From Planctomycetaceae bacterium (lineage in GTDB: Bacteria > Planctomycetota > Planctomycetia > Planctomycetales > Planctomycetaceae): DNA of 64,000 bases. The notes beneath the pieces were generated by a model, which worked only from the letters and a program-made list of their open reading frames with translations, had not been told where the DNA came from and made no database searches. Below, in pieces: positions 1 through 64,000 of this stretch. Position 1 is the first letter of the stretch; every line of letters starts with the position of its first letter. The stretch lies in NCBI GenBank assembly GCA_014762625.1, contig JABURQ010000112.1, forward strand, positions 1 through 64,000, in the 5' to 3' direction. The position numbers were made by a program, and so were the translations under genes.

Positions 1-278
1 GCCAGAACGGATGACTGACGGGCCGCAGCGCTCATATGAACCGGCAAACCGACGACCAGACCGACAATGCGATAATCTTCTTTGAGCCGCAGAAGAGCCC
101 GTTTGTCGACGTCCGAATTTTGGCGTTGATAGTTCTCTACGGGAGACGCGATTGTTTGAGCCTTATCACTCACAGCGAAACCGAGTCGCTTGGTGCCGAA
201 ATCGATTCCCAGCAAGGCCCCCTCCGCAGGAAACGGATCGGGGGAATCGTCGGAGTGAGGCTCAGAGGTATTTGCCAT
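1..278 (-). CDS. ruvX: RuvX/YqgF-family Holliday junction resolvase-like protein (3' end cut by window edge)
   Basis: Only the first 92 codons lie in the window; the gene runs off the left edge. The translation carries the family's N-terminal signature GIDFGTKRLGFAVSD at about residues 23-37, where the Asp is the first acidic residue of the RNase H-like active site. The family acts as a putative Holliday junction resolvase and in 16S pre-rRNA 5'-end maturation. The ATG at 278-276 lies inside the last codons of the upstream guanylyltransferase gene (17-bp overlap), so translation is probably coupled. The first 20 or so residues are acidic and Pro-rich, which is longer than in E. coli YqgF. Family assignment is firm; the catalytic C-terminal Asp cannot be checked here. 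Confidence 0.88.
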   Translation of the reverse strand, partial: MANTSEPHSDDSPDPFPAEGALLGIDFGTKRLGFAVSDKAQTIASPVENYQRQNSDVDKRALLRLKEDYRIVGLVVGLPVHMSAAARQSSVL

Positions 279-1368
279 AATCGTTTTCGCCCAGTTTTTC
301 GATCAACTGGCGGATGGCGTTTTCGTCATCTTTGCGAGCCACCAGCGTCGCATCGGGAGTGTGTACGATGATCAGATCCTCGACACCGATCGTCGCAATC
401 AAATGGTCATCCTGAGAACTGATGATACAGTTTTTCGTCTCCAGGCCGCAGTAATGGCCCTGAACGGTATTGCCCTCTTCGTCCTGCTCGAAGCGCCGCG
501 GAAGCGACTGCCAGGAACCCAGATCGTCCCATTCAAACGGGGCTTCGATCACCGCGACATTCCGTCCGGCTTCGTCAGTCGCCGCTTTTTCGAGAACGCC
601 GACATCGATGGAGACGGATCTCATCAGCGGAAATTCGATCTGCAACTGGTTGTGCCATTGAGGTGTCTCGAAGCTCGGTTTGATTTTTTGCAGCCGTTCG
701 TGCATCTCCGGCTCGAAGCGTTTTAGCGCCGCCAGGATCTTATCTGCTCGCCAGACAAAAATTCCGCAATTCCAGTAGAAGGAACCTTTCGCCAGATATT
801 CCTCCGCGACTTTCTGGACCGGCTTTTCGCGAAAGGAAGCGACTTCATAGACACCTTCCGGCGCACCGTCGATCGGTTCCCCTCGTTCGATGTAGCCGAA
901 TCCCGTGGAGGGATAGTTGGGAGGGACCCCGAACAGGACAAACTTTTCGGGATCCTGTTCGATCGTCTCGACCGCCATCAAAACCGCTGCTTCGAATTTT
1001 TCCTTCGGACCGATGACATGATCGGCGGGCATCACCAACATCATCGCCTCGGGATCTTTCTCCAACAGCGCGACGGCCGCCAGGCCGATACAGGGGGCGG
1101 TATTGCGTCCCTGCGGTTCGACGAGAATCTGAGTTTTCGGGATTTCGGGGAGTTCTTCGGCGGTGGCGGAGGATTGTCGTTTATTCGTGACGACCCAGGT
1201 CTGTTCTTCGGCAATCCAGGGACGCACGCGATCCACGGTTTCGCGGATCATGCTCTTTTTGCCCGCCAGTGCGAGTAGTTGTTTGGGGCGGGATTTTCGA
1301 CTACGTGGCCAAAAGCGGGTTCCGGAACCTCCAGACATCACGACGGCGTGTAACATCGTCTCGGTCAT
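262..1368 (-). CDS. manC: Mannose-1-phosphate guanylyltransferase (GDP-mannose pyrophosphorylase)
   Basis: Converts mannose-1-phosphate and GTP to GDP-mannose, the donor for polysaccharide and glycan synthesis in the cytoplasm. The 368-aa protein has the nucleotidyltransferase signature GGSGTRFWPRSRKSRPKQ at residues 13-30, EPQGRNTAP at 84-92 and PADHVI at 114-119. It is the short monofunctional form: the C-terminal phosphomannose isomerase cupin found in about 470-aa ManC/AlgA proteins is absent. The ATG at 1368 was kept; a second in-frame ATG four codons later (1356) is equally possible because neither has an obvious Shine-Dalgarno sequence. Its stop overlaps the start of ruvX. The gene pairing looks like transcriptional convenience rather than a shared pathway. 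Confidence 0.93.
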   Translation of the reverse strand: MTETMLHAVVMSGGSGTRFWPRSRKSRPKQLLALAGKKSMIRETVDRVRPWIAEEQTWVVTNKRQSSATAEELPEIPKTQILVEPQGRNTAPCIGLAAVALLEKDPEAMMLVMPADHVIGPKEKFEAAVLMAVETIEQDPEKFVLFGVPPNYPSTGFGYIERGEPIDGAPEGVYEVASFREKPVQKVAEEYLAKGSFYWNCGIFVWRADKILAALKRFEPEMHERLQKIKPSFETPQWHNQLQIEFPLMRSVSIDVGVLEKAATDEAGRNVAVIEAPFEWDDLGSWQSLPRRFEQDEEGNTVQGHYCGLETKNCIISSQDDHLIATIGVEDLIIVHTPDATLVARKDDENAIRQLIEKLGENDYGKYL

Positions 1369-1463
1369 CCTTGATGGGAGTCTCTATCGATCGTGGAGCC
1401 ACAGTATGTCAATTGCGGCTCTGGTGAGCAACCACGATTTCGCCGTCGCACAGCAGTAGATTT

Positions 1464-1946
1464 TTACAACAACTCATCCTGCCAGAGATTTTCCAATTCC
1501 GCCGTATGCACGTTGATGATGCGTCCGTGGTCGTAGCGTTCGGGAGCGGAGCCGAGAATCCGCAGCCACAGAGGATGCCCCTCGTAAAGCCCCTCGACGG
1601 CGATGTGTGCTCCGAGTTCGTCTTCCTGATTGACGGGGGAGGTTTGCCACCGAAAGTCGGTCACTTCCTGGAACAGATTGAAGACCCCATTGAGATCGAG
1701 GCAGAACTTGGAATCGTCTCGCCGCCCGTCGTCCGCCCCGCCGACGATTTCCGTCTTGGAGACGAATAGGGTCACTTCATGTTGGCCGGTCATCGGGTCC
1801 TGAAAATGATGACAACCGATGGGGGCCAGCGGATCGATAGGCAGGATTTCTTCGAGCACTCGTTTTGCGAGATCGGTGATCCAACTGAGTGATGAGATTT
1901 GCTGTTTCACGGGATAGCCTTGCAGACGGAAGTCGAAAGGAGTCAT
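1464..1946 (-). CDS. Conserved hypothetical protein, 160 aa
   Basis: Not recognised. The product is soluble and acidic, with no signal peptide, membrane segment or cysteine cluster. It contains a GCHHF stretch near residue 44 and several tryptophans, and its composition is that of a folded globular protein. It lies 95 bp upstream of the guanylyltransferase gene on the same strand and could share its transcript. Codon usage resembles the neighbours. No function is proposed. Confidence 0.7.
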   Translation of the reverse strand: MTPFDFRLQGYPVKQQISSLSWITDLAKRVLEEILPIDPLAPIGCHHFQDPMTGQHEVTLFVSKTEIVGGADDGRRDDSKFCLDLNGVFNLFQEVTDFRWQTSPVNQEDELGAHIAVEGLYEGHPLWLRILGSAPERYDHGRIINVHTAELENLWQDELL

Positions 1947-2302
1947 TCAAGTTGATGCTGCCATTTTGCGTTGCGCGCGAAGGAACTGGGAGGATAAACT
2001 GTCCGGAAATTAACAATCGGACGGAAGTTCTTGTAGAGTAACGGTTATGCTGGTTGTGAGAAGAGGCTGAAAACTGACCTTTCAGGAGTTCCAGCTATAT
2101 TTGATGCGGTCGTCACAATCCTTACGTCTCCGCAAGAAAGACAAGATCAGAGCCAGCCAGGTGTGACTTACCGTCTGTTTCTTAGAAGGGGACGGTCGTT
2201 TCGAAAAACGGCTGTTTTTTTGGGCTCTTTTCCCGTTAGAATGAGGTCGCCTGAAACGTCTTTTCAAGCATCCGATCAATCACTTTGCAGAGAAAACACA
2301 CC
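1947..2302. other. Intergenic region between divergent genes
   Basis: 356 bases without a convincing gene. It should hold promoters for the leftward hypothetical gene and the rightward secreted protein gene. It contains a GTCCG/CGGAC hairpin near 2001-2022 and a stronger hairpin at 2195-2212 followed by a T-run (listed separately). Short open frames here have no recognisable protein character. No promoter boxes could be assigned with confidence. Confidence 0.5.
2195..2221 (+). terminator. Terminator-like hairpin with T-run, no upstream plus-strand gene
   Basis: A 7-bp stem (2195-2201 pairing with 2206-2212, one G-U pair) closes a CGAA tetraloop and is followed by a T-rich stretch ending in seven Ts (2215-2221). 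This is the form of an intrinsic terminator reading rightwards, but no plus-strand coding gene precedes it. It sits about 80 bp before the start at 2303, so it could end a short leader or small RNA. Function is inferred. Confidence 0.35.
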
Positions 2303-3409
2303 ATGTACCGATCCTGTCAACTCCTTTTGACCTTGTCACTCGCGATCATCGGCTCTCTTCCGGCCTCCTCTTTGGATGCCGCCGGACCGGATCCCGCTGT
2401 GTTGAAAAAGACGGTTTCGCAAGGGGTGGCGTTTTTGAAAACATCTCAGGCGGAAGACGGTAGCTGGACATCTCCCACTGCTCCCGGAGTGAGTGGCCTG
2501 GCGATGAATGGTCTTCTGGATGCCGGATTGACTGCGGACGACCCGACGGTGAAAAAGGGCCTCGCTCACCTGGAATCCTTCGTCAAGAAAGATGGGGGCA
2601 TCTATTACAAAGACAGCACCCATCGGAACTACGAAACCTGTATTGCGATGATGGTTTTCACAAAGGTAAACGCGGATGGGCGTTACGACAGCATCATCCG
2701 AAACGCGGAAAAGTTTCTGCGTGGCCTGCAATGGGATGAAGGAGAAGGATTGGAATCGAGCGACATCGCTTACGGAGGAGCCGGGTATGGAGGACACAAA
2801 CGGCCCGACTTGTCCAATACGCAGTTTCTGATTGAAGCTCTGAAATCGGCCGGCGTGAAAAACGACGACCCAGCGATCCAAAAAGCGCTACAATTCGTAT
2901 CTCGAACTCAAAATCTGGAAACCGAAAACAATAACACAGAATTCGCCGCCAAAGTGAACGATGGAGGTTTCTACTACACGCCCGCCGCGGGCGGTGAGTC
3001 GAAAGCGGGTAAAACAGCCAACGGTGGACTGCGATCGTACGCCAGTATGACGTATGCGGGACTGAAGAGCATGGTCTACGCCGGTCTCGAAAAAGACGAT
3101 CCCCGCGTTAAAGCCGCCTGGGAATGGATTACCAAGTATTACAATCTCGATGAGAATCCCGGCATGGGACAACAGGGACTGTTCTACTATTACCAGACGT
3201 TCGCCAAGACTCTCGACGTGATGGATGTCGATACTCTCGAAGACTCGCTCGGTCGGAAGCATGACTGGAGAGCCGAGTTGACCGGCAAACTGGCCGAGTC
3301 GCAGAGAGCCAACGGGAGTTGGATCAATGACGCAGACCGCTGGTACGAGGGAGACCCCAATCTGGTCACTGCCTACGCTTTGATGGCGCTGTCTCGCTGC
3401 GGCGAATGA
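2303..3409 (+). CDS. Secreted prenyltransferase/squalene-oxidase-repeat protein
   Basis: A 368-aa protein with an N-terminal signal peptide (basic MYRSC start, hydrophobic run, cleavage expected near the SSLDAAG stretch, residues 22-28). The mature part has several alpha/alpha-barrel repeats of the squalene cyclase/prenyltransferase superfamily: QAEDGSW, KKDGGIYY, NDGGFYY and RANGSW turns, each followed by a helical segment rich in Ala/Met/Leu. The DxDD catalytic motif of true squalene-hopene cyclases was not seen and the protein is about half their length, so it is probably a binding or structural protein in the periplasm. The ATG at 2303 was chosen because the upstream TTG extension only lengthens the signal peptide. 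Such proteins are common in Planctomycetes with unknown roles. Confidence 0.8.
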   Translation: MYRSCQLLLTLSLAIIGSLPASSLDAAGPDPAVLKKTVSQGVAFLKTSQAEDGSWTSPTAPGVSGLAMNGLLDAGLTADDPTVKKGLAHLESFVKKDGGIYYKDSTHRNYETCIAMMVFTKVNADGRYDSIIRNAEKFLRGLQWDEGEGLESSDIAYGGAGYGGHKRPDLSNTQFLIEALKSAGVKNDDPAIQKALQFVSRTQNLETENNNTEFAAKVNDGGFYYTPAAGGESKAGKTANGGLRSYASMTYAGLKSMVYAGLEKDDPRVKAAWEWITKYYNLDENPGMGQQGLFYYYQTFAKTLDVMDVDTLEDSLGRKHDWRAELTGKLAESQRANGSWINDADRWYEGDPNLVTAYALMALSRCGE

Positions 3410-3508
3410 AGTCCGGTCTCCCTGATCGTTTTGATCGTTGAAGATTTCCGTTACGGATTCGGGTAGAGTGCGGTTTGTCCACTGTGCCAATCTCATGGGA
3501 GTCCTCAC

Positions 3509-5383
3509 ATGCCCGACTGGTCGTATCGGACCGTTTTCCGACCGATTCTGTTTCGCCTCACCCCTCCGGCGGGACGGACGTTGGCGTTTACGGTGATGGG
3601 ACGACTCGGGCGTTCGTGGTGGGGGCGACACGTCATCGAGTTTATGGGGCATTTCAAGCTCGATGAGAATCTGGAGAAGACGTTCGATGATTTAACGTTC
3701 CCCTCTCCCGTCGGAATCGGATGTCGGCTCGATCCTCGTCTTTCGGCTCACGAAGCGCTGGCAAAATTCGGTGTTGGCCTGATTGAAATGGGACCGGTCA
3801 CCGCCGAATCCGATTCTGCGCCGAAAATGATTCTCCATCCAGCAGACGAATCGATCGAGTTGCGGCCGACCGTGGAACGGGTTTCACTGAACGATGCGTG
3901 GAACCTGTTGAAAAAAACGTTCGACATTCCTGTTTTCGTACGCGTTCATGGTGAGGACGTCACGGCAACACAAGTCGTCGAAAAACTCGCGCCGCTTGTG
4001 GAAGGTTTCATCGTCGAAGAAGAATGCCCCCAGGTTCTCTGTGAAACAATTCGAGCGAATGAATCTAAATTGTTACGCCAGGTGACTGCCCAGACCTGGG
4101 ATGTCGTGATGTCATCTCCCGCCGAAATACCGGTGGATGGATACCTGGTGGAAGGGGTATCGAACAATACCGGGCACTCTATAACACTCGGTCGAGAAAG
4201 TTATCCGCAAACCTTGTCGCTGGTGGAATCTTTACGGGATATCGTGGGAGAGTTGCCACTGGTTATCGCGACAGGCGGCATTCACGAACCGGGAGACGGA
4301 TGGCAGTTGTTACAAGTGGGTGCCGATCTGGTGCTTGTCGATACGGGAATGGTGTTTTCCGGTCCCGGCTTACCGAAACGCATCAATGAAGCGGTGCTGT
4401 CGTACGATCCTCCGCCCCTCGATTCACCCACTCAAAAAGAAGCTCGTCCCGCTCAAATGTCATGGTTCTGGACGCTGCTGTTGGGAATCGGTTTGTTGGC
4501 GGGAGGCGTAATGGCGTTCCTCATCGCCACCACGCGTATCGTCTTACCGTACGACGAAGCGCACAGCGGATTGACGCGTGCCGACCTGCTGTTGATCAAT
4601 CCCAAATTGCTGGACTTTATGCAACACGACCGTGTTACGCTCGCCGGGACCATGTTGGGACTCGGAATCATCTACATCGCCCTCTCCTGGTATGGAAATC
4701 GGGGAGGTTATCATTGGGCCTATAAAGCGATTGTGACCTCGGCGTTCGTCGGGTTCTTCTCATTTTTTCTGTTCCTCGGATTCGGTTACTTCGACCCGTT
4801 TCATGCATTTGTGACGGCGATCATGTTTCAGTTTTTGACTCTCTCGATGCACAGCAATCTCCCCTCTATTCGCCGGCGACCGCTTCCGGAACTCACCAAC
4901 GATGCGGACTGGCAACGATCACAATGGGGACAATTGGTCATGGTGATTCACGGTGTCACGCTGATTGTGGCGGGAGTGATCATTTGCGGCTTCGGGGTGA
5001 CGAGCGTCTTTATTGAAGATGATTTGGAATACATGCAGGTCGATTACGACGAGATTTGCGCTTCAAATCCGATGCTTTTGCCGTTGGTCGCCCACGACCG
5101 GGCGACGTTCGGCGGAATGACACTCTCCACCGGACTCGCGGTATTGATGTCGGGCTTGTGGGGATTCCGTCGCGGGAATCGCTGGTTGTGGCGGGCACTG
5201 ATGGCGGGAGGGACGCTCTGTTATGTGATGACGCTGTGGATTCATTGGAAGGTCGGCTACGTCAGCGTCCGGCATTTGATTCCCGTTTACCTGGGACTGG
5301 CGATGCTGTGGACGAGCGGCTGCCTCTCGTATCGGCATCTGTGTACGGTTGAGTATGAACCGTCCTCTGTTTCCAATTCGTGA
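3509..5383 (+). CDS. Degenerate dihydroorotate dehydrogenase-like barrel fused to a duplicated membrane domain
   Basis: Residues 1 to about 300 follow class-2 DHODH: an N-terminal arm, SPVGIGCRLDPR (degenerate form of the PLGLAAGxDK motif), GLIEMGPVT, and a C-terminal phosphate-binding part with ATGGIHEPGDGW and GADLVLVDTGMVFSGPGLP. The NxSSPNTPGLR segment and the INRMGFNN segment are missing, so orotate binding and catalysis are unlikely. From about residue 315 there are roughly eight hydrophobic segments arranged as two related halves, each with NPxLL followed by an HDR motif (residues 373-375 and 529-531) and a Gly-rich helix. A GGGAG-type ribosome site lies 7 bases before the ATG. It looks like a membrane-anchored flavin-barrel pseudoenzyme; its role is unknown. 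It should not be called PyrD without further proof. Confidence 0.75.
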   Translation: MPDWSYRTVFRPILFRLTPPAGRTLAFTVMGRLGRSWWGRHVIEFMGHFKLDENLEKTFDDLTFPSPVGIGCRLDPRLSAHEALAKFGVGLIEMGPVTAESDSAPKMILHPADESIELRPTVERVSLNDAWNLLKKTFDIPVFVRVHGEDVTATQVVEKLAPLVEGFIVEEECPQVLCETIRANESKLLRQVTAQTWDVVMSSPAEIPVDGYLVEGVSNNTGHSITLGRESYPQTLSLVESLRDIVGELPLVIATGGIHEPGDGWQLLQVGADLVLVDTGMVFSGPGLPKRINEAVLSYDPPPLDSPTQKEARPAQMSWFWTLLLGIGLLAGGVMAFLIATTRIVLPYDEAHSGLTRADLLLINPKLLDFMQHDRVTLAGTMLGLGIIYIALSWYGNRGGYHWAYKAIVTSAFVGFFSFFLFLGFGYFDPFHAFVTAIMFQFLTLSMHSNLPSIRRRPLPELTNDADWQRSQWGQLVMVIHGVTLIVAGVIICGFGVTSVFIEDDLEYMQVDYDEICASNPMLLPLVAHDRATFGGMTLSTGLAVLMSGLWGFRRGNRWLWRALMAGGTLCYVMTLWIHWKVGYVSVRHLIPVYLGLAMLWTSGCLSYRHLCTVEYEPSSVSNS

Positions 5384-5457
5384 CTGGAGATTTCCGACGC
5401 TCTCCCGGTATGATAGTTTGAGAATTCACGCATACTTACGTCTGGGAGCTCGCACTG

Positions 5458-6798
5458 ATGTCACAACTCACACGCCGTCATTTTCTGGCCGGCTCGTCCG
5501 CGGCAATCACCGCACCGTTCTGGTTTCCCTCGACCACTCGCGCGTCGGCTCTCGATCGATTGACGGTCGGGATTGTGGGAACGGGTTCCCGTGGATTCAA
5601 TTTGATCGATGAGTTCCTGAAAGAGAAAGACGCCCAACTGGTCGCGGTCTGCGATGTGGATGAATTGCACTATCGAGATCGCGAATGGGGTAAAGGACAA
5701 TCATACGGTCGGAAACCCGCCCAACAACGGATCGAAAAATCGTACGCCGCCGAAAAGAAAACGGGCACCTTCAAAGGCGTTACGGTCACGGATGACTTCC
5801 GGGAGATCACGCAACGCGACGACATCGACATCGTCATCGTGGCGACTCCCGATCACTGGCACGCTCTTTGTGCGTACGATGCACTCGTGAACGGCAAAGA
5901 CGTTTACTGCGAAAAACCGGTCACGCACCTGTTTGCGGAAGGACAGGCGATCTATCGAGAAGTCGCGAAACGAAAAGCCGTCTTCCAGACCGGATCGCAG
6001 CAACGCTCCTACGTCGACTTCCAGCATTGTGCCGACCTGGTTCGTAGCGGTCGGCTCGGCAAACTCGAACGGATCGAAGTCGGACTACCGGTGAGCTACA
6101 ACGAACCACAAGGCGATCCGACGATCCAACCTCCTCCCGAGCATCTCGATTACGAGATGTGGTGCGGTCCCGCGAAAAAGCTCCCTTATATGCGGGCTCG
6201 CCACCATCGCTGGTGGCGCGGACACACGGCGTTCGGCGGCGGGGTGCTGATGGACTGGATCGGGCATCACAACGACATCGCTCACTGGTCGATGGGTCTC
6301 GATCATTCCGGACCGACGAAAGTGGAAGCGGTCGATTGGGAAATGTCGGCCACACCCATCTACGACACGCCGCATCAATACACGATCGCCTGCGAATATG
6401 CGAACGGTGTCACCTCGACGATTTCCAGTCGTAACACTCAGGGAACGAAATGGTTCTTTGAGGATGGCTGGTTGTACGTCAAACGAGGCAAACTGGAAGC
6501 CTCAAATCCCGAGTGGGCTGACTGGAAGTTTTCCGGACGGACCAAAAATGGGAAATACAAAAACCACGTGCGGAACTTCCTAGATTGCGTGAAAGACCGC
6601 CAGGAATGCATCGCGCCCGCCGAAGCCGCTCACAGGTCAATCACGCCGGGACATCTCGGTTATGTCTCAAACGCACTTGGACGTCCCTTGAATTGGGATG
6701 CCGAAAATGAAGTCGTCGTCAATGACGACGAAGCCAACAAGTTGCTCAATGCGGTCAATTATCGTGCTCCGTGGAAAACGCTGACAGCGAAGTCTTGA
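5458..6798 (+). CDS. Gfo/Idh/MocA family oxidoreductase with twin-arginine signal
   Basis: 446 aa. It begins with a TAT-type leader (TRRHFLAGSSAA) and an Ala-rich hydrophobic segment, so export in folded form is expected. The NAD(P)-binding Rossmann motif VGIVGTGSRG follows near residue 38. The family's catalytic-lobe motif is present as ATPDHWHALCAYDAL followed by CEKPVTH, where the Lys is the usual catalytic residue. Exported members of this family are a hallmark of Planctomycetes and are thought to oxidise sugars or inositol-like substrates. The substrate is not predictable. The ATG at 5458 follows a GGGAG element. The next gene, an aldo/keto reductase, starts about 80 bp later and may be cotranscribed. 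Confidence 0.92.
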   Translation: MSQLTRRHFLAGSSAAITAPFWFPSTTRASALDRLTVGIVGTGSRGFNLIDEFLKEKDAQLVAVCDVDELHYRDREWGKGQSYGRKPAQQRIEKSYAAEKKTGTFKGVTVTDDFREITQRDDIDIVIVATPDHWHALCAYDALVNGKDVYCEKPVTHLFAEGQAIYREVAKRKAVFQTGSQQRSYVDFQHCADLVRSGRLGKLERIEVGLPVSYNEPQGDPTIQPPPEHLDYEMWCGPAKKLPYMRARHHRWWRGHTAFGGGVLMDWIGHHNDIAHWSMGLDHSGPTKVEAVDWEMSATPIYDTPHQYTIACEYANGVTSTISSRNTQGTKWFFEDGWLYVKRGKLEASNPEWADWKFSGRTKNGKYKNHVRNFLDCVKDRQECIAPAEAAHRSITPGHLGYVSNALGRPLNWDAENEVVVNDDEANKLLNAVNYRAPWKTLTAKS

Positions 6799-6804
6799 CG
6801 AATT

Positions 6805-6850
6805 TGACGCAAAGTCGCAGAGAAGCAAAGGAACGCAAAGAGATAAAATC
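6805..6850 (+). repeat. Short A/G-rich stretch with four GCAAAG/GCAGAG units
   Basis: Between the oxidoreductase stop (6798) and the reductase start (6876), hexamers GCAAAG, GCAGAG, GCAAAG and GCAAAG begin at 6809, 6817, 6825 and 6835 (spacing 8, 8, 10). The complementary strand would encode a phrase like SLRSFASLRLCV. From memory, similar phrases recur in spurious ORFs of many environmental bacteria, which suggests a dispersed repeat; this was not searched. Confidence 0.45.
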
Positions 6851-6875
6851 TTTACACTTAAAACTAAATCCCTCC

Positions 6876-7853
6876 ATGAACTCCATCAAACTTAACACCG
6901 GTGAAGAACTACCCGCCGTCGGACTCGGCATGTGGAAAGTCGAATCCGAACTCATTCCCAACCTGATTCAGGAAGCCATCAAAGCCGGTTACCGGCATTT
7001 TGATAATGCCTGCGACTACGGCAACGAAGCCAAAGTCGGAGAAGGCTTGCAGGCTGCTTTGGATGCGGGGCTTTGTCAACGGGAAGATCTCTGGCTGACG
7101 TCGAAATTGTGGAACACCTTTCACGAACCGGACAAAGTCAAGGAAGCCTGTCTCAAATCATTACAGGATCTCAAAACCGATTATCTGGATCTGTATCTGA
7201 TTCATTTTCCGATTGCGCTGAAATACGTGCCGATCGAGACCCGTTATCCGCCGGGTTGGTTTTTCGATCCCGAAGCGTCTGATCCCAAAATGCATCCGAT
7301 CAAAGTGCCGATTCGGGAAACCTGGGAAGCGATGCAGGAACTGGTCCAGGAAGGACTCGTCAAGAATATCGGCGTCTGTAACTTCAACGTTTCCTTGATT
7401 CGCGATTTGTTGTCGTACGCGGAAATTCCGCCAGCCGTTTTGCAGGTCGAACTTCATCCTCACCTGACCCAGCAGAAACTGCTCCGCTTCTGCCGCGAAG
7501 AGGGAATCGCCGTCACCGGTTTTTCTCCGTTCGGGGCGAGTTCTTACGTACCGATCGGGATGGCAGAAGCCTCCGAGTCCCTCTTGAAAGACCCGACGAT
7601 CCAGGCGATCGCGGAAGAAATCGACCGCTCTCCGGCACAGGTGTTATTGCGTTGGGGCGTGCAGCGGGGAACCGCCGTGATTCCCAAGACGTCCAAAGTC
7701 GAACGCCTGGCCGAGAATTTGAGCCTGTTCGACTTCGAGCTATCGGACTCACAGATGAAATCCATAGACGACTTGAACCGCGATCGGCGGTACAATGATC
7801 CGGGAGACTTCTGCGAAGCCGCCTTCAACACGTTTTTCCCGATTTACGAATAA
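6876..7853 (+). CDS. Aldo/keto reductase
   Basis: 325-aa soluble TIM-barrel NADPH-dependent carbonyl reductase. Near the N-terminus GYRHFDNACDYGNE holds the catalytic Asp and Tyr, TSKLWN holds the catalytic Lys, and LIHFP supplies the His; the set is complete. The C-terminal IPKTSKVERLAENL matches the NADPH phosphate-binding loop. The insertion between strands 4 and 5 (LKYVPIETRYPPGWFFDP) resembles the one in xylose reductase-like enzymes. The ATG at 6876 was chosen because the family consistently starts just before the LNTGEELPAVGLGMW segment; the upstream frame extension comes from the repeat-like spacer. Probably reduces an aldose or small aldehyde. Confidence 0.92.
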   Translation: MNSIKLNTGEELPAVGLGMWKVESELIPNLIQEAIKAGYRHFDNACDYGNEAKVGEGLQAALDAGLCQREDLWLTSKLWNTFHEPDKVKEACLKSLQDLKTDYLDLYLIHFPIALKYVPIETRYPPGWFFDPEASDPKMHPIKVPIRETWEAMQELVQEGLVKNIGVCNFNVSLIRDLLSYAEIPPAVLQVELHPHLTQQKLLRFCREEGIAVTGFSPFGASSYVPIGMAEASESLLKDPTIQAIAEEIDRSPAQVLLRWGVQRGTAVIPKTSKVERLAENLSLFDFELSDSQMKSIDDLNRDRRYNDPGDFCEAAFNTFFPIYE

Positions 7854-7896
7854 GCCCACCCCACAATTTCCCACCTGAGACACAAAGGACATTCTG

Positions 7897-8880
7897 ATGT
7901 CGATCGACGTGCAACCAATTTCCGTTCCTGGACAGCAATCTTACGACGATGGCCCCTTTCCGGTCGTGCTCGCCTGCCAATCCGACGACGCTACTCTCGA
8001 AGAGGCGATCGACTGGGTCGCCGAAAACAAAGCTGATCTGGAAAAGCAGCTCGCTCAATCGGGAACGATACTGTTCCGCGATTTCCCACTCGCAGCCGAC
8101 CAGGATTTTGACGCCTTCATCAAAGCCTTCGATTTTGAAAATTTCCGCTACGAGGATTCGCTCTCGAACGCGGTGCGTGTTAATCGGACGGAACGAGTCT
8201 TCACGGCCAACGAAGCTCCTCCGGAGGTGACCATCTATCTGCATCATGAGATGGCACAAACGCCGATCTACCCGAGTAAATTATTGTTCTTCTGCGAACA
8301 AGCCGCCGAGACAGGCGGCGCGACACCACTTTGCCGCTCCGATATTCTGTTTCAGAAGATGCAGGAAGAAATCCCCGAGTTCGCCAAAGCTTGTGAAGAA
8401 AAGGGGTTGCTCTATACTAACATCATGCCGGCGGAAAATGATCCGAATTCCGGGATGGGACGCAGTTGGCAAAGCACCTTCCGCGCAGATTCCAAAGAGG
8501 CTGCGGAGTCCCGCATGCTGGAACTCGGATATACCTGGGAATGGCTGGAGGACGGCTGCCTGAAAGCCACGACACCGGTCTTGCCCGCCGTTCGAGTTCT
8601 CTCCGATGGACGTAAAACATTCTACAACCAGCTCATCGCGGCGTTCAAAGGCTGGAAGGACAGCCGCAACGATCCATCCAAAGCAATCACTCTTGGTGAT
8701 GGAACGCCTTTGGATAAAGACGCGGTGCTGAAAGCTGCCGATCTCGCCGAAGAAATCACGTTCGATGTTCCCTGGCAAAACGGTGATGTCGCGCTGGTCG
8801 ATAATTATCTGGTGATGCACGGACGCCGCACTTTTTCGGGAACGCGAAAGGTTCTGGCCTCTCTGGTCGCCGCGGAGTGA
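7897..8880 (+). CDS. TauD/TfdA-family Fe(II)/2-oxoglutarate-dependent dioxygenase
   Basis: 327 aa. The metal triad is seen as LHHEM (His and Glu around residues 115-118, Glu in place of the usual Asp) and VMHGRRTF (distal His around 306-308); the following Arg region (SGTRKVLASL) would bind 2-oxoglutarate. The segment YPSKLLFFCEQAAETGG is typical of the clavaminate-synthase-like/SyrP-like branch rather than taurine dioxygenase itself. The substrate cannot be inferred. The ATG at 7897 is preceded by AAAGGA at a suitable distance. The next gene (comF) starts 4 bp after its stop, suggesting one transcript. Confidence 0.88.
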   Translation: MSIDVQPISVPGQQSYDDGPFPVVLACQSDDATLEEAIDWVAENKADLEKQLAQSGTILFRDFPLAADQDFDAFIKAFDFENFRYEDSLSNAVRVNRTERVFTANEAPPEVTIYLHHEMAQTPIYPSKLLFFCEQAAETGGATPLCRSDILFQKMQEEIPEFAKACEEKGLLYTNIMPAENDPNSGMGRSWQSTFRADSKEAAESRMLELGYTWEWLEDGCLKATTPVLPAVRVLSDGRKTFYNQLIAAFKGWKDSRNDPSKAITLGDGTPLDKDAVLKAADLAEEITFDVPWQNGDVALVDNYLVMHGRRTFSGTRKVLASLVAAE

Positions 8881-8883
8881 TTC

Positions 8884-9630
8884 ATGAAAGCGTCTCTTCT
8901 GGGGCAGGTTGTCAGTTCGGCGATCGATTTTGTCTACCCTCCCTCCTGCGGGCTTTGCCAAGGGGAGATCGAGACAGTCGATGCCCTGCATCCCCTGCTC
9001 TGCGAAGAGTGTTTTCGGAAACTTGATCCTGGTGACGACCGGGGATGTCCTGCTTGCGGTGCGAAGCTGGGGCCTTTCGCGCCGGATCGACCGGAATGCG
9101 TGCATTGCCGGAATGAGCGTTATGCGTTCACGGAGGTATACAGTTTGGGTAACTACGGCGACGCCTTGCAGCAGATTTGTATCTCCTGTAAATCACGATC
9201 GTCGCACCCGCTCACGCTTCAAATGGCGGATCTGTTGTCTCGAATCGGGAATGAGACGCTGGCGTCGTGGGATGTCGATCTGGTGGCATGCGTGCCGCAT
9301 CATTGGCGTAAGCGGTTGTGGGATCGTTACCACTGTTCCGCGGAGCTGGCGGAGCGTGTCGCCGGAAATCTGGGAAAACCGTTCGCCCGTCACTTATTGA
9401 CCAAAACGCGACATACGCCGGATCAGGCTCGACTCGCCCCCACGCAACGCCGCAAAAACGTGAAAAATAGTTTTGCGGTCAGTTCCCGTCACCTCGTTCG
9501 GGACCGACGCATCCTACTGGTGGACGACGTCATGACGACGGGGTCTACGGCGGATGCCTGCACTCGTGCTCTGAAAAAAGCAGGAGCGGAGGCAATATTT
9601 GTTTCTGTTTTAGCTCGCGGACTTGGCTAG
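8884..9630 (+). CDS. comF: ComF-family phosphoribosyltransferase-like protein
   Basis: 248 aa with the two parts expected of ComF/GntX proteins. The N-terminal zinc-ribbon half has paired cysteines (CGLC, CEEC, CPAC, CVHC). The C-terminal phosphoribosyltransferase half carries the PRPP-binding loop ILLVDDVMTTGSTADAC at about residues 208-224. In transformable bacteria ComF works in DNA uptake with single-stranded DNA-handling proteins; in others the role is unclear. No other competence gene is nearby. It follows the dioxygenase gene by only 3 bases, so it is probably cotranscribed, although no functional link is evident. Confidence 0.9.
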   Translation: MKASLLGQVVSSAIDFVYPPSCGLCQGEIETVDALHPLLCEECFRKLDPGDDRGCPACGAKLGPFAPDRPECVHCRNERYAFTEVYSLGNYGDALQQICISCKSRSSHPLTLQMADLLSRIGNETLASWDVDLVACVPHHWRKRLWDRYHCSAELAERVAGNLGKPFARHLLTKTRHTPDQARLAPTQRRKNVKNSFAVSSRHLVRDRRILLVDDVMTTGSTADACTRALKKAGAEAIFVSVLARGLG

Positions 9631-9697
9631 GCTCCTATGGGCCATATACTGGAAGTGAAAGGCTCGCCCGCCCAACCACCAGAGACCAACGGACTTC

Positions 9698-10807
9698 ATG
9701 TCGCAAATACCCCCGACCCCGGAAATTGATCCCGAACACAAGAAACTGCATCCGTCACGGATCCTCTTGCGCGGGTTGGCGATTGCGTTACCTCCCATTC
9801 TGACGGTGGTGATTCTGATCTGGATTTTCGGAGGCATCAACCATTACATCATCCAACCGACCAGCACCGTGGTCCGTTACTGTTTTGCTCAATTTATCGA
9901 GGACTCGGTGAAATCCGATTCGCTGACTCCCTGGGAAAAACTTCCTCCGCTAGAATACTGCCAGACGAATTATCGCATCACTCCCGAGTTGAAAAAGAGA
10001 CTGCAGAAACAGTTGGAAACGACCGCGCAGGAACAGGGAAGCACCCGCGTCACCGTTGATGTGAAAACCGAATGGGTGCTCTCCGAGAGCGAACAGGTTT
10101 ACGTGACGATGGGATCGCGTGCGGTGCCCTATGAAGATTACAAGGATGTGGCGTCGGTGATACCGGCCTCTTCAATGCCGGCGACCTCCATCGGCATCTA
10201 CATGGAACTGGTCACCATTCGGTACTTTCAAAGTATTTTTCACCTGTCCGCTGTCGCAGTCATTATCACGATCGTCAGTTTGTATTTCATCGGCCGCGTA
10301 GTGACGGTTCAGCTCGGCCAGTGGACGGTGAACGCTTTTGAAAACCGGGTGCTGAGCAAGGTTCCCGTCATCAGTAACGTCTACTCCTCCGTCAAACAGG
10401 TCACCGATTTCCTGTTCACCGAACGAACCGTTTCCTACAACCAGGTGGTCGCGGTCCAATATCCCCGCGAAGGAATCTGGTCGCTTGGATTCGTGACAGG
10501 ACAGGGAATGCGGGAAGTGGCCGAAGAATTGAACGAACCGATGCTGGCCTTATTGATGCCGACGTCACCGATGCCGATGACCGGCTTTACGATCATGGTT
10601 CCGAAGAGCGAATGTATCGAACTCGATTTAACGGTCGATCAGGCGTTCCAGTATTGTCTTTCGTGCGGCGTGCTGGTCCCCCCTCAGCAAAAGATTTCTC
10701 CGGAAGCTTTTTCGGCAGCGATTGTCGCCAGTTTACCTGAGAACCAAGGGAACGACACTGAAAGCTCTTCCGACGAGGGGCCAGGCGAAGATGAGGAATT
10801 ACAGTGA
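9698..10807 (+). CDS. DUF502 family membrane protein
   Basis: 369 aa, inner-membrane protein. A first hydrophobic segment (about residues 24-47, ILLRGLAIALPPILTVVILI) and a second around residues 180-200 match the DUF502 layout, followed by the conserved NVYSSVKQVTDFLF and the Gly-rich MPTSPMPMTGFTIMVPK stretches. Between the two membrane segments this protein has an unusually long insert of about 110 residues compared with typical 200-220-aa members. The C-terminus is acidic and probably disordered. Its stop overlaps the hemC start (GTGA), indicating translational coupling. Function of the family is unknown. Confidence 0.85.
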   Translation: MSQIPPTPEIDPEHKKLHPSRILLRGLAIALPPILTVVILIWIFGGINHYIIQPTSTVVRYCFAQFIEDSVKSDSLTPWEKLPPLEYCQTNYRITPELKKRLQKQLETTAQEQGSTRVTVDVKTEWVLSESEQVYVTMGSRAVPYEDYKDVASVIPASSMPATSIGIYMELVTIRYFQSIFHLSAVAVIITIVSLYFIGRVVTVQLGQWTVNAFENRVLSKVPVISNVYSSVKQVTDFLFTERTVSYNQVVAVQYPREGIWSLGFVTGQGMREVAEELNEPMLALLMPTSPMPMTGFTIMVPKSECIELDLTVDQAFQYCLSCGVLVPPQQKISPEAFSAAIVASLPENQGNDTESSSDEGPGEDEELQ

Positions 10808-11733
10808 GCGAATCTCCTCTACGGATTGCCACGCGAGCCAGTCGTCTGGCGTTGTGGCAAGCGAATCACACGGCGGACCTGTTGCGGCAGGCGTTCCCCG
10901 AGAAGGACGTTGAGCTGGTCGAGATTTCCACCCAGGGGGATCGGGATCGGTCGGAGCCGCTGCGTCAATTTGGAGGCTTGGGAGTCTTTACGAGTGAGGT
11001 CCAATCGGCGTTACTCGATGGTCGAGCCGACATCGCGGTCCACAGCCTCAAAGACTTACCGACCGCCGAACACAAACAACTGACGCTCGCTGCAGTCCCG
11101 GAACGGGAATCGGTTTACGATGCTCTTGTCTTCCCTGAAAATTCGACCTGGGAATCGCTGGCTGACCTGGAAGAGGGAGCGATAGTCGGCACGGGATCGC
11201 CACGCCGACAGGCTCAGATACTTCATCAGCGTCCCGATCTGGACTTGGCGGAAATTCGGGGGAACGTCGAAACGCGCCTGCGCAAAGTCGATGAGGGAGA
11301 GTACGATGCGATCATTCTCGCGGAAGCGGGATTGAAACGACTCGAATTGGGTAATCGAATCTCTGTTCGATTAAAGCCGCCCCAGATGTTTCCCGCGGTT
11401 TCGCAGGGAGCGTTGGGTCTGGAATGCCGGGCGGATGACGAACGTTCTCAGGAAGCGTTGTCGGCATTGAACGATCCCGTGGCGATGAACTGTGTTTTGG
11501 CCGAGCGAGCCTTACTCTCGACGTTGCGAGCCGGGTGCCATGCTCCTTTAGGTGCGTTCAGTCAAATCGATGGTGATCGGTTAACGCTCAGCGGGGTGGT
11601 GTTGAGTCTGGACGGTTCCGAGCGTGTGGAAGCGGAAGTCTCGGGAGAGATTTCGCGAGGCGTCGATCTGGGTCGGGAGCTTGCGGACTCACTCATTGCC
11701 CAAGGGGCGGAGACTCTGCTGGCGACCGAGTAA
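10804..11733 (+). CDS. hemC: Hydroxymethylbilane synthase (porphobilinogen deaminase)
   Basis: Joins four porphobilinogen molecules into hydroxymethylbilane in tetrapyrrole biosynthesis. The 309-aa protein shows RIATRASRLALWQA at the N-terminus, STQGDR, DIAVHSLKDLPT, GTGSPRRQAQ and RGNVETRLRKVDEGEYDA, all hallmarks of the family. The dipyrromethane cofactor attachment Cys is in RAGCHAPLG, about residue 245. The start codon is GTG and overlaps the upstream stop by four bases, with GAGGAA just before it. Together with hemQ at 59570 it indicates heme synthesis by this organism. Confidence 0.96.
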   Translation: MSESPLRIATRASRLALWQANHTADLLRQAFPEKDVELVEISTQGDRDRSEPLRQFGGLGVFTSEVQSALLDGRADIAVHSLKDLPTAEHKQLTLAAVPERESVYDALVFPENSTWESLADLEEGAIVGTGSPRRQAQILHQRPDLDLAEIRGNVETRLRKVDEGEYDAIILAEAGLKRLELGNRISVRLKPPQMFPAVSQGALGLECRADDERSQEALSALNDPVAMNCVLAERALLSTLRAGCHAPLGAFSQIDGDRLTLSGVVLSLDGSERVEAEVSGEISRGVDLGRELADSLIAQGAETLLATE

Positions 11734-11770
11734 GCTTTCACCGGATCAGATAAGCGTTTCTTCTGCGCGC

Positions 11771-11810
11771 AAAAAAGGGCCGCCGCGATTCCCGCAATTC
11801 GCGACGGCCC
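11771..11810 (-). terminator. Intrinsic terminator of the secretin gene
   Basis: A hairpin with a 12-bp GC-rich stem (11777-11788 with 11799-11810, one mismatch) is followed, on the minus strand, by six Ts (11776-11771). It lies about 30 bp past the secretin stop and between convergent hemC and secretin genes. Confidence 0.85.
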
Positions 11811-11840
11811 GGACCCAGAGACTCCGAAAGGAGGAGAATC

Positions 11841-14800
11841 CTAAGATTGAGGAATACCGAGGAGCATCTCCTCTTCTTCCTGGATAATGATGCGTGGTGT
11901 TACCATCAGCATCACACTCTCAGCACTACGACCCACACCGGTGTTCTTGAACAGGCGGCTGACATAAGGCAGCTTGTTCAGGATTGGCACACCGGCCATG
12001 TTTCGTCCTTCTGACATCGTTTTGACGCCACCCAGCAGAACAGTTCCACCGTCCGGGACACTGACCGTGGTTTGCACGGTCACGATGTCCACGATCGGCT
12101 GCTGAATCGTAAAGCTGCCGGCGCTTCCACCAGTATTATTGTTGTTACCTTGGTTGTTACCTTGGTTACCACCTTGGTTACCACCTTGGTTACCACCTTG
12201 GTTACCACCGGTATTTCCACCGATAGCACCAACCCCGACGTTCCCCACTGCCCCACCGGGGATGGAGAAAGTCTGGACGTCGGTGATGGCAGTGAAGTTC
12301 GGTGAGACCGAAAGTCTCACATAACGACGATCGGCAGAGATCACCGCGGCAACCCCCATGAAGATACCTTCCGGAATCGATGTGATGATCGGTTGAAAAC
12401 CAACTGATCCCACCGACACCACCGGTCGGAATCCGGTCACAAACGGTCGCTGTGCGAACTTCCCGACAAAAGCGGCCTGTCCGTTGAACAGCGTCACTTT
12501 CGGAGCCAGGAGGATATTCGATCGGCTGTCCCCTTGAGCGGCGTTGATGAAGAAGAAGGCTTCAATATCGCTCAGGATCGCAAATCCCATCGAGGCTCCT
12601 GCGGAGAGGTCCGTATTCACAAACTCCGGCACACCGAGGTCAAACGATCCTTGTCGGAATCCAATATCTAGGTCATCCGTAAATGTCTGGTTCGGATCGG
12701 ACAGTCCCACAATCGACCCCCCGAAGTTATCGAGATTGGGGAGATTGTTGGATTGTGGATCGAAGGAGTTGCTTGTCGCACCACCGGTATTATTATTGTT
12801 GTTGTTATTGTTGTTATTGTTATTGTTGTTCGTCGTGCCCGCACCGCCGGGTGATCCGAAGGGAGGCGTTCCATCATCGTCGATGCCGACGTTGTCGTTG
12901 ACGTTGAAGTCAAAGTCGACCCCAATTCGTTCGAAGAACTCATCGGAGACGGTGATGAAGCGAACTTCGATCGTCACCTGCAAGTCCTGGAGACGTCGCA
13001 ACTGTTCCAGCAGGTCGATGATTTGATCGTGGACCTGTTGGGTCTGGCGAATCACCAGCGACAAGGTGGATTCCGAGGCCATCAGCGAACCGCTGCCGTT
13101 GAACTCGGTCCAGGTATCAGGCTCGACAGTAGTCGTAATCAGCCCGCTCAGTTCCTCGAAGTTCACTTTGGCGGTGCGTTGATTATCGGTTCCGACCGTC
13201 GGAGCTCCTCCGAAGGGTGACGAGTTAGAAGCGAACGTTCCGTTATCCGGAATCTGCATCATTCCGGGAACGATTCCCAGATCGACACCGCTACCGTTAT
13301 TCGCCACCGATCCCCCAAATCCTCCACTGCTGAAGTTCGGGATATAGGGACCCATCATTTCAGGGCTCGGTTGGAAGTTTGCCAGAGGAACGACGAGGTC
13401 GGCGACCGGATAGGATCGCGTGACCAGTTTTCCTTGCTGACGCATGTTGTTGGTGATCTTGAGAACTTCATCCTCGATGTTGTAACCGAGTTCCATCGGC
13501 TTGAGGATCAGGTTCAAGGCCGATTTCAGCATGATGCCATCGACATCGATCGAAATCGGAGTACTCGCTTCGATCCCCACTTCGGCCAAAGCCGGCCCAT
13601 CTACGTAGACCGTGATGCCCATCAGGTTGGCGACGTGCTTCATGACGTCGGTGAGCGGAGCGTTGTCGAAGTGTAGCGAGATTTGGCGAGAGAGAGATTC
13701 TTCAATCTTCTTCTCGGATTCCGTACGAACTTTGTTATCCGGACCGCCGAAACCACGACGAAGATCGGTGATTTCTTTCCACCGTTGAGCATCGTAGGCG
13801 ATGGGATCGGAATGAACCGGATTCAGAGCTGAAAGTTCGACATCGTTCAGAACATCGATGAAGTTCTGTTCTTTGTCTTCTTTCAGTTGGTTGTTGAAAG
13901 CGATTCGACGAGCGAATTTGGCTTTCCATTTCATCACTTCACTGACCGGGTTCTCGGGATCGAGTTCCACAGCCTGCTTAGCGATCACTTCCGCTTCGGC
14001 AAACCGTCGCTGGTCCATCAATCCGTTAAACTCATCGACCAGTTTGGCGAGTTCCTGTTCGACGCGAATCTGAGAATCAATTCGAGATTCGACAATCGCC
14101 AGGTTCTCTTCGTTCCGTCGTTTGAGTTCCAGCAAGGGAGCTTGTTGCTCTTTGTAGGAGTTGACGGAGGTTTGCGTGCGACGAATACTGTTGATCAGAT
14201 TCTTGGCGGCTTCGTCTCCGACATCGGAGTTTTCCACGCTGGCCAGAGCCTGATCGAGAACCGTCAATGCCTGATCCGGATCTTTCTCCCGCAGACGTTC
14301 CGCTTTGAAGATCGAATTCATGACGTCCGAACGAAGTCGGTCGTAGGCGATGGCTCGTTGTTGTTCGACCAAGTCCAGTTGTTGAGGAGCCGAGTCGTAG
14401 CTGTTACCGGCAGTCAGTTGCACACCCGCTTGTCCTTTCGGAGCCAACTCTCGCAGGAAGTCCTGCAATTGCTGACGACGACGAGGATCGAGTTGTTCCT
14501 GCTGACGATAAGCCGACAGGAAAGCTTCTCGTGCGGCCGGCATGTTGCCGTTGGTCATCTGTGACAGACCCGCATCGAAGAGTTGGTCAGCCGACATGGT
14601 AGCCGGATAGACTGGAGTAGCGTTATTGGCCGTGGCTGCGAAGGGGGACGTGCCCGCTCCCGCAGTTGGCTGGTAACCCGCTGGGTTGACCGGTCCGCCA
14701 AACGGATTGCTCGTCATGGCGGCCAAATCACGCAACACGAGCTCAGGACGATCGTCGATCGCTCCGTAAGTGGCATCGAGTTGATCGGCCATCAGGGCTT

Positions 14801-16160
14801 TCTGCTTGGCAACTTCAAATTGTCCGGCTCGCAAGGCTTGCCGTGCTTCGCGAACGAGCTGGGCAGCTTTTGAGGCGGAAGGAGAACTGGTCGAGGCAGC
14901 AGGAGGAGTCGTGGCATTGGCTTGAGCAACGATCGACGTGTTGGGCGATGCCGAAGGTTGCATTTGCTCGATGTCCGACATCACCTTTTGAGGCGTGTCA
15001 TCGAAGAGCTGATAAGCCACATTCATTTGACTGGCAGCCGAAGCTTTCGCCCAGGCTTCATCAACGCGTCCCGCTTGCAGTGCGGCTCGGGCATCCGCCA
15101 CCAATTGTCGAGCGCGAGCGGCGTCCGCGTTAGCGGAAGCGTTCGGCTGCGTTGATGGTTGAGGAGCTTGAGCCACATTGGCGGTCGGAGCGTTCGAGTC
15201 ACCCGCCATCGCGATTTCCAGATCCTGGAGAACCGTTTCAGGACGATCGTCGAGTAACGAATAAGCCACGTCCAACTCTTGGGCGGCGGTTGCTTTCTGA
15301 TAAGCGGTGTCGTAGTTGCCTGAGAGCAACGCTTGACGCGCTTCTTTCACGAGACCTTGTGCGACCTGTTTGTCGCTGGAAGAACCGGATGGTGCGGCGG
15401 TCGGCTGAGCGGCCGCCAATCGTGCCAGGTCATCCAATAATAATTCCGGAGTGTCCTCAAATAAGCCGTATGAGACTTTCAGGCCTTGAGCTTTCCGGGC
15501 TTTTTCGCGAGCGGCAGCCAGTCGACCGGCACTCATGTCGGTGCGAGCTTCCCGCAACAACGTCAAGGCCTGGCTTTTTACAGAACCGGAAGCAGCCGCA
15601 TCGGCGGATCCGGTTTGCTGAATCGGAGCCGATTGACCGGGGCTGAATTGCCCTTGAGCGGTCACGACACCCTGATTCTGCTCTGGAGTGAAGGTCAGTC
15701 CGCCGGTGCGTCGCTCGATTTCACTCAACACAAGCTGAGGATTGTCTTCGAAGACAGCGTACTTGGCGTTTAACTGCTGGGCTTCGGCGGCCTTTTGACG
15801 GGCGATATCGAAGCGACCTGCTTTCAGCTCTTTGCGAGCCGACTGCAACAGTTTGACCGCGTTCCGTTTTTCAGGAGAGTCAAACGGCAGCGGACCGCTG
15901 GTCGTGCCGAATTGACTGTCGCCCGAGTCGGGTGACTGAGCACGCACGGTCGGTTGTTCGGTTGCAGGTCGGGCTGCAATCGATGAGTAACCGGAAACGG
16001 GAGAGTATCCCGTCGCCGAACGGTTTGTCGAGAGAGACGGGGATGTCCCCGCGGTCTCAACACCAGCGATCGCCCGGGAGGGGGAGTCACCAAGATTGGT
16101 GATCCACAACCCCGCCGCGATCAGCGTGGTACAGGCTATCATTCCATATGCTTTGCCCAA
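11841..16160 (-). CDS. Large secretin (type II/III secretion family) with N-terminal helical repeats
   Basis: About 1439 aa. A hydrophobic N-terminus is followed by five copies of a roughly 50-residue unit of the form LVREARQALxxG..A..KA..A..L...Y...DDxPExVLxDL, between about residues 95 and 475. A long helical region follows, then a secretin N-domain (LHFDNAPLTDVMKHVANL, near 827) and the C-terminal secretin barrel from about 1060 (VTIEVRFITVSDEFFERIG) to VPILNKLPYVSRLF and MLMVTPRIII near 1400. It should form an outer-membrane channel. The barrel contains a run of 14 Asn (12789-12830) and GGNQ repeats. The start is set by GGAGG at 16173-16169 before TTG at 16160; an earlier in-frame TTG (16175) lacks such a site. 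A PPIC foldase lies upstream. No secretion ATPase or pseudopilin gene adjoins it. Confidence 0.9.
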   Translation of the reverse strand: MGKAYGMIACTTLIAAGLWITNLGDSPSRAIAGVETAGTSPSLSTNRSATGYSPVSGYSSIAARPATEQPTVRAQSPDSGDSQFGTTSGPLPFDSPEKRNAVKLLQSARKELKAGRFDIARQKAAEAQQLNAKYAVFEDNPQLVLSEIERRTGGLTFTPEQNQGVVTAQGQFSPGQSAPIQQTGSADAAASGSVKSQALTLLREARTDMSAGRLAAAREKARKAQGLKVSYGLFEDTPELLLDDLARLAAAQPTAAPSGSSSDKQVAQGLVKEARQALLSGNYDTAYQKATAAQELDVAYSLLDDRPETVLQDLEIAMAGDSNAPTANVAQAPQPSTQPNASANADAARARQLVADARAALQAGRVDEAWAKASAASQMNVAYQLFDDTPQKVMSDIEQMQPSASPNTSIVAQANATTPPAASTSSPSASKAAQLVREARQALRAGQFEVAKQKALMADQLDATYGAIDDRPELVLRDLAAMTSNPFGGPVNPAGYQPTAGAGTSPFAATANNATPVYPATMSADQLFDAGLSQMTNGNMPAAREAFLSAYRQQEQLDPRRRQQLQDFLRELAPKGQAGVQLTAGNSYDSAPQQLDLVEQQRAIAYDRLRSDVMNSIFKAERLREKDPDQALTVLDQALASVENSDVGDEAAKNLINSIRRTQTSVNSYKEQQAPLLELKRRNEENLAIVESRIDSQIRVEQELAKLVDEFNGLMDQRRFAEAEVIAKQAVELDPENPVSEVMKWKAKFARRIAFNNQLKEDKEQNFIDVLNDVELSALNPVHSDPIAYDAQRWKEITDLRRGFGGPDNKVRTESEKKIEESLSRQISLHFDNAPLTDVMKHVANLMGITVYVDGPALAEVGIEASTPISIDVDGIMLKSALNLILKPMELGYNIEDEVLKITNNMRQQGKLVTRSYPVADLVVPLANFQPSPEMMGPYIPNFSSGGFGGSVANNGSGVDLGIVPGMMQIPDNGTFASNSSPFGGAPTVGTDNQRTAKVNFEELSGLITTTVEPDTWTEFNGSGSLMASESTLSLVIRQTQQVHDQIIDLLEQLRRLQDLQVTIEVRFITVSDEFFERIGVDFDFNVNDNVGIDDDGTPPFGSPGGAGTTNNNNNNNNNNNNNNTGGATSNSFDPQSNNLPNLDNFGGSIVGLSDPNQTFTDDLDIGFRQGSFDLGVPEFVNTDLSAGASMGFAILSDIEAFFFINAAQGDSRSNILLAPKVTLFNGQAAFVGKFAQRPFVTGFRPVVSVGSVGFQPIITSIPEGIFMGVAAVISADRRYVRLSVSPNFTAITDVQTFSIPGGAVGNVGVGAIGGNTGGNQGGNQGGNQGGNQGNNQGNNNNTGGSAGSFTIQQPIVDIVTVQTTVSVPDGGTVLLGGVKTMSEGRNMAGVPILNKLPYVSRLFKNTGVGRSAESVMLMVTPRIIIQEEEEMLLGIPQS
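12146..12210 (-). repeat. 12-bp minisatellite encoding GGNQ repeats
   Basis: Near-perfect tandem copies of a 12-base unit (TTACCACCTTGG on the plus strand) encode four GGNQ units followed by GNNQ variants in the secretin barrel region. The unit is a multiple of three, so copy-number changes keep the reading frame. Confidence 0.85.
12789..12830 (-). repeat. Asn-coding trinucleotide tract (14 codons)
   Basis: Fourteen consecutive AAC/AAT codons, mixed, giving a poly-asparagine run inside the secretin domain. Probably a surface loop; a slippage-prone but frame-preserving tract. Confidence 0.85.
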
Positions 16161-16547
16161 CGTACTGTCCTCCAATATAGACCAGAGAGTGTCTTGGTTA
16201 AAAAACTCTTTGACATTCGTGCGACGAAAACGGGAAAGCCTCCGGAAACTTATTTCCAGAACGACTTACCAGTCGGCGTCGTGCGACTGTCGGTTGTCAT
16301 GCGAATTGTAAAAGTGAAGTTTCCGACGGGATTGCCGGAAGGTGTGACTTGTTGTTTGCCGGACGAGCTTGGGAGGTCGAATGGCAAACGGAGTTATCGT
16401 GATCGGAATCGATCGTTGATGTGACTTGTGTGGGGTAAATATTGAATCCCCCGAATAGGGTCAAGGGGAGGATTCGATTTTTTTCTACTCTTTTTTCAGG
16501 ATTGTAGTTTTTGTTTTCGGACGGCAGGAACTGCCGGTTTTGGCCGA
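16161..16547. other. Intergenic region upstream of the secretin gene
   Basis: 387 bases between two leftward genes. It probably contains the secretin promoter and the end of the foldase transcript. It is AT-richer near 16430-16500. A hairpin at 16444-16475 is listed separately. No protein-coding frame here is convincing and no promoter boxes could be fixed. Confidence 0.45.
16444..16483 (+). terminator. Possible hairpin between foldase and secretin genes
   Basis: GAATCCCCC pairs imperfectly with GGGGAGGATTC (ends 16444 and 16475). A T-run at 16477-16483 follows on the plus strand, whereas the neighbouring genes run leftwards. It may act in both directions downstream of the foldase stop, or mark an unseen rightward transcript. 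Confidence 0.35.
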
Positions 16548-17975
16548 TTATTCAAAGGGATTTCCGCTGGTGAGCGGTTGGAAGGGGTTATCCGTTTGAG
16601 TGGACCGCGTGGCGGTATTGTTAGGCCTGGCCCAAACAGGCGAATCATCGAAGAAAGGAGATTCCTCGACGACCGACGTTTGAGGGTCGATGTTGTTGTT
16701 CGGATTTGATTCGTCGTAGGCAATGGGAGTGATCGGGGAGACGGAAGGCTCCCGCTGTTGCCGAGATTCTGAACGGGCTTGTGTGATGTTTGGTCGCGGG
16801 TTGTCGAAAATCGTCTGGATGACGGCCTCTTCGCGCAGTTCCTTGATCACCCGATCGGATGCTTCTTCCTGAAAGGTTTTGGTCATTTCATCCTTCAGAG
16901 CTTCCTGAACGTCTTCAAACGGGATGTAATGTTCCCGCTCGCGTTCCAGCACTCTCACGAGTTGCACGCCGGTCTCGCTGACGAACACATCGCTGATCTG
17001 GCCGACCGGAATCGAGAACAAGGCCTCTTCCAACGCCTGGTCGGTCAGACTGCCGCGTTGCATCCAGTCCCAGTATCCTCCCTTTTCGGCTCCCGGTCCG
17101 TCGGAATATTCTTTGGCGATCTCCGCGAAATCGACACCCCGTTTCAGATCGTTGGCGGCTTGCGTCAGTTTTTGAATGGCCCCCTGCTTGCCTCCGTTTT
17201 CGCCGTAGGAGATCAGGACCTGTTGCCAGCGAACACGCGCGGGACGATAGAATTCGTCCTGTTTTCGTTTGTTGTATTCGGCGAGGAGATCCTGACGCGT
17301 CGGTTTGGGTATCGACCCCGCTTTGGATTTCAGAAACTCGGCCGCCATCACGCGATTCCCAAAGGCTCGTTCCAAAGACGCCAGCGAGGAATTCTTCTTA
17401 TGCAGTTCCACTTCGAGTTCGTGATCGGTGTTGACCTCGAACTGTTGTTTCAGCTTCAGGATTTCTTCTTCGAACAACGACGTAATCACGCGATCCAGCG
17501 TTTCCTGCTGTTGTTTTTTCAAGGTCGATTTGAATCCTTGAATCAGCAGACGGTTGTCGATTTGAATCGGCAAGTCGCGCTCGATTAATCCCAATTTCAA
17601 TTGCTGGAACTGTTCCGGCGGAGCCTTCTGTTTCAGTTCTTCCAGCTTTTCCAGATAGGGTTCGAGTATTTCGGACGCGAGGATGGGTTCCCCATTCACG
17701 TACGCCACAGTTTTCGTATCCTTGAACGGATTATTTGATTTGTTCAGATCCGCACTCACCAGCGAAGTTTCGTTCTGCGGAGAGGTTAGTTCTTCGGCGT
17801 AGGAATCGAGCGGTAGTGTAGAGGGTGCGTCGTTATTGTAGCTGTAACGTGGAGGTGGTGGCCCGACGACGGGGACGACATCTTTCGGTTTGCGCAACTG
17901 ACAACCTACCGGTAAGAGTCCCAGCAAAACAGCCAGAAGAACTGCTTGTTGAATCCTGTGAATATTAAGCACCAT
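16548..17975 (-). CDS. PPIC-type peptidyl-prolyl isomerase lipoprotein (SurA/PrsA-like foldase)
   Basis: 475 aa. The N-terminus is a lipoprotein signal (LLGLLPVGC, lipidated Cys at residue 25). A SurA/PrsA-like N-terminal helical domain follows, containing VNGEPILASEILEPYLEKL near residue 90. The parvulin rotamase domain spans about 245-345, with DFAEIAKEYSDGPGAEKGG and the PVGQISDVFVSETGVQLVRV core. The C-terminal 90 residues are Asn/Pro/Ser-rich and probably disordered. It should help fold envelope proteins on the periplasmic side of a membrane. Its position just upstream of the secretin gene suggests the secretin could be a client, but this is inference. ATG at 17975. Confidence 0.88.
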   Translation of the reverse strand: MVLNIHRIQQAVLLAVLLGLLPVGCQLRKPKDVVPVVGPPPPRYSYNNDAPSTLPLDSYAEELTSPQNETSLVSADLNKSNNPFKDTKTVAYVNGEPILASEILEPYLEKLEELKQKAPPEQFQQLKLGLIERDLPIQIDNRLLIQGFKSTLKKQQQETLDRVITSLFEEEILKLKQQFEVNTDHELEVELHKKNSSLASLERAFGNRVMAAEFLKSKAGSIPKPTRQDLLAEYNKRKQDEFYRPARVRWQQVLISYGENGGKQGAIQKLTQAANDLKRGVDFAEIAKEYSDGPGAEKGGYWDWMQRGSLTDQALEEALFSIPVGQISDVFVSETGVQLVRVLEREREHYIPFEDVQEALKDEMTKTFQEEASDRVIKELREEAVIQTIFDNPRPNITQARSESRQQREPSVSPITPIAYDESNPNNNIDPQTSVVEESPFFDDSPVWARPNNTATRSTQTDNPFQPLTSGNPFE

Positions 17976-18068
17976 CCGTGGTGACTTTCAGGTAGGTCCG
18001 TGGATACGGTCAATCGTTGCGGATCGAGGTCGAACTGCGATTGCGTTCGAGGCGAAAGGAGCCGAATC

Positions 18069-21000
18069 TTAGGACAATCCCTCAGATGTCTGCAACACCG
18101 ATTTCAGCCGCTTCATCAGTTCGTCCGGATTTTCTGCGTCACAACGTAACAGCAGATACGCCTGGCGATCGTCGACGACTCGCAAGTCCTTTCCGACAAG
18201 ATACGCAAGCTGGGTAATCTTCTGCGCATGCCGATACGTAAAGACCGCAAAACGGTCATCCTCCAAGTGGATATCCTCGATCTCCCACTGGCGCGCATCT
18301 AATTGCAGTGACTTGAGTTGCAGCAATATCTCGACTTCTCTCGGCAGCGGACCGAAACGGTCCCGCAACTCGGATTGAATCTCGTCCAGTTCCTCAAAAT
18401 CGTTCACCAGTGAGAGTTTGCGATACATGTCAATTTTTTGCCGTCCCGAGCTGATGTAATCATCGGGCAGATATCCCGAGATCGGCAAATCGATTGAGAC
18501 ATGCAACAGATGCCTTAGCGGCTGATTTTTCATCTTCCGGACGGCGTTTTCCAGGAGTTGGCAATAGAGCTCGTACCCGACCGCCGAGATGTGCCCGCTT
18601 TGTTCGGTGCCCAGGATATTGCCGGCACCGCGAATTTCGAGATCGCGCATCGAAATTTTGAAGCCGGCTCCAAGTTCGCTGTATTCTTCAATGGCTTTGA
18701 GACGCTTGGTGGCGATAGGAGAAGGGGCCTTGTTTTCATCGACCATCAGATAGCAATACGCTTTGTGTCGATGACGACCGACCCGTCCCCGCAATTGATG
18801 CAGATCGGACAAGCCGTAATTCTGCGCCTGATTGATAAACATCGTATTGGCGTTAGGGATATCGAGGCCGCTTTCGATGATCGTCGTCGCGACGAGTACG
18901 TCGGCTCGTCCCGAGAGAAAATCATACATTCCGGCTTCGAGTTCAGCTTCTCCCATCTGCCCATGCACGACGGCGAATTTGGCTTCCGGCACGAGACTTT
19001 GCAGTTTGTCTCTGATCGACATGATGTTGTAAACGCGATTGTGGACGAAATACGCCTGGCCGCCACGATTCAATTCCCGCACGAGCGCGTTCCGAATCAA
19101 TTGATCGTCCCAGCGACAGATATTGGTCTGGACGGCGATCCGTTCCTGAGGCGGGGTCACGAGATTGGAAATATCGCGAATGCCGAGTAACGACAGGTGC
19201 AACGTCCTCGGGATCGGCGTTGCGGAGAGCGTCAGAACATCGACCTCCATGCGGAGTTGCTTCAGCCGCTCTTTCGCTTCCACGCCGAAGCGTTGCTCTT
19301 CATCGATCACGAGTAAACCGAGATCGTGAAACCGGACGTCCTGGGAAATCAGACGATGCGTCCCGACGACCAGATCGACTGCCCCCGACTCCATCCGTTC
19401 GAGAATTTTCTTCTGCTCGCCGCGCGTCCGAAATCGCGACAGCACTTCGATTTCGATCGGATACTCGGCCATCCGCTCGCTAAACGTTCGATAATGCTGC
19501 TCCGCCAGGACCGTCGTCGGCACCAGAATCGCCGCTTGGCGACCGGAGTCAATGGCTTTGAAAGCCGCTCGAATCGCGACTTCCGTCTTTCCGAATCCGA
19601 CGTCGCCGCAAATCAAGCGGTCCATCGGTTTCGAGACCTCCATATCGTGTTTGGTTTCATCGATCGCCTGGATTTGATCGTCGGTTTCCTGGTAGGGAAA
19701 TGACGCTTCAAACTCTTTTTGCCAGTGCGAATCGGCGGGACAGGCGATTCCCGGACGCGACTCGCGCGCCGCTTGCATCCGAATCATGTCGGACGCCATG
19801 TCGGCGACCGCTTGCGAGGCTTTCTCTTTTTTCTTCTTCCAGGTGAGACTGCCAAGCTTCGATAACCGGGGAAGTGACTTCTTCGCTCCGACGTATTTCT
19901 GAACGAGATGAATGAGCGACACTGGCACGTAAATCATGATCTGATCGGCGAATTCGATCGCCAGATGCTCTTCCGGTTGGCCGTCCTTATCGACCATCTT
20001 CATGCCGCGAAAACGACCGATGCCGTGCGACAGGTGGACGACATGGTCGCCCTCCTGCAGGTCGAGAAAGCTATCGATGGCGCGGGATTGCGTTGATTTT
20101 CGTTTGCGACGCGGCGTTCGCTGGACGTCGGAGCGACCGAATAATTCGTGATCGCCGATGACCAGCAATTTCCGGTCCACCAGACGGAACCCCTTCTGGA
20201 CGCGACCGAGGCAGAGTTGGACACGATTGTTGAGTCCTTCGACCTCTTGCAGCAACTCGCCGAGGCGTTCCTCCTCCCCTGGATTGTGGCAGGCGATCAG
20301 GACCGATTCCTCCTGCGCCAACAGGCTGGCCAACTCGCTGAGAACCTGATGCTTGGGCCCCGTTAAGCGTTCGACCGATTCTACATGCAATTTCAGTTCG
20401 GGGACCTCGTCACGTCGCTCCCCTCCCAATGCGGAGAGGCTTACATGGGGTCGAGCGAGAGTCGATTTGAGAATGGTCTCCGTCGTGTAGAGACCGCGCG
20501 GGTTATCGAGTCGATGCAGGTAATCGCGCCCTTCCTGCTGAAGGTCGGCCGGTTCGGAGAGCACCACCAGATATTCCTCCGGCAAGTTCTCCAGCAGCGA
20601 CTCCCCTTCATCGGAGCCGGTCTTATCGTCGGTAAACTCGATTGGATTGACCACCGAAAGCGTGACAGAATCAACCGTTTCCAGAGTCCTCTGGGTCTCG
20701 GCATCGAACGTTCTCAAGGAATCTATTTCGTCGCCGAACAACTCCATCCGGATCGGATCGAGCGCATCGGGAGGGAAGATATCGACGATCCCGCCGTGAA
20801 CGCGGAATTCTCCCGGCGATTCGACGAGATTGACGCGATCGAATTTACGATCGATCAGCCAGTCGATCAGTGCATCCAGTTCAATTTCTTCTCCGGTTGC
20901 GAGCGTCCGTTCGGAGGTTTTGAGCGCCTCCTTCGATGGCACCGGCTGCAATAAGGCGGAGATGGTGGCGAGAATCAGAGCCGGCGGCTGCGCGGAGTGA

Positions 21001-21353
21001 ATCTGCGATAAACACCGCAATCGGGATCCGAAAACCGGGTCGGCGATGGTGTGCTCTCGCGGGAGCGTCTGCCAGGCGGGAAAGACGGTTGCTGCGTCGT
21101 CGCGCCAGTCGGAGAAATCGTATTCGAGTTCTTCGAGTTCGGGTTGGCGGGGGGCGATGACGAGTAACGGGCGGTCGAGTTCGCGCTGCAAGGCGTCCAG
21201 GATGAGTGCGCGCGCAGATCCCCAGGCTCCCGCAATCGAAACGGGCTGATCTCCACGCAGGGCGGAGGCGATTTCCGGGAAACCTGCCGACTTCTGCATC
21301 AGTGGGATGAGATCCGCGAGTTCGCGAACCTCGGCAATCGATGAAGGCGACAT
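18069..21353 (-). CDS. mfd: Transcription-repair coupling factor
   Basis: 1094 aa, slightly shorter than E. coli Mfd (1148). It has the UvrB-like N-terminal module ([19 protein letters not shown]), the RNA polymerase-interacting domain with [16 protein letters not shown] near residue 435, and the RecG-like helicase core with Walker [10 protein letters not shown] near 578-585, DEEQRFGV and [12 protein letters not shown]. The C-terminal TRCF domain ([23 protein letters not shown]) is present. It releases stalled RNA polymerase and recruits UvrA to lesions. ATG at 21353; the foldase gene follows about 90 bp downstream on the same strand. Confidence 0.97.
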
Positions 21354-21517
21354 GGAGCAAATATTCTACCGCGGTCTTCTCAAATGACGAGGGGCATTCC
21401 TTGAAAAAACACGATTCCTCGTTGTTGGAGCTATTCGCAGCCTTAGCATCGTCTCCCTGGAAGTGCCCAGATTGGCGAGATCGGACAAGCGATTTCGTCT
21501 TCGGTGAGAAGCAGGCA

Positions 21518-22213
21518 TCATTCCGTTGTACTCTTTGATCGCGCGTTGAGGTTCAATCCGACGAGTCGCGCAATCAGGACTGTCATATAGATCTGACCGA
21601 TGACGGCTTCCAGCCAACAGAGAGTTCTCATCAATGATGAGACTGGTTGAATATCTCCGTAACCAAGCGTGGTTAGGGTGACAAAACTGAAGTAGGTCAA
21701 TGTGCCGGCAAGATGGGCGTCTTGGGAATTGGTCTCTGGAAAAGCGATCGCGTCGGGATTGAAAACGAGCGTGATAGCAAAGAAATAGCTCCAAATGACG
21801 CCGATCATGAGATAAACGCACAACGCTCCGCAGATTTCATCCACAGTAATCGAAGTCGCTTTGAACACGTCGTACAAAAAAGTGACTGCCAGCAAACCGA
21901 AAAACAGGCTACTCATTACGAGTGTCGAGGTATGAATCCGCTGATCGTCATCGAGGTATTCCAGACTGATGTCCGAAAAAGCAATCACGGCCAATCCGAC
22001 GGAAATCCAGAACAGGCGACGATATTGGCTAACAGCGATCACACAGGTAACCAAAGCAACTTGGAGAAAAATCGAATGAAGAATCTTGGTGAGCGAAAAA
22101 TCCTTGGGAGCATGCGACAATATCGAAAGAAACAATAACGATACCAGTAACAACCGGTATTTGAACGGTTGTAGCCGTTCGAGCCAAAGCTGAATGCGAA
22201 GTTGTTCGGTCAT
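21518..22213 (-). CDS. Six-TM ion channel with K+-type selectivity filter
   Basis: 231 aa, integral membrane. About six hydrophobic helices are seen, with the pore loop SFVTLTTLGYGDIQP before the last one; TLGYGD is close to the K+ filter TVGYGD. No arginine-rich S4 segment and no cytoplasmic RCK domain are present, so voltage or ligand gating is not evident. The ATG at 22213 was chosen because the TGA of the cardiolipin synthase tail copy overlaps it (ATGA, 22213-22210); the longer open frame upstream is antisense-like sequence with no protein character. The gene looks AT-richer than its neighbours. Confidence 0.8.
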   Translation of the reverse strand: MTEQLRIQLWLERLQPFKYRLLLVSLLFLSILSHAPKDFSLTKILHSIFLQVALVTCVIAVSQYRRLFWISVGLAVIAFSDISLEYLDDDQRIHTSTLVMSSLFFGLLAVTFLYDVFKATSITVDEICGALCVYLMIGVIWSYFFAITLVFNPDAIAFPETNSQDAHLAGTLTYFSFVTLTTLGYGDIQPVSSLMRTLCWLEAVIGQIYMTVLIARLVGLNLNARSKSTTE

Positions 22214-22345
22214 TGAATTGGAGCCAGTAATCGCGAAGTCTGACAAGCCAGTTGAAACAGAAACGGTTTCCGACTCAACTCGCCTCGCTTCATCTCGCGG
22301 GATTTCTCGAAATCGTCGAGCAGCATCTGTTCGACTTCGGCGGCA
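22210..22345 (-). repeat. 136-bp direct repeat, copy A
   Basis: Identical base for base to 23009-23144 (offset 799). Flanking bases differ on both sides (g22209 versus a23008; t22346 versus a23145), so the repeat ends are sharp. This copy abuts the channel gene. Confidence 0.97.
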
Positions 22346-22398
22346 TCCTCCCAATCCGAGGGAAGTTCCTCTGACGTGTGATAGTGCCTCTCGGTCAC
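22210..22398 (-). pseudogene. Duplicated 3' tail of the cardiolipin synthase gene
   Basis: The last 44 or so codons of the synthase (AAEVEQMLLDDFEKSREM onward to the APIQ stop) are repeated exactly. They are preceded by an unrelated 18-codon in-frame start beginning with GTG at 22398. The stop overlaps the channel start. It encodes no HKD motif, so it cannot be an active enzyme. It could serve as a translated leader for the channel gene. Confidence 0.8.
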
Positions 22399-22410
22399 GG
22401 AGCATGCTTT

Positions 22411-22863
22411 CTACTGTGGAGGTCTCTCTTTGAGTGAGTCCTTCTGACACTTTCGATAATTCCTGGTGATCCAATAGATGCATCCAGCCTGGAAAATCAC
22501 TCCAATCACTCCGCTAGCAAGATGCACTAGACGTTCCCAAACGCTCAGGGAACCTACGAACTGAAAACTCCAAAGAGATCGCCCACTGACGAGGAATGAC
22601 ACAAGCTCCAGTATTCCCATGATCATGCAGGGTAAGAAAATCACCCAAACAGCGAGCACAATTTTCCAATTCGGTGTGCGAACAGCTTGAATCAGTTCCC
22701 ATACTGACCATCGATTTTCAGAAAGTCGGGAAGTAGCTCTCGAGAGGATTTCTGAGTGACATTGCTCACATTGATCCTTGTGTCGCGAAATCGGTTGCGA
22801 ACAGTAAGGGCAAATCAATTGCTCGGAATGCATTGATTCGTGCGTTTTACCCGACTGACTCAT
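22411..22863 (-). CDS. Small zinc-ribbon membrane protein, 150 aa
   Basis: Not recognised as a named family. The N-terminus has a zinc ribbon, CPYC about 13 residues before CEQC (near residues 18-37). Two hydrophobic segments follow (WKIVLAVWVIFLPCMIMGIL and LVHLASGVIGVIFQAGCIYW). The ATG at 22863 is clear. The gene lies in the 663-bp unique segment between the two copies of the synthase tail, and the DNA is AT-richer than the flanks, suggesting it arrived with the duplication. Function unknown. Confidence 0.72.
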   Translation of the reverse strand: MSQSGKTHESMHSEQLICPYCSQPISRHKDQCEQCHSEILSRATSRLSENRWSVWELIQAVRTPNWKIVLAVWVIFLPCMIMGILELVSFLVSGRSLWSFQFVGSLSVWERLVHLASGVIGVIFQAGCIYWITRNYRKCQKDSLKERPPQ

Positions 22864-23008
22864 GGTTTCGACCCAAAAAGATCATATTCGATTAACGCAA
22901 GTATAGCATAAAAGCCACAGCAAACGCTCTTCACTTGCTTACTGTCTACTTTTGAACGGCTAAAACCAGACTTCGTACGACTGGTATCTCACATCCGTAG
23001 AGCGCCAA

Positions 23009-23144
23009 TCATTGAATTGGAGCCAGTAATCGCGAAGTCTGACAAGCCAGTTGAAACAGAAACGGTTTCCGACTCAACTCGCCTCGCTTCATCTCGCGGG
23101 ATTTCTCGAAATCGTCGAGCAGCATCTGTTCGACTTCGGCGGCA
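23009..23144 (-). repeat. 136-bp direct repeat, copy B (native synthase 3' end)
   Basis: This copy is the genuine end of the cardiolipin synthase coding sequence. See copy A at 22210-22345. The two copies bracket 663 bp of unique DNA. Confidence 0.97.
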
Positions 23145-24439
23145 AATTCACGATTCGCCACCGCCGCCGTGATCTCGAAATTCAGTCGAAACGAACGATT
23201 ATCGAGGTTGGCGGTTCCGACGCAGGCCAGATCGTCGTCGATCAGCATCACTTTCTGGTGCAGGAAGCCGAACTCATAACGAAAGAAGCGAATCCCGGAC
23301 GACAATCCATGCTCGATGAAGGCATACGAGGAGAGATAAACGAGCCAGTGATCGGCTTTCTCCGGGACCATGATCCGGACGTCAACTCCCCGTAAGGCGG
23401 CCAACTGGAGCGCGGCGGACACTTCATCACTGGGAACGTAATACGGCGAGGTGATCCAACAGCGTTCTCGCGCGGAATTGATCAAGTGCAGAAACATCAA
23501 GCCGCAGGAAGTCATCTGATCGGCGGGACCGGTTGGAAGAATCAGTAACTCCTGCTGGTTCTCGTGGATGGTGGTGACCTCCCAGTTGAGGCCCGTTAAT
23601 GTTGTCTCAGTGGCCCAGTGCCAGTCTTCCAGAAACGGCAACTGGACACAGAGGACCGCAGGTCCCCGCAGTTTGAGGTGCGTATCGCGCCAATGTCCGA
23701 ATCTGGGATCGCGCCCGAGGTATTCGTCGCCGACATTGTGCCCGCCGACGAATGCGACCTCCCCATCGACGATCACGATCTTGCGATGATTGCGGAAATT
23801 CAATTGAAACCGATTCGCCCAACCACGCGAGGTATGAAAAGGATGCACCTCTGCACCGGCGGCCATCAAGTCTTCAAAGAAGCTCATCCGTAATGCATGC
23901 GAACCAATCTCGTCATACAGCAAACAGACGCGGACACCCTCTTGGGCGCGTTGCCGCAAACGTTCTTTCAGATCCCGTCCGATCTGGTCATCGTGAATGA
24001 TATAAAACTGAACCAGGATATATTTTTCAGCCCGTTCGATCGCCTCGAAGATGGACGAAAATGTCGCATCGCCGTTAATCAGCAGTTCCACCTGATTGCC
24101 GCGGGTAAACGGGAGGCTGGCGAGTTGTTCGCACACGCGAAAGCGTTCCGACGCTCCCGTGAGATCGGCTCCATACTCGTCAGTGAAACTACTGAGCCCC
24201 TCGGCGACTTGCCTCTGGATATGCTGGTCTCCCTGTTGGCGGGAGACCACGTAGCCTTCAAACTTGTTGCGTCCAAACACCCAATACAACGGCAACGAGA
24301 CGAGCGGAAATAATACCAGCGCAAAGAACCAGGCGACTGCCCCTTGAGCGGTACGGGTCCGCATCACGTTATGAAACGCCGTCAGGACTCCCAGCAGTTC
24401 AACGGCGGAATAAATCGCTGTGTAAGAAACAAACTCCAC
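23009..24439 (-). CDS. cls: Cardiolipin synthase (phospholipase D family)
   Basis: 476 aa. Two N-terminal membrane segments (including GAVAWFFALVLFPLVSLPLY) precede two phospholipase D domains. The HKD motifs are HRKIVIVDG near residue 217, with GGHN following, and HQKVMLIDD near 395, with GTANLDNRSF following. It condenses two phosphatidylglycerols, or PG with another phospholipid, into cardiolipin at the inner membrane. The start is GTG at 24439, preceded by AAGGA at an 8-base distance. Its last 136 bases are duplicated downstream. An SDR gene ends 71 bp upstream of its start. Confidence 0.94.
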   Translation of the reverse strand: MEFVSYTAIYSAVELLGVLTAFHNVMRTRTAQGAVAWFFALVLFPLVSLPLYWVFGRNKFEGYVVSRQQGDQHIQRQVAEGLSSFTDEYGADLTGASERFRVCEQLASLPFTRGNQVELLINGDATFSSIFEAIERAEKYILVQFYIIHDDQIGRDLKERLRQRAQEGVRVCLLYDEIGSHALRMSFFEDLMAAGAEVHPFHTSRGWANRFQLNFRNHRKIVIVDGEVAFVGGHNVGDEYLGRDPRFGHWRDTHLKLRGPAVLCVQLPFLEDWHWATETTLTGLNWEVTTIHENQQELLILPTGPADQMTSCGLMFLHLINSARERCWITSPYYVPSDEVSAALQLAALRGVDVRIMVPEKADHWLVYLSSYAFIEHGLSSGIRFFRYEFGFLHQKVMLIDDDLACVGTANLDNRSFRLNFEITAAVANREFAAEVEQMLLDDFEKSREMKRGELSRKPFLFQLACQTSRLLAPIQ

Positions 24440-24509
24440 TCAATCGATCCTTTTTCGGGACGCCCGCGATTTGTGATGGACGAGATCAAACAGGTTGTTG
24501 GTTGTTGTA

Positions 24510-25268
24510 TTAATGGGGGGCGTGCAGATGTTCTCCGCCGGTGATCTTCAGAATTTCTCCCGTCACAAATTCGGACTCTAACAGGTAAACCACGCCGCGA
24601 ACGATGTCCTCCGGCGAACCGGTCCGATTTAAGGGGATCGTCTGTTTCGCGCGACGGTCGTGATCCTCGTCGGCATCGGGAGGAGCCAGGACGGCACCGG
24701 GATGAATGCCGTTGACTCGGATTCGGGGAGCCAGTTCTTTGGCCAGCATGCGTGTCATGGCAACCAGTCCCGACTTGGTCAGGGTATAGGCATCGTGACC
24801 TGGAGGATGCTCTTCTCCCCGCCAGTCGCAGATGTTGATGATGTGCCCCTTCTGGTCGGGTTTCAAGCCGCGTACGAATTCCTGACTCAGAAAGAACGGG
24901 GCTTGCAGATTGACGACAAACTGCCGGTTCCACATCTCCTCGGTGGTTTGCAGTAGCGTCCCTTCCTCAAATAGAGAGGCGCTGTTTATCAACACGTCGA
25001 GGCTTCCCAGTTCGCCCCGGACGGCCTGGGATAATTCTCGGGCGGTTTCGACCGGCTGCGAAAGATCGCCGCCAAAGGGCTGGGCAGTCCCCCCGAGATC
25101 TCGAATCTCGGCAACTGTCTGTTCGGCTTCGTCGTGAGATGAGTTGTAATGGACGGCAACGGAGTATCCCAACCGCCCGAGTTCGAGAGCGATGGCCCGT
25201 CCGACGCGTACGGCGGAACCCGTGATCAGAACAGTTTGCGGTCGGGTGGTTTCATTCATCAATTTCAT
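24510..25268 (-). CDS. Short-chain dehydrogenase/reductase, pteridine reductase-like
   Basis: 252 aa Rossmann-fold NADPH enzyme. The cofactor motif TGSAVRVGRAIA replaces the standard TGxxxGxG, as in pteridine reductase/FolM-like SDRs, and AVHYNSS supports NADPH preference. Catalytic Tyr and Lys are in YTLTKSGL (about residues 160-167), and RVNGIHPGAV follows. It may reduce dihydropterins or dihydrofolate, but the substrate is not certain. The ATG at 25268 overlaps the upstream stop (ATGA), so it is translationally coupled to the CNNM-like gene. A second ATG three codons in is possible. Confidence 0.85.
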   Translation of the reverse strand: MKLMNETTRPQTVLITGSAVRVGRAIALELGRLGYSVAVHYNSSHDEAEQTVAEIRDLGGTAQPFGGDLSQPVETARELSQAVRGELGSLDVLINSASLFEEGTLLQTTEEMWNRQFVVNLQAPFFLSQEFVRGLKPDQKGHIINICDWRGEEHPPGHDAYTLTKSGLVAMTRMLAKELAPRIRVNGIHPGAVLAPPDADEDHDRRAKQTIPLNRTGSPEDIVRGVVYLLESEFVTGEILKITGGEHLHAPH

Positions 25269-26242
25269 GCTCTTGTTAAAGCTTCGATCAAACCTTGCTC
25301 GTTCACAACTCCGAGAACCTGCTCCCCTTTCTTGACAACACCGATCTTCGCTTCCTGTTCCCGCAACGTCAGCAACGCCTCCAGACGATTCTCGGTCTCT
25401 GCGAACACCGGCATTTCCTGAATATGCGATTTGACGGGGCTTCGAGTCAGCAGAATATCGACCGTCCGCACGTAACCGTACCAGTCGTTCTCACTCTCCG
25501 CTCGGTGAATAATCACATACGCCACTCCATACAAGCGTGCCATATCGAGGATCTGTTCACGATCGGCGCTGTCCGGGAGTCCGATCAGGCGAGCCGTGGG
25601 CGTCATCACTGATGTAATGCGTTCCTGGACCAGCCGCATCAGCCCCGACACCATCCGGTTTTGCACATCGAGCAGAATCCCTTCCCGGTGTCCTTGGGAG
25701 AGGACTTGCGCCAGTCGGTTTCGTCCGAGGATTGCTGAGCTATGACGATCGTTATCCCGGGATAACTTTTCAAAGATCCGCGCAATCAGAATCAAGGGAA
25801 AGCTGACAGGGCGAAAGACCAGATCAAACACTCGGAACAGTTTGCTGTCCCGCCGAAGCAGAGACATCGGCGCCCGGAAATACAGATTTTTCGGGAGCAA
25901 CTCCCCACAGATGAACACAATCGGGGAGACCGCGAGAGTGGCCAGCACTTCCGCGTAGCCCCCCTTTTCTGAGAGTTGATGACTGACGAACAATCCGACC
26001 GCCAGTGTCGTGATGTAATTGGCGACGTTATTCCCGACGAGACAGGTCGCGACAAAGCGGCTGGGGTTCTGAATAAACCATAACAGCCGGGACGCGATCG
26101 AGTCTCCCGCTTGCGAATCGATGTTCAACCGCAAAACGCTGATCCGATAGAAACCGGTTTCGACGCCGCTGAAAAACGCCGAGAGACGCAGTCCCAACAA
26201 AAACAGCATCATCGTCCCTAAAACGTAGAAGGTATCATTCAT
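25265..26242 (-). CDS. CNNM/HlyC-CorC-type membrane protein, short paralog
   Basis: 325 aa. An N-terminal DUF21 domain with about three or four membrane segments (MLFLLGLRLSAFFSGVETGFYR and CLVGNNVANYITTLAV are diagnostic) is followed by a CBS pair (VMTPTARLIGLPDSADREQ, MPVFAETENRLEAL). The C-terminal CorC/HlyC transporter-associated domain is missing, unlike its neighbour. The family handles Mg2+ or Co2+ efflux or resistance. The ATG at 26242 overlaps the upstream stop by 8 bases; the long in-frame upstream extension lies within the neighbouring gene and has no protein character. Confidence 0.88.
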   Translation of the reverse strand: MNDTFYVLGTMMLFLLGLRLSAFFSGVETGFYRISVLRLNIDSQAGDSIASRLLWFIQNPSRFVATCLVGNNVANYITTLAVGLFVSHQLSEKGGYAEVLATLAVSPIVFICGELLPKNLYFRAPMSLLRRDSKLFRVFDLVFRPVSFPLILIARIFEKLSRDNDRHSSAILGRNRLAQVLSQGHREGILLDVQNRMVSGLMRLVQERITSVMTPTARLIGLPDSADREQILDMARLYGVAYVIIHRAESENDWYGYVRTVDILLTRSPVKSHIQEMPVFAETENRLEALLTLREQEAKIGVVKKGEQVLGVVNEQGLIEALTRA

Positions 26243-27545
26243 CCGACACCTCCTCGTTTTCATTCGGCCACGGCGTGGACGTTTCCAGTCGCGAGACCAT
26301 GACCCGGAGCTGTCGCCGTCGGGACGCATCAATCACACGAAAGCGAAAACCGAGCCATTCACATTCATCGCCGTTCTGGGGCAGATGTTCGAGCTCTTCA
26401 TGGAGCATGCCGGCGACGGTCAACAGCCCATCCGACTCCGGTTCGTAATCGAGATCGAGCCGACGAGCGAGATAGCGGAGCGTCGTCATGCCTTCGACGT
26501 GATACTTACCGGGAGCGACCTCCAGGACAGGTTCCCGTTTCAAAACGCGTCGCGCGCGGCTCGGCTCGGCGGATAACACCGTATCCATGATGTCATCGTA
26601 GGTGACGATGCCAATGTTTTCGCCATATTCGTTGACGACCGAAGCCACATGACTGAATTTCTTCGTCATTAAATGTAACGCATAAGCCAGCGAAGCGGTC
26701 CAGGGGACGTAAATCACCGGTTCCGTTTTCTGGACCAGAGAATCGTCGGGGAGATGGGCAAACTGCAAGAGCAACATCGCTTCACTGATTTCCTCGGTAC
26801 CCGGTTCCTGTAAGACAACGCAATCACCGGGCGGCGACTCGTGCCCCACGGCAGCGAGTGAAAAGGGAGGCTCGATGGACACGTACGAACCGCGTGGACG
26901 CATCACTTCCTCCACCCGAATTTCCGAGAGGTCGAGGATGTTGTGCAGGACTTGTCGCTCGTGTCGGGCGACGTGCTGTTCGAGGTTCGTGAGATCGACC
27001 GCGCGTTCGAGATCGTCGGCGTCCAGGATCGGTTCTCTTTTAAGGTGTGGCCAGAATGTACGACGAGCCATTCGAGTGACCCGGTTCAATGCAGGGCTGA
27101 TCGGATCGAGAAATCGGACGGCAATCACCAACGGCCAGGAAAACAGTACCGACAACTGCCGCGGAAAGACGACCGCGACGCTCTTCGGTAAAACTTCTCC
27201 CCCCACGATAATTAGAATCATGCCGAAGATTCCGAACGCTCCCGCGGCGAATTGCTGGTGATTCCGGATGAGATTCTGGGAAACAACCACGGAAATCGCG
27301 AAATAACTGAGATTGATGAGCAGGTTCCAGAACAAAACCGCCGTCAACAGACGATCGGGATTGTGCGACAACTGGGCGACGACTCGCTGCGCGGCGGTTC
27401 CGACGCGAAAGCGTCGAATATCTTCCTGCGTTAACGAGAAGAGCGCGGTCTCGCTGGAGGAAAAGAATCCGGACGCCAACACCAATACACACATCGCGAT
27501 GGTGCCGGGCAACCAGAGTTGAATCGAGGTAAAAAATTCAGACAT
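26235..27545 (-). CDS. CNNM/HlyC-CorC-type membrane protein, full-length paralog
   Basis: 436 aa: DUF21 membrane domain (SGFFSSSETALFSLTQEDI), a CBS pair (VMRPRGSYVSIEPPFSL; KFSHVASVVNEYGENIGIVT, DDIMDTVLS), then the C-terminal CorC/HlyC domain (VEGMTTLRYLARRLDLD through FRFRVIDASRRRQLRV). It is probably a divalent cation transporter or efflux factor working with the adjacent shorter paralog, perhaps as a heterodimer; that is inference. The ATG at 27545 was preferred over a TTG three codons upstream. Confidence 0.9.
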   Translation of the reverse strand: MSEFFTSIQLWLPGTIAMCVLVLASGFFSSSETALFSLTQEDIRRFRVGTAAQRVVAQLSHNPDRLLTAVLFWNLLINLSYFAISVVVSQNLIRNHQQFAAGAFGIFGMILIIVGGEVLPKSVAVVFPRQLSVLFSWPLVIAVRFLDPISPALNRVTRMARRTFWPHLKREPILDADDLERAVDLTNLEQHVARHERQVLHNILDLSEIRVEEVMRPRGSYVSIEPPFSLAAVGHESPPGDCVVLQEPGTEEISEAMLLLQFAHLPDDSLVQKTEPVIYVPWTASLAYALHLMTKKFSHVASVVNEYGENIGIVTYDDIMDTVLSAEPSRARRVLKREPVLEVAPGKYHVEGMTTLRYLARRLDLDYEPESDGLLTVAGMLHEELEHLPQNGDECEWLGFRFRVIDASRRRQLRVMVSRLETSTPWPNENEEVSDE

Positions 27546-27658
27546 GCTGGGCAAATAGCGTGAGTGGTCGGAAGTCCTGGAGGGGCTTGGGACGCGCGGT
27601 GAAAATTGTCAGAACGCTACCAATCTTCAACTTTCTAAACGGCTGCGGGTTTTGCGAT

Positions 27659-29014
27659 TCAATACTCATCATAAGTGATCTCTGATTCGACCGAACGAAT
27701 CCCCGAGAGGGCTTTCAGAAAGTCATCGTATCGATTCTTGATTGTTTCCAAATCTTCCGGTTCGTGCAATGACTGCTGGGCTTCTCGTAAAACCATCTCG
27801 GCGTGTTTGCGGACACCATCCCGGTCCTGTTTGCGAGTCACAAACGTGGCCAGCATCGTCAGTCGCTCCAGCATGCGGATTAGGACGGAGGCAATCCCTG
27901 AACTGCATTGACGTATTTGATTGAGGCCGGAATCGAGAACTCCGGTAAATGTGAACGGGGAGGCAATGACCCGCAATTTCTGATCGGAATCGTAGCGATA
28001 CGAGGACGGGATCTGGCGTTGCGAAAGTTTGGCCATGGCCGCCGTCAAATAATCGAGGCAGGTGATTGCCGTGAAGGGATCGTTGATCCCTGGAGAAAGA
28101 GCGCGCACAGCCACTTCGACCATTTCCTGGACAGCGCACTCCACGTCCTGCCGGGGAGTACGACGACTCCCGATAAACAGCGTCTCATTCAGTTCCCGGA
28201 TCAATTTCAATTCGACTTCGTCTTTAAGCCCGGTCAACCGAAAAACGTACTGATCTCGCGTGATGAAGTCACCCGGTCTCCGTTCGACGAGAATGGCAAT
28301 CTCGCGTTGTCTCGCGATCTCGACGAGCCGTTCGAGATCCACAATCTGTAAGTAACCTTCTTTTGAAGCTCTGATTTGAGTGACACCTTCCTCATTGAAA
28401 CTCCCAATCCGCTTCGGATCGACGTCGTCTGTTTCGGAATCTTGTCCCAGATTCTCGGGGAACAGGGACTCAATCGAGAAGCTGAGTTCCCGCGATAACG
28501 ACTGAATTACCTGGGGAGCCTGAATGGCCAGGGCCACGTGATGCACGAAATAAATCAGGACGCCGAAGTTCAGAATCGTAAACAGGATACCGATCGAGAC
28601 GGACAAGTGGGGAACTTCGCCGTGGCTGTGTCCCAGATGTCGTAAGACGAGAAAACAATACAAACTCGGCGCGACGAACGCCCCGATGGCGAACTGGGTA
28701 ACCGGATCCTGCATATACGTTCGCATGATGCGCGAACCGTACGAAGAGGAGGCGTTGGAGAGAATCAGGACGGTCAACGAAAACACGATGCCGGCCACCG
28801 TAATCATCGAGGAGGCGATGTTGCTGAGCAACAGCAACGCAACATCTCGGGACGTGGTGAGCCAGGGGAGATAAGTGACGATCCAGGAATGAGACCAATG
28901 ATCGACCTGCGGCAGGATGAACGCCGTCAGGATGGTGATAGAGATCACGATGGTCGGCAAAAACCAAAAGGATGCCCGAAAGTGATCCCACAAATTGAGC
29001 AGCCGAATTCTCAT
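27659..29014 (-). CDS. DUF2254 family membrane protein
   Basis: 451 aa. Four membrane segments fill the first third (ISITILTAFILP; VALLLLSNIASSMITVAGIVFSLTVLIL; QFAIGAFVAPSLYCFLVL; ILFTILNFGVLIYFVHHVAL). A soluble C-terminal part follows with the conserved RALSPGINDPFTAITCLDYL motif that marks DUF2254. Function of the family is unknown. It stands alone, with short gaps of about 80-110 bp on each side. Confidence 0.9.
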   Translation of the reverse strand: MRIRLLNLWDHFRASFWFLPTIVISITILTAFILPQVDHWSHSWIVTYLPWLTTSRDVALLLLSNIASSMITVAGIVFSLTVLILSNASSSYGSRIMRTYMQDPVTQFAIGAFVAPSLYCFLVLRHLGHSHGEVPHLSVSIGILFTILNFGVLIYFVHHVALAIQAPQVIQSLSRELSFSIESLFPENLGQDSETDDVDPKRIGSFNEEGVTQIRASKEGYLQIVDLERLVEIARQREIAILVERRPGDFITRDQYVFRLTGLKDEVELKLIRELNETLFIGSRRTPRQDVECAVQEMVEVAVRALSPGINDPFTAITCLDYLTAAMAKLSQRQIPSSYRYDSDQKLRVIASPFTFTGVLDSGLNQIRQCSSGIASVLIRMLERLTMLATFVTRKQDRDGVRKHAEMVLREAQQSLHEPEDLETIKNRYDDFLKALSGIRSVESEITYDEY

Positions 29015-29096
29015 AAGAGATTAGATTATCAGAGAACTGGCAGAAGTACTCGATTTATTTCGGTCAAAATGATGCACTCTCTTTGGTGTCAGGTCT

Positions 29097-29717
29097 TTAC
29101 CCCGCAATTTGCGTATATTTGACACCCGCCTGAATCACGGCAGCGACCTGAATGGCTTCCAGAATCTGATCGTCGGAGATATCGAGATCGCGTGCTTTTT
29201 TGACGTGCCCCGCGGTGCAGGGTTTGCAGGCGTTGATGTCGCTGATCACGGTATTGATCAGTTCCACCATTTTGTCGTCGAACGAAGTTCCCGAGAAGAC
29301 GTGAGCTCGCAAACCAACCGACATCCCGTCGAACAGGTCAGTACCGCTCAAATCCCGGAATTTGAAAAACGTGTTGTACATCGAGTTGGTACTCACCAGC
29401 GCGGCGATCTCCGCAAATTGCTCGTCGCTGATCGAGTCTCCCGCTTTGTCTCGCAGAAACTGAACCCAGACATCCGAGCAGGCGTTGGCGGCGACAGCGA
29501 TCGCAATCACGAATCGTTCGCGCTGACTCAACTTGCCGTCCCCCAACACGAACTTTTTGAAGTTCATGTAGAAATCCTGCAATAATGCAGGCACGCGGCC
29601 CATCAATAGAAACGGTTGCGGAACCTCTTCCACCTCGAGCACCTCTTTCAGACGTCCGTAAGTCTGTTCTACTTTGTCGGTCGCGTCGGCTTCAGTTAAA
29701 GGGGCAATGCGGGACAT
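29097..29717 (-). CDS. AhpD-like carboxymuconolactone decarboxylase family protein
   Basis: 206 aa, all-helical. The active-site CxxC with adjacent His is in NACKPCTAGHVKK near residues 165-177, as in AhpD alkylhydroperoxidases. The start at 29717 was chosen because GGAGG lies six bases upstream; the longer frame adds ten residues without a ribosome site. It follows the AhpC gene, fitting a role in recycling the peroxiredoxin or reducing peroxides directly. A hairpin terminator separates the two genes, so expression may be partly independent. Confidence 0.88.
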   Translation of the reverse strand: MSRIAPLTEADATDKVEQTYGRLKEVLEVEEVPQPFLLMGRVPALLQDFYMNFKKFVLGDGKLSQRERFVIAIAVAANACSDVWVQFLRDKAGDSISDEQFAEIAALVSTNSMYNTFFKFRDLSGTDLFDGMSVGLRAHVFSGTSFDDKMVELINTVISDINACKPCTAGHVKKARDLDISDDQILEAIQVAAVIQAGVKYTQIAG

Positions 29718-29747
29718 GGAATCCTCCCGGGGTTCCGATGAATTCAA

Positions 29748-29780
29748 TAAAAAACAACAGGCTGCCCGCAGGCAGCCTGT
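29748..29780 (-). terminator. Terminator/attenuator between ahpC and the ahpD-like gene
   Basis: A perfect 10-bp stem (29757-29766 with 29771-29780) with a 4-base loop is followed on the minus strand by a T-rich tract (29756-29748). It lies about 50 bp past the ahpC stop and 30 bp before the ahpD-like start. Confidence 0.85.
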
Positions 29781-29828
29781 CAGCGAGTTTCAGTCAACAA
29801 TTTCCGTCTTCGTCTCAAACAATCAGCT

Positions 29829-30371
29829 TTAGCCGAGTGTTTCGTCCCCTTTGCTCCAGTTACAGGGGCAAAGCTCATCGGTTTGCAGGGCGTCGAGAAC
29901 GCGGAGGACTTCATCGACATTCCGTCCGACGGACAAATCGTGAACCGCCATCCAACGCGTGACCCCCTGAGGATCGATCAAATAGATGCCGCGATAAGCG
30001 ATCCCTTTCTCCTCATCGAGGACGCCGTAGTCGGCGGACATTTTGTGATTGTTATCGGCCAGCATCAGATATTTCAGTTTCCCGAGGTCTTCGTGAGCAT
30101 CGCACCAGCCTTTGTGAGAGTAGACGCTGTCGGTGCTGGCGGTGAGGACTTCGCATTCACGATCCTCAAATTCACCGAGGGCATTGTTGAAAGCGACAAT
30201 CTCCGTCGGACAGACAAAGGTAAAGTCGAGAGGATAGAAGAAGAGACAAACCCATTTCCCGGAATAATCTCCCAGTTTCACATCAACAAACTGATCATCA
30301 GATCCGTCTTTGGAGCGATCGTAAGCCTGAACTGCGAAATCGGGGGCCGGTTTTCCAACTTGAACGGTCAT
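29829..30371 (-). CDS. ahpC: Typical 2-Cys peroxiredoxin (AhpC/TSA family)
   Basis: 180 aa. It reduces hydrogen peroxide and organic peroxides in the cytoplasm. The peroxidatic Cys54 is in PLDFTFVCPTE. The resolving Cys168 is in the C-terminal CPCNW, where CPxNW is usual; the extra Cys170 is noteworthy. No ahpF is nearby; instead an AhpD-like CxxC protein follows, which could supply electrons as in mycobacteria. ATG at 30371. A 358-bp region upstream should hold its promoter. Confidence 0.94.
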   Translation of the reverse strand: MTVQVGKPAPDFAVQAYDRSKDGSDDQFVDVKLGDYSGKWVCLFFYPLDFTFVCPTEIVAFNNALGEFEDRECEVLTASTDSVYSHKGWCDAHEDLGKLKYLMLADNNHKMSADYGVLDEEKGIAYRGIYLIDPQGVTRWMAVHDLSVGRNVDEVLRVLDALQTDELCPCNWSKGDETLG

Positions 30372-30729
30372 TTTCTATCGAACTTTCTTAATCTGAATGT
30401 GGTGACTGTGTGTCAGTGACAAAACCTACGTGTCCATCATAGGCGGATGACCACGGAAAAAAAACCGAATGCAACCTTTCATTTCAGGGCCTGAAGTCCT
30501 GTTCCGGAACCCGGAACTTTCTTGCGTCTGCAAATTCTGCGGACTATGCTGGAGAGATTGACTGCCTGTGAGATAAGTCCTTTACTCAAAGGCTTCCGGC
30601 AGACCGCAAGCAGGGCCAACCCGTCGAAATCATTCAACATTTCATGATGTTCGCGTTCGAGTTCCAGACTCTGGTTCGGATCGCCGAGACGGAAAACGCT
30701 TCTCATCAGATTACGGATACTTCAGTTCC
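30372..30729. other. Divergent intergenic region between ahpC and the TPR cluster
   Basis: 358 bases flanked by divergent genes, so promoters for both are expected. An A-tract lies near 30458-30467. A 75-codon open frame on the minus strand (30479-30706) lacks any recognisable character and was not accepted. No OxyR- or PerR-like site could be identified by eye. Confidence 0.45.
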
Positions 30730-33700
30730 ATGAAACGATACTTATTGGGTTTGTTGGTCGGTACCTTCGTCCTGTCATCACACGCGGTCCAGGCGGATGA
30801 ACCGGTTCTTCAATTGATCGAAGCGATGCGCAATCGTGGGTTTTCCGATACGGCGTTGGACTACATCGATCAATTGAGACAGCGTGATGATATTCCGGCA
30901 GAGATCAAAGAACGCCTCTCCTACGAAGAATTCAAAGTGCATCAACAGGCGGCTCGACTCGCCAAGACCGCAGAACTCAAACAGGCGGCACTGGAAAAAG
31001 CGCTCGCCTCCCTGGAACGCTTCGCCAAGGAAAGCCCCAATCACGAACTGGCGGGAACCGCCAACTCCGAACGCGCCGGTATCTTTCTCGACAAAGCCAA
31101 AGCGCTGATCTGGGAAAGCCGGTCCGAGAACAACATCAAGAAGAAAGAACAACAGCGGGAACAGGCCCGGGAGTTTATTGATAAAGCGCGGGACGTTTAT
31201 CAAACCGCGAAGGAACAATTTGAGACAGCTTATAATTCATTCCGCGGCAAATTCCTCGACGAGAAAAAAGACGCCGAACAATTCGAGATCCGTAAACAGG
31301 CCGAACAGAATTTCATTCAGGCGCAGTTCGATCTGGCGTTGTGTCTCTATCAGGAAGCACGCACTTATGAAAAAGGGTCGCAGCCTTTTCTCGCCGGCTT
31401 GAGAACAGCCGCGGAAGAGTTTGAAGCGATCCATTCGAAGTATCGATCCCAGGGGGCGGGGCTCTATTCCCGTATCATGCAAGGGAAATGTTTCGAAGAG
31501 CAGGGAGAACTGGGGCGGGCACTCGGAATTTACGACGAGATTCTGGGACACCCCGGCGAATCCGAAACGATGAAGATGCTCAAAGCCCAGACCTTTTTCT
31601 TCAAACTGATCGTTCTCAATACGGAGGAGAAAAGCGATCACAAGCTTGTGGTCTCGGAAGCGACCAAATGGCTGCAAGCGAATCGACGGGAATCGAAAAC
31701 CTCGTACGGTCTGGGTATCCAGTGGGAACGCGCCCGGGCCTTGGAAATTCTCGGGAGTCAGGGTGATCTGCCGGAAGAGGAACGCGACCAGTATCTGGAA
31801 CAGGCTTTCAACGAAGCCCGTGAAATTTCTCTCTATGCGGGTGAGTTCCGCGATCCCGCCACCGCCATGCTGCAACGACTCGAACCGCTCGTGAGCGGCG
31901 ATGGTGGTGATCCCGAAAGTTTTGGCGTCGCTTTGTCATTGGCAAAAAACAAAGTCCGACAGCACGCCGAGTTTTCCAAGAAAATCAAAGCTGCGCAGAA
32001 CGCCTCCCAAAAACAGGCCGAGCAAGCGAAATTTGATTTACATCTGAAAGAGACCGAACGAATCATCCGACTCGGACTCTCGCTGATCGAGGGAGACGAA
32101 AAGCCTTCCGAAGTGGCGTCGATGCAGTATTTCTTGGCGTTTACCTTGTACTACGCAAATAAAAACTATGACGCCGCCGCGGTTGCGGACTTTATCGTCC
32201 GGACAGCCACTGAGGAACAGGCAGTGCAGGCCCAGGACGCCGCCTACCTCGCTCTCGGCGCATTGAACCGATTGTATCACGAGAAGGCGGGGACCTCCCG
32301 CGATGCGGAGCGTGATTTGATGTCCAACGCCGCGAAGCTGCTGACCACCCGTTGGCCGGAAAGCACGCGCGCGGACGACGCCCGGCTGATTCTCGGGGAC
32401 GTCTATCGCGCTGCAGGACAACCGCTCGAAGCGGTGAACTATCTGATGGCCGTCACCGATACGCACCCGCGCTATCGCGAAGCGGTCTTGAAAGCGGGGC
32501 AGGAATACTGGGTCGCGTATTTAACCGAACTGCAAAAGCCGGAACAGGAACGCCTCGAAAAAGCGGAACTCGACAAACTGGCCCAAAATGCCGAAGCTCA
32601 GATCCGAAAAGGTCTGAAACTGGTGGAGGACGAACTCTCCTCGGAAGGGACTCCCCCCGATATTTACGTGCTGGCGAAAGTGACTCTGGTGGAGATTCTG
32701 AATGCCCAATCGAAAGAAGCGGAGTCTTTGAAACTTCTGACGGAGGGCGATCACAACATCATCAAGCTGATCACCGTTGAAAATGAAGCCGACCGACCCG
32801 CCAAAGGGGCGACCAGCCGCCCCGTCGCCATCCAGGCTTATCAATTGTTACTCCGAACTTATATGGGCCTCGGAAAAATTGACGACGCGATCGCCACGAT
32901 GGACGAACTGGAAGTGGTCGCAGGGAGTGACGACCCGGACGCCTTGACTCAAATCTACATTCAGCTCGGCTTTAAACTGAAAGAAGAGATCGATCGCTTG
33001 CAGGCAGAAGGAAATCAGGAACGATTGCAAAACGTGATGTCGGCGTTCGATCGCTTTCTGGATGCATTGGGAAATCGAGACGAGAACCTCGATTACAGTT
33101 CGCTGCTCTGGATTGCGGAATCGTACGCGAACCTCGGCGACAGCATGAAAGGCGACGCGTCGGCAGCCAGCGCGTATTACGACAAAGCCGCCAACGCCTA
33201 CAACAAGATCATCGACAAAGGGACCGCCAATCCCGACTTCATCGACCCCGATTATTTACCCAGTATCAGCGCCCGAATCGCAGTGCTGAAAAAACGAGAG
33301 GGCAAGTATCAGGAAGCCTACGACATCATTTCGGAGGTGCTGAGCAAAAACCCCAAACAGTTGGATGCACAGATGGAAGCCGCCCTGATCCTCAAGGAAT
33401 GGGCGCAAGTGAGCGGCGACAACGACAAGTATCTCGATGCCATTATGGGTAACAAACGTCTGGAAAACTCGCCGATCTATGGGTTCGCCCAGTTGGGACT
33501 GCTCATTCAACAAGTGATGAGCAATCCGAATTCCAGCATCAACGACATTGAAGAACGCTATTACGACGTGCTGTACGAAATGGGAGACGCTTATTACCAG
33601 TACGGCCAGAGTGTGAGCGATCCGGAGAAGGAAGATAATCTGTTGCGGGCCAAAAATACCCTCTACCAGTTTGGATTGAACAGCACACCCGATGTTGCCG

Positions 33701-34314
33701 AAGCGACCTGGAACAAGTTCGACGACTTGTATCAGGAAGTGCAGTCCGCGTTGGGCGAGATTCCCGAACCACTCGAACGTCCTCAGGAAGTCGCAGAAGC
33801 TCCCGGCCCCGGAGATCAGACCGGAGGAGGGCCAGGTGACACAGGAGGGCCGAAACCTCCCGACAAGCGGCCGAGGACGGTGGAAGTCGAAGATCGCCCC
33901 GATCCTCCCTACCTGATGGCCGGGATCGCCGTGATGGTCTGCATCGGATTAGGTGTCGGTTTCTTCTTCCTGATGAAACCGAAGAAAAAGGGCCGCCGTC
34001 ACATTCCGGGACGCGATGACGAAGCTCCCGTAACCATCGGTATGCCGAGCGCGGCTCCCTCAAAACCACAACCGAAACGGCAATCCGCGCCACAGATTGA
34101 GACCTCGGCTAAAACGCCGCCCCAGAAAAAACCGACGGCGGAGAAACCGCAACCGACCCGTTCGTCGGAAACCGGCGAACAACCGGCGAAAAAGAAACGA
34201 ACGGTGGCCGATCTGTCTCCCGAGGAGAAAGCAATCCTCAAGAAGAAATTGCTCGCCAAGAAGAAAGCGGAAGCGGCCAAGGCGGCACAAGAAAAGAAAT
34301 CCAACGAATCTTGA
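30730..34314 (+). CDS. Large TPR-rich envelope protein with C-terminal membrane anchor
   Basis: 1194 aa. A signal peptide (MKRYLLGLLVGTFVLSSHAV) leads into about 1000 residues of tetratricopeptide-like helical repeats, seen in AxxLxxGxxxxxAxxxxxxA patterns such as YLALGALNRLYHEKAG and ADDARLILGDVYRAAGQPLE. A single membrane helix (YLMAGIAVMVCIGLGVGFFF, near 1060-1080) follows, then a Lys/Pro/Ala-rich tail. The predicted topology is periplasmic repeats with a cytoplasmic basic tail. It heads a row of genes ending in ExbB/ExbD proteins, so it is likely the scaffold or effector of that proton-driven complex; this is inferred from position. ATG at 30730. Confidence 0.85.
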   Translation: MKRYLLGLLVGTFVLSSHAVQADEPVLQLIEAMRNRGFSDTALDYIDQLRQRDDIPAEIKERLSYEEFKVHQQAARLAKTAELKQAALEKALASLERFAKESPNHELAGTANSERAGIFLDKAKALIWESRSENNIKKKEQQREQAREFIDKARDVYQTAKEQFETAYNSFRGKFLDEKKDAEQFEIRKQAEQNFIQAQFDLALCLYQEARTYEKGSQPFLAGLRTAAEEFEAIHSKYRSQGAGLYSRIMQGKCFEEQGELGRALGIYDEILGHPGESETMKMLKAQTFFFKLIVLNTEEKSDHKLVVSEATKWLQANRRESKTSYGLGIQWERARALEILGSQGDLPEEERDQYLEQAFNEAREISLYAGEFRDPATAMLQRLEPLVSGDGGDPESFGVALSLAKNKVRQHAEFSKKIKAAQNASQKQAEQAKFDLHLKETERIIRLGLSLIEGDEKPSEVASMQYFLAFTLYYANKNYDAAAVADFIVRTATEEQAVQAQDAAYLALGALNRLYHEKAGTSRDAERDLMSNAAKLLTTRWPESTRADDARLILGDVYRAAGQPLEAVNYLMAVTDTHPRYREAVLKAGQEYWVAYLTELQKPEQERLEKAELDKLAQNAEAQIRKGLKLVEDELSSEGTPPDIYVLAKVTLVEILNAQSKEAESLKLLTEGDHNIIKLITVENEADRPAKGATSRPVAIQAYQLLLRTYMGLGKIDDAIATMDELEVVAGSDDPDALTQIYIQLGFKLKEEIDRLQAEGNQERLQNVMSAFDRFLDALGNRDENLDYSSLLWIAESYANLGDSMKGDASAASAYYDKAANAYNKIIDKGTANPDFIDPDYLPSISARIAVLKKREGKYQEAYDIISEVLSKNPKQLDAQMEAALILKEWAQVSGDNDKYLDAIMGNKRLENSPIYGFAQLGLLIQQVMSNPNSSINDIEERYYDVLYEMGDAYYQYGQSVSDPEKEDNLLRAKNTLYQFGLNSTPDVAEATWNKFDDLYQEVQSALGEIPEPLERPQEVAEAPGPGDQTGGGPGDTGGPKPPDKRPRTVEVEDRPDPPYLMAGIAVMVCIGLGVGFFFLMKPKKKGRRHIPGRDDEAPVTIGMPSAAPSKPQPKRQSAPQIETSAKTPPQKKPTAEKPQPTRSSETGEQPAKKKRTVADLSPEEKAILKKKLLAKKKAEAAKAAQEKKSNES

Positions 34315-34384
34315 ATCACTGACGAACATTCTGTCATCTCAATATCTGACTCGGTCAGACTTGATGCAATTGGAGTAGAGAACA

Positions 34385-35428
34385 ATGAAACGGCTTAATA
34401 TTCGCGGATTACTGGCGGGCGCACTGATGTTATCGGTGGCGACGGTCGCATCCGCAGTGGATACGGTTTATCTGGACGGCGCGTCGGCGGTTCGAGGCAC
34501 CGTCACTGGATATACGAAAGATGTCCTCAAAGTCCAACAGGGATCGAACGAACGGGAACTTCCCGTCAACACCATCACCTCGGTCAACTGGGACCAGGAA
34601 CCGCTCGATCTGAAAAACGCCCGCAGCAGCGAGAAAGCGGGGAACTTCTCCAAAGCGTTGGAGATGTACGCAAAAGTCAAAGAGAACGTCGGTGGACTCT
34701 CCAAAGACGCGCAAACCGATCTCAACTATCTGATGGCGCGAGCCGAAGCACGACAGGCTCTCGCCTCCAATCCCTCCCAGCAGGCGGAGGCCATCCAGAA
34801 ACTGGAAGCGTTCAAAGCCGCAAACCGCGATCACTTCCGATATTACGAACTACACCAGTATCTGGGACAGCTTTACGCCGCCCAGGGGGATACCGCCAAA
34901 GCGACCACGGCATTTAACGAAATGAAATCCGCTCCCTATAAGGACTATCAAATGGCGGCTCAGATTCTGGCCGCGGATGCCCTGTTCCAAAGTGGGGATG
35001 TCAACAAAGCGCAACAGGATTACCAGTCCGTTGCCAATATGCAGACCGAAACTCCCCAGGAGTTGAATCGCAAGAACGAAGCTCGCCTGGGACTGGCCCT
35101 GTGCCAGATTCAGCAGGGACAGCCGGATCAGGCGGTGGAAATCGCCAATCAGGTCATTTCAGAAACCGAACCGACCCAGGCCGCCGTTCAGGCCCGCGCT
35201 TTTCTTCGCAAAGGAGATGCGTTGGTGGCGTTGAAGAAACCTCAGGAAGCGGTTATCGCGTATCTGGCGGTGGACCTGTTATTCGCGTCCGAACCGAGCC
35301 TGCACGCGGAGGCTTTGTATCATTTGTCTCGTTTGTGGGGACAAATCGGCAAAGCCGACCGAGCTTCAGACGCTCAGGCACGCCTGCAAAGCCAATATCC
35401 CGAAAGTCCCTGGAACAAAACCAATTAG
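34385..35428 (+). CDS. Secreted TPR protein with small N-terminal beta domain
   Basis: 347 aa. A signal peptide (LLAGALMLSVATVASA) is followed by a short beta-rich segment (VRGTVTGYTKDVLKV, through ITSVNWDQEP) and then TPR repeats (KALEMYAKVKENVGGL; YLGQLYAAQGDTAKA; ALCQIQQGQPDQAVEIA). Periplasmic. The position, before a TolQ/TolR-like gene set, recalls CpoB/YbgF, the TPR protein that accompanies Tol-Pal, but no sequence relationship can be claimed. GGAG precedes the ATG at a suitable distance. It follows the larger TPR gene by 70 bp. Confidence 0.83.
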   Translation: MKRLNIRGLLAGALMLSVATVASAVDTVYLDGASAVRGTVTGYTKDVLKVQQGSNERELPVNTITSVNWDQEPLDLKNARSSEKAGNFSKALEMYAKVKENVGGLSKDAQTDLNYLMARAEARQALASNPSQQAEAIQKLEAFKAANRDHFRYYELHQYLGQLYAAQGDTAKATTAFNEMKSAPYKDYQMAAQILAADALFQSGDVNKAQQDYQSVANMQTETPQELNRKNEARLGLALCQIQQGQPDQAVEIANQVISETEPTQAAVQARAFLRKGDALVALKKPQEAVIAYLAVDLLFASEPSLHAEALYHLSRLWGQIGKADRASDAQARLQSQYPESPWNKTN

Positions 35429-35691
35429 GGACTTATCGGGTAGGTTCCGGCACTCAAATGATGTCCTAACCCTTATATTCGCAAAAGCCTGACTCGGGAA
35501 ATCACGATCGTGGAGACCAACTCTGGCACACGGTTGTTTTGAGGTTTAGAATAACCTGCCTGATTCGACAGAAGATTTCACATCAAACACAGATTTCGTA
35601 CTGATCCCATAAATTACATCACGCACTGTCGCGACGACGTGCGTTCCACAAATCAGTTTCACTGTTACACCTGAGAAAAGAGGAACTTTCC

Positions 35692-36543
35692 ATGACGTCC
35701 ACACTTCGCCGTCGGCACTTGATTGCCCTGTTGACCGTGCTGATCGCCGTGATGACGGTCGCGTTCAATCCGATCCAACAATCCGTTTCCTACGGCCAGG
35801 AAGCTCCCGCTGCTGGAGAAGAGGCCCCCGCTGATGATGCTGATACCGGTGGTGGTGAAGAAACTCCTAAGAGTCGAAGCTTTCTGGGCTGGTTGATCGA
35901 AGCCTCCGGTTTCTTCGGACTGATCATTCTGATCCTCTCATTCATCATGGTGGCAGTGGTCATGATGAATCTGCTGCAGGTTCGCCGGGATGTTCTGATG
36001 CCTCCCGATTTCATCGAGGATTTCGAACAGAAAATCGACGCCAAGGATTATCAGGGGGCTTATGAAGTGGCCCGCTCCGACGACTCTTTTATCGCTCGCG
36101 TACTGACAAACGGTTTGTCGAAATTGAACCGCGGCTATGAAGAAGCAATCGAGGGGATGCAGGAAGTCGGCGAAGAGGAAAACATGACCCTCGAACACCG
36201 GGTCAGTTATCTGGCACTGATTGGTGCAATCGCCCCGATGTTTGGATTGATGGGAACCGTTTACGGGATGATCATGTCGTTCGAAAAAATCGCTCAATCG
36301 ACGACGTCTCCCAAGCCGTCCGAACTGGCGGAAGGGATTTCGACTGCACTCTTTACCACGCTGGAAGGGTTGTTTGTCGCGATTCCCGCCATGATCGGTT
36401 ACAGCTTGTTGAAAAACCAGATTGCTAAACTGGTGCTGGAAGTCGGCATCATCAGCGAAGGCTTGATGTCGAAACTCCCGATGGCGGGTGGAGGCAAAGG
36501 CGCGTCGGCTCCGGCTCCCGCTCCTGCCGCTCCCCAGAAATAA
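35692..36543 (+). CDS. MotA/TolQ/ExbB proton channel family protein
   Basis: 283 aa. An N-terminal signal-like segment and an acidic, Ala/Glu/Asp-rich linker (about residues 35-60) precede the first true membrane helix (FFGLIILILSFIMVAVVMM). The conserved TolQ/ExbB core follows: LALIGAIAPMFGLMGTVYGMI (helix 2, about 170-190) and TLEGLFVAIPAMIGYSLL (helix 3). It should form the pentameric proton channel with ExbD-type partners encoded next. The N-terminal secreted extension is longer than in E. coli ExbB. GAGGAA precedes the ATG. The C-terminus is Ala/Pro-rich. Confidence 0.93.
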   Translation: MTSTLRRRHLIALLTVLIAVMTVAFNPIQQSVSYGQEAPAAGEEAPADDADTGGGEETPKSRSFLGWLIEASGFFGLIILILSFIMVAVVMMNLLQVRRDVLMPPDFIEDFEQKIDAKDYQGAYEVARSDDSFIARVLTNGLSKLNRGYEEAIEGMQEVGEEENMTLEHRVSYLALIGAIAPMFGLMGTVYGMIMSFEKIAQSTTSPKPSELAEGISTALFTTLEGLFVAIPAMIGYSLLKNQIAKLVLEVGIISEGLMSKLPMAGGGKGASAPAPAPAAPQK

Positions 36544-36585
36544 TCGACCGGCGATCCCGGTCCTTACCGTTGCGGAGAACTTCCC

Positions 36586-37065
36586 ATGCGTTTTAAAAAA
36601 ACGGACTCATCTGTTCCCGATATCGACATGACGCCCATGATCGACATCGTGTTCCAGTTGATCGCATTTTTCATGGTGATCACGAACTTCGAGCAAACGC
36701 AGGCTGACGAACGGGTCATCCTTGCGAAAGACGCCTTGGCGATGCCGCCGGAAGTCAAACGCGAAGACGAACTGACCATCAATATCGGTTACGAACGCGA
36801 TCAAAATGGTGACCGAATCGATCCCGATCCGTTCATTTTCTGGCCGGGTGAACCGATTCGCCTGGACGGGCTCGAAGCCAAGTTGCGTCTGGAAGCCCAG
36901 ATCTATAAAGACGAAGGGACGGAAATCAGCGATGTGACGGTGGTGATTCGTGCGGACGCGGAAGTCCCGACCGGCTTGATCCAGGGGGTCATCAAGACGG
37001 CGCAGAAGGAAGGGATTGAGTTCCAGAAGTTCGCCATCAAGGCTCGACAGTCCGTCGAGCAATAG
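36586..37065 (+). CDS. ExbD/TolR family protein, first copy
   Basis: 159 aa. A short cytoplasmic N-terminus leads into one membrane helix with the conserved proton-carrying Asp (IDMTPMIDIVFQLIAFFMV), then a periplasmic domain. The C-terminal part (VVIRADAEVPTGLIQGVIKT) matches the ExbD periplasmic fold. It works with the upstream ExbB-like channel. GGAGAA precedes the ATG; the second ExbD starts 27 bp after its stop, so the three genes form an operon. Confidence 0.94.
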   Translation: MRFKKTDSSVPDIDMTPMIDIVFQLIAFFMVITNFEQTQADERVILAKDALAMPPEVKREDELTINIGYERDQNGDRIDPDPFIFWPGEPIRLDGLEAKLRLEAQIYKDEGTEISDVTVVIRADAEVPTGLIQGVIKTAQKEGIEFQKFAIKARQSVEQ

Positions 37066-37092
37066 ACACGATCGATCAGGAGAAACTCCGAG

Positions 37093-37638
37093 ATGAAATT
37101 TCGCGGAAAAAATACCACGGAGAAAATTGAAGCCCAGATGGCGCCGATGATCGACGTCGTGTTTCAGTTGCTCATTTTCTTCATGCTCACTTTGAAAATT
37201 GTCGAGCCGGAAGGTGATTTCACGGTCAACATGCCGATCGGCCAATCGGTCGCCGAAACCGACTCCCCCAAGCCCCCCGTTATCAAGGTCCGTATGAAAG
37301 CGGATCCGACCACCGGCGAGATGTATTCGATGACGATCGCCCGAAAGGAATTGTTTGCGACGGCTCCCGGCACGACTCAGGAGGAGAAATCCTCGGCGGC
37401 GTTCCAACGCTTGAACAGTGAAATTCTGAAAGCGATCGGCTCGCCCGGAAATCCTCTCGCCGAGGATCAGGAAGTTGAACTCGACCCCGATTACGAGCTG
37501 AATTCCAAGTATCTGATCAACGCCATCGGTGCATGTCGCGGACGACTTGAAACCAATCCGCAGGGACGAACCGAACTGGTCGACTATATCAAGAAGATCA
37601 AGTTCGCCCCGCCGCGCGAGAAGCAGCCGGGGAGTTGA
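37093..37638 (+). CDS. ExbD/TolR family protein, second copy
   Basis: 181 aa. The same layout as the first copy: a charged N-terminus, a helix with the key Asp in APMIDVVFQLLIFFMLT, and a periplasmic domain. It is about 20 residues longer and diverged, so the two probably form a heterodimer or work with different partners. AGGAGA precedes the ATG. No TonB, TolA or Pal gene follows. Confidence 0.94.
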   Translation: MKFRGKNTTEKIEAQMAPMIDVVFQLLIFFMLTLKIVEPEGDFTVNMPIGQSVAETDSPKPPVIKVRMKADPTTGEMYSMTIARKELFATAPGTTQEEKSSAAFQRLNSEILKAIGSPGNPLAEDQEVELDPDYELNSKYLINAIGACRGRLETNPQGRTELVDYIKKIKFAPPREKQPGS

Positions 37639-37749
37639 CGAAGTTTTCCCGGTTCGCAGTTGGAATCTTGGATTATCAGCGCATCTTCCAATCGCTTGTT
37701 TTACAATCACATCGTTCAGATTGTGTCACATTGATTCGGGAGAGCTTCT

Positions 37750-38718
37750 ATGAACGTTCAAGATTCGTCGCGGCGTGATTTTCTGAAAGCGTCCGCTTCC
37801 GCGGCAACCGCCTTCGGTCTGACCTCCTCGGTCATTCCCGAACTCTCGATGGCGGAGGACTGTACCACGACAAACGAGTATCCCTGGATTGACGCACATT
37901 CTCATATCTGGACGCGCGACGTCAAACGCTATCCGCTCGCCAACGGAATGACACTCGACGATCTCGATCCTCCCAGTTTCACGACGGAAGAACTTCTGGA
38001 CGTCGCGCATAAAAACGGTGTGGGGAAAGTGGTCTTGATCGCGCATAACCAGTTTTATCGCTGGGACAATTCCTACATGATCGACGCGGTGAAACAGCAT
38101 CCGCACACCTTTCGAATTGTGGGCATGGTCGACAACATGGCTCCGCATCCCGACATCGCCATGAAAAAGCTTCTCGCTCAAAAAGTGACCGGGTTTCGAA
38201 TTACGCCGGGAGTTTACGGGCGTGACAAATGGCTCGAAAACCCCGGCATGCATGCGATGTGGAAGATGGCCGCTCAAACGCGGCAAAACATGTGCTGCCT
38301 GATCAACCCCGAAGATTTGCCGACGATCGATGTCTGGTGCGAGAAGTATCCGGAAACCCCGGTCGTGATCGATCACTTTGCCCGTATCGGCATCGACGGG
38401 AAAATGCGAAAATCGGACCTCGATCATCTCTGCAAACTAGCCCGCCATCGATACGTCACCGTGAAGATTTCCGCGTATTACGCCCTCGGAAACAAGAAGC
38501 CGCCGCATACCGAACTGATCCCGATGATCGAGCGTTTGATCGATGCTTTTGGAGTCGAACGCTTGATGTGGGCGAGCGATTCGCCCTATCAACTCGTGGG
38601 AGAGAATACTTACTCGGATTCCATCAAACTGATCACCGAACGAATGAAATCTCTCTCTGCTGACGACCGGGAATGGCTGTTACGGAAAACCGCCGAACGC
38701 GTGTTCTTCTTCGTTTAA
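37750..38718 (+). CDS. Amidohydrolase-2 family protein with twin-arginine signal
   Basis: 322 aa. It begins with a TAT leader (SSRRDFLKASASAATAFG). The metal-dependent hydrolase barrel shows WIDAHSHIW (HxH metal ligands) near residue 47, VVIDHFARIG near 210 and WASDSPYQL near 275 (catalytic Asp). This resembles the TIM-barrel fold of 2-pyrone-4,6-dicarboxylate hydrolase-like enzymes. The substrate is unknown; probably a lactone or carboxylated aromatic or sugar. GGGAG precedes the ATG. Confidence 0.9.
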   Translation: MNVQDSSRRDFLKASASAATAFGLTSSVIPELSMAEDCTTTNEYPWIDAHSHIWTRDVKRYPLANGMTLDDLDPPSFTTEELLDVAHKNGVGKVVLIAHNQFYRWDNSYMIDAVKQHPHTFRIVGMVDNMAPHPDIAMKKLLAQKVTGFRITPGVYGRDKWLENPGMHAMWKMAAQTRQNMCCLINPEDLPTIDVWCEKYPETPVVIDHFARIGIDGKMRKSDLDHLCKLARHRYVTVKISAYYALGNKKPPHTELIPMIERLIDAFGVERLMWASDSPYQLVGENTYSDSIKLITERMKSLSADDREWLLRKTAERVFFFV

Positions 38719-38744
38719 GCCTCACGTTACTCAACGAGATTTCG

Positions 38745-39614
38745 ATGCCGATTCGCGAATCCGATCTCGACCGATTGGTCAAAACGAGTTCGATGCTGAT
38801 GCCGGTCTGGGGGCTCTCCTTTGTACTTGGTCTCTATAGTCTGATTCCGGTCTTCAAAGAGTATTCGTCGTACGACACTTTTGCCGACTTTCCTTCGGAT
38901 ATCTTCAGCGTTCTGGGACTGGTTCTGTCGTTGATTCTTGTCTTTCGCACGAACCGGGCCTACGATCGGTGGTGGGAAGCGCGAACGCTCTGGGGGAAAC
39001 AGGTCAATGTGAGCCGAAATGTGGCGATCAAATGCCGGTCATTCGCGAACCTGGATGATCGGGAACGGACACTACTTCACCGTTGGATCGCCGGTTTTGC
39101 GTTTGCCTTAAAGGATCATTTGCGGAGAGGAGCCGTCCTCAAGGAGCTTCCGGGATGGAGCGATAGCGATTCCTCACCGGAGCATGTCCCCTCCTGGTTG
39201 AGTGGGGAAATCTATCGTTCCCTGAAAGACTGGGAACGGGAAGGGCGCATCTCGCCTCAGGAATTATTGGCCATCGATACCGATCTGCACGAATTCCTGA
39301 ATGTGTGCGGTGGTTGCGAACGTATTCGCAATACGCTCATCGCGGGATCGTATCGTTCTTATGCAATCAAATGTCTGATTCTGTACTTCCTCACGCTTCC
39401 GTGGGGGCTGGTTCAGGATCTGCAATGGCTGACCGTACCCGTCACCATGATTCTGACCTACATCATGTTCGGTCTGGAATCAATCGCGGATGCGGTCGAA
39501 GAACCCTTCGGAGACGATCTGGACGATTTGAATCTGGAGGAACTCTGTCGAACCATCGATCGCACGACGGCGGAAGTTCTGTCGGTTCCCGCAATTTCCC
39601 AAGCTGAGACCTGA
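38745..39614 (+). CDS. Bestrophin-family anion channel protein
   Basis: 289 aa. Four membrane segments and the diagnostic stretch FRTNRAYDRWWEARTLWGK near residues 65-83 identify the bacterial bestrophin (UPF0187) family; the C-terminal GLESIADAVEEPFGDDLDDL contains the acidic Ca2+-clasp-like segment. Bacterial members are pentameric channels. The ATG at 38745 was chosen because the upstream extension overlaps the amidohydrolase gene in another frame. It lies 26 bp after that gene. Confidence 0.92.
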   Translation: MPIRESDLDRLVKTSSMLMPVWGLSFVLGLYSLIPVFKEYSSYDTFADFPSDIFSVLGLVLSLILVFRTNRAYDRWWEARTLWGKQVNVSRNVAIKCRSFANLDDRERTLLHRWIAGFAFALKDHLRRGAVLKELPGWSDSDSSPEHVPSWLSGEIYRSLKDWEREGRISPQELLAIDTDLHEFLNVCGGCERIRNTLIAGSYRSYAIKCLILYFLTLPWGLVQDLQWLTVPVTMILTYIMFGLESIADAVEEPFGDDLDDLNLEELCRTIDRTTAEVLSVPAISQAET

Positions 39615-40065
39615 TCACGACTTAATGAATTCCCGCAGAGAATTCTCGCTATTTGGGAAGTTTCTATTTCGATTTCGCGCATGAAATTTCTTCTCTTAAA
39701 ACAGATCAGCACATGTTGAATCATCGGTTCGATTAATTTTTTTCGACGACCGATAAACCCTTTAATCAATATGGTTTAGGGATTGTAAATTTTCAGCGAA
39801 AACAGGGTTCGGACCGCAACAGGCAGCTACATTTTGCATGCCGTAAATTTCCTCAGAATCAACCAGCTTCACAGACTTGAATCCTGTCGAGAGCGTTGTC
39901 AGGATCAGACCCTACAAGGATGCAAGACGCAGCCGTACGAGTCCTCCGCAGGATGCGGGGGCGCTTGAGATCCCGGATGGAATATCCCTCTCTTCTGATT
40001 CCGATCGTTTCGATCTGCGATCCACTTCCGGGAACCCGTTTCAATGGAAGAAAAGGAGTGTAAGT
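39615..40065. other. AT-rich intergenic region upstream of the CAP-domain gene
   Basis: 451 bases without an accepted gene. The first 200 bases are clearly AT-rich (for example 39650-39800) and include a perfect GAGAATTCTC palindrome near 39645. The final 100 bases carry several short hairpins and could be a leader. An in-frame extension of the downstream gene (39877-40065) has no protein character. No riboswitch class was recognised. Confidence 0.45.
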
Positions 40066-40503
40066 ATGCGACATCTTTGTAGTGGTTTGATTTTGGGAAT
40101 GTTCGTCTGTCTGACGTCGCCGCTGGCGAATGCTCAGCCCGGTTCGTCCATTCCTGCCGAAGAACATGCCTGGGTCACCGAGCATCCGGTGATTCAGAAA
40201 TTGCTGGATCTCACCAACAAGCACCGCGCGAAATACAATCGGGCTCCCGTCGAGCTCGACCCCTACCTGACCCTGAAAGCGCAGGAACACGCGGAGTGGA
40301 TGGCGAAAACCGGTTACTACCAACACAGCCGCTACGGCTATCCCGAAATTATCTTTTACAGTCCCGGATCGGCGGAGAACGCGATCAACGGTTGGATCCG
40401 TTCCCCGCGTCATCACGGCATTATGCTCAAACGGGCCAACCACGTCGGTTTCGGCTACATGATGATCAACGGTCGCGATTATTGGGTCGGCATTTTTTAT
40501 TGA
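40066..40503 (+). CDS. Secreted CAP/SCP-domain protein
   Basis: 145 aa. A signal peptide (LILGMFVCLTSPLANAQ) is followed by a short CAP (cysteine-rich secretory, antigen 5, PR-1) fold. TNKHRAKYNRAPVELDPYLT at the start, EHAEWMAK in the middle (His and Glu of the putative metal site), and WIRSPRHHGIML with HVGFGYMMINGRDYWVGIFY at the end follow the family. It lacks Cys-rich extensions. Function of bacterial CAP proteins is mostly unknown. The ATG at 40066 follows AAGGAG; the upstream extension was rejected. Confidence 0.9.
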   Translation: MRHLCSGLILGMFVCLTSPLANAQPGSSIPAEEHAWVTEHPVIQKLLDLTNKHRAKYNRAPVELDPYLTLKAQEHAEWMAKTGYYQHSRYGYPEIIFYSPGSAENAINGWIRSPRHHGIMLKRANHVGFGYMMINGRDYWVGIFY

Positions 40504-40550
40504 TGAGGCCTCGATGAGAATCACGACAGCTTGGCTGCTGTCTTCTGAAG

Positions 40551-40582
40551 ACGCTCTGTGCAGGACGCACGGGGCGTTTTTT
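40551..40582 (+). terminator. Intrinsic terminator after the CAP-domain gene
   Basis: An 11-bp stem including two G-U pairs (40551-40561 with 40567-40577) is followed by six Ts ending at 40582. The G-U pairs become mismatches on the other strand, so it works rightwards. A second hairpin with a 6-bp GACAGC stem is at 40525-40542. Confidence 0.85.
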
Positions 40583-40641
40583 CATGGCTCGTTGAAACTT
40601 ATGCGACCGGGATGTGTGAACGAGGCTAATTCACTCCGAGC

Positions 40642-41424
40642 TTACTTTTCGAAATCGGTGTCGGCCTCTTCGAGATTCAATTCTTTGATCCAGATGTTGC
40701 GATACAGGATGTCGTGTCCTTCGCACTGAAGTTTCAAGCCTTGCGGCGTGTCGGTGATTCCGCGACCTCCGTCATTCCCTCCATCGACACCGGAATTCGG
40801 CCCGCCCCAGACCTTGTTGATCACTTGGTTTTTGTGAACCTTCTTGCCGTTGAAATACATGGTGACCAGCGGTTTTTCGGTCAGTTTGCCGTCCCGGAAT
40901 CGGGCGGCCCGGAAAACGATGTCGTAGGAATTCCATTTGCCGAGCCCTTTGTAGAGATGATAAGGGGACGGCGTCTCGTTAATAACAGCCGCCATGCCGT
41001 GCTTGGTTTTGTCCCCGTCCAGAATCTGGATTTCGTATCGATTCTGCAGATAAACGCCGCTGTTGCCACCCGGATTGGGAACCAGAAACTCCACGTGTAA
41101 ACGAAAGTCACGATATTTGTTCTTCGTGACGATATCGGCAGCTCCGTATTTCCCCCCTTTGGCAGCAGGGTCATAGGTCATCAATGCCGTACCGTCACCG
41201 ACGGGATCATCGACGATTTTCCATTTGATCGGCAGCGACGAATTGAACCGCGGTCCTTCCCAGTACGTCCATTTCTGGTCGAGCATGTCGCGCGTGCCGT
41301 CGAAGAGAACTTCCGCTCCCTCCGCAGGTTCGGCCCCTACCCCAACTTCCGCGGACACCGAGGACACACACAGACAGATCATTGAAAAACAGAGCATTCC
41401 GCGAGTAAGGGTAGAGAATCGCAT
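40642..41424 (-). CDS. DUF1080 (3-keto-disaccharide hydrolase-like) secreted protein
   Basis: 260 aa. A signal peptide (LTRGMLCFSMICLCVSSVSA) is followed by the ConA-like fold typical of DUF1080: VLFDGTRDMLDQKWTYWEG, FRLHVEFLVPNPGGNSGVYL, RYEIQILDG and KWNSYDIVFRA. Proteins of this family are very common in Planctomycetes and have been linked to hydrolysis of 3-keto-glycosides, often beside Gfo/Idh/MocA oxidoreductases. No such partner adjoins it here; the nearest lies at 5458. The ATG at 41424 was preferred over one 13 codons upstream because it opens the signal peptide. Confidence 0.9.
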   Translation of the reverse strand: MRFSTLTRGMLCFSMICLCVSSVSAEVGVGAEPAEGAEVLFDGTRDMLDQKWTYWEGPRFNSSLPIKWKIVDDPVGDGTALMTYDPAAKGGKYGAADIVTKNKYRDFRLHVEFLVPNPGGNSGVYLQNRYEIQILDGDKTKHGMAAVINETPSPYHLYKGLGKWNSYDIVFRAARFRDGKLTEKPLVTMYFNGKKVHKNQVINKVWGGPNSGVDGGNDGGRGITDTPQGLKLQCEGHDILYRNIWIKELNLEEADTDFEK

Positions 41425-41485
41425 GGTCGAGGCTTTCTTCGATAAAGGGAGGATGGAATTCAAAGCATAACCGATCCGAAGTCGA

Positions 41486-43840
41486 TCAGCCGATCACGTT
41501 GTCTCCGGCGTTTTCTTTTTGCTGAATCGTCACCGGCCAGCCGGGGAACTGATTTTCGGGATTGCCGTCGTTCGGATCGACCAGAAATCGGAACGCATCG
41601 AGATGATACGTTTTCTTTTCGGTATCGATGGTCACCAGACCGAACCCGCTTCCCTTCTGATGAGCGGTTTCGTAACGGTTCTTCCCCTTGGGGACGATCG
41701 GATTTCCGACCGCGTAAACGTAAACCTTGTTCCCGAGACCGTCGATGAATTCCCCCGTGTTGGGCAGATTGTGAGACGGGCGATTCTGGTGTTCCATCCC
41801 AAGGTCGTCGGGACGCCACCAGCGCGGATATCCGGCGGAAATCGCCGGCGTGCAAAACGCCCAGTTGCTATCCCGTTGGTCGTCGACGCCGTACTGGCTC
41901 AGCGTCGCCAGATGCTGGTCGCCGTTGATGTGTAGCGCTTTCGACTCGCGAACGCAGTCGATGGCGTTGTTGCGGGCGGTTTGCGGCCAGCCCCCGGAGT
42001 CGAGGTCCGCTTTCAAATAACCGTTGTAACCGCCGTGATGAGTGGCGACACCCGCGAAGACGGTTTGACTGAGCAGCACCTTCATCGAATGCCCGCGCCA
42101 GTCCCTGGACCATTTCTTCAGCCACTCTTCCTGACGTTCTCCCAGCAGGACGAGTCCCGGTTTGTCGAGAACCGACGTATCGAAATTTTTATCGAGCACG
42201 TGGTCGGCGCGACCGCTGCCCGTTTCGACGCGTTCCGGCCCCGACTTCCACTGACGATCGGCGATCACGGCGAAACTGACTCCGCCGTAAACCATATCGC
42301 CGTAATAGACGCTGATGTCCTGCTTGACCGGTGTGGGGTCGGCGAAGTCGGGGTGATGGCTGACACAGGTTTTATGAACCGCGTTGACCATGCGCGCCGG
42401 TTCGCGATAGCCCCCTTTGGACGAAGCCCCGCCGTCAAGGTCTTTCATCTTCGCGCCCCCTTCGCCCCAGATGTTCCCCTGGAAGACGTCGTGATCGTCG
42501 GGAATGACGAGCGTCGGACGATCTTTCATCGCTTCCCGGAAAGCCCAGCCGAATTGATAATATTTCCGCAAATAATTGAGAATTGCCGGCTCCGCCGGTT
42601 CGCGAATGATGCCGAAGCCGCCGTGGTTCTCGTAAATCTGATCTCCCGAGAAGTAGAGCATGTCGGGGTCGAGTTTGACGAGATTATTGGCGACCGGCTC
42701 GTAGGGGAAGCCATAATCGTTCTGACAGGTGAGCGCTCCGAGACGCAACGGGCGGTCGGAGGGATTGGCCTTGATGGTTCCCGTCCATTCGCCGGGAGCC
42801 TCCGAACCATCCTTTCCCTTCTCGACGTAGACGAGTTTGTAGGGAGTGTCGATTTTTTCATTCCAGTTCGGAATGCGGAAGGTCGCCACCCAGGCATCGG
42901 TTTCAAGGTTGGCGGTCCCCAACGACTTCCACTCTCCTTCCTTCTGTACGAAGAGTTCGACCGATTGATTGTCCTTCTCACCCAACGGTCCGGTGAGAGC
43001 GCTGATTTTCATCACAAAGCCATCATCGCTCCGCGAATCACTGAGGGAATACATCGACCACAGAATCGGACCGAAGGCACGTTCCGGACGAATCGTGAAT
43101 GCGGGACCGCTCACTTTCCAGTCCCGGAATCGGTAGCGGGCACCCTGCTTTCTTTGAGCGGGAGTCTGACCGCGGCGATTGGGCGAATTGAAATTGTTGG
43201 CGATGGCGACGTTTCCGAGGACCGCCTCTTTTTTCACCGTTTGCGTCATGCTGTCGATCGTTTTTCCACCGGCCTGCTTCACTTCGACGGTCAATTCGTA
43301 CTGTTCGCCTTTCGGTGTTCCCTGAAGCTGAATGATGAAGTCGTCGAGATCGACTTTGCCGCTGATGTCCCGTCGTTTCCCGGCCAGGACGAGTTGACCG
43401 TTCGCAATACCCGCATTAATTCCGCGTCCCGAGAAACTATTCGAACGGTATTCGTTGAGATCGCTTTGCACTCCTACACGAAACCCGACGCCCGCGTCTA
43501 CCTCTTTCGACTCCACCTGACTGACTCGCACCGACATCTCGAACGGCTGATCGGCCTGTTCCAGTTGATGCGTGATGAGATGAACGTTGCGGCCCCCCTC
43601 CATCGACTGGCACTCGGCGGCCCCGTCAATAACCCTCCAGTTTTCCATGGGATTCGCCCAGAATTGAGCCCCCAACCAAACGCGATCGTGAGTCTGCGAC
43701 CAGTCACCCACCAATGGATTGGTATCGACTCGGGCCAGAAGATCGGCATCGGCAGTTTGCAGCTTGCGAGCCGGCCAGCCCAGATAAGCGGTCCCCAGTC
43801 CCATTACTTTGAGTGCAACGCGTCGTGTGAAAGAAGTCAT
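41486..43840 (-). CDS. PhoD-like metallophosphatase with N-terminal extra domain
   Basis: 784 aa. The start [14 protein letters not shown] is a possible TAT leader. Residues of about 40-260 form a beta-rich domain that looks like a ConA-like fold of the DUF1080 type ([30 protein letters not shown]). The second half is a PhoD-like phosphatase: [37 protein letters not shown] and [12 protein letters not shown] provide the metal-binding Asp, His and Asn residues. It may release phosphate from extracellular or periplasmic phosphodiesters. The gene lies 62 bp upstream of the DUF1080 gene on the same strand, so the two may be cotranscribed. Confidence 0.88.
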
Positions 43841-44111
43841 AGCAATCTGATCCTCGGGTATAGTGAAACGTCTAGATTTTAATTTTATCAGATTTGAATT
43901 CGCTCCGCGACGATATTGTCGAGATCGGCGGAGGAGGGGAATTAAAGATGAGAATTAATTTGGAGGGTAGGATCGAGCGGTGCTTAGTTCAGACCGAAGC
44001 TCAGAACCGCGACAGTCAACCATCAAACGAAAGAAGGTCATACCAATTCGAGACGGCATGATTTACACTTAATCAGTTCCATTCTGAATTCCCAAGTTGA
44101 AGACCCGCATC

Positions 44112-45626
44112 ATGTTTCGATCTTTCATCGGCGTTTTGATCGCCTGTATCGCAGCCTCCCACATGGCTAACGCTGGTGAGAAAAAGCCTCTCAACGTCGT
44201 CTTTATTCTGGCCGACGATCTCGGCTGGATGGACATCTCTCCCAATAACCCACAGACCTTCTACGAGACTCCGAATCTGCAGAAACTCGCCGACGGAGGA
44301 ATGCGATTCACGCAAGCGTACGCGGCGTGTCCCGTTTGCTCCCCCACGCGGTCGTCCATCATGACGGGGCAGTTTCCCGCACGAACGCGCAATACGGATT
44401 ATTTCGGGGCTCCGAACGGTTTTCCCACCGGAATTCCGGAGCCATACGAGCCCGCGCGAGACGGCAAGTTCGGACGACACGGGAACCGTCCCGTCCGACC
44501 GGCTCCCTACAGTGCGCGCCTCGCTGCGGATCACACCACGCTGGCGGAAGCCCTCAAACAACATGGCTACGCGACGTTCTTTGCCGGCAAATGGCATCTT
44601 GGTCCGGAAGGATCCTGGCCCGAGGATCACGGGTTCGACGTCAACAAGGGAGGCCACTCCGGTGGTGGCCCTTATGGAGGCAAGAAATATTTCTCGCCCT
44701 ATGGAAACCCGCGACTCGAAAACGGCCCCGAGGGAGAGCATCTTCCGGACCGGCTGGCAAGCGAAGCGGTCAAGTTTATCGAAGAACATCGGGACGAGCC
44801 GTTCCTGACTTACCTTTCGTTTTATTCGGTTCACACTCCGCTGATCGGTCGCCCCGATCTGGTGAAGAAATATCGAGAACGTAAAGAGAACCTCGAAATC
44901 ACCGGGGAACTTTTCGCCAGCGAACCCCCACGGAAAGCCCGACAAGTGCAGGAACATGCGGTGTACGCCGCCATGGTCGAGGCGATGGACCTGGCGGTCG
45001 GAAAAGTTCTCAAGGCACTCGATGAATACGGACTGAGCGATCGAACGCTGGTCATCTTCTTTTCCGATAACGGCGGTCTCTCCACCTCCGAAGGTTCCCC
45101 CACTTCTAATGTGCCTCTGCGAGCCGGGAAGGGCTGGATGTACGAAGGGGGAATTCGTGAGCCGATGCTGGTTCGCTGGCCCGGCGTGACGAAAGCGGGG
45201 GCGGTCTGCGATCATCCGGTGATCTCCACCGATTTCTATCCGACCATTCTCGACGCGTGCGGCTTGCCGCTGCTTCCGAACCAGCATCTGGACGGCACCA
45301 GTCTGACCGCGCTGTTCAAAAACCCCGATGCAAAACTCGACACCGATCGTCCGCTGTTCTGGCATTATCCGCATTGGGGCAATCAAGGTGGAACGCCCGG
45401 ATCGGCTATCCGCGAGGGAGACTGGAAACTGATCGAGTGGGACTTCGGCAAACCTCCGGAACTGTTCAACCTCTCTCAGGATTTGAGCGAAACCAACAAC
45501 GTCGCCGAAACACATCCTGAAATTGCCAAACGTCTCGCGGACAAGCTGGAGGCACTCCGTCACGAAACGGATGCCCTGCCGACGTCGAAGAATCCCGACT
45601 TCACCGGCGACTTCAAGAAGTGGTAA
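44112..45626 (+). CDS. Type I sulfatase (formylglycine-dependent), copy 1
   Basis: 504 aa. A signal peptide ([20 protein letters not shown]) leads into the alkaline-phosphatase-like sulfatase fold. [14 protein letters not shown] has the metal-binding Asp pair near residue 30. [11 protein letters not shown] carries the CxPxR motif whose Cys is converted to formylglycine. [12 protein letters not shown] and VIFFSDNGG supply further metal and substrate ligands. It probably removes sulfate esters from sulfated polysaccharides; the exact substrate is unknown. The ATG at 44112 was chosen over a TTG five codons upstream. Its 3' end overlaps the convergent DUF255 gene by 14 bp. Confidence 0.93.
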
Positions 45627-47715
45627 AATTTTTGGACTGGAGCTCTTCCAACCGCTCACGGATCTTCTCGACGCCGCTCACGGGCAGTTCGCAACGACCT
45701 CGATCGCAGAGATACAACGTCGGCTGACCGTTCACCGCCGAACGTCCGGAAAAGAGTGCCTGCAAGTTGTCACAGTTCTGAAGATTGGGTGCAGCTTCCA
45801 GCCATAACACTTTCGGTAGAAACGATGTCCGGTGGATCTCGCGAATCGCCTCGCTTTCGTCTTCATTCTCCCCGGGAAAGAAAATCGCCTCATAAGTCGG
45901 TCCTCGATACAGATCGAACGCCATCAGCGATTGCCCCGAGACGAGTGGAATTTGCGCCATCTGGCCGGAGAGGAGTTTCAGGATACGTTCGGCGGCCTCT
46001 TCAAATTCGGTCTGATTTAGAATGCGTCCGAGTTTCAAAAGGGCCGTGGCGGCAAGTGCGTTCCCGGAAGGAGTGGCATTGTCCTGGGTGTCGATATTGC
46101 GGGCGATCAATTCCTCGTGATCGTCGGCGGTAAAGAACAGACCGCCGGTTTCATCATCCTGAAACAATCGCAACATGTGCGTTGCGAGTGCTTCCGCATC
46201 CTCTAAATACTCCACATTTTGGGTGGCGAGGAACAGTTCAGTCAGTCCGTCCACCAGCCCGCTATAGTCATCCAGGCAACCCGCGAACCGCGCCCGACCA
46301 TCTTTCCAAGCATGTTGCAGACGTCCGGACTCATCGAACAGATTCTGTTTAATGAAAGAAGTCGCGGATTGAGCCGCTTCGAGGTATCGAGGTTCATTGA
46401 AAACGGCTCCTGCTTTCGCCATTGCGGCAATCATCAAGCCGTTCCAACTGACGAGAATTTTATCGTCCCGTCCGGGAGCAATACGTGTCTTGCGGCGTTC
46501 GAACAGCTTTTCTCGACACTCGGCGAGTTTCGTTTTCACATCTGCCGCGGAAAGATCGAATTTCTCCGCCGCATCGTCGTCACTCAAAACTCGTTGCAGA
46601 ATCGTTTTTCCCTCCCAGTTGCCGGGCGCCGTGACGTCGTAACAGGCACAGACGAGTTCTGCGTCTTCGCCGAGAAGTTGTTCGACTTCCCCGCGCTGCC
46701 AGACGAAGAATTTCCCTTCTTCGCCTTCACTGTCGGCGTCCTGCGTGGAATAGAAGCCTCCGTCGGGTTGGGTCATCTCACGCAAAATATAATCGAGCGA
46801 TTCCCGGACGACTTCCTCATAACGGGGTTCGCCGGTCAGTTGCCACGCTTCCAGATAACCGGGAATGAGTAATGCATTGTCATACAACATCTTCTCAAAG
46901 TGCGGGATGAGCCAGCGCGTGTCGGTGGCGTACCGATGAAAGCCACCTCCGAGATGATCGTAGATCCCACCCGCCGCCATCTTGTCGAGCGTCAAGCGAG
47001 CGAGCCGAAAGCCGTCTTCACTCTGTGCGCGCTGGGCGACGCGCAACATCAACCGGATATCCATCGGGTGCGGAAACTTGGGCGCCTCACCGAAGCCACC
47101 ATGCTCCGTGTCAGTGGAGGAGATCAATTCGCGAAGCGCGTTCGAAAGCAGACTCTCGTCGAGTTCCGCCTCGCCCGAGCGAACCTGTCCCATTTGCTGG
47201 ACTGCCGACGTCAGTTCATCGGCTCCCTGCATCAATTCCGCTTCGCGATCTTTCCAGACAGTCTGCACGCGATTGAGAATGTCGGTGAAACCAGGCATTC
47301 CCATCCGGGACTGAGGCGGCCAATACGTTCCGCCGAAGAACGGCTTGAGATTGGGAGTGAGGAAGACCGACATCGGCCATCCGCCGCGTCGAGTGAGCGC
47401 CACCACGGCGTTCATATAGATCTGGTCGAGATCGGGACGTTCCTCGCGATCGACTTTGATGTTAACGAAGTGCTCGTTCATGATCGTCGCGATGTCGTCA
47501 TTCTCGAAGCTTTCATGCTCCATCACGTGACACCAGTGACAGGCCGAATATCCGATGGAGAGAAAGATCGGCTTGTTCTCGTCGCGCGATTTTTGGATCG
47601 CCTCCTCGCCCCACGGATACCAGTCCACGGGGTTATAGGCGTGCTGTTGCAGGTACGGACTGGTCTCGTCCTTGAGGCGATTGGCGGGACGGGGCTTCTC
47701 GGAGGCGGAATTCAT
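45613..47715 (-). CDS. YyaL-type thioredoxin-fold/DUF255 protein
   Basis: 700 aa. The N-terminal thioredoxin-like domain starts with [20 protein letters not shown] and has the CxxC pair in [16 protein letters not shown] near residues 55-70. An (alpha/alpha)6-barrel similar to mannosyl-glycan or N-acylglucosamine epimerase-like folds fills the rest ([28 protein letters not shown]). The family is widespread in bacteria and eukaryotes with poorly known function; no catalytic role is claimed. No signal peptide. It ends inside the convergent sulfatase gene. Confidence 0.92.
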
Positions 47716-47794
47716 GGTCTTCGATCGTGCAAAAAGAAAAAATCTTCTCCTTGCATCCTAGGACTCACACCACCACTTCACAACGTCACCATTT

Positions 47795-49342
47795 TTACTC
47801 ACCAGGCAGAGGGCGAGATTTGGGCAAATGATTGACGAGCCCTGCGTCAGTCCGCTTCAACTCGGCGACCATCGCCTTCCGCATCTGCTTCACCTTCCTG
47901 GAGAATTTAGGATCGAGCGCCAGGTTGTGGAGTTCCTCGGGATCTTTTTCGAGGTCGTAAAGTTCTTCCAGTTCGTTATCGAGCAACGCCCGGATGTACT
48001 TGTAACGTCCATCCATCACGAGAATCCACCACGGCACACCATTGAGGTAGAGATCGTCCGGATCGGTCGGCAATTTGTCGGTGTCGCTGCCGTACTTGCG
48101 GCCCGTAAACGCCAGCATCACCGAACGGTCTCGTTCCTGTTCCGGATCCATCGCCAGCGGTTTCAGATCGTGGCCGTGCATTTTCCACGGCAGATCGATG
48201 CCCGCGAAACTGAAAAAAGTGGGAGGCAAATCGACGCCCGCCACCGGTTCCCGGCACAGTTTTCCGGCGGGAAGGGTTCCCGGCATACTCATGATGAACG
48301 GCGAACGGATATTGGCATCGTACGGAGCAAGTTTCGTGCAGAATCCATGTTGTCCCCACGCGAAACCCTGATCGGAAGTGAAGACGACGAGCGTGTTTTC
48401 GAGTTGGCCGGTCTGTTTCAAAGTCTGTACCAGACGACCGACACTATCGTCGAGAGCCAGAACCCCTTGATGATACTGGCGAACCCAATCGGTCAAGGTG
48501 TTGCCGTGGATGCCTCGCGCTCCCTCAACGGTCCGTCCACCAAAGGCGCCCCCTTTCATTGCGGGGCGTCCCTGATCGTCTTTGACCCAGTATTCAATTT
48601 TCTGTTGCCAGTCCGGTTTCCCCGCACGAGGTGGGAAGATATCGGCCGGTGTGGGAATGCTGATATTCGGATACGAATCGAGATGACGTTCCGCGGGAGT
48701 GAACGGTCCGTGAACCGCGCCGAAGCACAGCCACAAATACCACGGTTTCTCGGCGTCGCGATGTTCGCCTTTCACGAAGTCAACAGCGAGATCGGTATAG
48801 CGATCGGTCGTATAACCTTTCGTCATGACCGGTTCGCCGCCGTTCGTTTCGATCAACTGATTATCGAAATAGTTCCCCGAGTTTTCGGGATAGCGGGGAC
48901 GATTCCAGACGACCTGGTAGTCCCAATCGCGACCGGGACCGGTATCAACGCCGGTATGCCATTTTCCGATTTGTGCCGTCGTATATCCTGCTTGGCGAAA
49001 AACTTTCGGCCAGAATGGGCATTTCTCGGGATCGTAGGCACTGCCGGGGTACTGACCTTCCATCCGCATCGATTCGACGCCGTACTGTTGATGTCCGGTG
49101 AGCATGGTGGCGCGAGACGGCATGCACCAGGTTCCGATATAGGCGTGAGAAAACCGCACACCGCTGTCCGCGAGAGCATCGATATGAGGCGTGTTGGTAA
49201 ACTCATATGATCCGGGATAACAACTTGTCGTCCGATAGGAATGATCGTCGGTGTAAATGAACAGGATATTGGGACGATCGGCCGCCGAGAGATTTGAGAC
49301 GAGAACGACCAACGAGAGGAAGGCGAGAGACAAGCGCGACAT
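47795..49342 (-). CDS. Type I sulfatase (formylglycine-dependent), copy 2
   Basis: 515 aa. A signal peptide (LSLAFLSLVVLVSNLSAA) precedes RPNILFIYTDDHSYRTT, the metal-binding opening. The formylglycine motif is WCMPSRATMLTG (CxPxR). AQIGKWHTG and VVFTSDQGFAWGQHG complete the expected active site. The two sulfatases differ considerably, so they should act on different sulfate esters. The ATG at 49342 was chosen since it opens the signal peptide; the longer frame overlaps the upstream gene. It lies about 100 bp after the HEAT/propeller gene. Confidence 0.93.
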   Translation of the reverse strand: MSRLSLAFLSLVVLVSNLSAADRPNILFIYTDDHSYRTTSCYPGSYEFTNTPHIDALADSGVRFSHAYIGTWCMPSRATMLTGHQQYGVESMRMEGQYPGSAYDPEKCPFWPKVFRQAGYTTAQIGKWHTGVDTGPGRDWDYQVVWNRPRYPENSGNYFDNQLIETNGGEPVMTKGYTTDRYTDLAVDFVKGEHRDAEKPWYLWLCFGAVHGPFTPAERHLDSYPNISIPTPADIFPPRAGKPDWQQKIEYWVKDDQGRPAMKGGAFGGRTVEGARGIHGNTLTDWVRQYHQGVLALDDSVGRLVQTLKQTGQLENTLVVFTSDQGFAWGQHGFCTKLAPYDANIRSPFIMSMPGTLPAGKLCREPVAGVDLPPTFFSFAGIDLPWKMHGHDLKPLAMDPEQERDRSVMLAFTGRKYGSDTDKLPTDPDDLYLNGVPWWILVMDGRYKYIRALLDNELEELYDLEKDPEELHNLALDPKFSRKVKQMRKAMVAELKRTDAGLVNHLPKSRPLPGE

Positions 49343-49442
49343 AACTGATTTTCCTGCAGAGTGTGGACTGTCGTCAAGACAAGCTTCCACACTAACCGAC
49401 CGCAGGCGGAAAAGCAGTATTTTTCGCTGAGAGAAATCCTGT

Positions 49443-51095
49443 TCAATAACGGTGCATGCGGCGGACAACGCCCACTTTCAGGTCGCGAATGACATTTCCG
49501 CCCCGGTCGAGTTCGCGCAATCCCGATTGATACCCGATCAGCAAATGCCCGTTATCGAGTTGGATGGCGTCGTAAGCCATTGGAAGTTTCTCCGCCGACC
49601 AGACGACATCACCTTTAGGGCTGTATTCTTTGACGCAACCATCGCGACCACAAGCAACGAGGGTGTTGCCGTTTTCGAGACGTCGCGCCGATTCGGGAGA
49701 ACGCACCTGATCGCCGGTCAGTTCCCAGACAGTCTCTCCATCGGAGTTCAATTCCAGTACGTGATGTCGATTGTTGACGGCGACGAGGGTATTGCCATTG
49801 CTGAGTCGCCGGGCGTCGGAAGGTTGTCCATCGACTCTGGCTTCCCAGATGAGAGTGCCGTCAGGAGCCAGTTCGCAGACACAGTTGCAGTTGTACAAAC
49901 TGGTCAGCATGTGTCCGTTGTCCAACAGATGCAGCGAATTGGGGATTCCCGGAAGCTCGTGTTCGCGCACGAGCTGGCCGTAGGCGTCGAGTTCGAGCAA
50001 CGATTTACGTTCCCAGTCGGCGAAGACGCGGTGCCCGTTCGTGAGACAGGCCTCTCCGCCACAGGCGGCTCGCGTTAAATCGGATTCGAAGACGAAGTTC
50101 CCCGATTCATCGATCTCAGCGACTGTGAAGGGACGGAACAGGCAGAGCAGGATACGCCCGGTGCGTTGCGTTCGTTGACGCAGCGGAACCAGCTCTCGTG
50201 TCGTCTGCGACTTCTGGGCTAACCAGGTTTCCCAACGCTTGCGAGCCGTCTCTCGATGTTCGGGTTCCGCATAGGGAGCGTAGCCGAACTGTTGGGAGGT
50301 CATCGTTTGTAATAACGTCGCGGATTGATGACGAATTTGAAATGAGGGCGAATTCAGCAGCCGAATGAGCGTCGGCAAAGCTTCCGCAGGATTGGACCAC
50401 GCCAACCCTTCAGCAGCGGAGAGCGCCAAACGATCATCGGCAAGTCGCAAACAATGGGTCAACATTGGTTCGGCGGCGGGAGATTCGATTCGCCCGAGAG
50501 CCACCAACGCCACTTCACGAATGGAGACTTCGTCGGCTTCCGAGGCGATGAAGAGTTCGTGTTCGACGGAAGTATCGACACTCGCCAGTAACGCCTCGCG
50601 GGCTTCCTGTCGCAGATAGTCGTCGTTCAATTGCGGAATCAAAGGCATCAGCATGGGAACGGAACGAGAGGATCTGTGATGTCGAATCGTTCGCAACGCG
50701 GCAAAGAGAACGAAGTCCCCCTCGGCACGGTGTTTCTTTCGCAACGATGTAGCACGACGACGGATCTCGTGGTCTTTGTGAGTTTCAGCAATCGCCAGTT
50801 TCACCTGAGTCAACTCGGGAGCTTCGCTGAGTGCGAACATCGCTTCGCGACGTTTGCGAAACTGTTTGGCACCGAGTTGATTGATGAGTTCCTGTACCTG
50901 CTCTTGATCGTGATGCTGGGGATGCAGTCGCCCGATGTATTGCAGCAAGTCGTCGAGATCGGTCGAGAGACCGTGCTCGTGCAAGGCATCGATGTAGAGC
51001 GGTCCCGGAGAAACGGGGGGCTCTTGAGCCTGGAGAGAGAGCGAAACGGCCAGAGCGGCCGCAAAACAAAGCGACACATGCGTAAGACGCAACAT
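49443..51095 (-). CDS. Secreted HEAT-repeat protein with C-terminal beta-propeller
   Basis: 550 aa. A signal peptide (VSLCFAAALAVSLSLQAQE) is followed by HEAT-like helical repeats (about residues 65-270: YLRQEAREALLASVD, SIREVALVALGRIES, SFQIRHQSATLLQTM). A propeller follows with repeated NGHxL/NGNTL...ELxxDGxxxWE blades (NGHMLTSLYNCNCVCEL; NGNTLVAVNNRHHVLEL; NGNTLVACGRDGCVKEY; NGHLLIGYQSGLREL). The blades resemble aryl-sulfate sulfotransferase or PQQ-like propellers, which is suggestive next to a sulfatase, but the catalytic His of such sulfotransferases was not confirmed. The gene shares a strand with the sulfatase 100 bp downstream. Confidence 0.82.
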   Translation of the reverse strand: MLRLTHVSLCFAAALAVSLSLQAQEPPVSPGPLYIDALHEHGLSTDLDDLLQYIGRLHPQHHDQEQVQELINQLGAKQFRKRREAMFALSEAPELTQVKLAIAETHKDHEIRRRATSLRKKHRAEGDFVLFAALRTIRHHRSSRSVPMLMPLIPQLNDDYLRQEAREALLASVDTSVEHELFIASEADEVSIREVALVALGRIESPAAEPMLTHCLRLADDRLALSAAEGLAWSNPAEALPTLIRLLNSPSFQIRHQSATLLQTMTSQQFGYAPYAEPEHRETARKRWETWLAQKSQTTRELVPLRQRTQRTGRILLCLFRPFTVAEIDESGNFVFESDLTRAACGGEACLTNGHRVFADWERKSLLELDAYGQLVREHELPGIPNSLHLLDNGHMLTSLYNCNCVCELAPDGTLIWEARVDGQPSDARRLSNGNTLVAVNNRHHVLELNSDGETVWELTGDQVRSPESARRLENGNTLVACGRDGCVKEYSPKGDVVWSAEKLPMAYDAIQLDNGHLLIGYQSGLRELDRGGNVIRDLKVGVVRRMHRY

Positions 51096-51264
51096 ACGGC
51101 ACCTCGCCTTCCTTGCAAGGTCTACGTGACATCCTGCGACCGTTCATCTTGAACCGTCCACAAGGCAGGATGACGCCCGATCTCTCAGAAGTGCGTCAAT
51201 GGTGCGGGGCGAATGGTAAATCAATTACGACATCCGCATCTAGAGCAATCGGCGCGCCCGAGCC

Positions 51265-51285
51265 AAAAAATTCAGACAATCTGAA
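51265..51285 (-). terminator. Terminator directly after the metal permease gene
   Basis: A 6-bp AT-rich stem (51271-51276 with 51280-51285) with a 3-base loop is followed on the minus strand by six Ts (51270-51265). It begins two bases past the stop codon. Confidence 0.65.
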
Positions 51286-51287
51286 AA

Positions 51288-52691
51288 TCACTCACCCTCA
51301 GGGTGCCGTTCGTCGGGAATATCCCTGCCGTGCGGGTCGGCACCGGGCGTATCGAGTTCATCTTCCAGTTGCGAACGGATATCGGGATTCAGATAGTGCT
51401 CCACGCGGGCAGCGGTTTCGTGCAAGTGGGTATCGGGAAGCTGAAAATGTTTGGCCATATACGCTTCCCAGAGACGGTGAGAACGGACCAGCTTGCGAGC
51501 CGATTCACGACCGATATCCGTTAAATGGTAACCACTTGGATCCGAAACGATCTGCTGATTTCGACTCAAACTCGCCACCGCCAGACGGGACATCATCCAA
51601 CCAAGCCCCAGATGCTTGCGGACGAGGTCCATCGCCCCGACCTGCCTCTCTTCCATATCCACTTCTTCGATTCGATACAGGAGACCCAACAGGTCATCTC
51701 CGGCAATTTTGACCGATAAACGGACTCTTTGGACGAATTGGCTGAAAATTCCGTGTCGCGGACTGAATAAAACCGCCAGCAGAAACAACATGCCGCACGT
51801 TCCAGCCATCATGCCTGCTGTGGAGGCATCCCGCACCGTCTCGAACCCGAGACGAGGGAAAATGATCGCGGGAAGCGTGATGGCCATCAAATGACCGAGA
51901 AACGCGGACAACGCCGAAACCACCAGCGCAATCCCGATCAATCGTCCGTAGCGATCGGTGAGTAGGTGGGCGGTGGCCGCCGGAACAATCAACAACGCAA
52001 TCACCAGAATGTTCCCCACACTCTCAAACGCCGCCACCAATGTGGCTGCCGTGACTGCCATCAATCCGTAATGCATCACGCGTGCGTTGATTCCCATGGT
52101 CGTCGAGAGTTCGGTATCGAAGGTACTGATTTTCAACTCCTTGGCGAACAGGACCACCAACGTCAGATTGACCAGCAGCATGATGCCGTTGGTGATCGCG
52201 GGAGCCGGCGGTTCTCCCTTCACCGAGATCGCCGTCGTTTCAATGGTTCCGTAGAAGACGCAATCCGGATCGATGTGCAATCCGCTGGGAGCGCTACGGA
52301 CCAGCAACAACCCGAGGGCGAATAAGGAAGTAAACACGACACCTAACGCTGCGCTCGCTTCCACTCGTCCTAATTTCTGGATCCATTCGGTCATAAAAGC
52401 CGAGAAGACACCGATCGCCATCGCTCCCACAAACATCACCGCATGTCGGGTAGCGATGTAAGTCTCTGTATCGATCCAACCCGAAACGCGCAGCGCGTTG
52501 GCGAATAGAATCGCTCCAATGATTCCCAGCAGCGAGGTATGACTGAGCGCATCCCCCATCAGGCTTTGTCGACGAAGGACCAGAAACGTTCCCGGAATTG
52601 CACACGCCATCGCGGCGAGTGCCGCGGTGGCCGCCATCCAGGTATCGCGGAAGTTCCAGTCCGCAGCGAGTTCAAGAAATTCGGAGAACAT
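51288..52691 (-). CDS. Metal ABC transporter permease fused to a DtxR/MntR-like domain
   Basis: 467 aa. Residues 1 to about 300 form an ABC-3 type permease of the ZnuB/TroC family, with CAIPGTFLVLRRQSLMGDALSH near the start and FESVGNILVIALLIVPAATAHLL in the core. The last 140 residues are a winged-helix plus dimerisation module like DtxR: YHLTDIGRESARKLVRSHRLWE, HLHETAARVEHYLN, ADPHGRDIP. It probably imports Mn2+, Zn2+ or Fe2+ and may sense the metal on the cytoplasmic side. The ATPase and binding protein genes are not in the window. The ATG at 52691 follows the thioredoxin stop after one base; earlier ATGs lie inside that gene. Confidence 0.9.
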   Translation of the reverse strand: MFSEFLELAADWNFRDTWMAATAALAAMACAIPGTFLVLRRQSLMGDALSHTSLLGIIGAILFANALRVSGWIDTETYIATRHAVMFVGAMAIGVFSAFMTEWIQKLGRVEASAALGVVFTSLFALGLLLVRSAPSGLHIDPDCVFYGTIETTAISVKGEPPAPAITNGIMLLVNLTLVVLFAKELKISTFDTELSTTMGINARVMHYGLMAVTAATLVAAFESVGNILVIALLIVPAATAHLLTDRYGRLIGIALVVSALSAFLGHLMAITLPAIIFPRLGFETVRDASTAGMMAGTCGMLFLLAVLFSPRHGIFSQFVQRVRLSVKIAGDDLLGLLYRIEEVDMEERQVGAMDLVRKHLGLGWMMSRLAVASLSRNQQIVSDPSGYHLTDIGRESARKLVRSHRLWEAYMAKHFQLPDTHLHETAARVEHYLNPDIRSQLEDELDTPGADPHGRDIPDERHPEGE

Positions 52692-52692
52692 T

Positions 52693-53295
52693 TCAAACCC
52701 CGCTTTCAGACGGTTCCGCATCGGAAACGGGTTTCGATTCAGCGAGCGTTCGCTGTAAAGCGTCTGCCATTGATTCCTGTTCGGACATCCCCCGATTCCA
52801 CCACACCTTCCCATCGCGACCGATGATCCACATCGCGGGAATCGCTTCGCCGTTGAAGGCGATCAGGGTATCCACAGCAGAAGCACCGAAGCCGTTCGGC
52901 CAAGTGATTTTACGATCGTCGAGCCATTCCAGGATGTCGGCTTCCTGCTGGGGACCGGCGGCGGTAATCCCAAAAAAGCGGACTCCCTCAGAGGAAAACT
53001 TTTCTTCGAGTTCGACCAGTTCGGGAGCCGTTTGATAACAGGGGAGACACCACGTCGCCCAGGCGACGACTACATAAACCTCTCCCTCCAGTTCTTCCTT
53101 GGTAGGAGCGTCCCCTTTGACCCAAATGTCGGCTTTTAATTCGGGAGCTTTTTTGCCAACTTCCAGACCGCCGTCATACGTCGCTCCTCCCGATCCGAAC
53201 CATTGAAAGAACGCAAAGCTCAATACCACGGCGGAGATTAAAATCAGCGTAAATTCGCGAGCGGAACCCTGAATGTGAGGTTTTGAGTCATTCAT
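52693..53295 (-). CDS. TlpA-like membrane-anchored thioredoxin
   Basis: 200 aa. One N-terminal membrane helix (FTLILISAVVLSFAFFQWF) anchors a periplasm-facing thioredoxin fold of the TlpA/ResA type. The redox motif is WCLPC in YVVVAWATWCLPCYQTAPEL; the cis-Pro is in AIPAMWIIGRDGKVWW. It should reduce disulfides in exported proteins. The ATG at 53295 was chosen because the upstream extension is basic and lacks character. It is followed after one base by the metal permease gene, so the two are cotranscribed; a link to metal-binding thiol maintenance is inference. Confidence 0.9.
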   Translation of the reverse strand: MNDSKPHIQGSAREFTLILISAVVLSFAFFQWFGSGGATYDGGLEVGKKAPELKADIWVKGDAPTKEELEGEVYVVVAWATWCLPCYQTAPELVELEEKFSSEGVRFFGITAAGPQQEADILEWLDDRKITWPNGFGASAVDTLIAFNGEAIPAMWIIGRDGKVWWNRGMSEQESMADALQRTLAESKPVSDAEPSESGV

Positions 53296-53549
53296 GACAT
53301 GATTCGGGGGCGATGAACGGCGTCCGGGTAAAGAAATATGTTTCGAGTCGGCGAAACGTTCTGATTTCAAGTATAAGCCGCGCTGCACAGGGTGACAAAC
53401 GGTTGTGGCTCTCCAATTCACCGGGATTTACGTCTTGTCGAGACAAAACAGAGAGATTCCCGGCTTTCGGTCTGGCCATCATCACTCTCCCCCTTAGAAT
53501 CGAAGAGGTGCCCGTTTATCAAGAGATTCGCCCTGGTTTCGAGTTTTCC

Positions 53550-53834
53550 ATGAGTTCAAGCAGCCCTGATTCCCGCTACAGTGAGTTTTCCCGCGCAAAC
53601 TGTCTCAAAAAAGGGGCGATGTTCGGATTTGCGCTCGGCATGTTGGCGGGATTGATCTGGATCGGTCTCGCTCCGCCGGACGACAGTGGTGAAATTGGAA
53701 CCGTCGCCATCACACGCTGGCGGAACGTCATTCTGGCCGGTATTGGAATTGGGTTCCTGGTCGGAGCCTGCTGGCCGAAACCCAAAGATTCCCACACCGG
53801 CCCCGAAAACACATCAGCCTCTTCCAACTCCTGA
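53550..53834 (+). CDS. Small two-TM membrane protein, 94 aa
   Basis: Not recognised. The soluble Ser-rich N-terminus is followed by two membrane helices (GAMFGFALGMLAGLIWIGLA and VILAGIGIGFLVGACW) and a short charged end. The ATG at 53550 is preferred; the upstream frame contains no protein-like sequence. It ends 7 bp before the VWA gene, so the two are probably cotranscribed. Codon usage fits the neighbours. Confidence 0.65.
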   Translation: MSSSSPDSRYSEFSRANCLKKGAMFGFALGMLAGLIWIGLAPPDDSGEIGTVAITRWRNVILAGIGIGFLVGACWPKPKDSHTGPENTSASSNS

Positions 53835-53841
53835 AGCCCTC

Positions 53842-54978
53842 ATGCCCGATTATCGTTTCTCAAAATTCGACGAATCCGAACAATTCTCTCCCCAATCCGC
53901 GGATCAGATCTTCGATCAGCTCTCCGAATACATGATGCAGTATGGAGACGAAGTTCTCGACCAACTCGAAGATTGGGAGGAGACCAATCCCGAAGTGCTC
54001 GAAATGTTGATGAAGCAGGGACTCATCGACAAGGATTCCGAGGGCAAATACATCGTGACGCCCAAAGGAATCAAGCGGGTCGAGATGAAATCATTGGAGG
54101 AACTTTTCAATGTGAACCGCAAGGGGCAAATCGGAAAACACGAAACCGAATTTCGCGGCGCGGGAGAGACGCGGCACGAAGAGTCACGCCCCTACGAATA
54201 CGGCGATCAAATCTCCAACCTCAACATGCACGAGACACTCAAGAATGCCATCTACCGACAAGGAGGCGGTTCGCCTGTGCGAATCGCGGAGGACGATCTG
54301 GTCATTCACGAGACCGAATACCAATCGAACTGTGCGACCGTGCTTTTAGTCGATATGTCGGGGAGTATGAGTCGCTGGGGAAAATTCGCCCAGGCGAAGA
54401 AAGTGGCGTTCGCCCTGCAATCGCTCGTCCGCGGACGATATCAGGGAGACTTCCTGCAAATTGTCGGTTTCTACACTTATGCGGCGGCGCTTTCGGAAAA
54501 ACAGTTGATGAACGCGGCGCCCAAGCCGGTCAGCATTTTCGATCCGCGCGTTCGTCTGCGGATCAATATCGACAACCCACCAGGCTTTGTTCCGGAACAT
54601 TTCACGAACATCCACGCGGGATTGCAGTTCGCCCGACGGACGCTCAAACGTCAGCCAGCCCAGAACAAGCAGATCATCGTCATCACCGACGGAGAACCGA
54701 CTGCGCATGTGGAAGGTCGCGACATCATGCTGATCTATCCCCCCTCGCAGCAGACGGAAGCCGTCACCCTCGCGGAGGCGAAACGATGCGCCCAGGAAGG
54801 AATCAACGTCTCCAGTTTCGCGCTGATCGAGGATTACTTTTATCTCGAACTGGTGAACTTCGTCGAGAAGATGGCGATGGTCACCGGGGGAATTTCGGCC
54901 CACTGTAAAGCCGATAATCTGGGAAGCGTCGTGATCGACTCTTTTGTGAACGGTCGCAAAAAACGTCGCACTCGTTAG
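53842..54978 (+). CDS. von Willebrand factor A-domain protein
   Basis: 378 aa, cytoplasmic. An acidic N-terminal region (QSADQIFDQLSEYMMQYGDE) precedes the VWA domain, whose MIDAS site is VDMSGSMSRWG near residues 168-178, with ITDGEPTAH later. It resembles the VWA proteins that work with MoxR-type AAA ATPases, but no such ATPase is in the window. ATG at 53842. The following esterase starts about 47 bp later. Confidence 0.9.
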   Translation: MPDYRFSKFDESEQFSPQSADQIFDQLSEYMMQYGDEVLDQLEDWEETNPEVLEMLMKQGLIDKDSEGKYIVTPKGIKRVEMKSLEELFNVNRKGQIGKHETEFRGAGETRHEESRPYEYGDQISNLNMHETLKNAIYRQGGGSPVRIAEDDLVIHETEYQSNCATVLLVDMSGSMSRWGKFAQAKKVAFALQSLVRGRYQGDFLQIVGFYTYAAALSEKQLMNAAPKPVSIFDPRVRLRINIDNPPGFVPEHFTNIHAGLQFARRTLKRQPAQNKQIIVITDGEPTAHVEGRDIMLIYPPSQQTEAVTLAEAKRCAQEGINVSSFALIEDYFYLELVNFVEKMAMVTGGISAHCKADNLGSVVIDSFVNGRKKRRTR

Positions 54979-55025
54979 AGTGGAACGCTGACACTTCCAC
55001 TCGATCCTTCCCCGAAAGCCTGCGC

Positions 55026-55766
55026 ATGAGCTATCAGTACGAGACCCGCTCGATCGGCCCACTCAATTGCGGCGTTCTTCAAACCGAGAACGCTCCCCAG
55101 CAACCGAAACTCGCGGTCGTCATGTGCCACGGTTTCGGTGCGCCGGGAGACGATCTGGTCGGACTGGCTCCGGAACTTCTCACTCATCTGGATCGGGCGG
55201 ACCACGTCCGATTTTATTTCCCACAAGCTCCTCTTTCCCTCGTCGAAATGGGAATTCCCGGTGGTCGAGCGTGGTGGATGCTCGATCTGGAATTGCTGGC
55301 TTTGGCGGCAGAAGGAAAACTGGAACGGGACCAACGCGACGACACACCGGATGGAATGCTGGAAGCCGTCGGACAACTGAAAGAAACGGTGGCCGAAATC
55401 CGGTCGGAAACCGGTCTTCCCATGAACCGGATTGTGCTGGGAGGCTTCTCGCAAGGATCGATGGTGACGACCGATTTGGCCTTGCGTGGTGAAGATGCTC
55501 CGGCGGCGTTAATTATCTATTCCGGCACTCTGCTGAGCCAACAGGCATGGCGCTCCGGTGCCGAACGAAGACAGTCTCTTCCGATAATTCAATCGCACGG
55601 TCGGCAGGATCCGATTTTGCCATTCCGAGTGGCGGAAGATCTCCGCGATCTGTTGTCGGAATCGGGTTGCGATGTCACTTTTCTCCCGTTTGACGGCCCC
55701 CACACAATCCCCCAGATCGCCTATGAAGGCACGATCCAGCTTCTCCAAAATCTGCTCGATGCCTGA
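55026..55766 (+). CDS. Phospholipase/carboxylesterase (alpha/beta hydrolase)
   Basis: 246 aa. The alpha/beta hydrolase fold of the carboxylesterase/acyl-protein thioesterase group is shown by VVMCHGFGAPGDDL at the start, the nucleophile elbow GGFSQGSM (Ser near residue 141), HGRQDPILP (Asp near 194) and DGPHTIP (His near 225). It should hydrolyse short-chain esters or lysophospholipids; no signal peptide. ATG at 55026. Confidence 0.92.
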   Translation: MSYQYETRSIGPLNCGVLQTENAPQQPKLAVVMCHGFGAPGDDLVGLAPELLTHLDRADHVRFYFPQAPLSLVEMGIPGGRAWWMLDLELLALAAEGKLERDQRDDTPDGMLEAVGQLKETVAEIRSETGLPMNRIVLGGFSQGSMVTTDLALRGEDAPAALIIYSGTLLSQQAWRSGAERRQSLPIIQSHGRQDPILPFRVAEDLRDLLSESGCDVTFLPFDGPHTIPQIAYEGTIQLLQNLLDA

Positions 55767-55908
55767 TGAAGATTGTGTAAATCTCGAAGATTTCCGGCAA
55801 AACAGTGGGTTGAATCGTAGGAAGGGAGCCCCGTCCCGTTGTGTCCCGACAGGCGTGCGGTCATAATTGAGAGTTCTTTCATTTCTGCCTTCTGATTCGA
55901 CTGCGACC

Positions 55909-58182
55909 ATGTTTGCCCGTCTCCGATCAACCTCCCTTTCGCCTCTGTGTTTGACCTTCATCAAGATGGTCTGCTTACTAGTTGTGATAGGTGGTACGTT
56001 CCAGCTCTCGGCAGCAGAACTCGAAATCACGTCATTCGGGTGGGATGGGCATTTTCAACCGGGACGGTGGACGCCGATCCGAGTCCAGGTGGCCGATTCC
56101 GAGTCTTCCGAATTCGACGTCACCGCGAAGGATGCAGACGGCAATCTGGTCACACTCAGGCAAATGGGGTTCCCAACCGGTACGCCGAACGAATTTGAGT
56201 TGCGTGTGAAACTGGGGCGGATTGACGGTGACGTAAAAGTGGAACTGATCGAAGCGGATCAGTCCGTTGCTACGGCAGTCCATCGGACCTTCACCGCCGA
56301 GCAAATGGATTCCGCAATCCGTCTCAACGCCAGGATGCTGGGAATCCTTTCCGACAACACCGAGTGGGCGAACACTCTGGCGGACGAAGTTTCGGCACTT
56401 GAGCTTCCGGGTCAAAAAACCATTCACTGTTCGACTTTGGACTCCGGGACCGCACTACCAGTCAACCCGGTGAACTGGGAAAGTCTGGACGTGTTGTTTC
56501 TGGGGATTGACAGCTCGCTCCCCGAGCCACAAGCTGCCGCCTTGCAATCCTGGGTAAAACAGGGAGGGCACCTGTTACTGTCGGTGGGAACGGCGGTTGA
56601 CGCGTACGACAATTCATCGCTGGCTGACTGGTTACCAGTGACCTTCGGCAAGGATTTGAGACTGCGTGATTTGAGCCAGTTTGAAAGCTTCATCGGTCGC
56701 AGCTCGCGAATTGATTTCACCGGACGAGTCGAAGCAACCGAAATCGCCACCTACCTCGGCGAAAACCTCATCGATTCGCTCGATGGACCGTTGGTCGTCT
56801 CGATGACCTACGGTTTCGGTCATCTAACCGTGTCGGGTGTCGCACTCGACCGTCCCCCCCTGGCGGGCTGGAATTCTCTCGATCGACTGGTGCAACAACT
56901 CGCCTTTCCCGAACGTCGAAACAACGACCAGGAATCGGAATCGCAAAATCAACTTTTGACGGATAGCGGCATCAGCGAACTGGCGACGCAATTGAACCTG
57001 TCTCAGCAAAATTTCCCAGAAGTCCAACGCAGCAGTATCTGGGTCATTATCGGGGCTATTCTCGTTTACCTCGTGTTGATAGGTCCGCTCGACTATTTTC
57101 TCGTCTATCGCGTTTTCAAACGTCCCGAAATGACTTGGTTGACTTTTCCGATTTTGATCCTCGGCATGGCTGTGGTTTCGGTCTGGGCGGGACTCAATAC
57201 CAACTCGATGGAAACGACCATCAATCAAATCGACGTTCTGGATGTCGACGGCACTCAGAATCTGGCTCACCTTAAGTCGTGGATGACGGGCTACAGCCCC
57301 AGTTCACAACGGGTGGCGATCGACGCGGAAGTCAATCTCCCTGAGGAAACGCAACCCGACTCTCCCGCTCGCCTGTCGTGGGATTCCGTTCCCGAAGACG
57401 GTTTCGGCGGTTTGTATCGACAGTCTGGGTTTGAGTCTCTGTCGTCCACCAACTATCACATCAATGCCCGAGAGTCGCGCGTTGAGGATTTCCCGGTGGC
57501 GCAATGGTCAACCGCGACACTAACGGTGGATCAATCTTTCGAGCAGGCCCCGTTCGTACGAAGCGATCTCAAAGGATCGACCCTCGGATCGGTCTCGGGG
57601 ATTGTGGAGCATCGGTTTCCCGGAAAACTCACCGAATGGATGCTCGTCTATCGGAACCGGGTCTACTTCCCGCGTCCTACCCGTCGAAATGATGAAGGAA
57701 TCACCATCCCTCCGAACCAACCGATCGAACTGACCCGTAGCGATCTGTCTGTGAGTCGCGATCTGAAGGGTTTCCTGACGGGAACCCGACAGATCCGCAT
57801 TCGTTCCAAGAACCCGACTGAACAGACCCGGATTGTGGTGGAACAGGAAGACTACGATCTGTTTTCTACCGATCCGAAAATGATATTGCGAATGCTTTCC
57901 TTCCACGACGCCGCGGGAGGGAGCCGCTATACCAATCTGGAAAACAGTGCTCTCGACCAACTCGACTGGACACGCTATCTCGATTCCCGGCATGCGGTTT
58001 TGTACGGCGTCCTTAAATCCGAGGAACGATCGAATCTGGTGACCTGGACCTGGAATGGAGAAACCGTTCGTCACGATCGTCAGACCACTGTGGTTCGCTG
58101 CCTGCTTCCTGTGGAAGTTCAAAACGACGCCCGACGAGAACTTCCCGATCTCGACGAAATTCTCAAGAACAAAAACAAATGA
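55909..58182 (+). CDS. Large membrane protein with periplasmic beta and GATase-like domains
   Basis: 757 aa. A signal peptide or anchor (FIKMVCLLVVIGGTFQLSA) is followed by a beta-rich domain (FGWDGHFQPGRWTPIRVQVA). Next comes an alpha/beta segment like a glutamine amidotransferase-type fold (NWESLDVLFLGIDSSL; LQSWVKQGGHLLLSVG), then two adjacent membrane helices (VIIGAILVYLVLIGPLDYFL and FPILILGMAVVSVWAGL) near residues 380-430. The remaining 330 residues are beta-rich and soluble. The GPLDYF...RVFKRPEMTWLTFP pattern occurs in Planctomycetes proteins encoded with ABC systems. The ATG at 55909 was preferred over an upstream TTG. Its stop overlaps the ABC ATPase start (ATGA). Confidence 0.78.
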   Translation: MFARLRSTSLSPLCLTFIKMVCLLVVIGGTFQLSAAELEITSFGWDGHFQPGRWTPIRVQVADSESSEFDVTAKDADGNLVTLRQMGFPTGTPNEFELRVKLGRIDGDVKVELIEADQSVATAVHRTFTAEQMDSAIRLNARMLGILSDNTEWANTLADEVSALELPGQKTIHCSTLDSGTALPVNPVNWESLDVLFLGIDSSLPEPQAAALQSWVKQGGHLLLSVGTAVDAYDNSSLADWLPVTFGKDLRLRDLSQFESFIGRSSRIDFTGRVEATEIATYLGENLIDSLDGPLVVSMTYGFGHLTVSGVALDRPPLAGWNSLDRLVQQLAFPERRNNDQESESQNQLLTDSGISELATQLNLSQQNFPEVQRSSIWVIIGAILVYLVLIGPLDYFLVYRVFKRPEMTWLTFPILILGMAVVSVWAGLNTNSMETTINQIDVLDVDGTQNLAHLKSWMTGYSPSSQRVAIDAEVNLPEETQPDSPARLSWDSVPEDGFGGLYRQSGFESLSSTNYHINARESRVEDFPVAQWSTATLTVDQSFEQAPFVRSDLKGSTLGSVSGIVEHRFPGKLTEWMLVYRNRVYFPRPTRRNDEGITIPPNQPIELTRSDLSVSRDLKGFLTGTRQIRIRSKNPTEQTRIVVEQEDYDLFSTDPKMILRMLSFHDAAGGSRYTNLENSALDQLDWTRYLDSRHAVLYGVLKSEERSNLVTWTWNGETVRHDRQTTVVRCLLPVEVQNDARRELPDLDEILKNKNK

Positions 58183-59105
58183 TCGAAACACGCAACCTGA
58201 CAAAACGATACGGCGATCTGATCGCCGCCAACCAGATCACCATCACCCTCGAAGAAGGGGACGTCTTCGGTTTTATCGGCCCGAACGGTTCCGGAAAAAC
58301 CACGACGATGCGAATGATCGCGACGCTGCTGAATCCGGATTACGGAGAAGCGTACGTGTGCGGAAAGTCGATCTACACCGATGCACGGGAGATCCGCCGC
58401 CTGGTCGGTTTCATGCCCGACTTTTTCGGTGTTTACGACGACATGACGGTCACCGAGTATCTCGAGTTTTTTGCTGCGACGTATCGGATCGACGGACCCG
58501 CGCGACGGAAAGTCGTCGAAGAGAAACTGGAACTGGTCGATATGGGTTACAAGCGAGACGCGATGGTCAACCAGCTCTCGCGCGGACAGACCCAGCGCAT
58601 CGGACTGGCACGCGTGCTGCTTCACGAACCTCAAGTGTTACTGCTCGACGAACCGGCGAGCGGTCTGGATCCGCGCGTTCGAATTGAGATCCGAAATCTG
58701 ATCAAGCGTCTGGGCGAACTGAAAAAAACCGTCATCGTCTCCAGTCACATTCTTCCCGAGCTGGCCGACGTTTGTACGCGAGTCGGTATTATCGAAAAAG
58801 GACACATGATCGTCGATGCGTCGGTCGACGAAGTGATGCGACGGGCGAGACAGCGCATTATGTTGCAGATTCAAGTCAAAGATCGGACCGAGGAAGCGGC
58901 CAAACTGATCGAAAGCCACGACGGCGTCGAGGAATTGACCATCGAAAAAGGGATTATCGAAACGACGTTGAAGAAGGAAATCGAGGATTACAGCTTCCTG
59001 CCGACGATGCTCGTCGAAGGAGGATTTCAATTGACCTTGTTCCGCGAAGAGGAAGTCAATCTGGAAACGGCCTTCATGCAACTGACGCAAGGGCTCGTGC
59101 AATAA
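58179..59105 (+). CDS. ABC transporter ATP-binding protein
   Basis: 308 aa. Walker A GPNGSGKTTTMRM near residues 34-46, signature LSRGQTQRIG near 133 and Walker B VLLLDEPASGLDP near 153 are intact, followed by the switch region (VIVSSHILPELADVC). The C-terminal 90 residues form a regulatory-type extension as in ABC-2 or gliding (GldA)-type exporters. No permease gene adjoins it; the preceding large membrane protein is translationally coupled and may be its partner, which would be unusual. ATG at 58179. Confidence 0.93.
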   Translation: MIETRNLTKRYGDLIAANQITITLEEGDVFGFIGPNGSGKTTTMRMIATLLNPDYGEAYVCGKSIYTDAREIRRLVGFMPDFFGVYDDMTVTEYLEFFAATYRIDGPARRKVVEEKLELVDMGYKRDAMVNQLSRGQTQRIGLARVLLHEPQVLLLDEPASGLDPRVRIEIRNLIKRLGELKKTVIVSSHILPELADVCTRVGIIEKGHMIVDASVDEVMRRARQRIMLQIQVKDRTEEAAKLIESHDGVEELTIEKGIIETTLKKEIEDYSFLPTMLVEGGFQLTLFREEEVNLETAFMQLTQGLVQ

Positions 59106-59147
59106 TCAGCCGCCAACAAAGAGATTACCACCAGAAAAAGGATCGTC

Positions 59148-59513
59148 ATGGGATTGTTTGGCCGGAAAGACTGGAACATCATCGCCGTCATCTACGAGCG
59201 CAAGGATATGTATTCCATCAACGGGACGCGTGCCAAAGGGAACGACGCCGATAAGGCCCTGAAGGGCGTTAAAGGGCACGATCGCGTGATCCATTATCTG
59301 GTACTGGATCGCAAAGGAAAAGTAGTCGAAGACGGTGCGGGACGCAATAAACTCGCGATCGCAGCGGAAACCTACGAGCAACTGAAAAAAGACTTGCTTC
59401 GTAATTTCACGGTTCGCGAAGTTCTCGACGTCCTCGACACCGGTTCGACGAATCGCGTCGCCAAACAAATGATCTGGTCCGGCTATCCCCTACCGCCGGA
59501 GGAAGATGACTGA
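59148..59513 (+). CDS. Conserved hypothetical protein, 121 aa
   Basis: Not recognised. Small, soluble and charged, with Lys/Asp-rich stretches (NGTRAKGNDADKALKGVKGH) and a C-terminus rich in Pro and acidic residues (GYPLPPEEDD). It follows the ABC ATPase by 42 bp, so it is probably in the same transcript. No motif or membrane segment is seen. Confidence 0.68.
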   Translation: MGLFGRKDWNIIAVIYERKDMYSINGTRAKGNDADKALKGVKGHDRVIHYLVLDRKGKVVEDGAGRNKLAIAAETYEQLKKDLLRNFTVREVLDVLDTGSTNRVAKQMIWSGYPLPPEEDD

Positions 59514-59569
59514 TATTCTAGTAACCCATCAATAAGAGACCGAGAACACTTTTCAGGATTGAGGATACC

Positions 59570-60412
59570 GTGAATCGTCCACCCCATGCCGCCGCCGCTC
59601 AAGAGCCACCTCGTATTGAAATGACCGAAGGCTGGCACTGCCTGCACCTGTTTTACACAATCGATCCGCTCGGTTTAAACTCGCTGACCGACGCCGAACG
59701 ACAAGCAGGCCGCGAACAACTGACCCAAATTCTGAATCCCGAATCGGAAGGCGCACCGCTTCGCTTGCAGACATCTATCGTCTCCGGGCATAAAGGGGAT
59801 CTCGGCGTGATGGCAATGGATGCCGACCCGATGAAACTCGACGCACTGCAACAAAAATTACGAGCCAGTCGTCTGGGACCGGCGCTCACGCTCGATTGGT
59901 CGTTCGTGTCGATCACTGAAGTCTCTGAATACGTTCCAACCGTGGAGCAGTACGCGGAAAAACTGACCCGCGAAGGAACCGGCCCTGACGATCCCGCCTA
60001 TCAAGCGAAAGTGAACGCGTACGAGCAGCGTCTCCCCGCGATGAACAAACAGCGGCTGTATCCGGACTTCCCGCCGTTCCCGGTGACATCATTTTATCCG
60101 ATGAACAAGATCCGTCATCCGCAAGCCAACTGGTACACTGAGCCCTTCAGCAGCCGTTCGTCGATGATGTCCGAACATGCGACTTCCGGAATCAAATTCG
60201 CCGGTCGCGTTTCCCAATTGATCACCGCATCGACCGGGTTTGATGATTGGGAATGGGGTGTGACTTTGTGGTCGCGCGCTCCCGAATTTATCAAAGAAAT
60301 CGTTTACGGAATGCGATTCGATACCGCGTCGGCCAAATACGCTGAGTTCGGACCGTTCTACATCTCCTATATTGTCTCCCCCGAAGATGCGGCCTCGCAT
60401 CTGTTATTATGA
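59570..60412 (+). CDS. hemQ: Coproheme decarboxylase (HemQ, chlorite dismutase family)
   Basis: 280 aa. It catalyses oxidative decarboxylation of coproheme to heme b at the end of the coproporphyrin-dependent route. The reactive Tyr is in SFYPMNKIR (Tyr176, with Lys180), and the axial His is in SEHATSGIKFAG (His203). TASTGFDDWEWGVTLW near residues 217-232 is diagnostic for HemQ rather than chlorite dismutase. The start is GTG with GAGGAT before it. With hemC at 10804 it supports heme synthesis via coproporphyrin. Its neighbours are unrelated. Confidence 0.93.
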   Translation: MNRPPHAAAAQEPPRIEMTEGWHCLHLFYTIDPLGLNSLTDAERQAGREQLTQILNPESEGAPLRLQTSIVSGHKGDLGVMAMDADPMKLDALQQKLRASRLGPALTLDWSFVSITEVSEYVPTVEQYAEKLTREGTGPDDPAYQAKVNAYEQRLPAMNKQRLYPDFPPFPVTSFYPMNKIRHPQANWYTEPFSSRSSMMSEHATSGIKFAGRVSQLITASTGFDDWEWGVTLWSRAPEFIKEIVYGMRFDTASAKYAEFGPFYISYIVSPEDAASHLLL

Positions 60413-60461
60413 CACGCTGATTGACGAGGTTCGTGTAATTTGAAATGATTCGGAGTTGCTC

Positions 60462-61751
60462 ATGGATGTGTTCGAACTTTCCGCCGGTCTGGTCAGCCTG
60501 GCGGCTCTGTTCAGTTTTCTGAATTATCATTTCTTTCGATTGCCGACCACCATCGGGTTGATGCTGTTTGCGTTGCTCTCTTCGTTGGGAATCATCGCTG
60601 CCGGAACTTTTTATCCCGAGTTTCGTGAACTGATTACCGATTCAGTCGCTCAGATCGATTTTGATGAAACGGTCCTGCAATGTCTGCTCGGTTTTTTGCT
60701 GTTCGCCGGTTCGTTGCACATCAACCTGAACGAACTGACTCGTCACTGGCTGTTAATCGGCTTGTTAATCACCATCGGAGTCATCATTTCGACCTTATTG
60801 GTGGGAGCATTGACGTTCGGAGTCTGCTCGGCGCTCGGGCTCGAGGTTCGATTCCTGTATTGTTTGCTGTTTGGGGCATTGATTTCTCCGACCGATCCGA
60901 TTGCCGTCCTGGGACTGTTGCGACAGATGGGAGCGCCGCATGATCTCGGCATCAAGATCGCGGGAGAATCGCTCTTTAACGACGGCGTGGGCGTGGTTGT
61001 GTTCCTCGGCTTATTGGAAGCGGCGGTCGGTGGTCACGGAATCGATCTGGTGCATCTGGGAGAACTGTTTGTCGTGGAAGCAGTGGGAGGAGCCATCTTC
61101 GGACTCGTCCTCGGTATGTTGACATTTTGGATGCTCCGTTCGGTTGAGAATTATCAGGTCGAGGTTTTGCTGTCGCTAGCCCTGGCGGCGGGAGGCTACG
61201 CGCTCGCGATGAGACTGCATTTATCGGGACCGATTGCGATGGTGATCGCCGGTTTGTTGATCGGAAATCAGGGTCGAAAACACGCGATGTCGCCGACTAC
61301 CGTCGAACATCTCGACCTGTTCTGGGAGCTGATCGACGAAATCCTGAACGCGATGCTGTTCGTTCTCATCGGACTGGAAATCCTCGTGCTGGAATTTCAG
61401 CTTTCGTATATCTGGCTCGGCCTGTTATTAATCCCCGTCACGCTCATCTCGCGGGCGATTGCGGTGAGTGGTCCCGTGGCAACGGTCATGCCTTCGCACG
61501 AATCGACGGTCGGATTGGTTAAGATTCTGACTTGGGGCGGTCTTCGCGGTGGAATCTCGGTCGCGTTGGCACTTTCGATTCCGAAGCTTGTCGAGGGAGA
61601 GCCACTCCCCGAGAGAGACATTCTGATCGCCGCCACTTACATCGTCGTCCTGTTCTCGATTCTCGTCCAGGGACTCACTATCAAAGGAGTCGTGCGACGC
61701 GTCCTCGCGGAAAAATCTCAGCTCTCTGCAACTACTGACTCGGAACAATAA
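60462..61751 (+). CDS. Sodium/proton antiporter, CPA1 (NhaP) family
   Basis: 429 aa, about 12 membrane helices. The CPA1 markers are [13 protein letters not shown] (helix with the ion-binding Asp) near residue 145 and [15 protein letters not shown] near 168, with the essential Asn-Asp pair. [13 protein letters not shown] near 363 is typical of the family. It exchanges Na+ for H+ in pH and salt homeostasis. The ATG at 60462 has GGAG seven bases upstream; an earlier TTG was rejected. Confidence 0.94.
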
Positions 61752-61757
61752 CGTCGC

Positions 61758-63407
61758 TCAGGAAAACTGAAACGAATAGACGTCGGCATCGTCGAGCGTT
61801 ATTCGCAGTCGAACCGGTTTTCCCGCCAGTTGGGAGACATCCTGCGAACCTTTCCACGAAACGGTACGATCGACCGTATCGCCGAACAGAACGTCACAGT
61901 CTTCGAGAGTGAAGCCGTCGTACGGCGATCCATCCGGTTTTTGCAGTTCGATGCGAACCCCGCCGGCGGCGGACGTGGCGAAATTGAGGCTCAGTCGGCT
62001 CCCTTCAAAAACCAGTGGTTTTGTCACGAAGGCATTCCCTGCTCCCGCTTTACCTCTCATCGAGACGAAACCGTCGAGTCGCAATGTATAACGACGCAGA
62101 GCACTTCCCTTGCCATGCCAGTAACTTTCGGTCGCGTACAGCGATAATTCATTTGCCGCTCCGGGAAGCTGGGATTTCGTTTCGACTAGTTGCCAGGCGA
62201 TGTATTGATGCCCGTATTGCCACGCTTCGGGACGCTCGGGTCCGGGAGGCAAGAAGGCTTCGTTCCACCGATAGAAGGTCGTCCCGTCGCGACTCGCCAT
62301 GAAGAGAGCGTCCGTGATGGCCGTTCCGTATCGTTCGGAGGCCCTGGCCCGCATTTGACGTTTCTCGGGAGCGGGGAGAGCTCGCATCGATTCCGACCAG
62401 CCCCTCTCGATGTAGCGGGTGGGAAATCCAAGCAGGAGATGCGGCGCTCGATAATACGGTTTGATCTGGTTCGTGTAGAGCTGCTGGGGAGGTGAATCGA
62501 CGTACTTGAGATCGACGTACGGATCCCAGTGGATCAGATCTTTGGAAGTGGCGGTCCGGATGGCCCGAATCCCCGCCGGCTTCCACTGTTTGTCATTGGT
62601 GACACCTGCCGTGAAGATTCGCCAGTAAGCCCGATACTTGCCGATGTTCGGATCCCAGAAGGCCAGATTCTGCGAATCAAATGCACCGATCCCCTGCAGA
62701 ATGGGTGCCTCCGTCATCGGTGTCCAGTGGAGGCCGTCGGGAGATTGAAAAGGTAGCAGGCCGTTCGGCTTTTGAGAACGAAAGATCGCTTTATACTTCG
62801 CCTCGGGAGGAGCGTCGGGATTTTCATCGATGAAGATGGCGGGGTGACCGGCGTCGACATTCAGCGGGCCGAGCGGACCGCTCGTCATCACGATGTTATT
62901 CTTTTTCGAACCATTAAATTCGTGCATCCCCAACTCGGGTTTCGTCCATGTCAAACCGTCCGGGCTTTCCGCATAGCAAAGATACAACGGATGGCGATTC
63001 GTCTTCAGTGACTTGCCGGTCACCTCCAGATGCCACGCTTTGTAATACATCCGGTAGAGGTCCCCATCCTGAAAGAGGCTGTGGTAGCCGCTGCCAGTTC
63101 CTTCCCAAGGTTCGTCGTGCCGCAGCACCACTTCCTGAGGGATCGGTTGATGAAGCTCCTGCGATGCCTGTCCCTCGAATCGGTCGATGAGCGTCCCGTC
63201 CACGAACAGTTCCCGTCGAGAACTGATATCAATCGGGGCGTCCGCTTCACTCGCAGAAGAGAGTCGAGGGAAGCTGTGAGCCGCCCACAGCCCCGCCGAT
63301 CCCGCGAGAGACGATTTCAGAAATTTGCGACGATCAAAATTGGTCGGATGGTCGGGCACCAGTCTCACTCCTGTCTTGTCATCGTTCGAGAAATTGCACT
63401 CTCTCAC
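61758..63407 (-). CDS. Secreted beta-propeller protein of glycosidase-like type (TAT signal)
   Basis: 549 aa. A twin-arginine leader (FDRRKFLKSSLAGSAG) is followed by FVDGTLIDRFEG and a propeller-type repeat pattern of W/Y-rich strands (DLYRMYYKAWH; LYLCYAESPDGLTWTKPELG; KYKAIFRSQKPN; SPDGLHWTPMTEAPIL; KYRAYWRIFTAG) that resembles GH32/GH43-like five-bladed propellers. The end is a beta-sandwich. The catalytic acid residues were not identified, so enzyme activity is uncertain; such proteins are common in Planctomycetes. The GTG at 63407 has GGGGAG eight bases before it; another GTG at 63359 also has a site, giving a protein 16 residues shorter. It converges with the antiporter gene, with a 6-bp gap. 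Confidence 0.85.
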   Translation of the reverse strand: MRECNFSNDDKTGVRLVPDHPTNFDRRKFLKSSLAGSAGLWAAHSFPRLSSASEADAPIDISSRRELFVDGTLIDRFEGQASQELHQPIPQEVVLRHDEPWEGTGSGYHSLFQDGDLYRMYYKAWHLEVTGKSLKTNRHPLYLCYAESPDGLTWTKPELGMHEFNGSKKNNIVMTSGPLGPLNVDAGHPAIFIDENPDAPPEAKYKAIFRSQKPNGLLPFQSPDGLHWTPMTEAPILQGIGAFDSQNLAFWDPNIGKYRAYWRIFTAGVTNDKQWKPAGIRAIRTATSKDLIHWDPYVDLKYVDSPPQQLYTNQIKPYYRAPHLLLGFPTRYIERGWSESMRALPAPEKRQMRARASERYGTAITDALFMASRDGTTFYRWNEAFLPPGPERPEAWQYGHQYIAWQLVETKSQLPGAANELSLYATESYWHGKGSALRRYTLRLDGFVSMRGKAGAGNAFVTKPLVFEGSRLSLNFATSAAGGVRIELQKPDGSPYDGFTLEDCDVLFGDTVDRTVSWKGSQDVSQLAGKPVRLRITLDDADVYSFQFS

Positions 63408-63579
63408 TCTAAACGCTCCCCTCAGGTAAAGCGAAGAAGAAAACAGAATCCCTGGAGATGTGGTCTGAACAAATTTCTTGCGTCCTCACCAGGAAGCCGG
63501 TAGTGTGAAACGAGACTCATCTGGTGCCAACTATTTTCACTCCCGGCACTATTTCGCTCAATTACGTCCGGAGGTTCCG

Positions 63580-64000
63580 ATGCGTTCGAAACGAAAAGGC
63601 TTTTGCTTTCTAGAATTGTTGGTGATCGCTGCGATTGCATCCGTGCTGTTGGCGCTGACGCTCCCCGCCATCGCCAACGCCCAGGAAGAAGCTCGTCAGA
63701 ATCAATGCAAGAACCACCTCAAGCAGTTGGGTCTGGCCATGCACAATTATCACGACGTACATCGCACTTTCCCTCCGGCCTGGGTGGCTCGAAAACCGGA
63801 CGCGGATGAAGGATTTTTTCTCGGTTGGGGGGCGTTTTTGTTGCCATTCCTCGAACAGGCTCCTTTGTATAACAGCTTGAATTTCAGCGACGTCTCCAAA
63901 AACGATCCGAAGTTCCTACGAACCGTTATTCCGACTTTTCGGTGCCCGTCGGATCCGATGGCGGACCTCAACCCGATCCGCGGAAATTGGGCGACTTCCA
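63580..64000 (+). CDS. DUF1559 prepilin-like protein (3' end cut by window edge)
   Basis: 140 codons are visible, open to the right edge. A type IV pilin-like leader (KRKGFCFLELLVIAAIASVL) with cleavage expected before the Phe, followed by LTLPAIANAQEEARQNQCKN and HLKQLGLAMHNYHDVHRTFPPAW, is diagnostic for the DUF1559 family. WGAFLLPFLEQAPLYN and FRCPSDP are further markers. The family is expanded in Planctomycetes and is probably assembled or secreted by pseudopilin-type machinery. CGGAGG lies upstream of the ATG at 63580. Confidence 0.95.
   Translation, partial: MRSKRKGFCFLELLVIAAIASVLLALTLPAIANAQEEARQNQCKNHLKQLGLAMHNYHDVHRTFPPAWVARKPDADEGFFLGWGAFLLPFLEQAPLYNSLNFSDVSKNDPKFLRTVIPTFRCPSDPMADLNPIRGNWATS

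Follow-up and report, generated by a model that had tools for sequence, protein, structure and literature searches.

Does a gene that resembles a dihydroorotate dehydrogenase (DHODH) but carries a large membrane domain still encode an enzyme, and which half of its product is likely to do the work? The question is raised by one gene in the window, which is the whole 64,000-nucleotide stretch of Planctomycetaceae DNA analysed here (contig JABURQ010000112.1). The open reading frame begins with ATG and encodes 624 amino acids. Its start codon is backed by the motif PD[WY]xY, found at the place aligned with residue 2 in all 20 fusion barrels compared, each trimmed to the residue aligned with residue 1. 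The structure of the whole protein was predicted with AF2 from an input alignment of 17 family proteins, with a mean pLDDT of 84.9. The features discussed below are as follows.

3509..5383, + strand: whole gene, 624 aa, a putative pseudo-DHODH barrel followed by a membrane domain modelled as an eight-helix tandem repeat; full-length relatives exist
3509..3658, + strand: N-terminal helices, residues 1-50 (MPDWSY...), the counterpart of the membrane-facing helices of class-2 DHODH
3797..4228, + strand: barrel middle, residues 97-240, the expected place of the DHODH catalytic motifs; unconserved
4256..4396, + strand: C-terminal phosphate-site end, residues 250-296 (GGIHEP ... DTGMVFSGPGLPKRINEA); kept
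4460..4849, + strand: membrane repeat 1, residues 318-447, with D349, H373-D374-R375 and H432; AF2 helices 318-342, 367-397, 402-423 and 430-447
4904..5344, + strand: membrane repeat 2, residues 466-612, with D505, H529-D530-R531 and H589; AF2 helices 466-498, 523-551, 558-582 and 587-612

Rfam gave no matches in the window, and promoter and terminator scans of it showed no clear excess over shuffles.

The initial annotation had described the N-terminal part as a class-2 DHODH-like barrel stripped of its orotate motifs, with the phosphate region kept, and had concluded that the protein is not PyrD. The searches bear this out. Pfam DHO_dh matches best over residues 234-295 (E 9.5e-8, 32 bits against a cut-off of 27), and NCBIfam class-2 models reach E values down to 6e-23, although at 81.6 bits against a cut-off of 267. 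TIGR01036 gives 46.4 bits, far from its curated cut-off of 200. The fold agrees: the first 305 residues of the AF2 model match class-2 DHODHs at Z of about 31-32, with 6b8s_B at VIA-align Z 32.4 (rmsd 2.5, 297 residues).

The catalytic motifs are gone. An alignment-free search found neither NxSSPN nor NRMGF in this protein, and both are missing from 31 of 31 fusion proteins from three phyla (20 plus 11 further ones), while the same motif types (NxSSPN and INRMGFNN) were both found in 4/4 class-2 DHODH controls. When the family barrels were aligned with E. coli PyrD and three other class-2 sequences, the PyrD positions K66, N111, N139, N172, K217 and N246 were conserved in 0/20, and G325 and P326 in 20/20, with G320 in 19/20; the alignment is weak in the barrel middle, also round K217, which makes single-residue calls there uncertain, and the motif search does not depend on it. 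We take N139, N172 and K217 to be contacts of the flavin ring and ribityl, and Lys66 and Lys217 presumably contact flavin and orotate. The suggestion in the initial annotation that the protein could be flavin-bound is not supported as it stands: with the equivalents of N139, N172 and K217 lost in all 20 barrels, flavin binding is unlikely.

What remains of the barrel is not spread evenly. Among 17 fusions, residues 97-240 have a mean identity of 20%, whereas residues 1-50 have a mean pairwise identity of 57% with 11/50 positions invariant, and residues 250-296, which retain the GGI...GPG phosphate-site end, also have 57%, with 9/47 invariant. Both come close to the conservation of the membrane domain (59%). 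Because the middle is unconserved and the two ends are conserved, the remnant appears to consist of what we take to be the membrane-facing part and the flavin-phosphate-holding part of class-2 enzymes. Compared with PyrD, the class-2, quinone-dependent DHODH, the fusion shares the whole-barrel fold, the N-terminal helices and the C-terminal phosphate-site end, but lacks NxSSPN, NRMGF and the equivalents of K66 and K217, and carries a large membrane domain. The barrel seems to be a class-2 DHODH fold that no longer carries out orotate chemistry, as judged from its sequence.

The membrane half turned out to be a duplication, as the initial annotation had proposed. In the AF2 model, residues 318-612 form eight long helices, a count that rests on models, since a plain hydropathy scan (mean over 1.6) detects only four of the eight; modelled alone, the domain has a pLDDT of 90.3. 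The two halves, compared as family profiles, align with an hhalign probability of 99.7% (E 1.6e-26, 137 columns). Their pairwise score is 105, against a mean of 31 and a maximum of 55 in 500 shuffles, and in six proteins tested the half-versus-half score lies above all 500 shuffles (z 15 to 24). The halves are homologous beyond composition. The modelled helix starts pair up as 318/466, 347/503, 357/513, 367/523, 402/558 and 430/587, so that each half-2 helix lies 156-157 residues after its counterpart, except for the first, at 148. The motifs keep the same step of 156 residues: NPKLL at 364-368 and HDR at 373-375 in the first half, NPMLL at 520-524 and HDR at 529-531 in the second. A search for an unduplicated four-helix ancestor found none at E 0.001 in 61 genomes of the order, bar a contig-end fragment in one of them (G004).

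When both halves of 20 of the 30 proteins in the family alignment (A4) were stacked as 40 repeat units, the only invariant columns were a D, the H-D-R triplet, a G and an H, of which the D, the triplet and the H correspond to D349/D505, H373-R375/H529-R531 and H432/H589 of this protein. HDR occurs twice in 28/28 lone membrane proteins and in 12/12 further proteins checked, and a stricter pattern for the whole unit occurs twice in 25/28 and 10/12 of them. On the barrel side, basic residues (Lys, Arg) outnumber acidic ones (Asp, Glu) in the loops, in two of five regions only slightly, and the opposite loops lean acidic; by the positive-inside rule, this would place the barrel in the cytosol and the D/HDR/H residues near the outer face. 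The stretch at window positions 5066-5116 (residues 520-536 of this protein, P0001), with the pattern NPxLxPLxAHDRAxFGG, weakly resembles RNA polymerase beta; these matches, over about 44 positions with a best E of 0.0055, were taken as chance or convergence.

Known relatives of the membrane half were sought by sequence and by fold. Pfam and NCBIfam gave no convincing match to it. SPW, DUF2568 and DUF4345 of Pfam, presumably small four-helix membrane families, were matched weakly by two or three members (best E 0.00059, 0.006 and 0.018), and DUF2568 reached 17.3 bits on this protein, below its gathering cut-off of 24.2. The only notable fold match of the membrane domain is 8xqw chain O, one of the subunits of the Ycf2-FtsHi import motor of Chlamydomonas, with a Foldseek probability of 0.99 and E 0.036. 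VIA aligns it over 255 residues at an rmsd of 7.3 with Z 15.7, which, by the tool's own note, is only slightly above the level that helical models reach in general. Three profiles gave no sequence match to it at E up to 10, and this match may serve as a lead without sequence support. Beside it, no match listed from the fold libraries exceeds Z 9.2, which does not make the fold new. The viral fold library gave nothing convincing, PHROGs matched the barrel end only, and PADLOC, given two proteins, gave nothing. Nothing on the fusion was found among open-licence papers, judged from their listings. The membrane family is thus apparently undescribed, as had been suspected: no model or paper that convincingly covers it came out of these searches. 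Pseudoenzymes joined to membrane domains are a known kind of protein, and this one is a variant of that kind.

Selection separates the two halves. In four genome pairs, dN/dS of the membrane domain is 0.049, 0.039, 0.045 and 0.051, that of the barrel is 0.235, 0.227, 0.110 and 0.190, and that of the genuine DHODH of the same genomes is 0.042, 0.025, 0.034 and 0.024; one of the four pairs, L009/L010, also has a high dS. Two further comparisons, L012/L019 (0.217 for the barrel, 0.142 for the membrane domain) and the window against L008, were set aside because their synonymous sites are saturated or undefined. Constraint falls mainly on the membrane domain, which evolves as slowly as the true enzyme, while the barrel evolves faster. 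Judged from the four pairs, the former evolves as a protein that the cell needs would, and the latter is retained under loose constraint. The initial annotation had missed this, along with two observations that follow: the barrel shrinks or disappears in relatives, and lone copies of the membrane domain often sit beside a desaturase-like gene.

The family is patchy in its distribution. A search of 170 genomes of the order with this protein gave matches in 30, its own genome included. A profile of the membrane domain matches at least 58 of 397 genomes in a sample of the class, and a profile of the barrel-less type at least 6 of 392 in a sample of the phylum; at most five candidates per genome were scored in these two samples, so both counts are lower bounds. 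One fusion, L039, comes from another class of the phylum. Outside Planctomycetota, where the sampling covered plasmid records only, a fusion was found on a Cytobacillus spongiae plasmid record and another on a Mycobacterium branderi plasmid, in which the barrel has shrunk to about 194 aa and lacks GGI. Among these three outliers and this protein, L039 has by score the least degraded barrel (Pfam 69.8 bits; TIGR01036 102 bits against 200), and it too lacks both catalytic motifs.

Many planctomycete relatives have no barrel at all. A search of every frame at 30 barrel-less loci turned up none, and 6/6 control fusions were detected. In a tree of 30 membrane domains, the L039 fusion groups with eight barrel-less proteins with support of 100/100, and the eight without L039 have 83/86; the tree is midpoint-rooted and two of its rows, Cytobacillus and Mycobacterium, sit on long branches, which leaves the order of gain and loss unproven. 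A single fusion followed by loss of the barrel is the simplest reading, because the fusions on either side share the MPD[WY]xY start and the same barrel. The ancestor of the sampled family probably had the barrel, which then eroded or disappeared in several lineages. One more barrel-less protein, L138, which is outside the tree, has a membrane sequence that by eye is of the fusion type and no barrel in any frame of its locus, and this hints at a second loss.

Several loci show irregular genes. A Mycobacterium intracellulare plasmid (L051:2501-2725, NZ_CP012886.2) carries a short, relic-like CDS whose match to the M. branderi fusion is confined to residues 1-61 of the latter. In L027 / L064 (G005), an in-frame TAG between the repeats of a lone membrane gene leaves frames of 216 and 157 aa. 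L024 (G154) has its barrel and its membrane domain in separate frames that overlap, through either a real frameshift or an assembly error.

The lone membrane genes have a recurrent neighbour. At 16 of 29 barrel-less loci, the membrane gene adjoins a homologue of one desaturase-like protein, and a direct tblastn search with two such proteins found the same 16; the 29 are the loci fetched, with fragmentary matches left out (e.g. G004, G020, G060, G644, G687, G699, G707) and several flanks ending at a contig end. The neighbour is on the same strand in 16/16, upstream in 6 and downstream in 10. In 15 cases no more than 45 bases separate its match from the membrane gene, or the match runs into the end of that gene; in L165 it lies 182 bases from the start as called. 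Looser clustering had also paired L066 and L149 with such a gene; they were dropped, as the direct tblastn search found none there.

PF00487 matches the neighbour in all ten of the 16 genomes that were scanned, and three histidine boxes are present in 12/16 neighbour frames as called, the other four being short or cut frames that lack one. These two features it shares with the CrtR-like beta-carotene hydroxylases and fatty acid desaturases of PF00487. CrtR is the closest named NCBIfam family in 7/8 cases; at 27-56 bits against a cut-off of 475, the neighbour is not CrtR itself. A genome holds between 0 and 11 PF00487 matches (20 genomes), and at that density 16 of 29 is far above what accident would give, in an informal comparison in which related genomes are not independent.

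At the fusion loci the picture is different. The desaturase-like neighbour is found at 0/12 of them and is lacking in this window too, as it is also missing from 13/29 lone loci, and no operon is conserved around the fusion outside the genus. Squalene-cyclase-like, aldo/keto reductase and TauD neighbours are common only to three genomes of the same genus, and a Gfo/Idh/MocA-type neighbour gene recurs in one other locus (L057). Directly upstream, at 2303-3406 (+), lies a squalene-hopene-cyclase-like repeat protein with, by eye, an apparent signal peptide, kept in L004 and L005 of the same genus. Further along, 11841-16175 (-) holds a 1444-aa ORF with repeated N-terminal units, Asn runs and an end that looks secretin-like by eye.

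What, then, might the protein do? The working part would be the membrane domain at the C-terminus, whose eight helices are a four-helix unit duplicated in tandem; the D, HDR and H of each unit, near the outer face, probably form one cofactor or ligand site. The N-terminal dead barrel, which keeps only its N-terminal helices and phosphate-site end, may be a cytosolic cap or docking domain. The membrane domain could be the partner of a membrane di-iron, desaturase- or hydroxylase-like enzyme that modifies lipids, or act in the same process, and its job there might be to supply electrons through a bound heme, metal or quinone, or to handle substrate. A partner of a lipid-modifying enzyme seems the likeliest role because the lone copies so often pair with the desaturase-like gene; since the fusion loci and the window lack such a neighbour, this role may not extend to the fusions.

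These parts are held with different confidence. That the protein is a pseudoenzyme barrel on a membrane core is very probable. We favour, with moderate confidence, the whole explanation of a membrane protein that binds a cofactor or ligand and is tied to lipid-type di-iron enzymes, with the non-catalytic barrel as its cytosolic cap. The redox-partner part is tentative. More speculative is the fuller account, a conjecture we consider doubtful: a putative, undescribed membrane redox module, a four-helix repeat in tandem with two D/HDR/H cofactor sites, would feed or aid membrane di-iron enzymes of the desaturase/hydroxylase type. It would have originated in a DHODH-like flavoprotein that reduced quinone, as the membrane half of that protein, whose enzyme half then died and was trimmed away in several lineages.

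A different reading gives the barrel more to do. It might still bind flavin or another phosphorylated ligand and pass electrons or a signal to the membrane domain, making the protein a flavin- or nucleotide-dependent membrane redox protein or sensor, which is close to the view taken in the initial annotation. The retained GGI...GPG end speaks for this, as do the residues P261, G285-L288, K290 and R291, invariant in 17 fusions. Class-2 DHODHs pass electrons to membrane quinone, and desaturase-like partners need electrons. The barrel is still under purifying selection and has its phosphate-site end, so it may have a ligand and be more than a cap. However, the three flavin contacts are lost throughout the 20 barrels, 0/144 positions of the barrel middle are invariant, GGI itself is missing from three of the 20, and many relatives have no barrel, all of which makes this reading unlikely.

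The membrane domain could also be a two-repeat transporter or channel in which D, HDR and H line a substrate or proton path, and eight helices in two repeats with invariant charged residues in or near the membrane are what such a protein might show. Many transporters, however, have inverted repeats, whereas four helices per repeat make these repeats parallel; there is no good match to a transporter fold (the Foldseek matches listed below the first have probabilities of at most 0.25), and the pairing with the desaturase-like gene also argues against it. We regard a transporter as quite unlikely.

Very unlikely, in our judgement, is that the barrel is functionless and simply decaying towards loss. 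Its relaxed dN/dS, its unconserved middle and the shrunken or missing barrels of relatives would all fit, but its dN/dS is still 0.11-0.24 in the four pairs, no stop interrupts it in the 17 aligned fusions, and its two ends are conserved about as well as the membrane domain.

A working quinone-dependent DHODH, which the class-2 fold, the family-level similarity and the annotation of one Cytobacillus relative (WP_233811857.1) would suggest, has next to no chance of being right, given the two motifs missing from every fusion, the low TIGR01036 score and another, high-scoring DHODH (at least 206 bits) in 27/27 carrier genomes tested. Those 27 comprise 18 with a fusion and 9 with a lone membrane gene, with five of the 32 carriers then known left out. 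The separate DHODH has the class-1 motif N[IV]SCPN in 24/27 genomes and SSPN in the other three, and a gene for a PyrK-type iron-sulphur domain is also present in the genome that the window comes from. The same genome encodes a third protein of the DHO_dh family (L002, on G000 contig C132; 363 aa, FSCPN motif), which is neither the high-scoring PyrD nor the fusion.

The Cytobacillus copy (L045:4305-6077, NZ_CP089998.1) is named 'dihydroorotate dehydrogenase' in RefSeq and lacks both catalytic motifs, and this name is very likely wrong. A DHODH name on at least one family member without the active site can mislead metabolic models.

The family lays out the death of an enzyme domain as a readable series: moderate in L039, heavy in this window, shrunken in Mycobacterium and gone in the lone membrane genes. 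Throughout the fusion pairs tested, the membrane domain is under strong selection. We know of no identified electron donor for many bacterial membrane desaturases. For an uncharacterised membrane domain that occurs in three phyla, the pairing with desaturase-like genes is a lead that can be tested directly.
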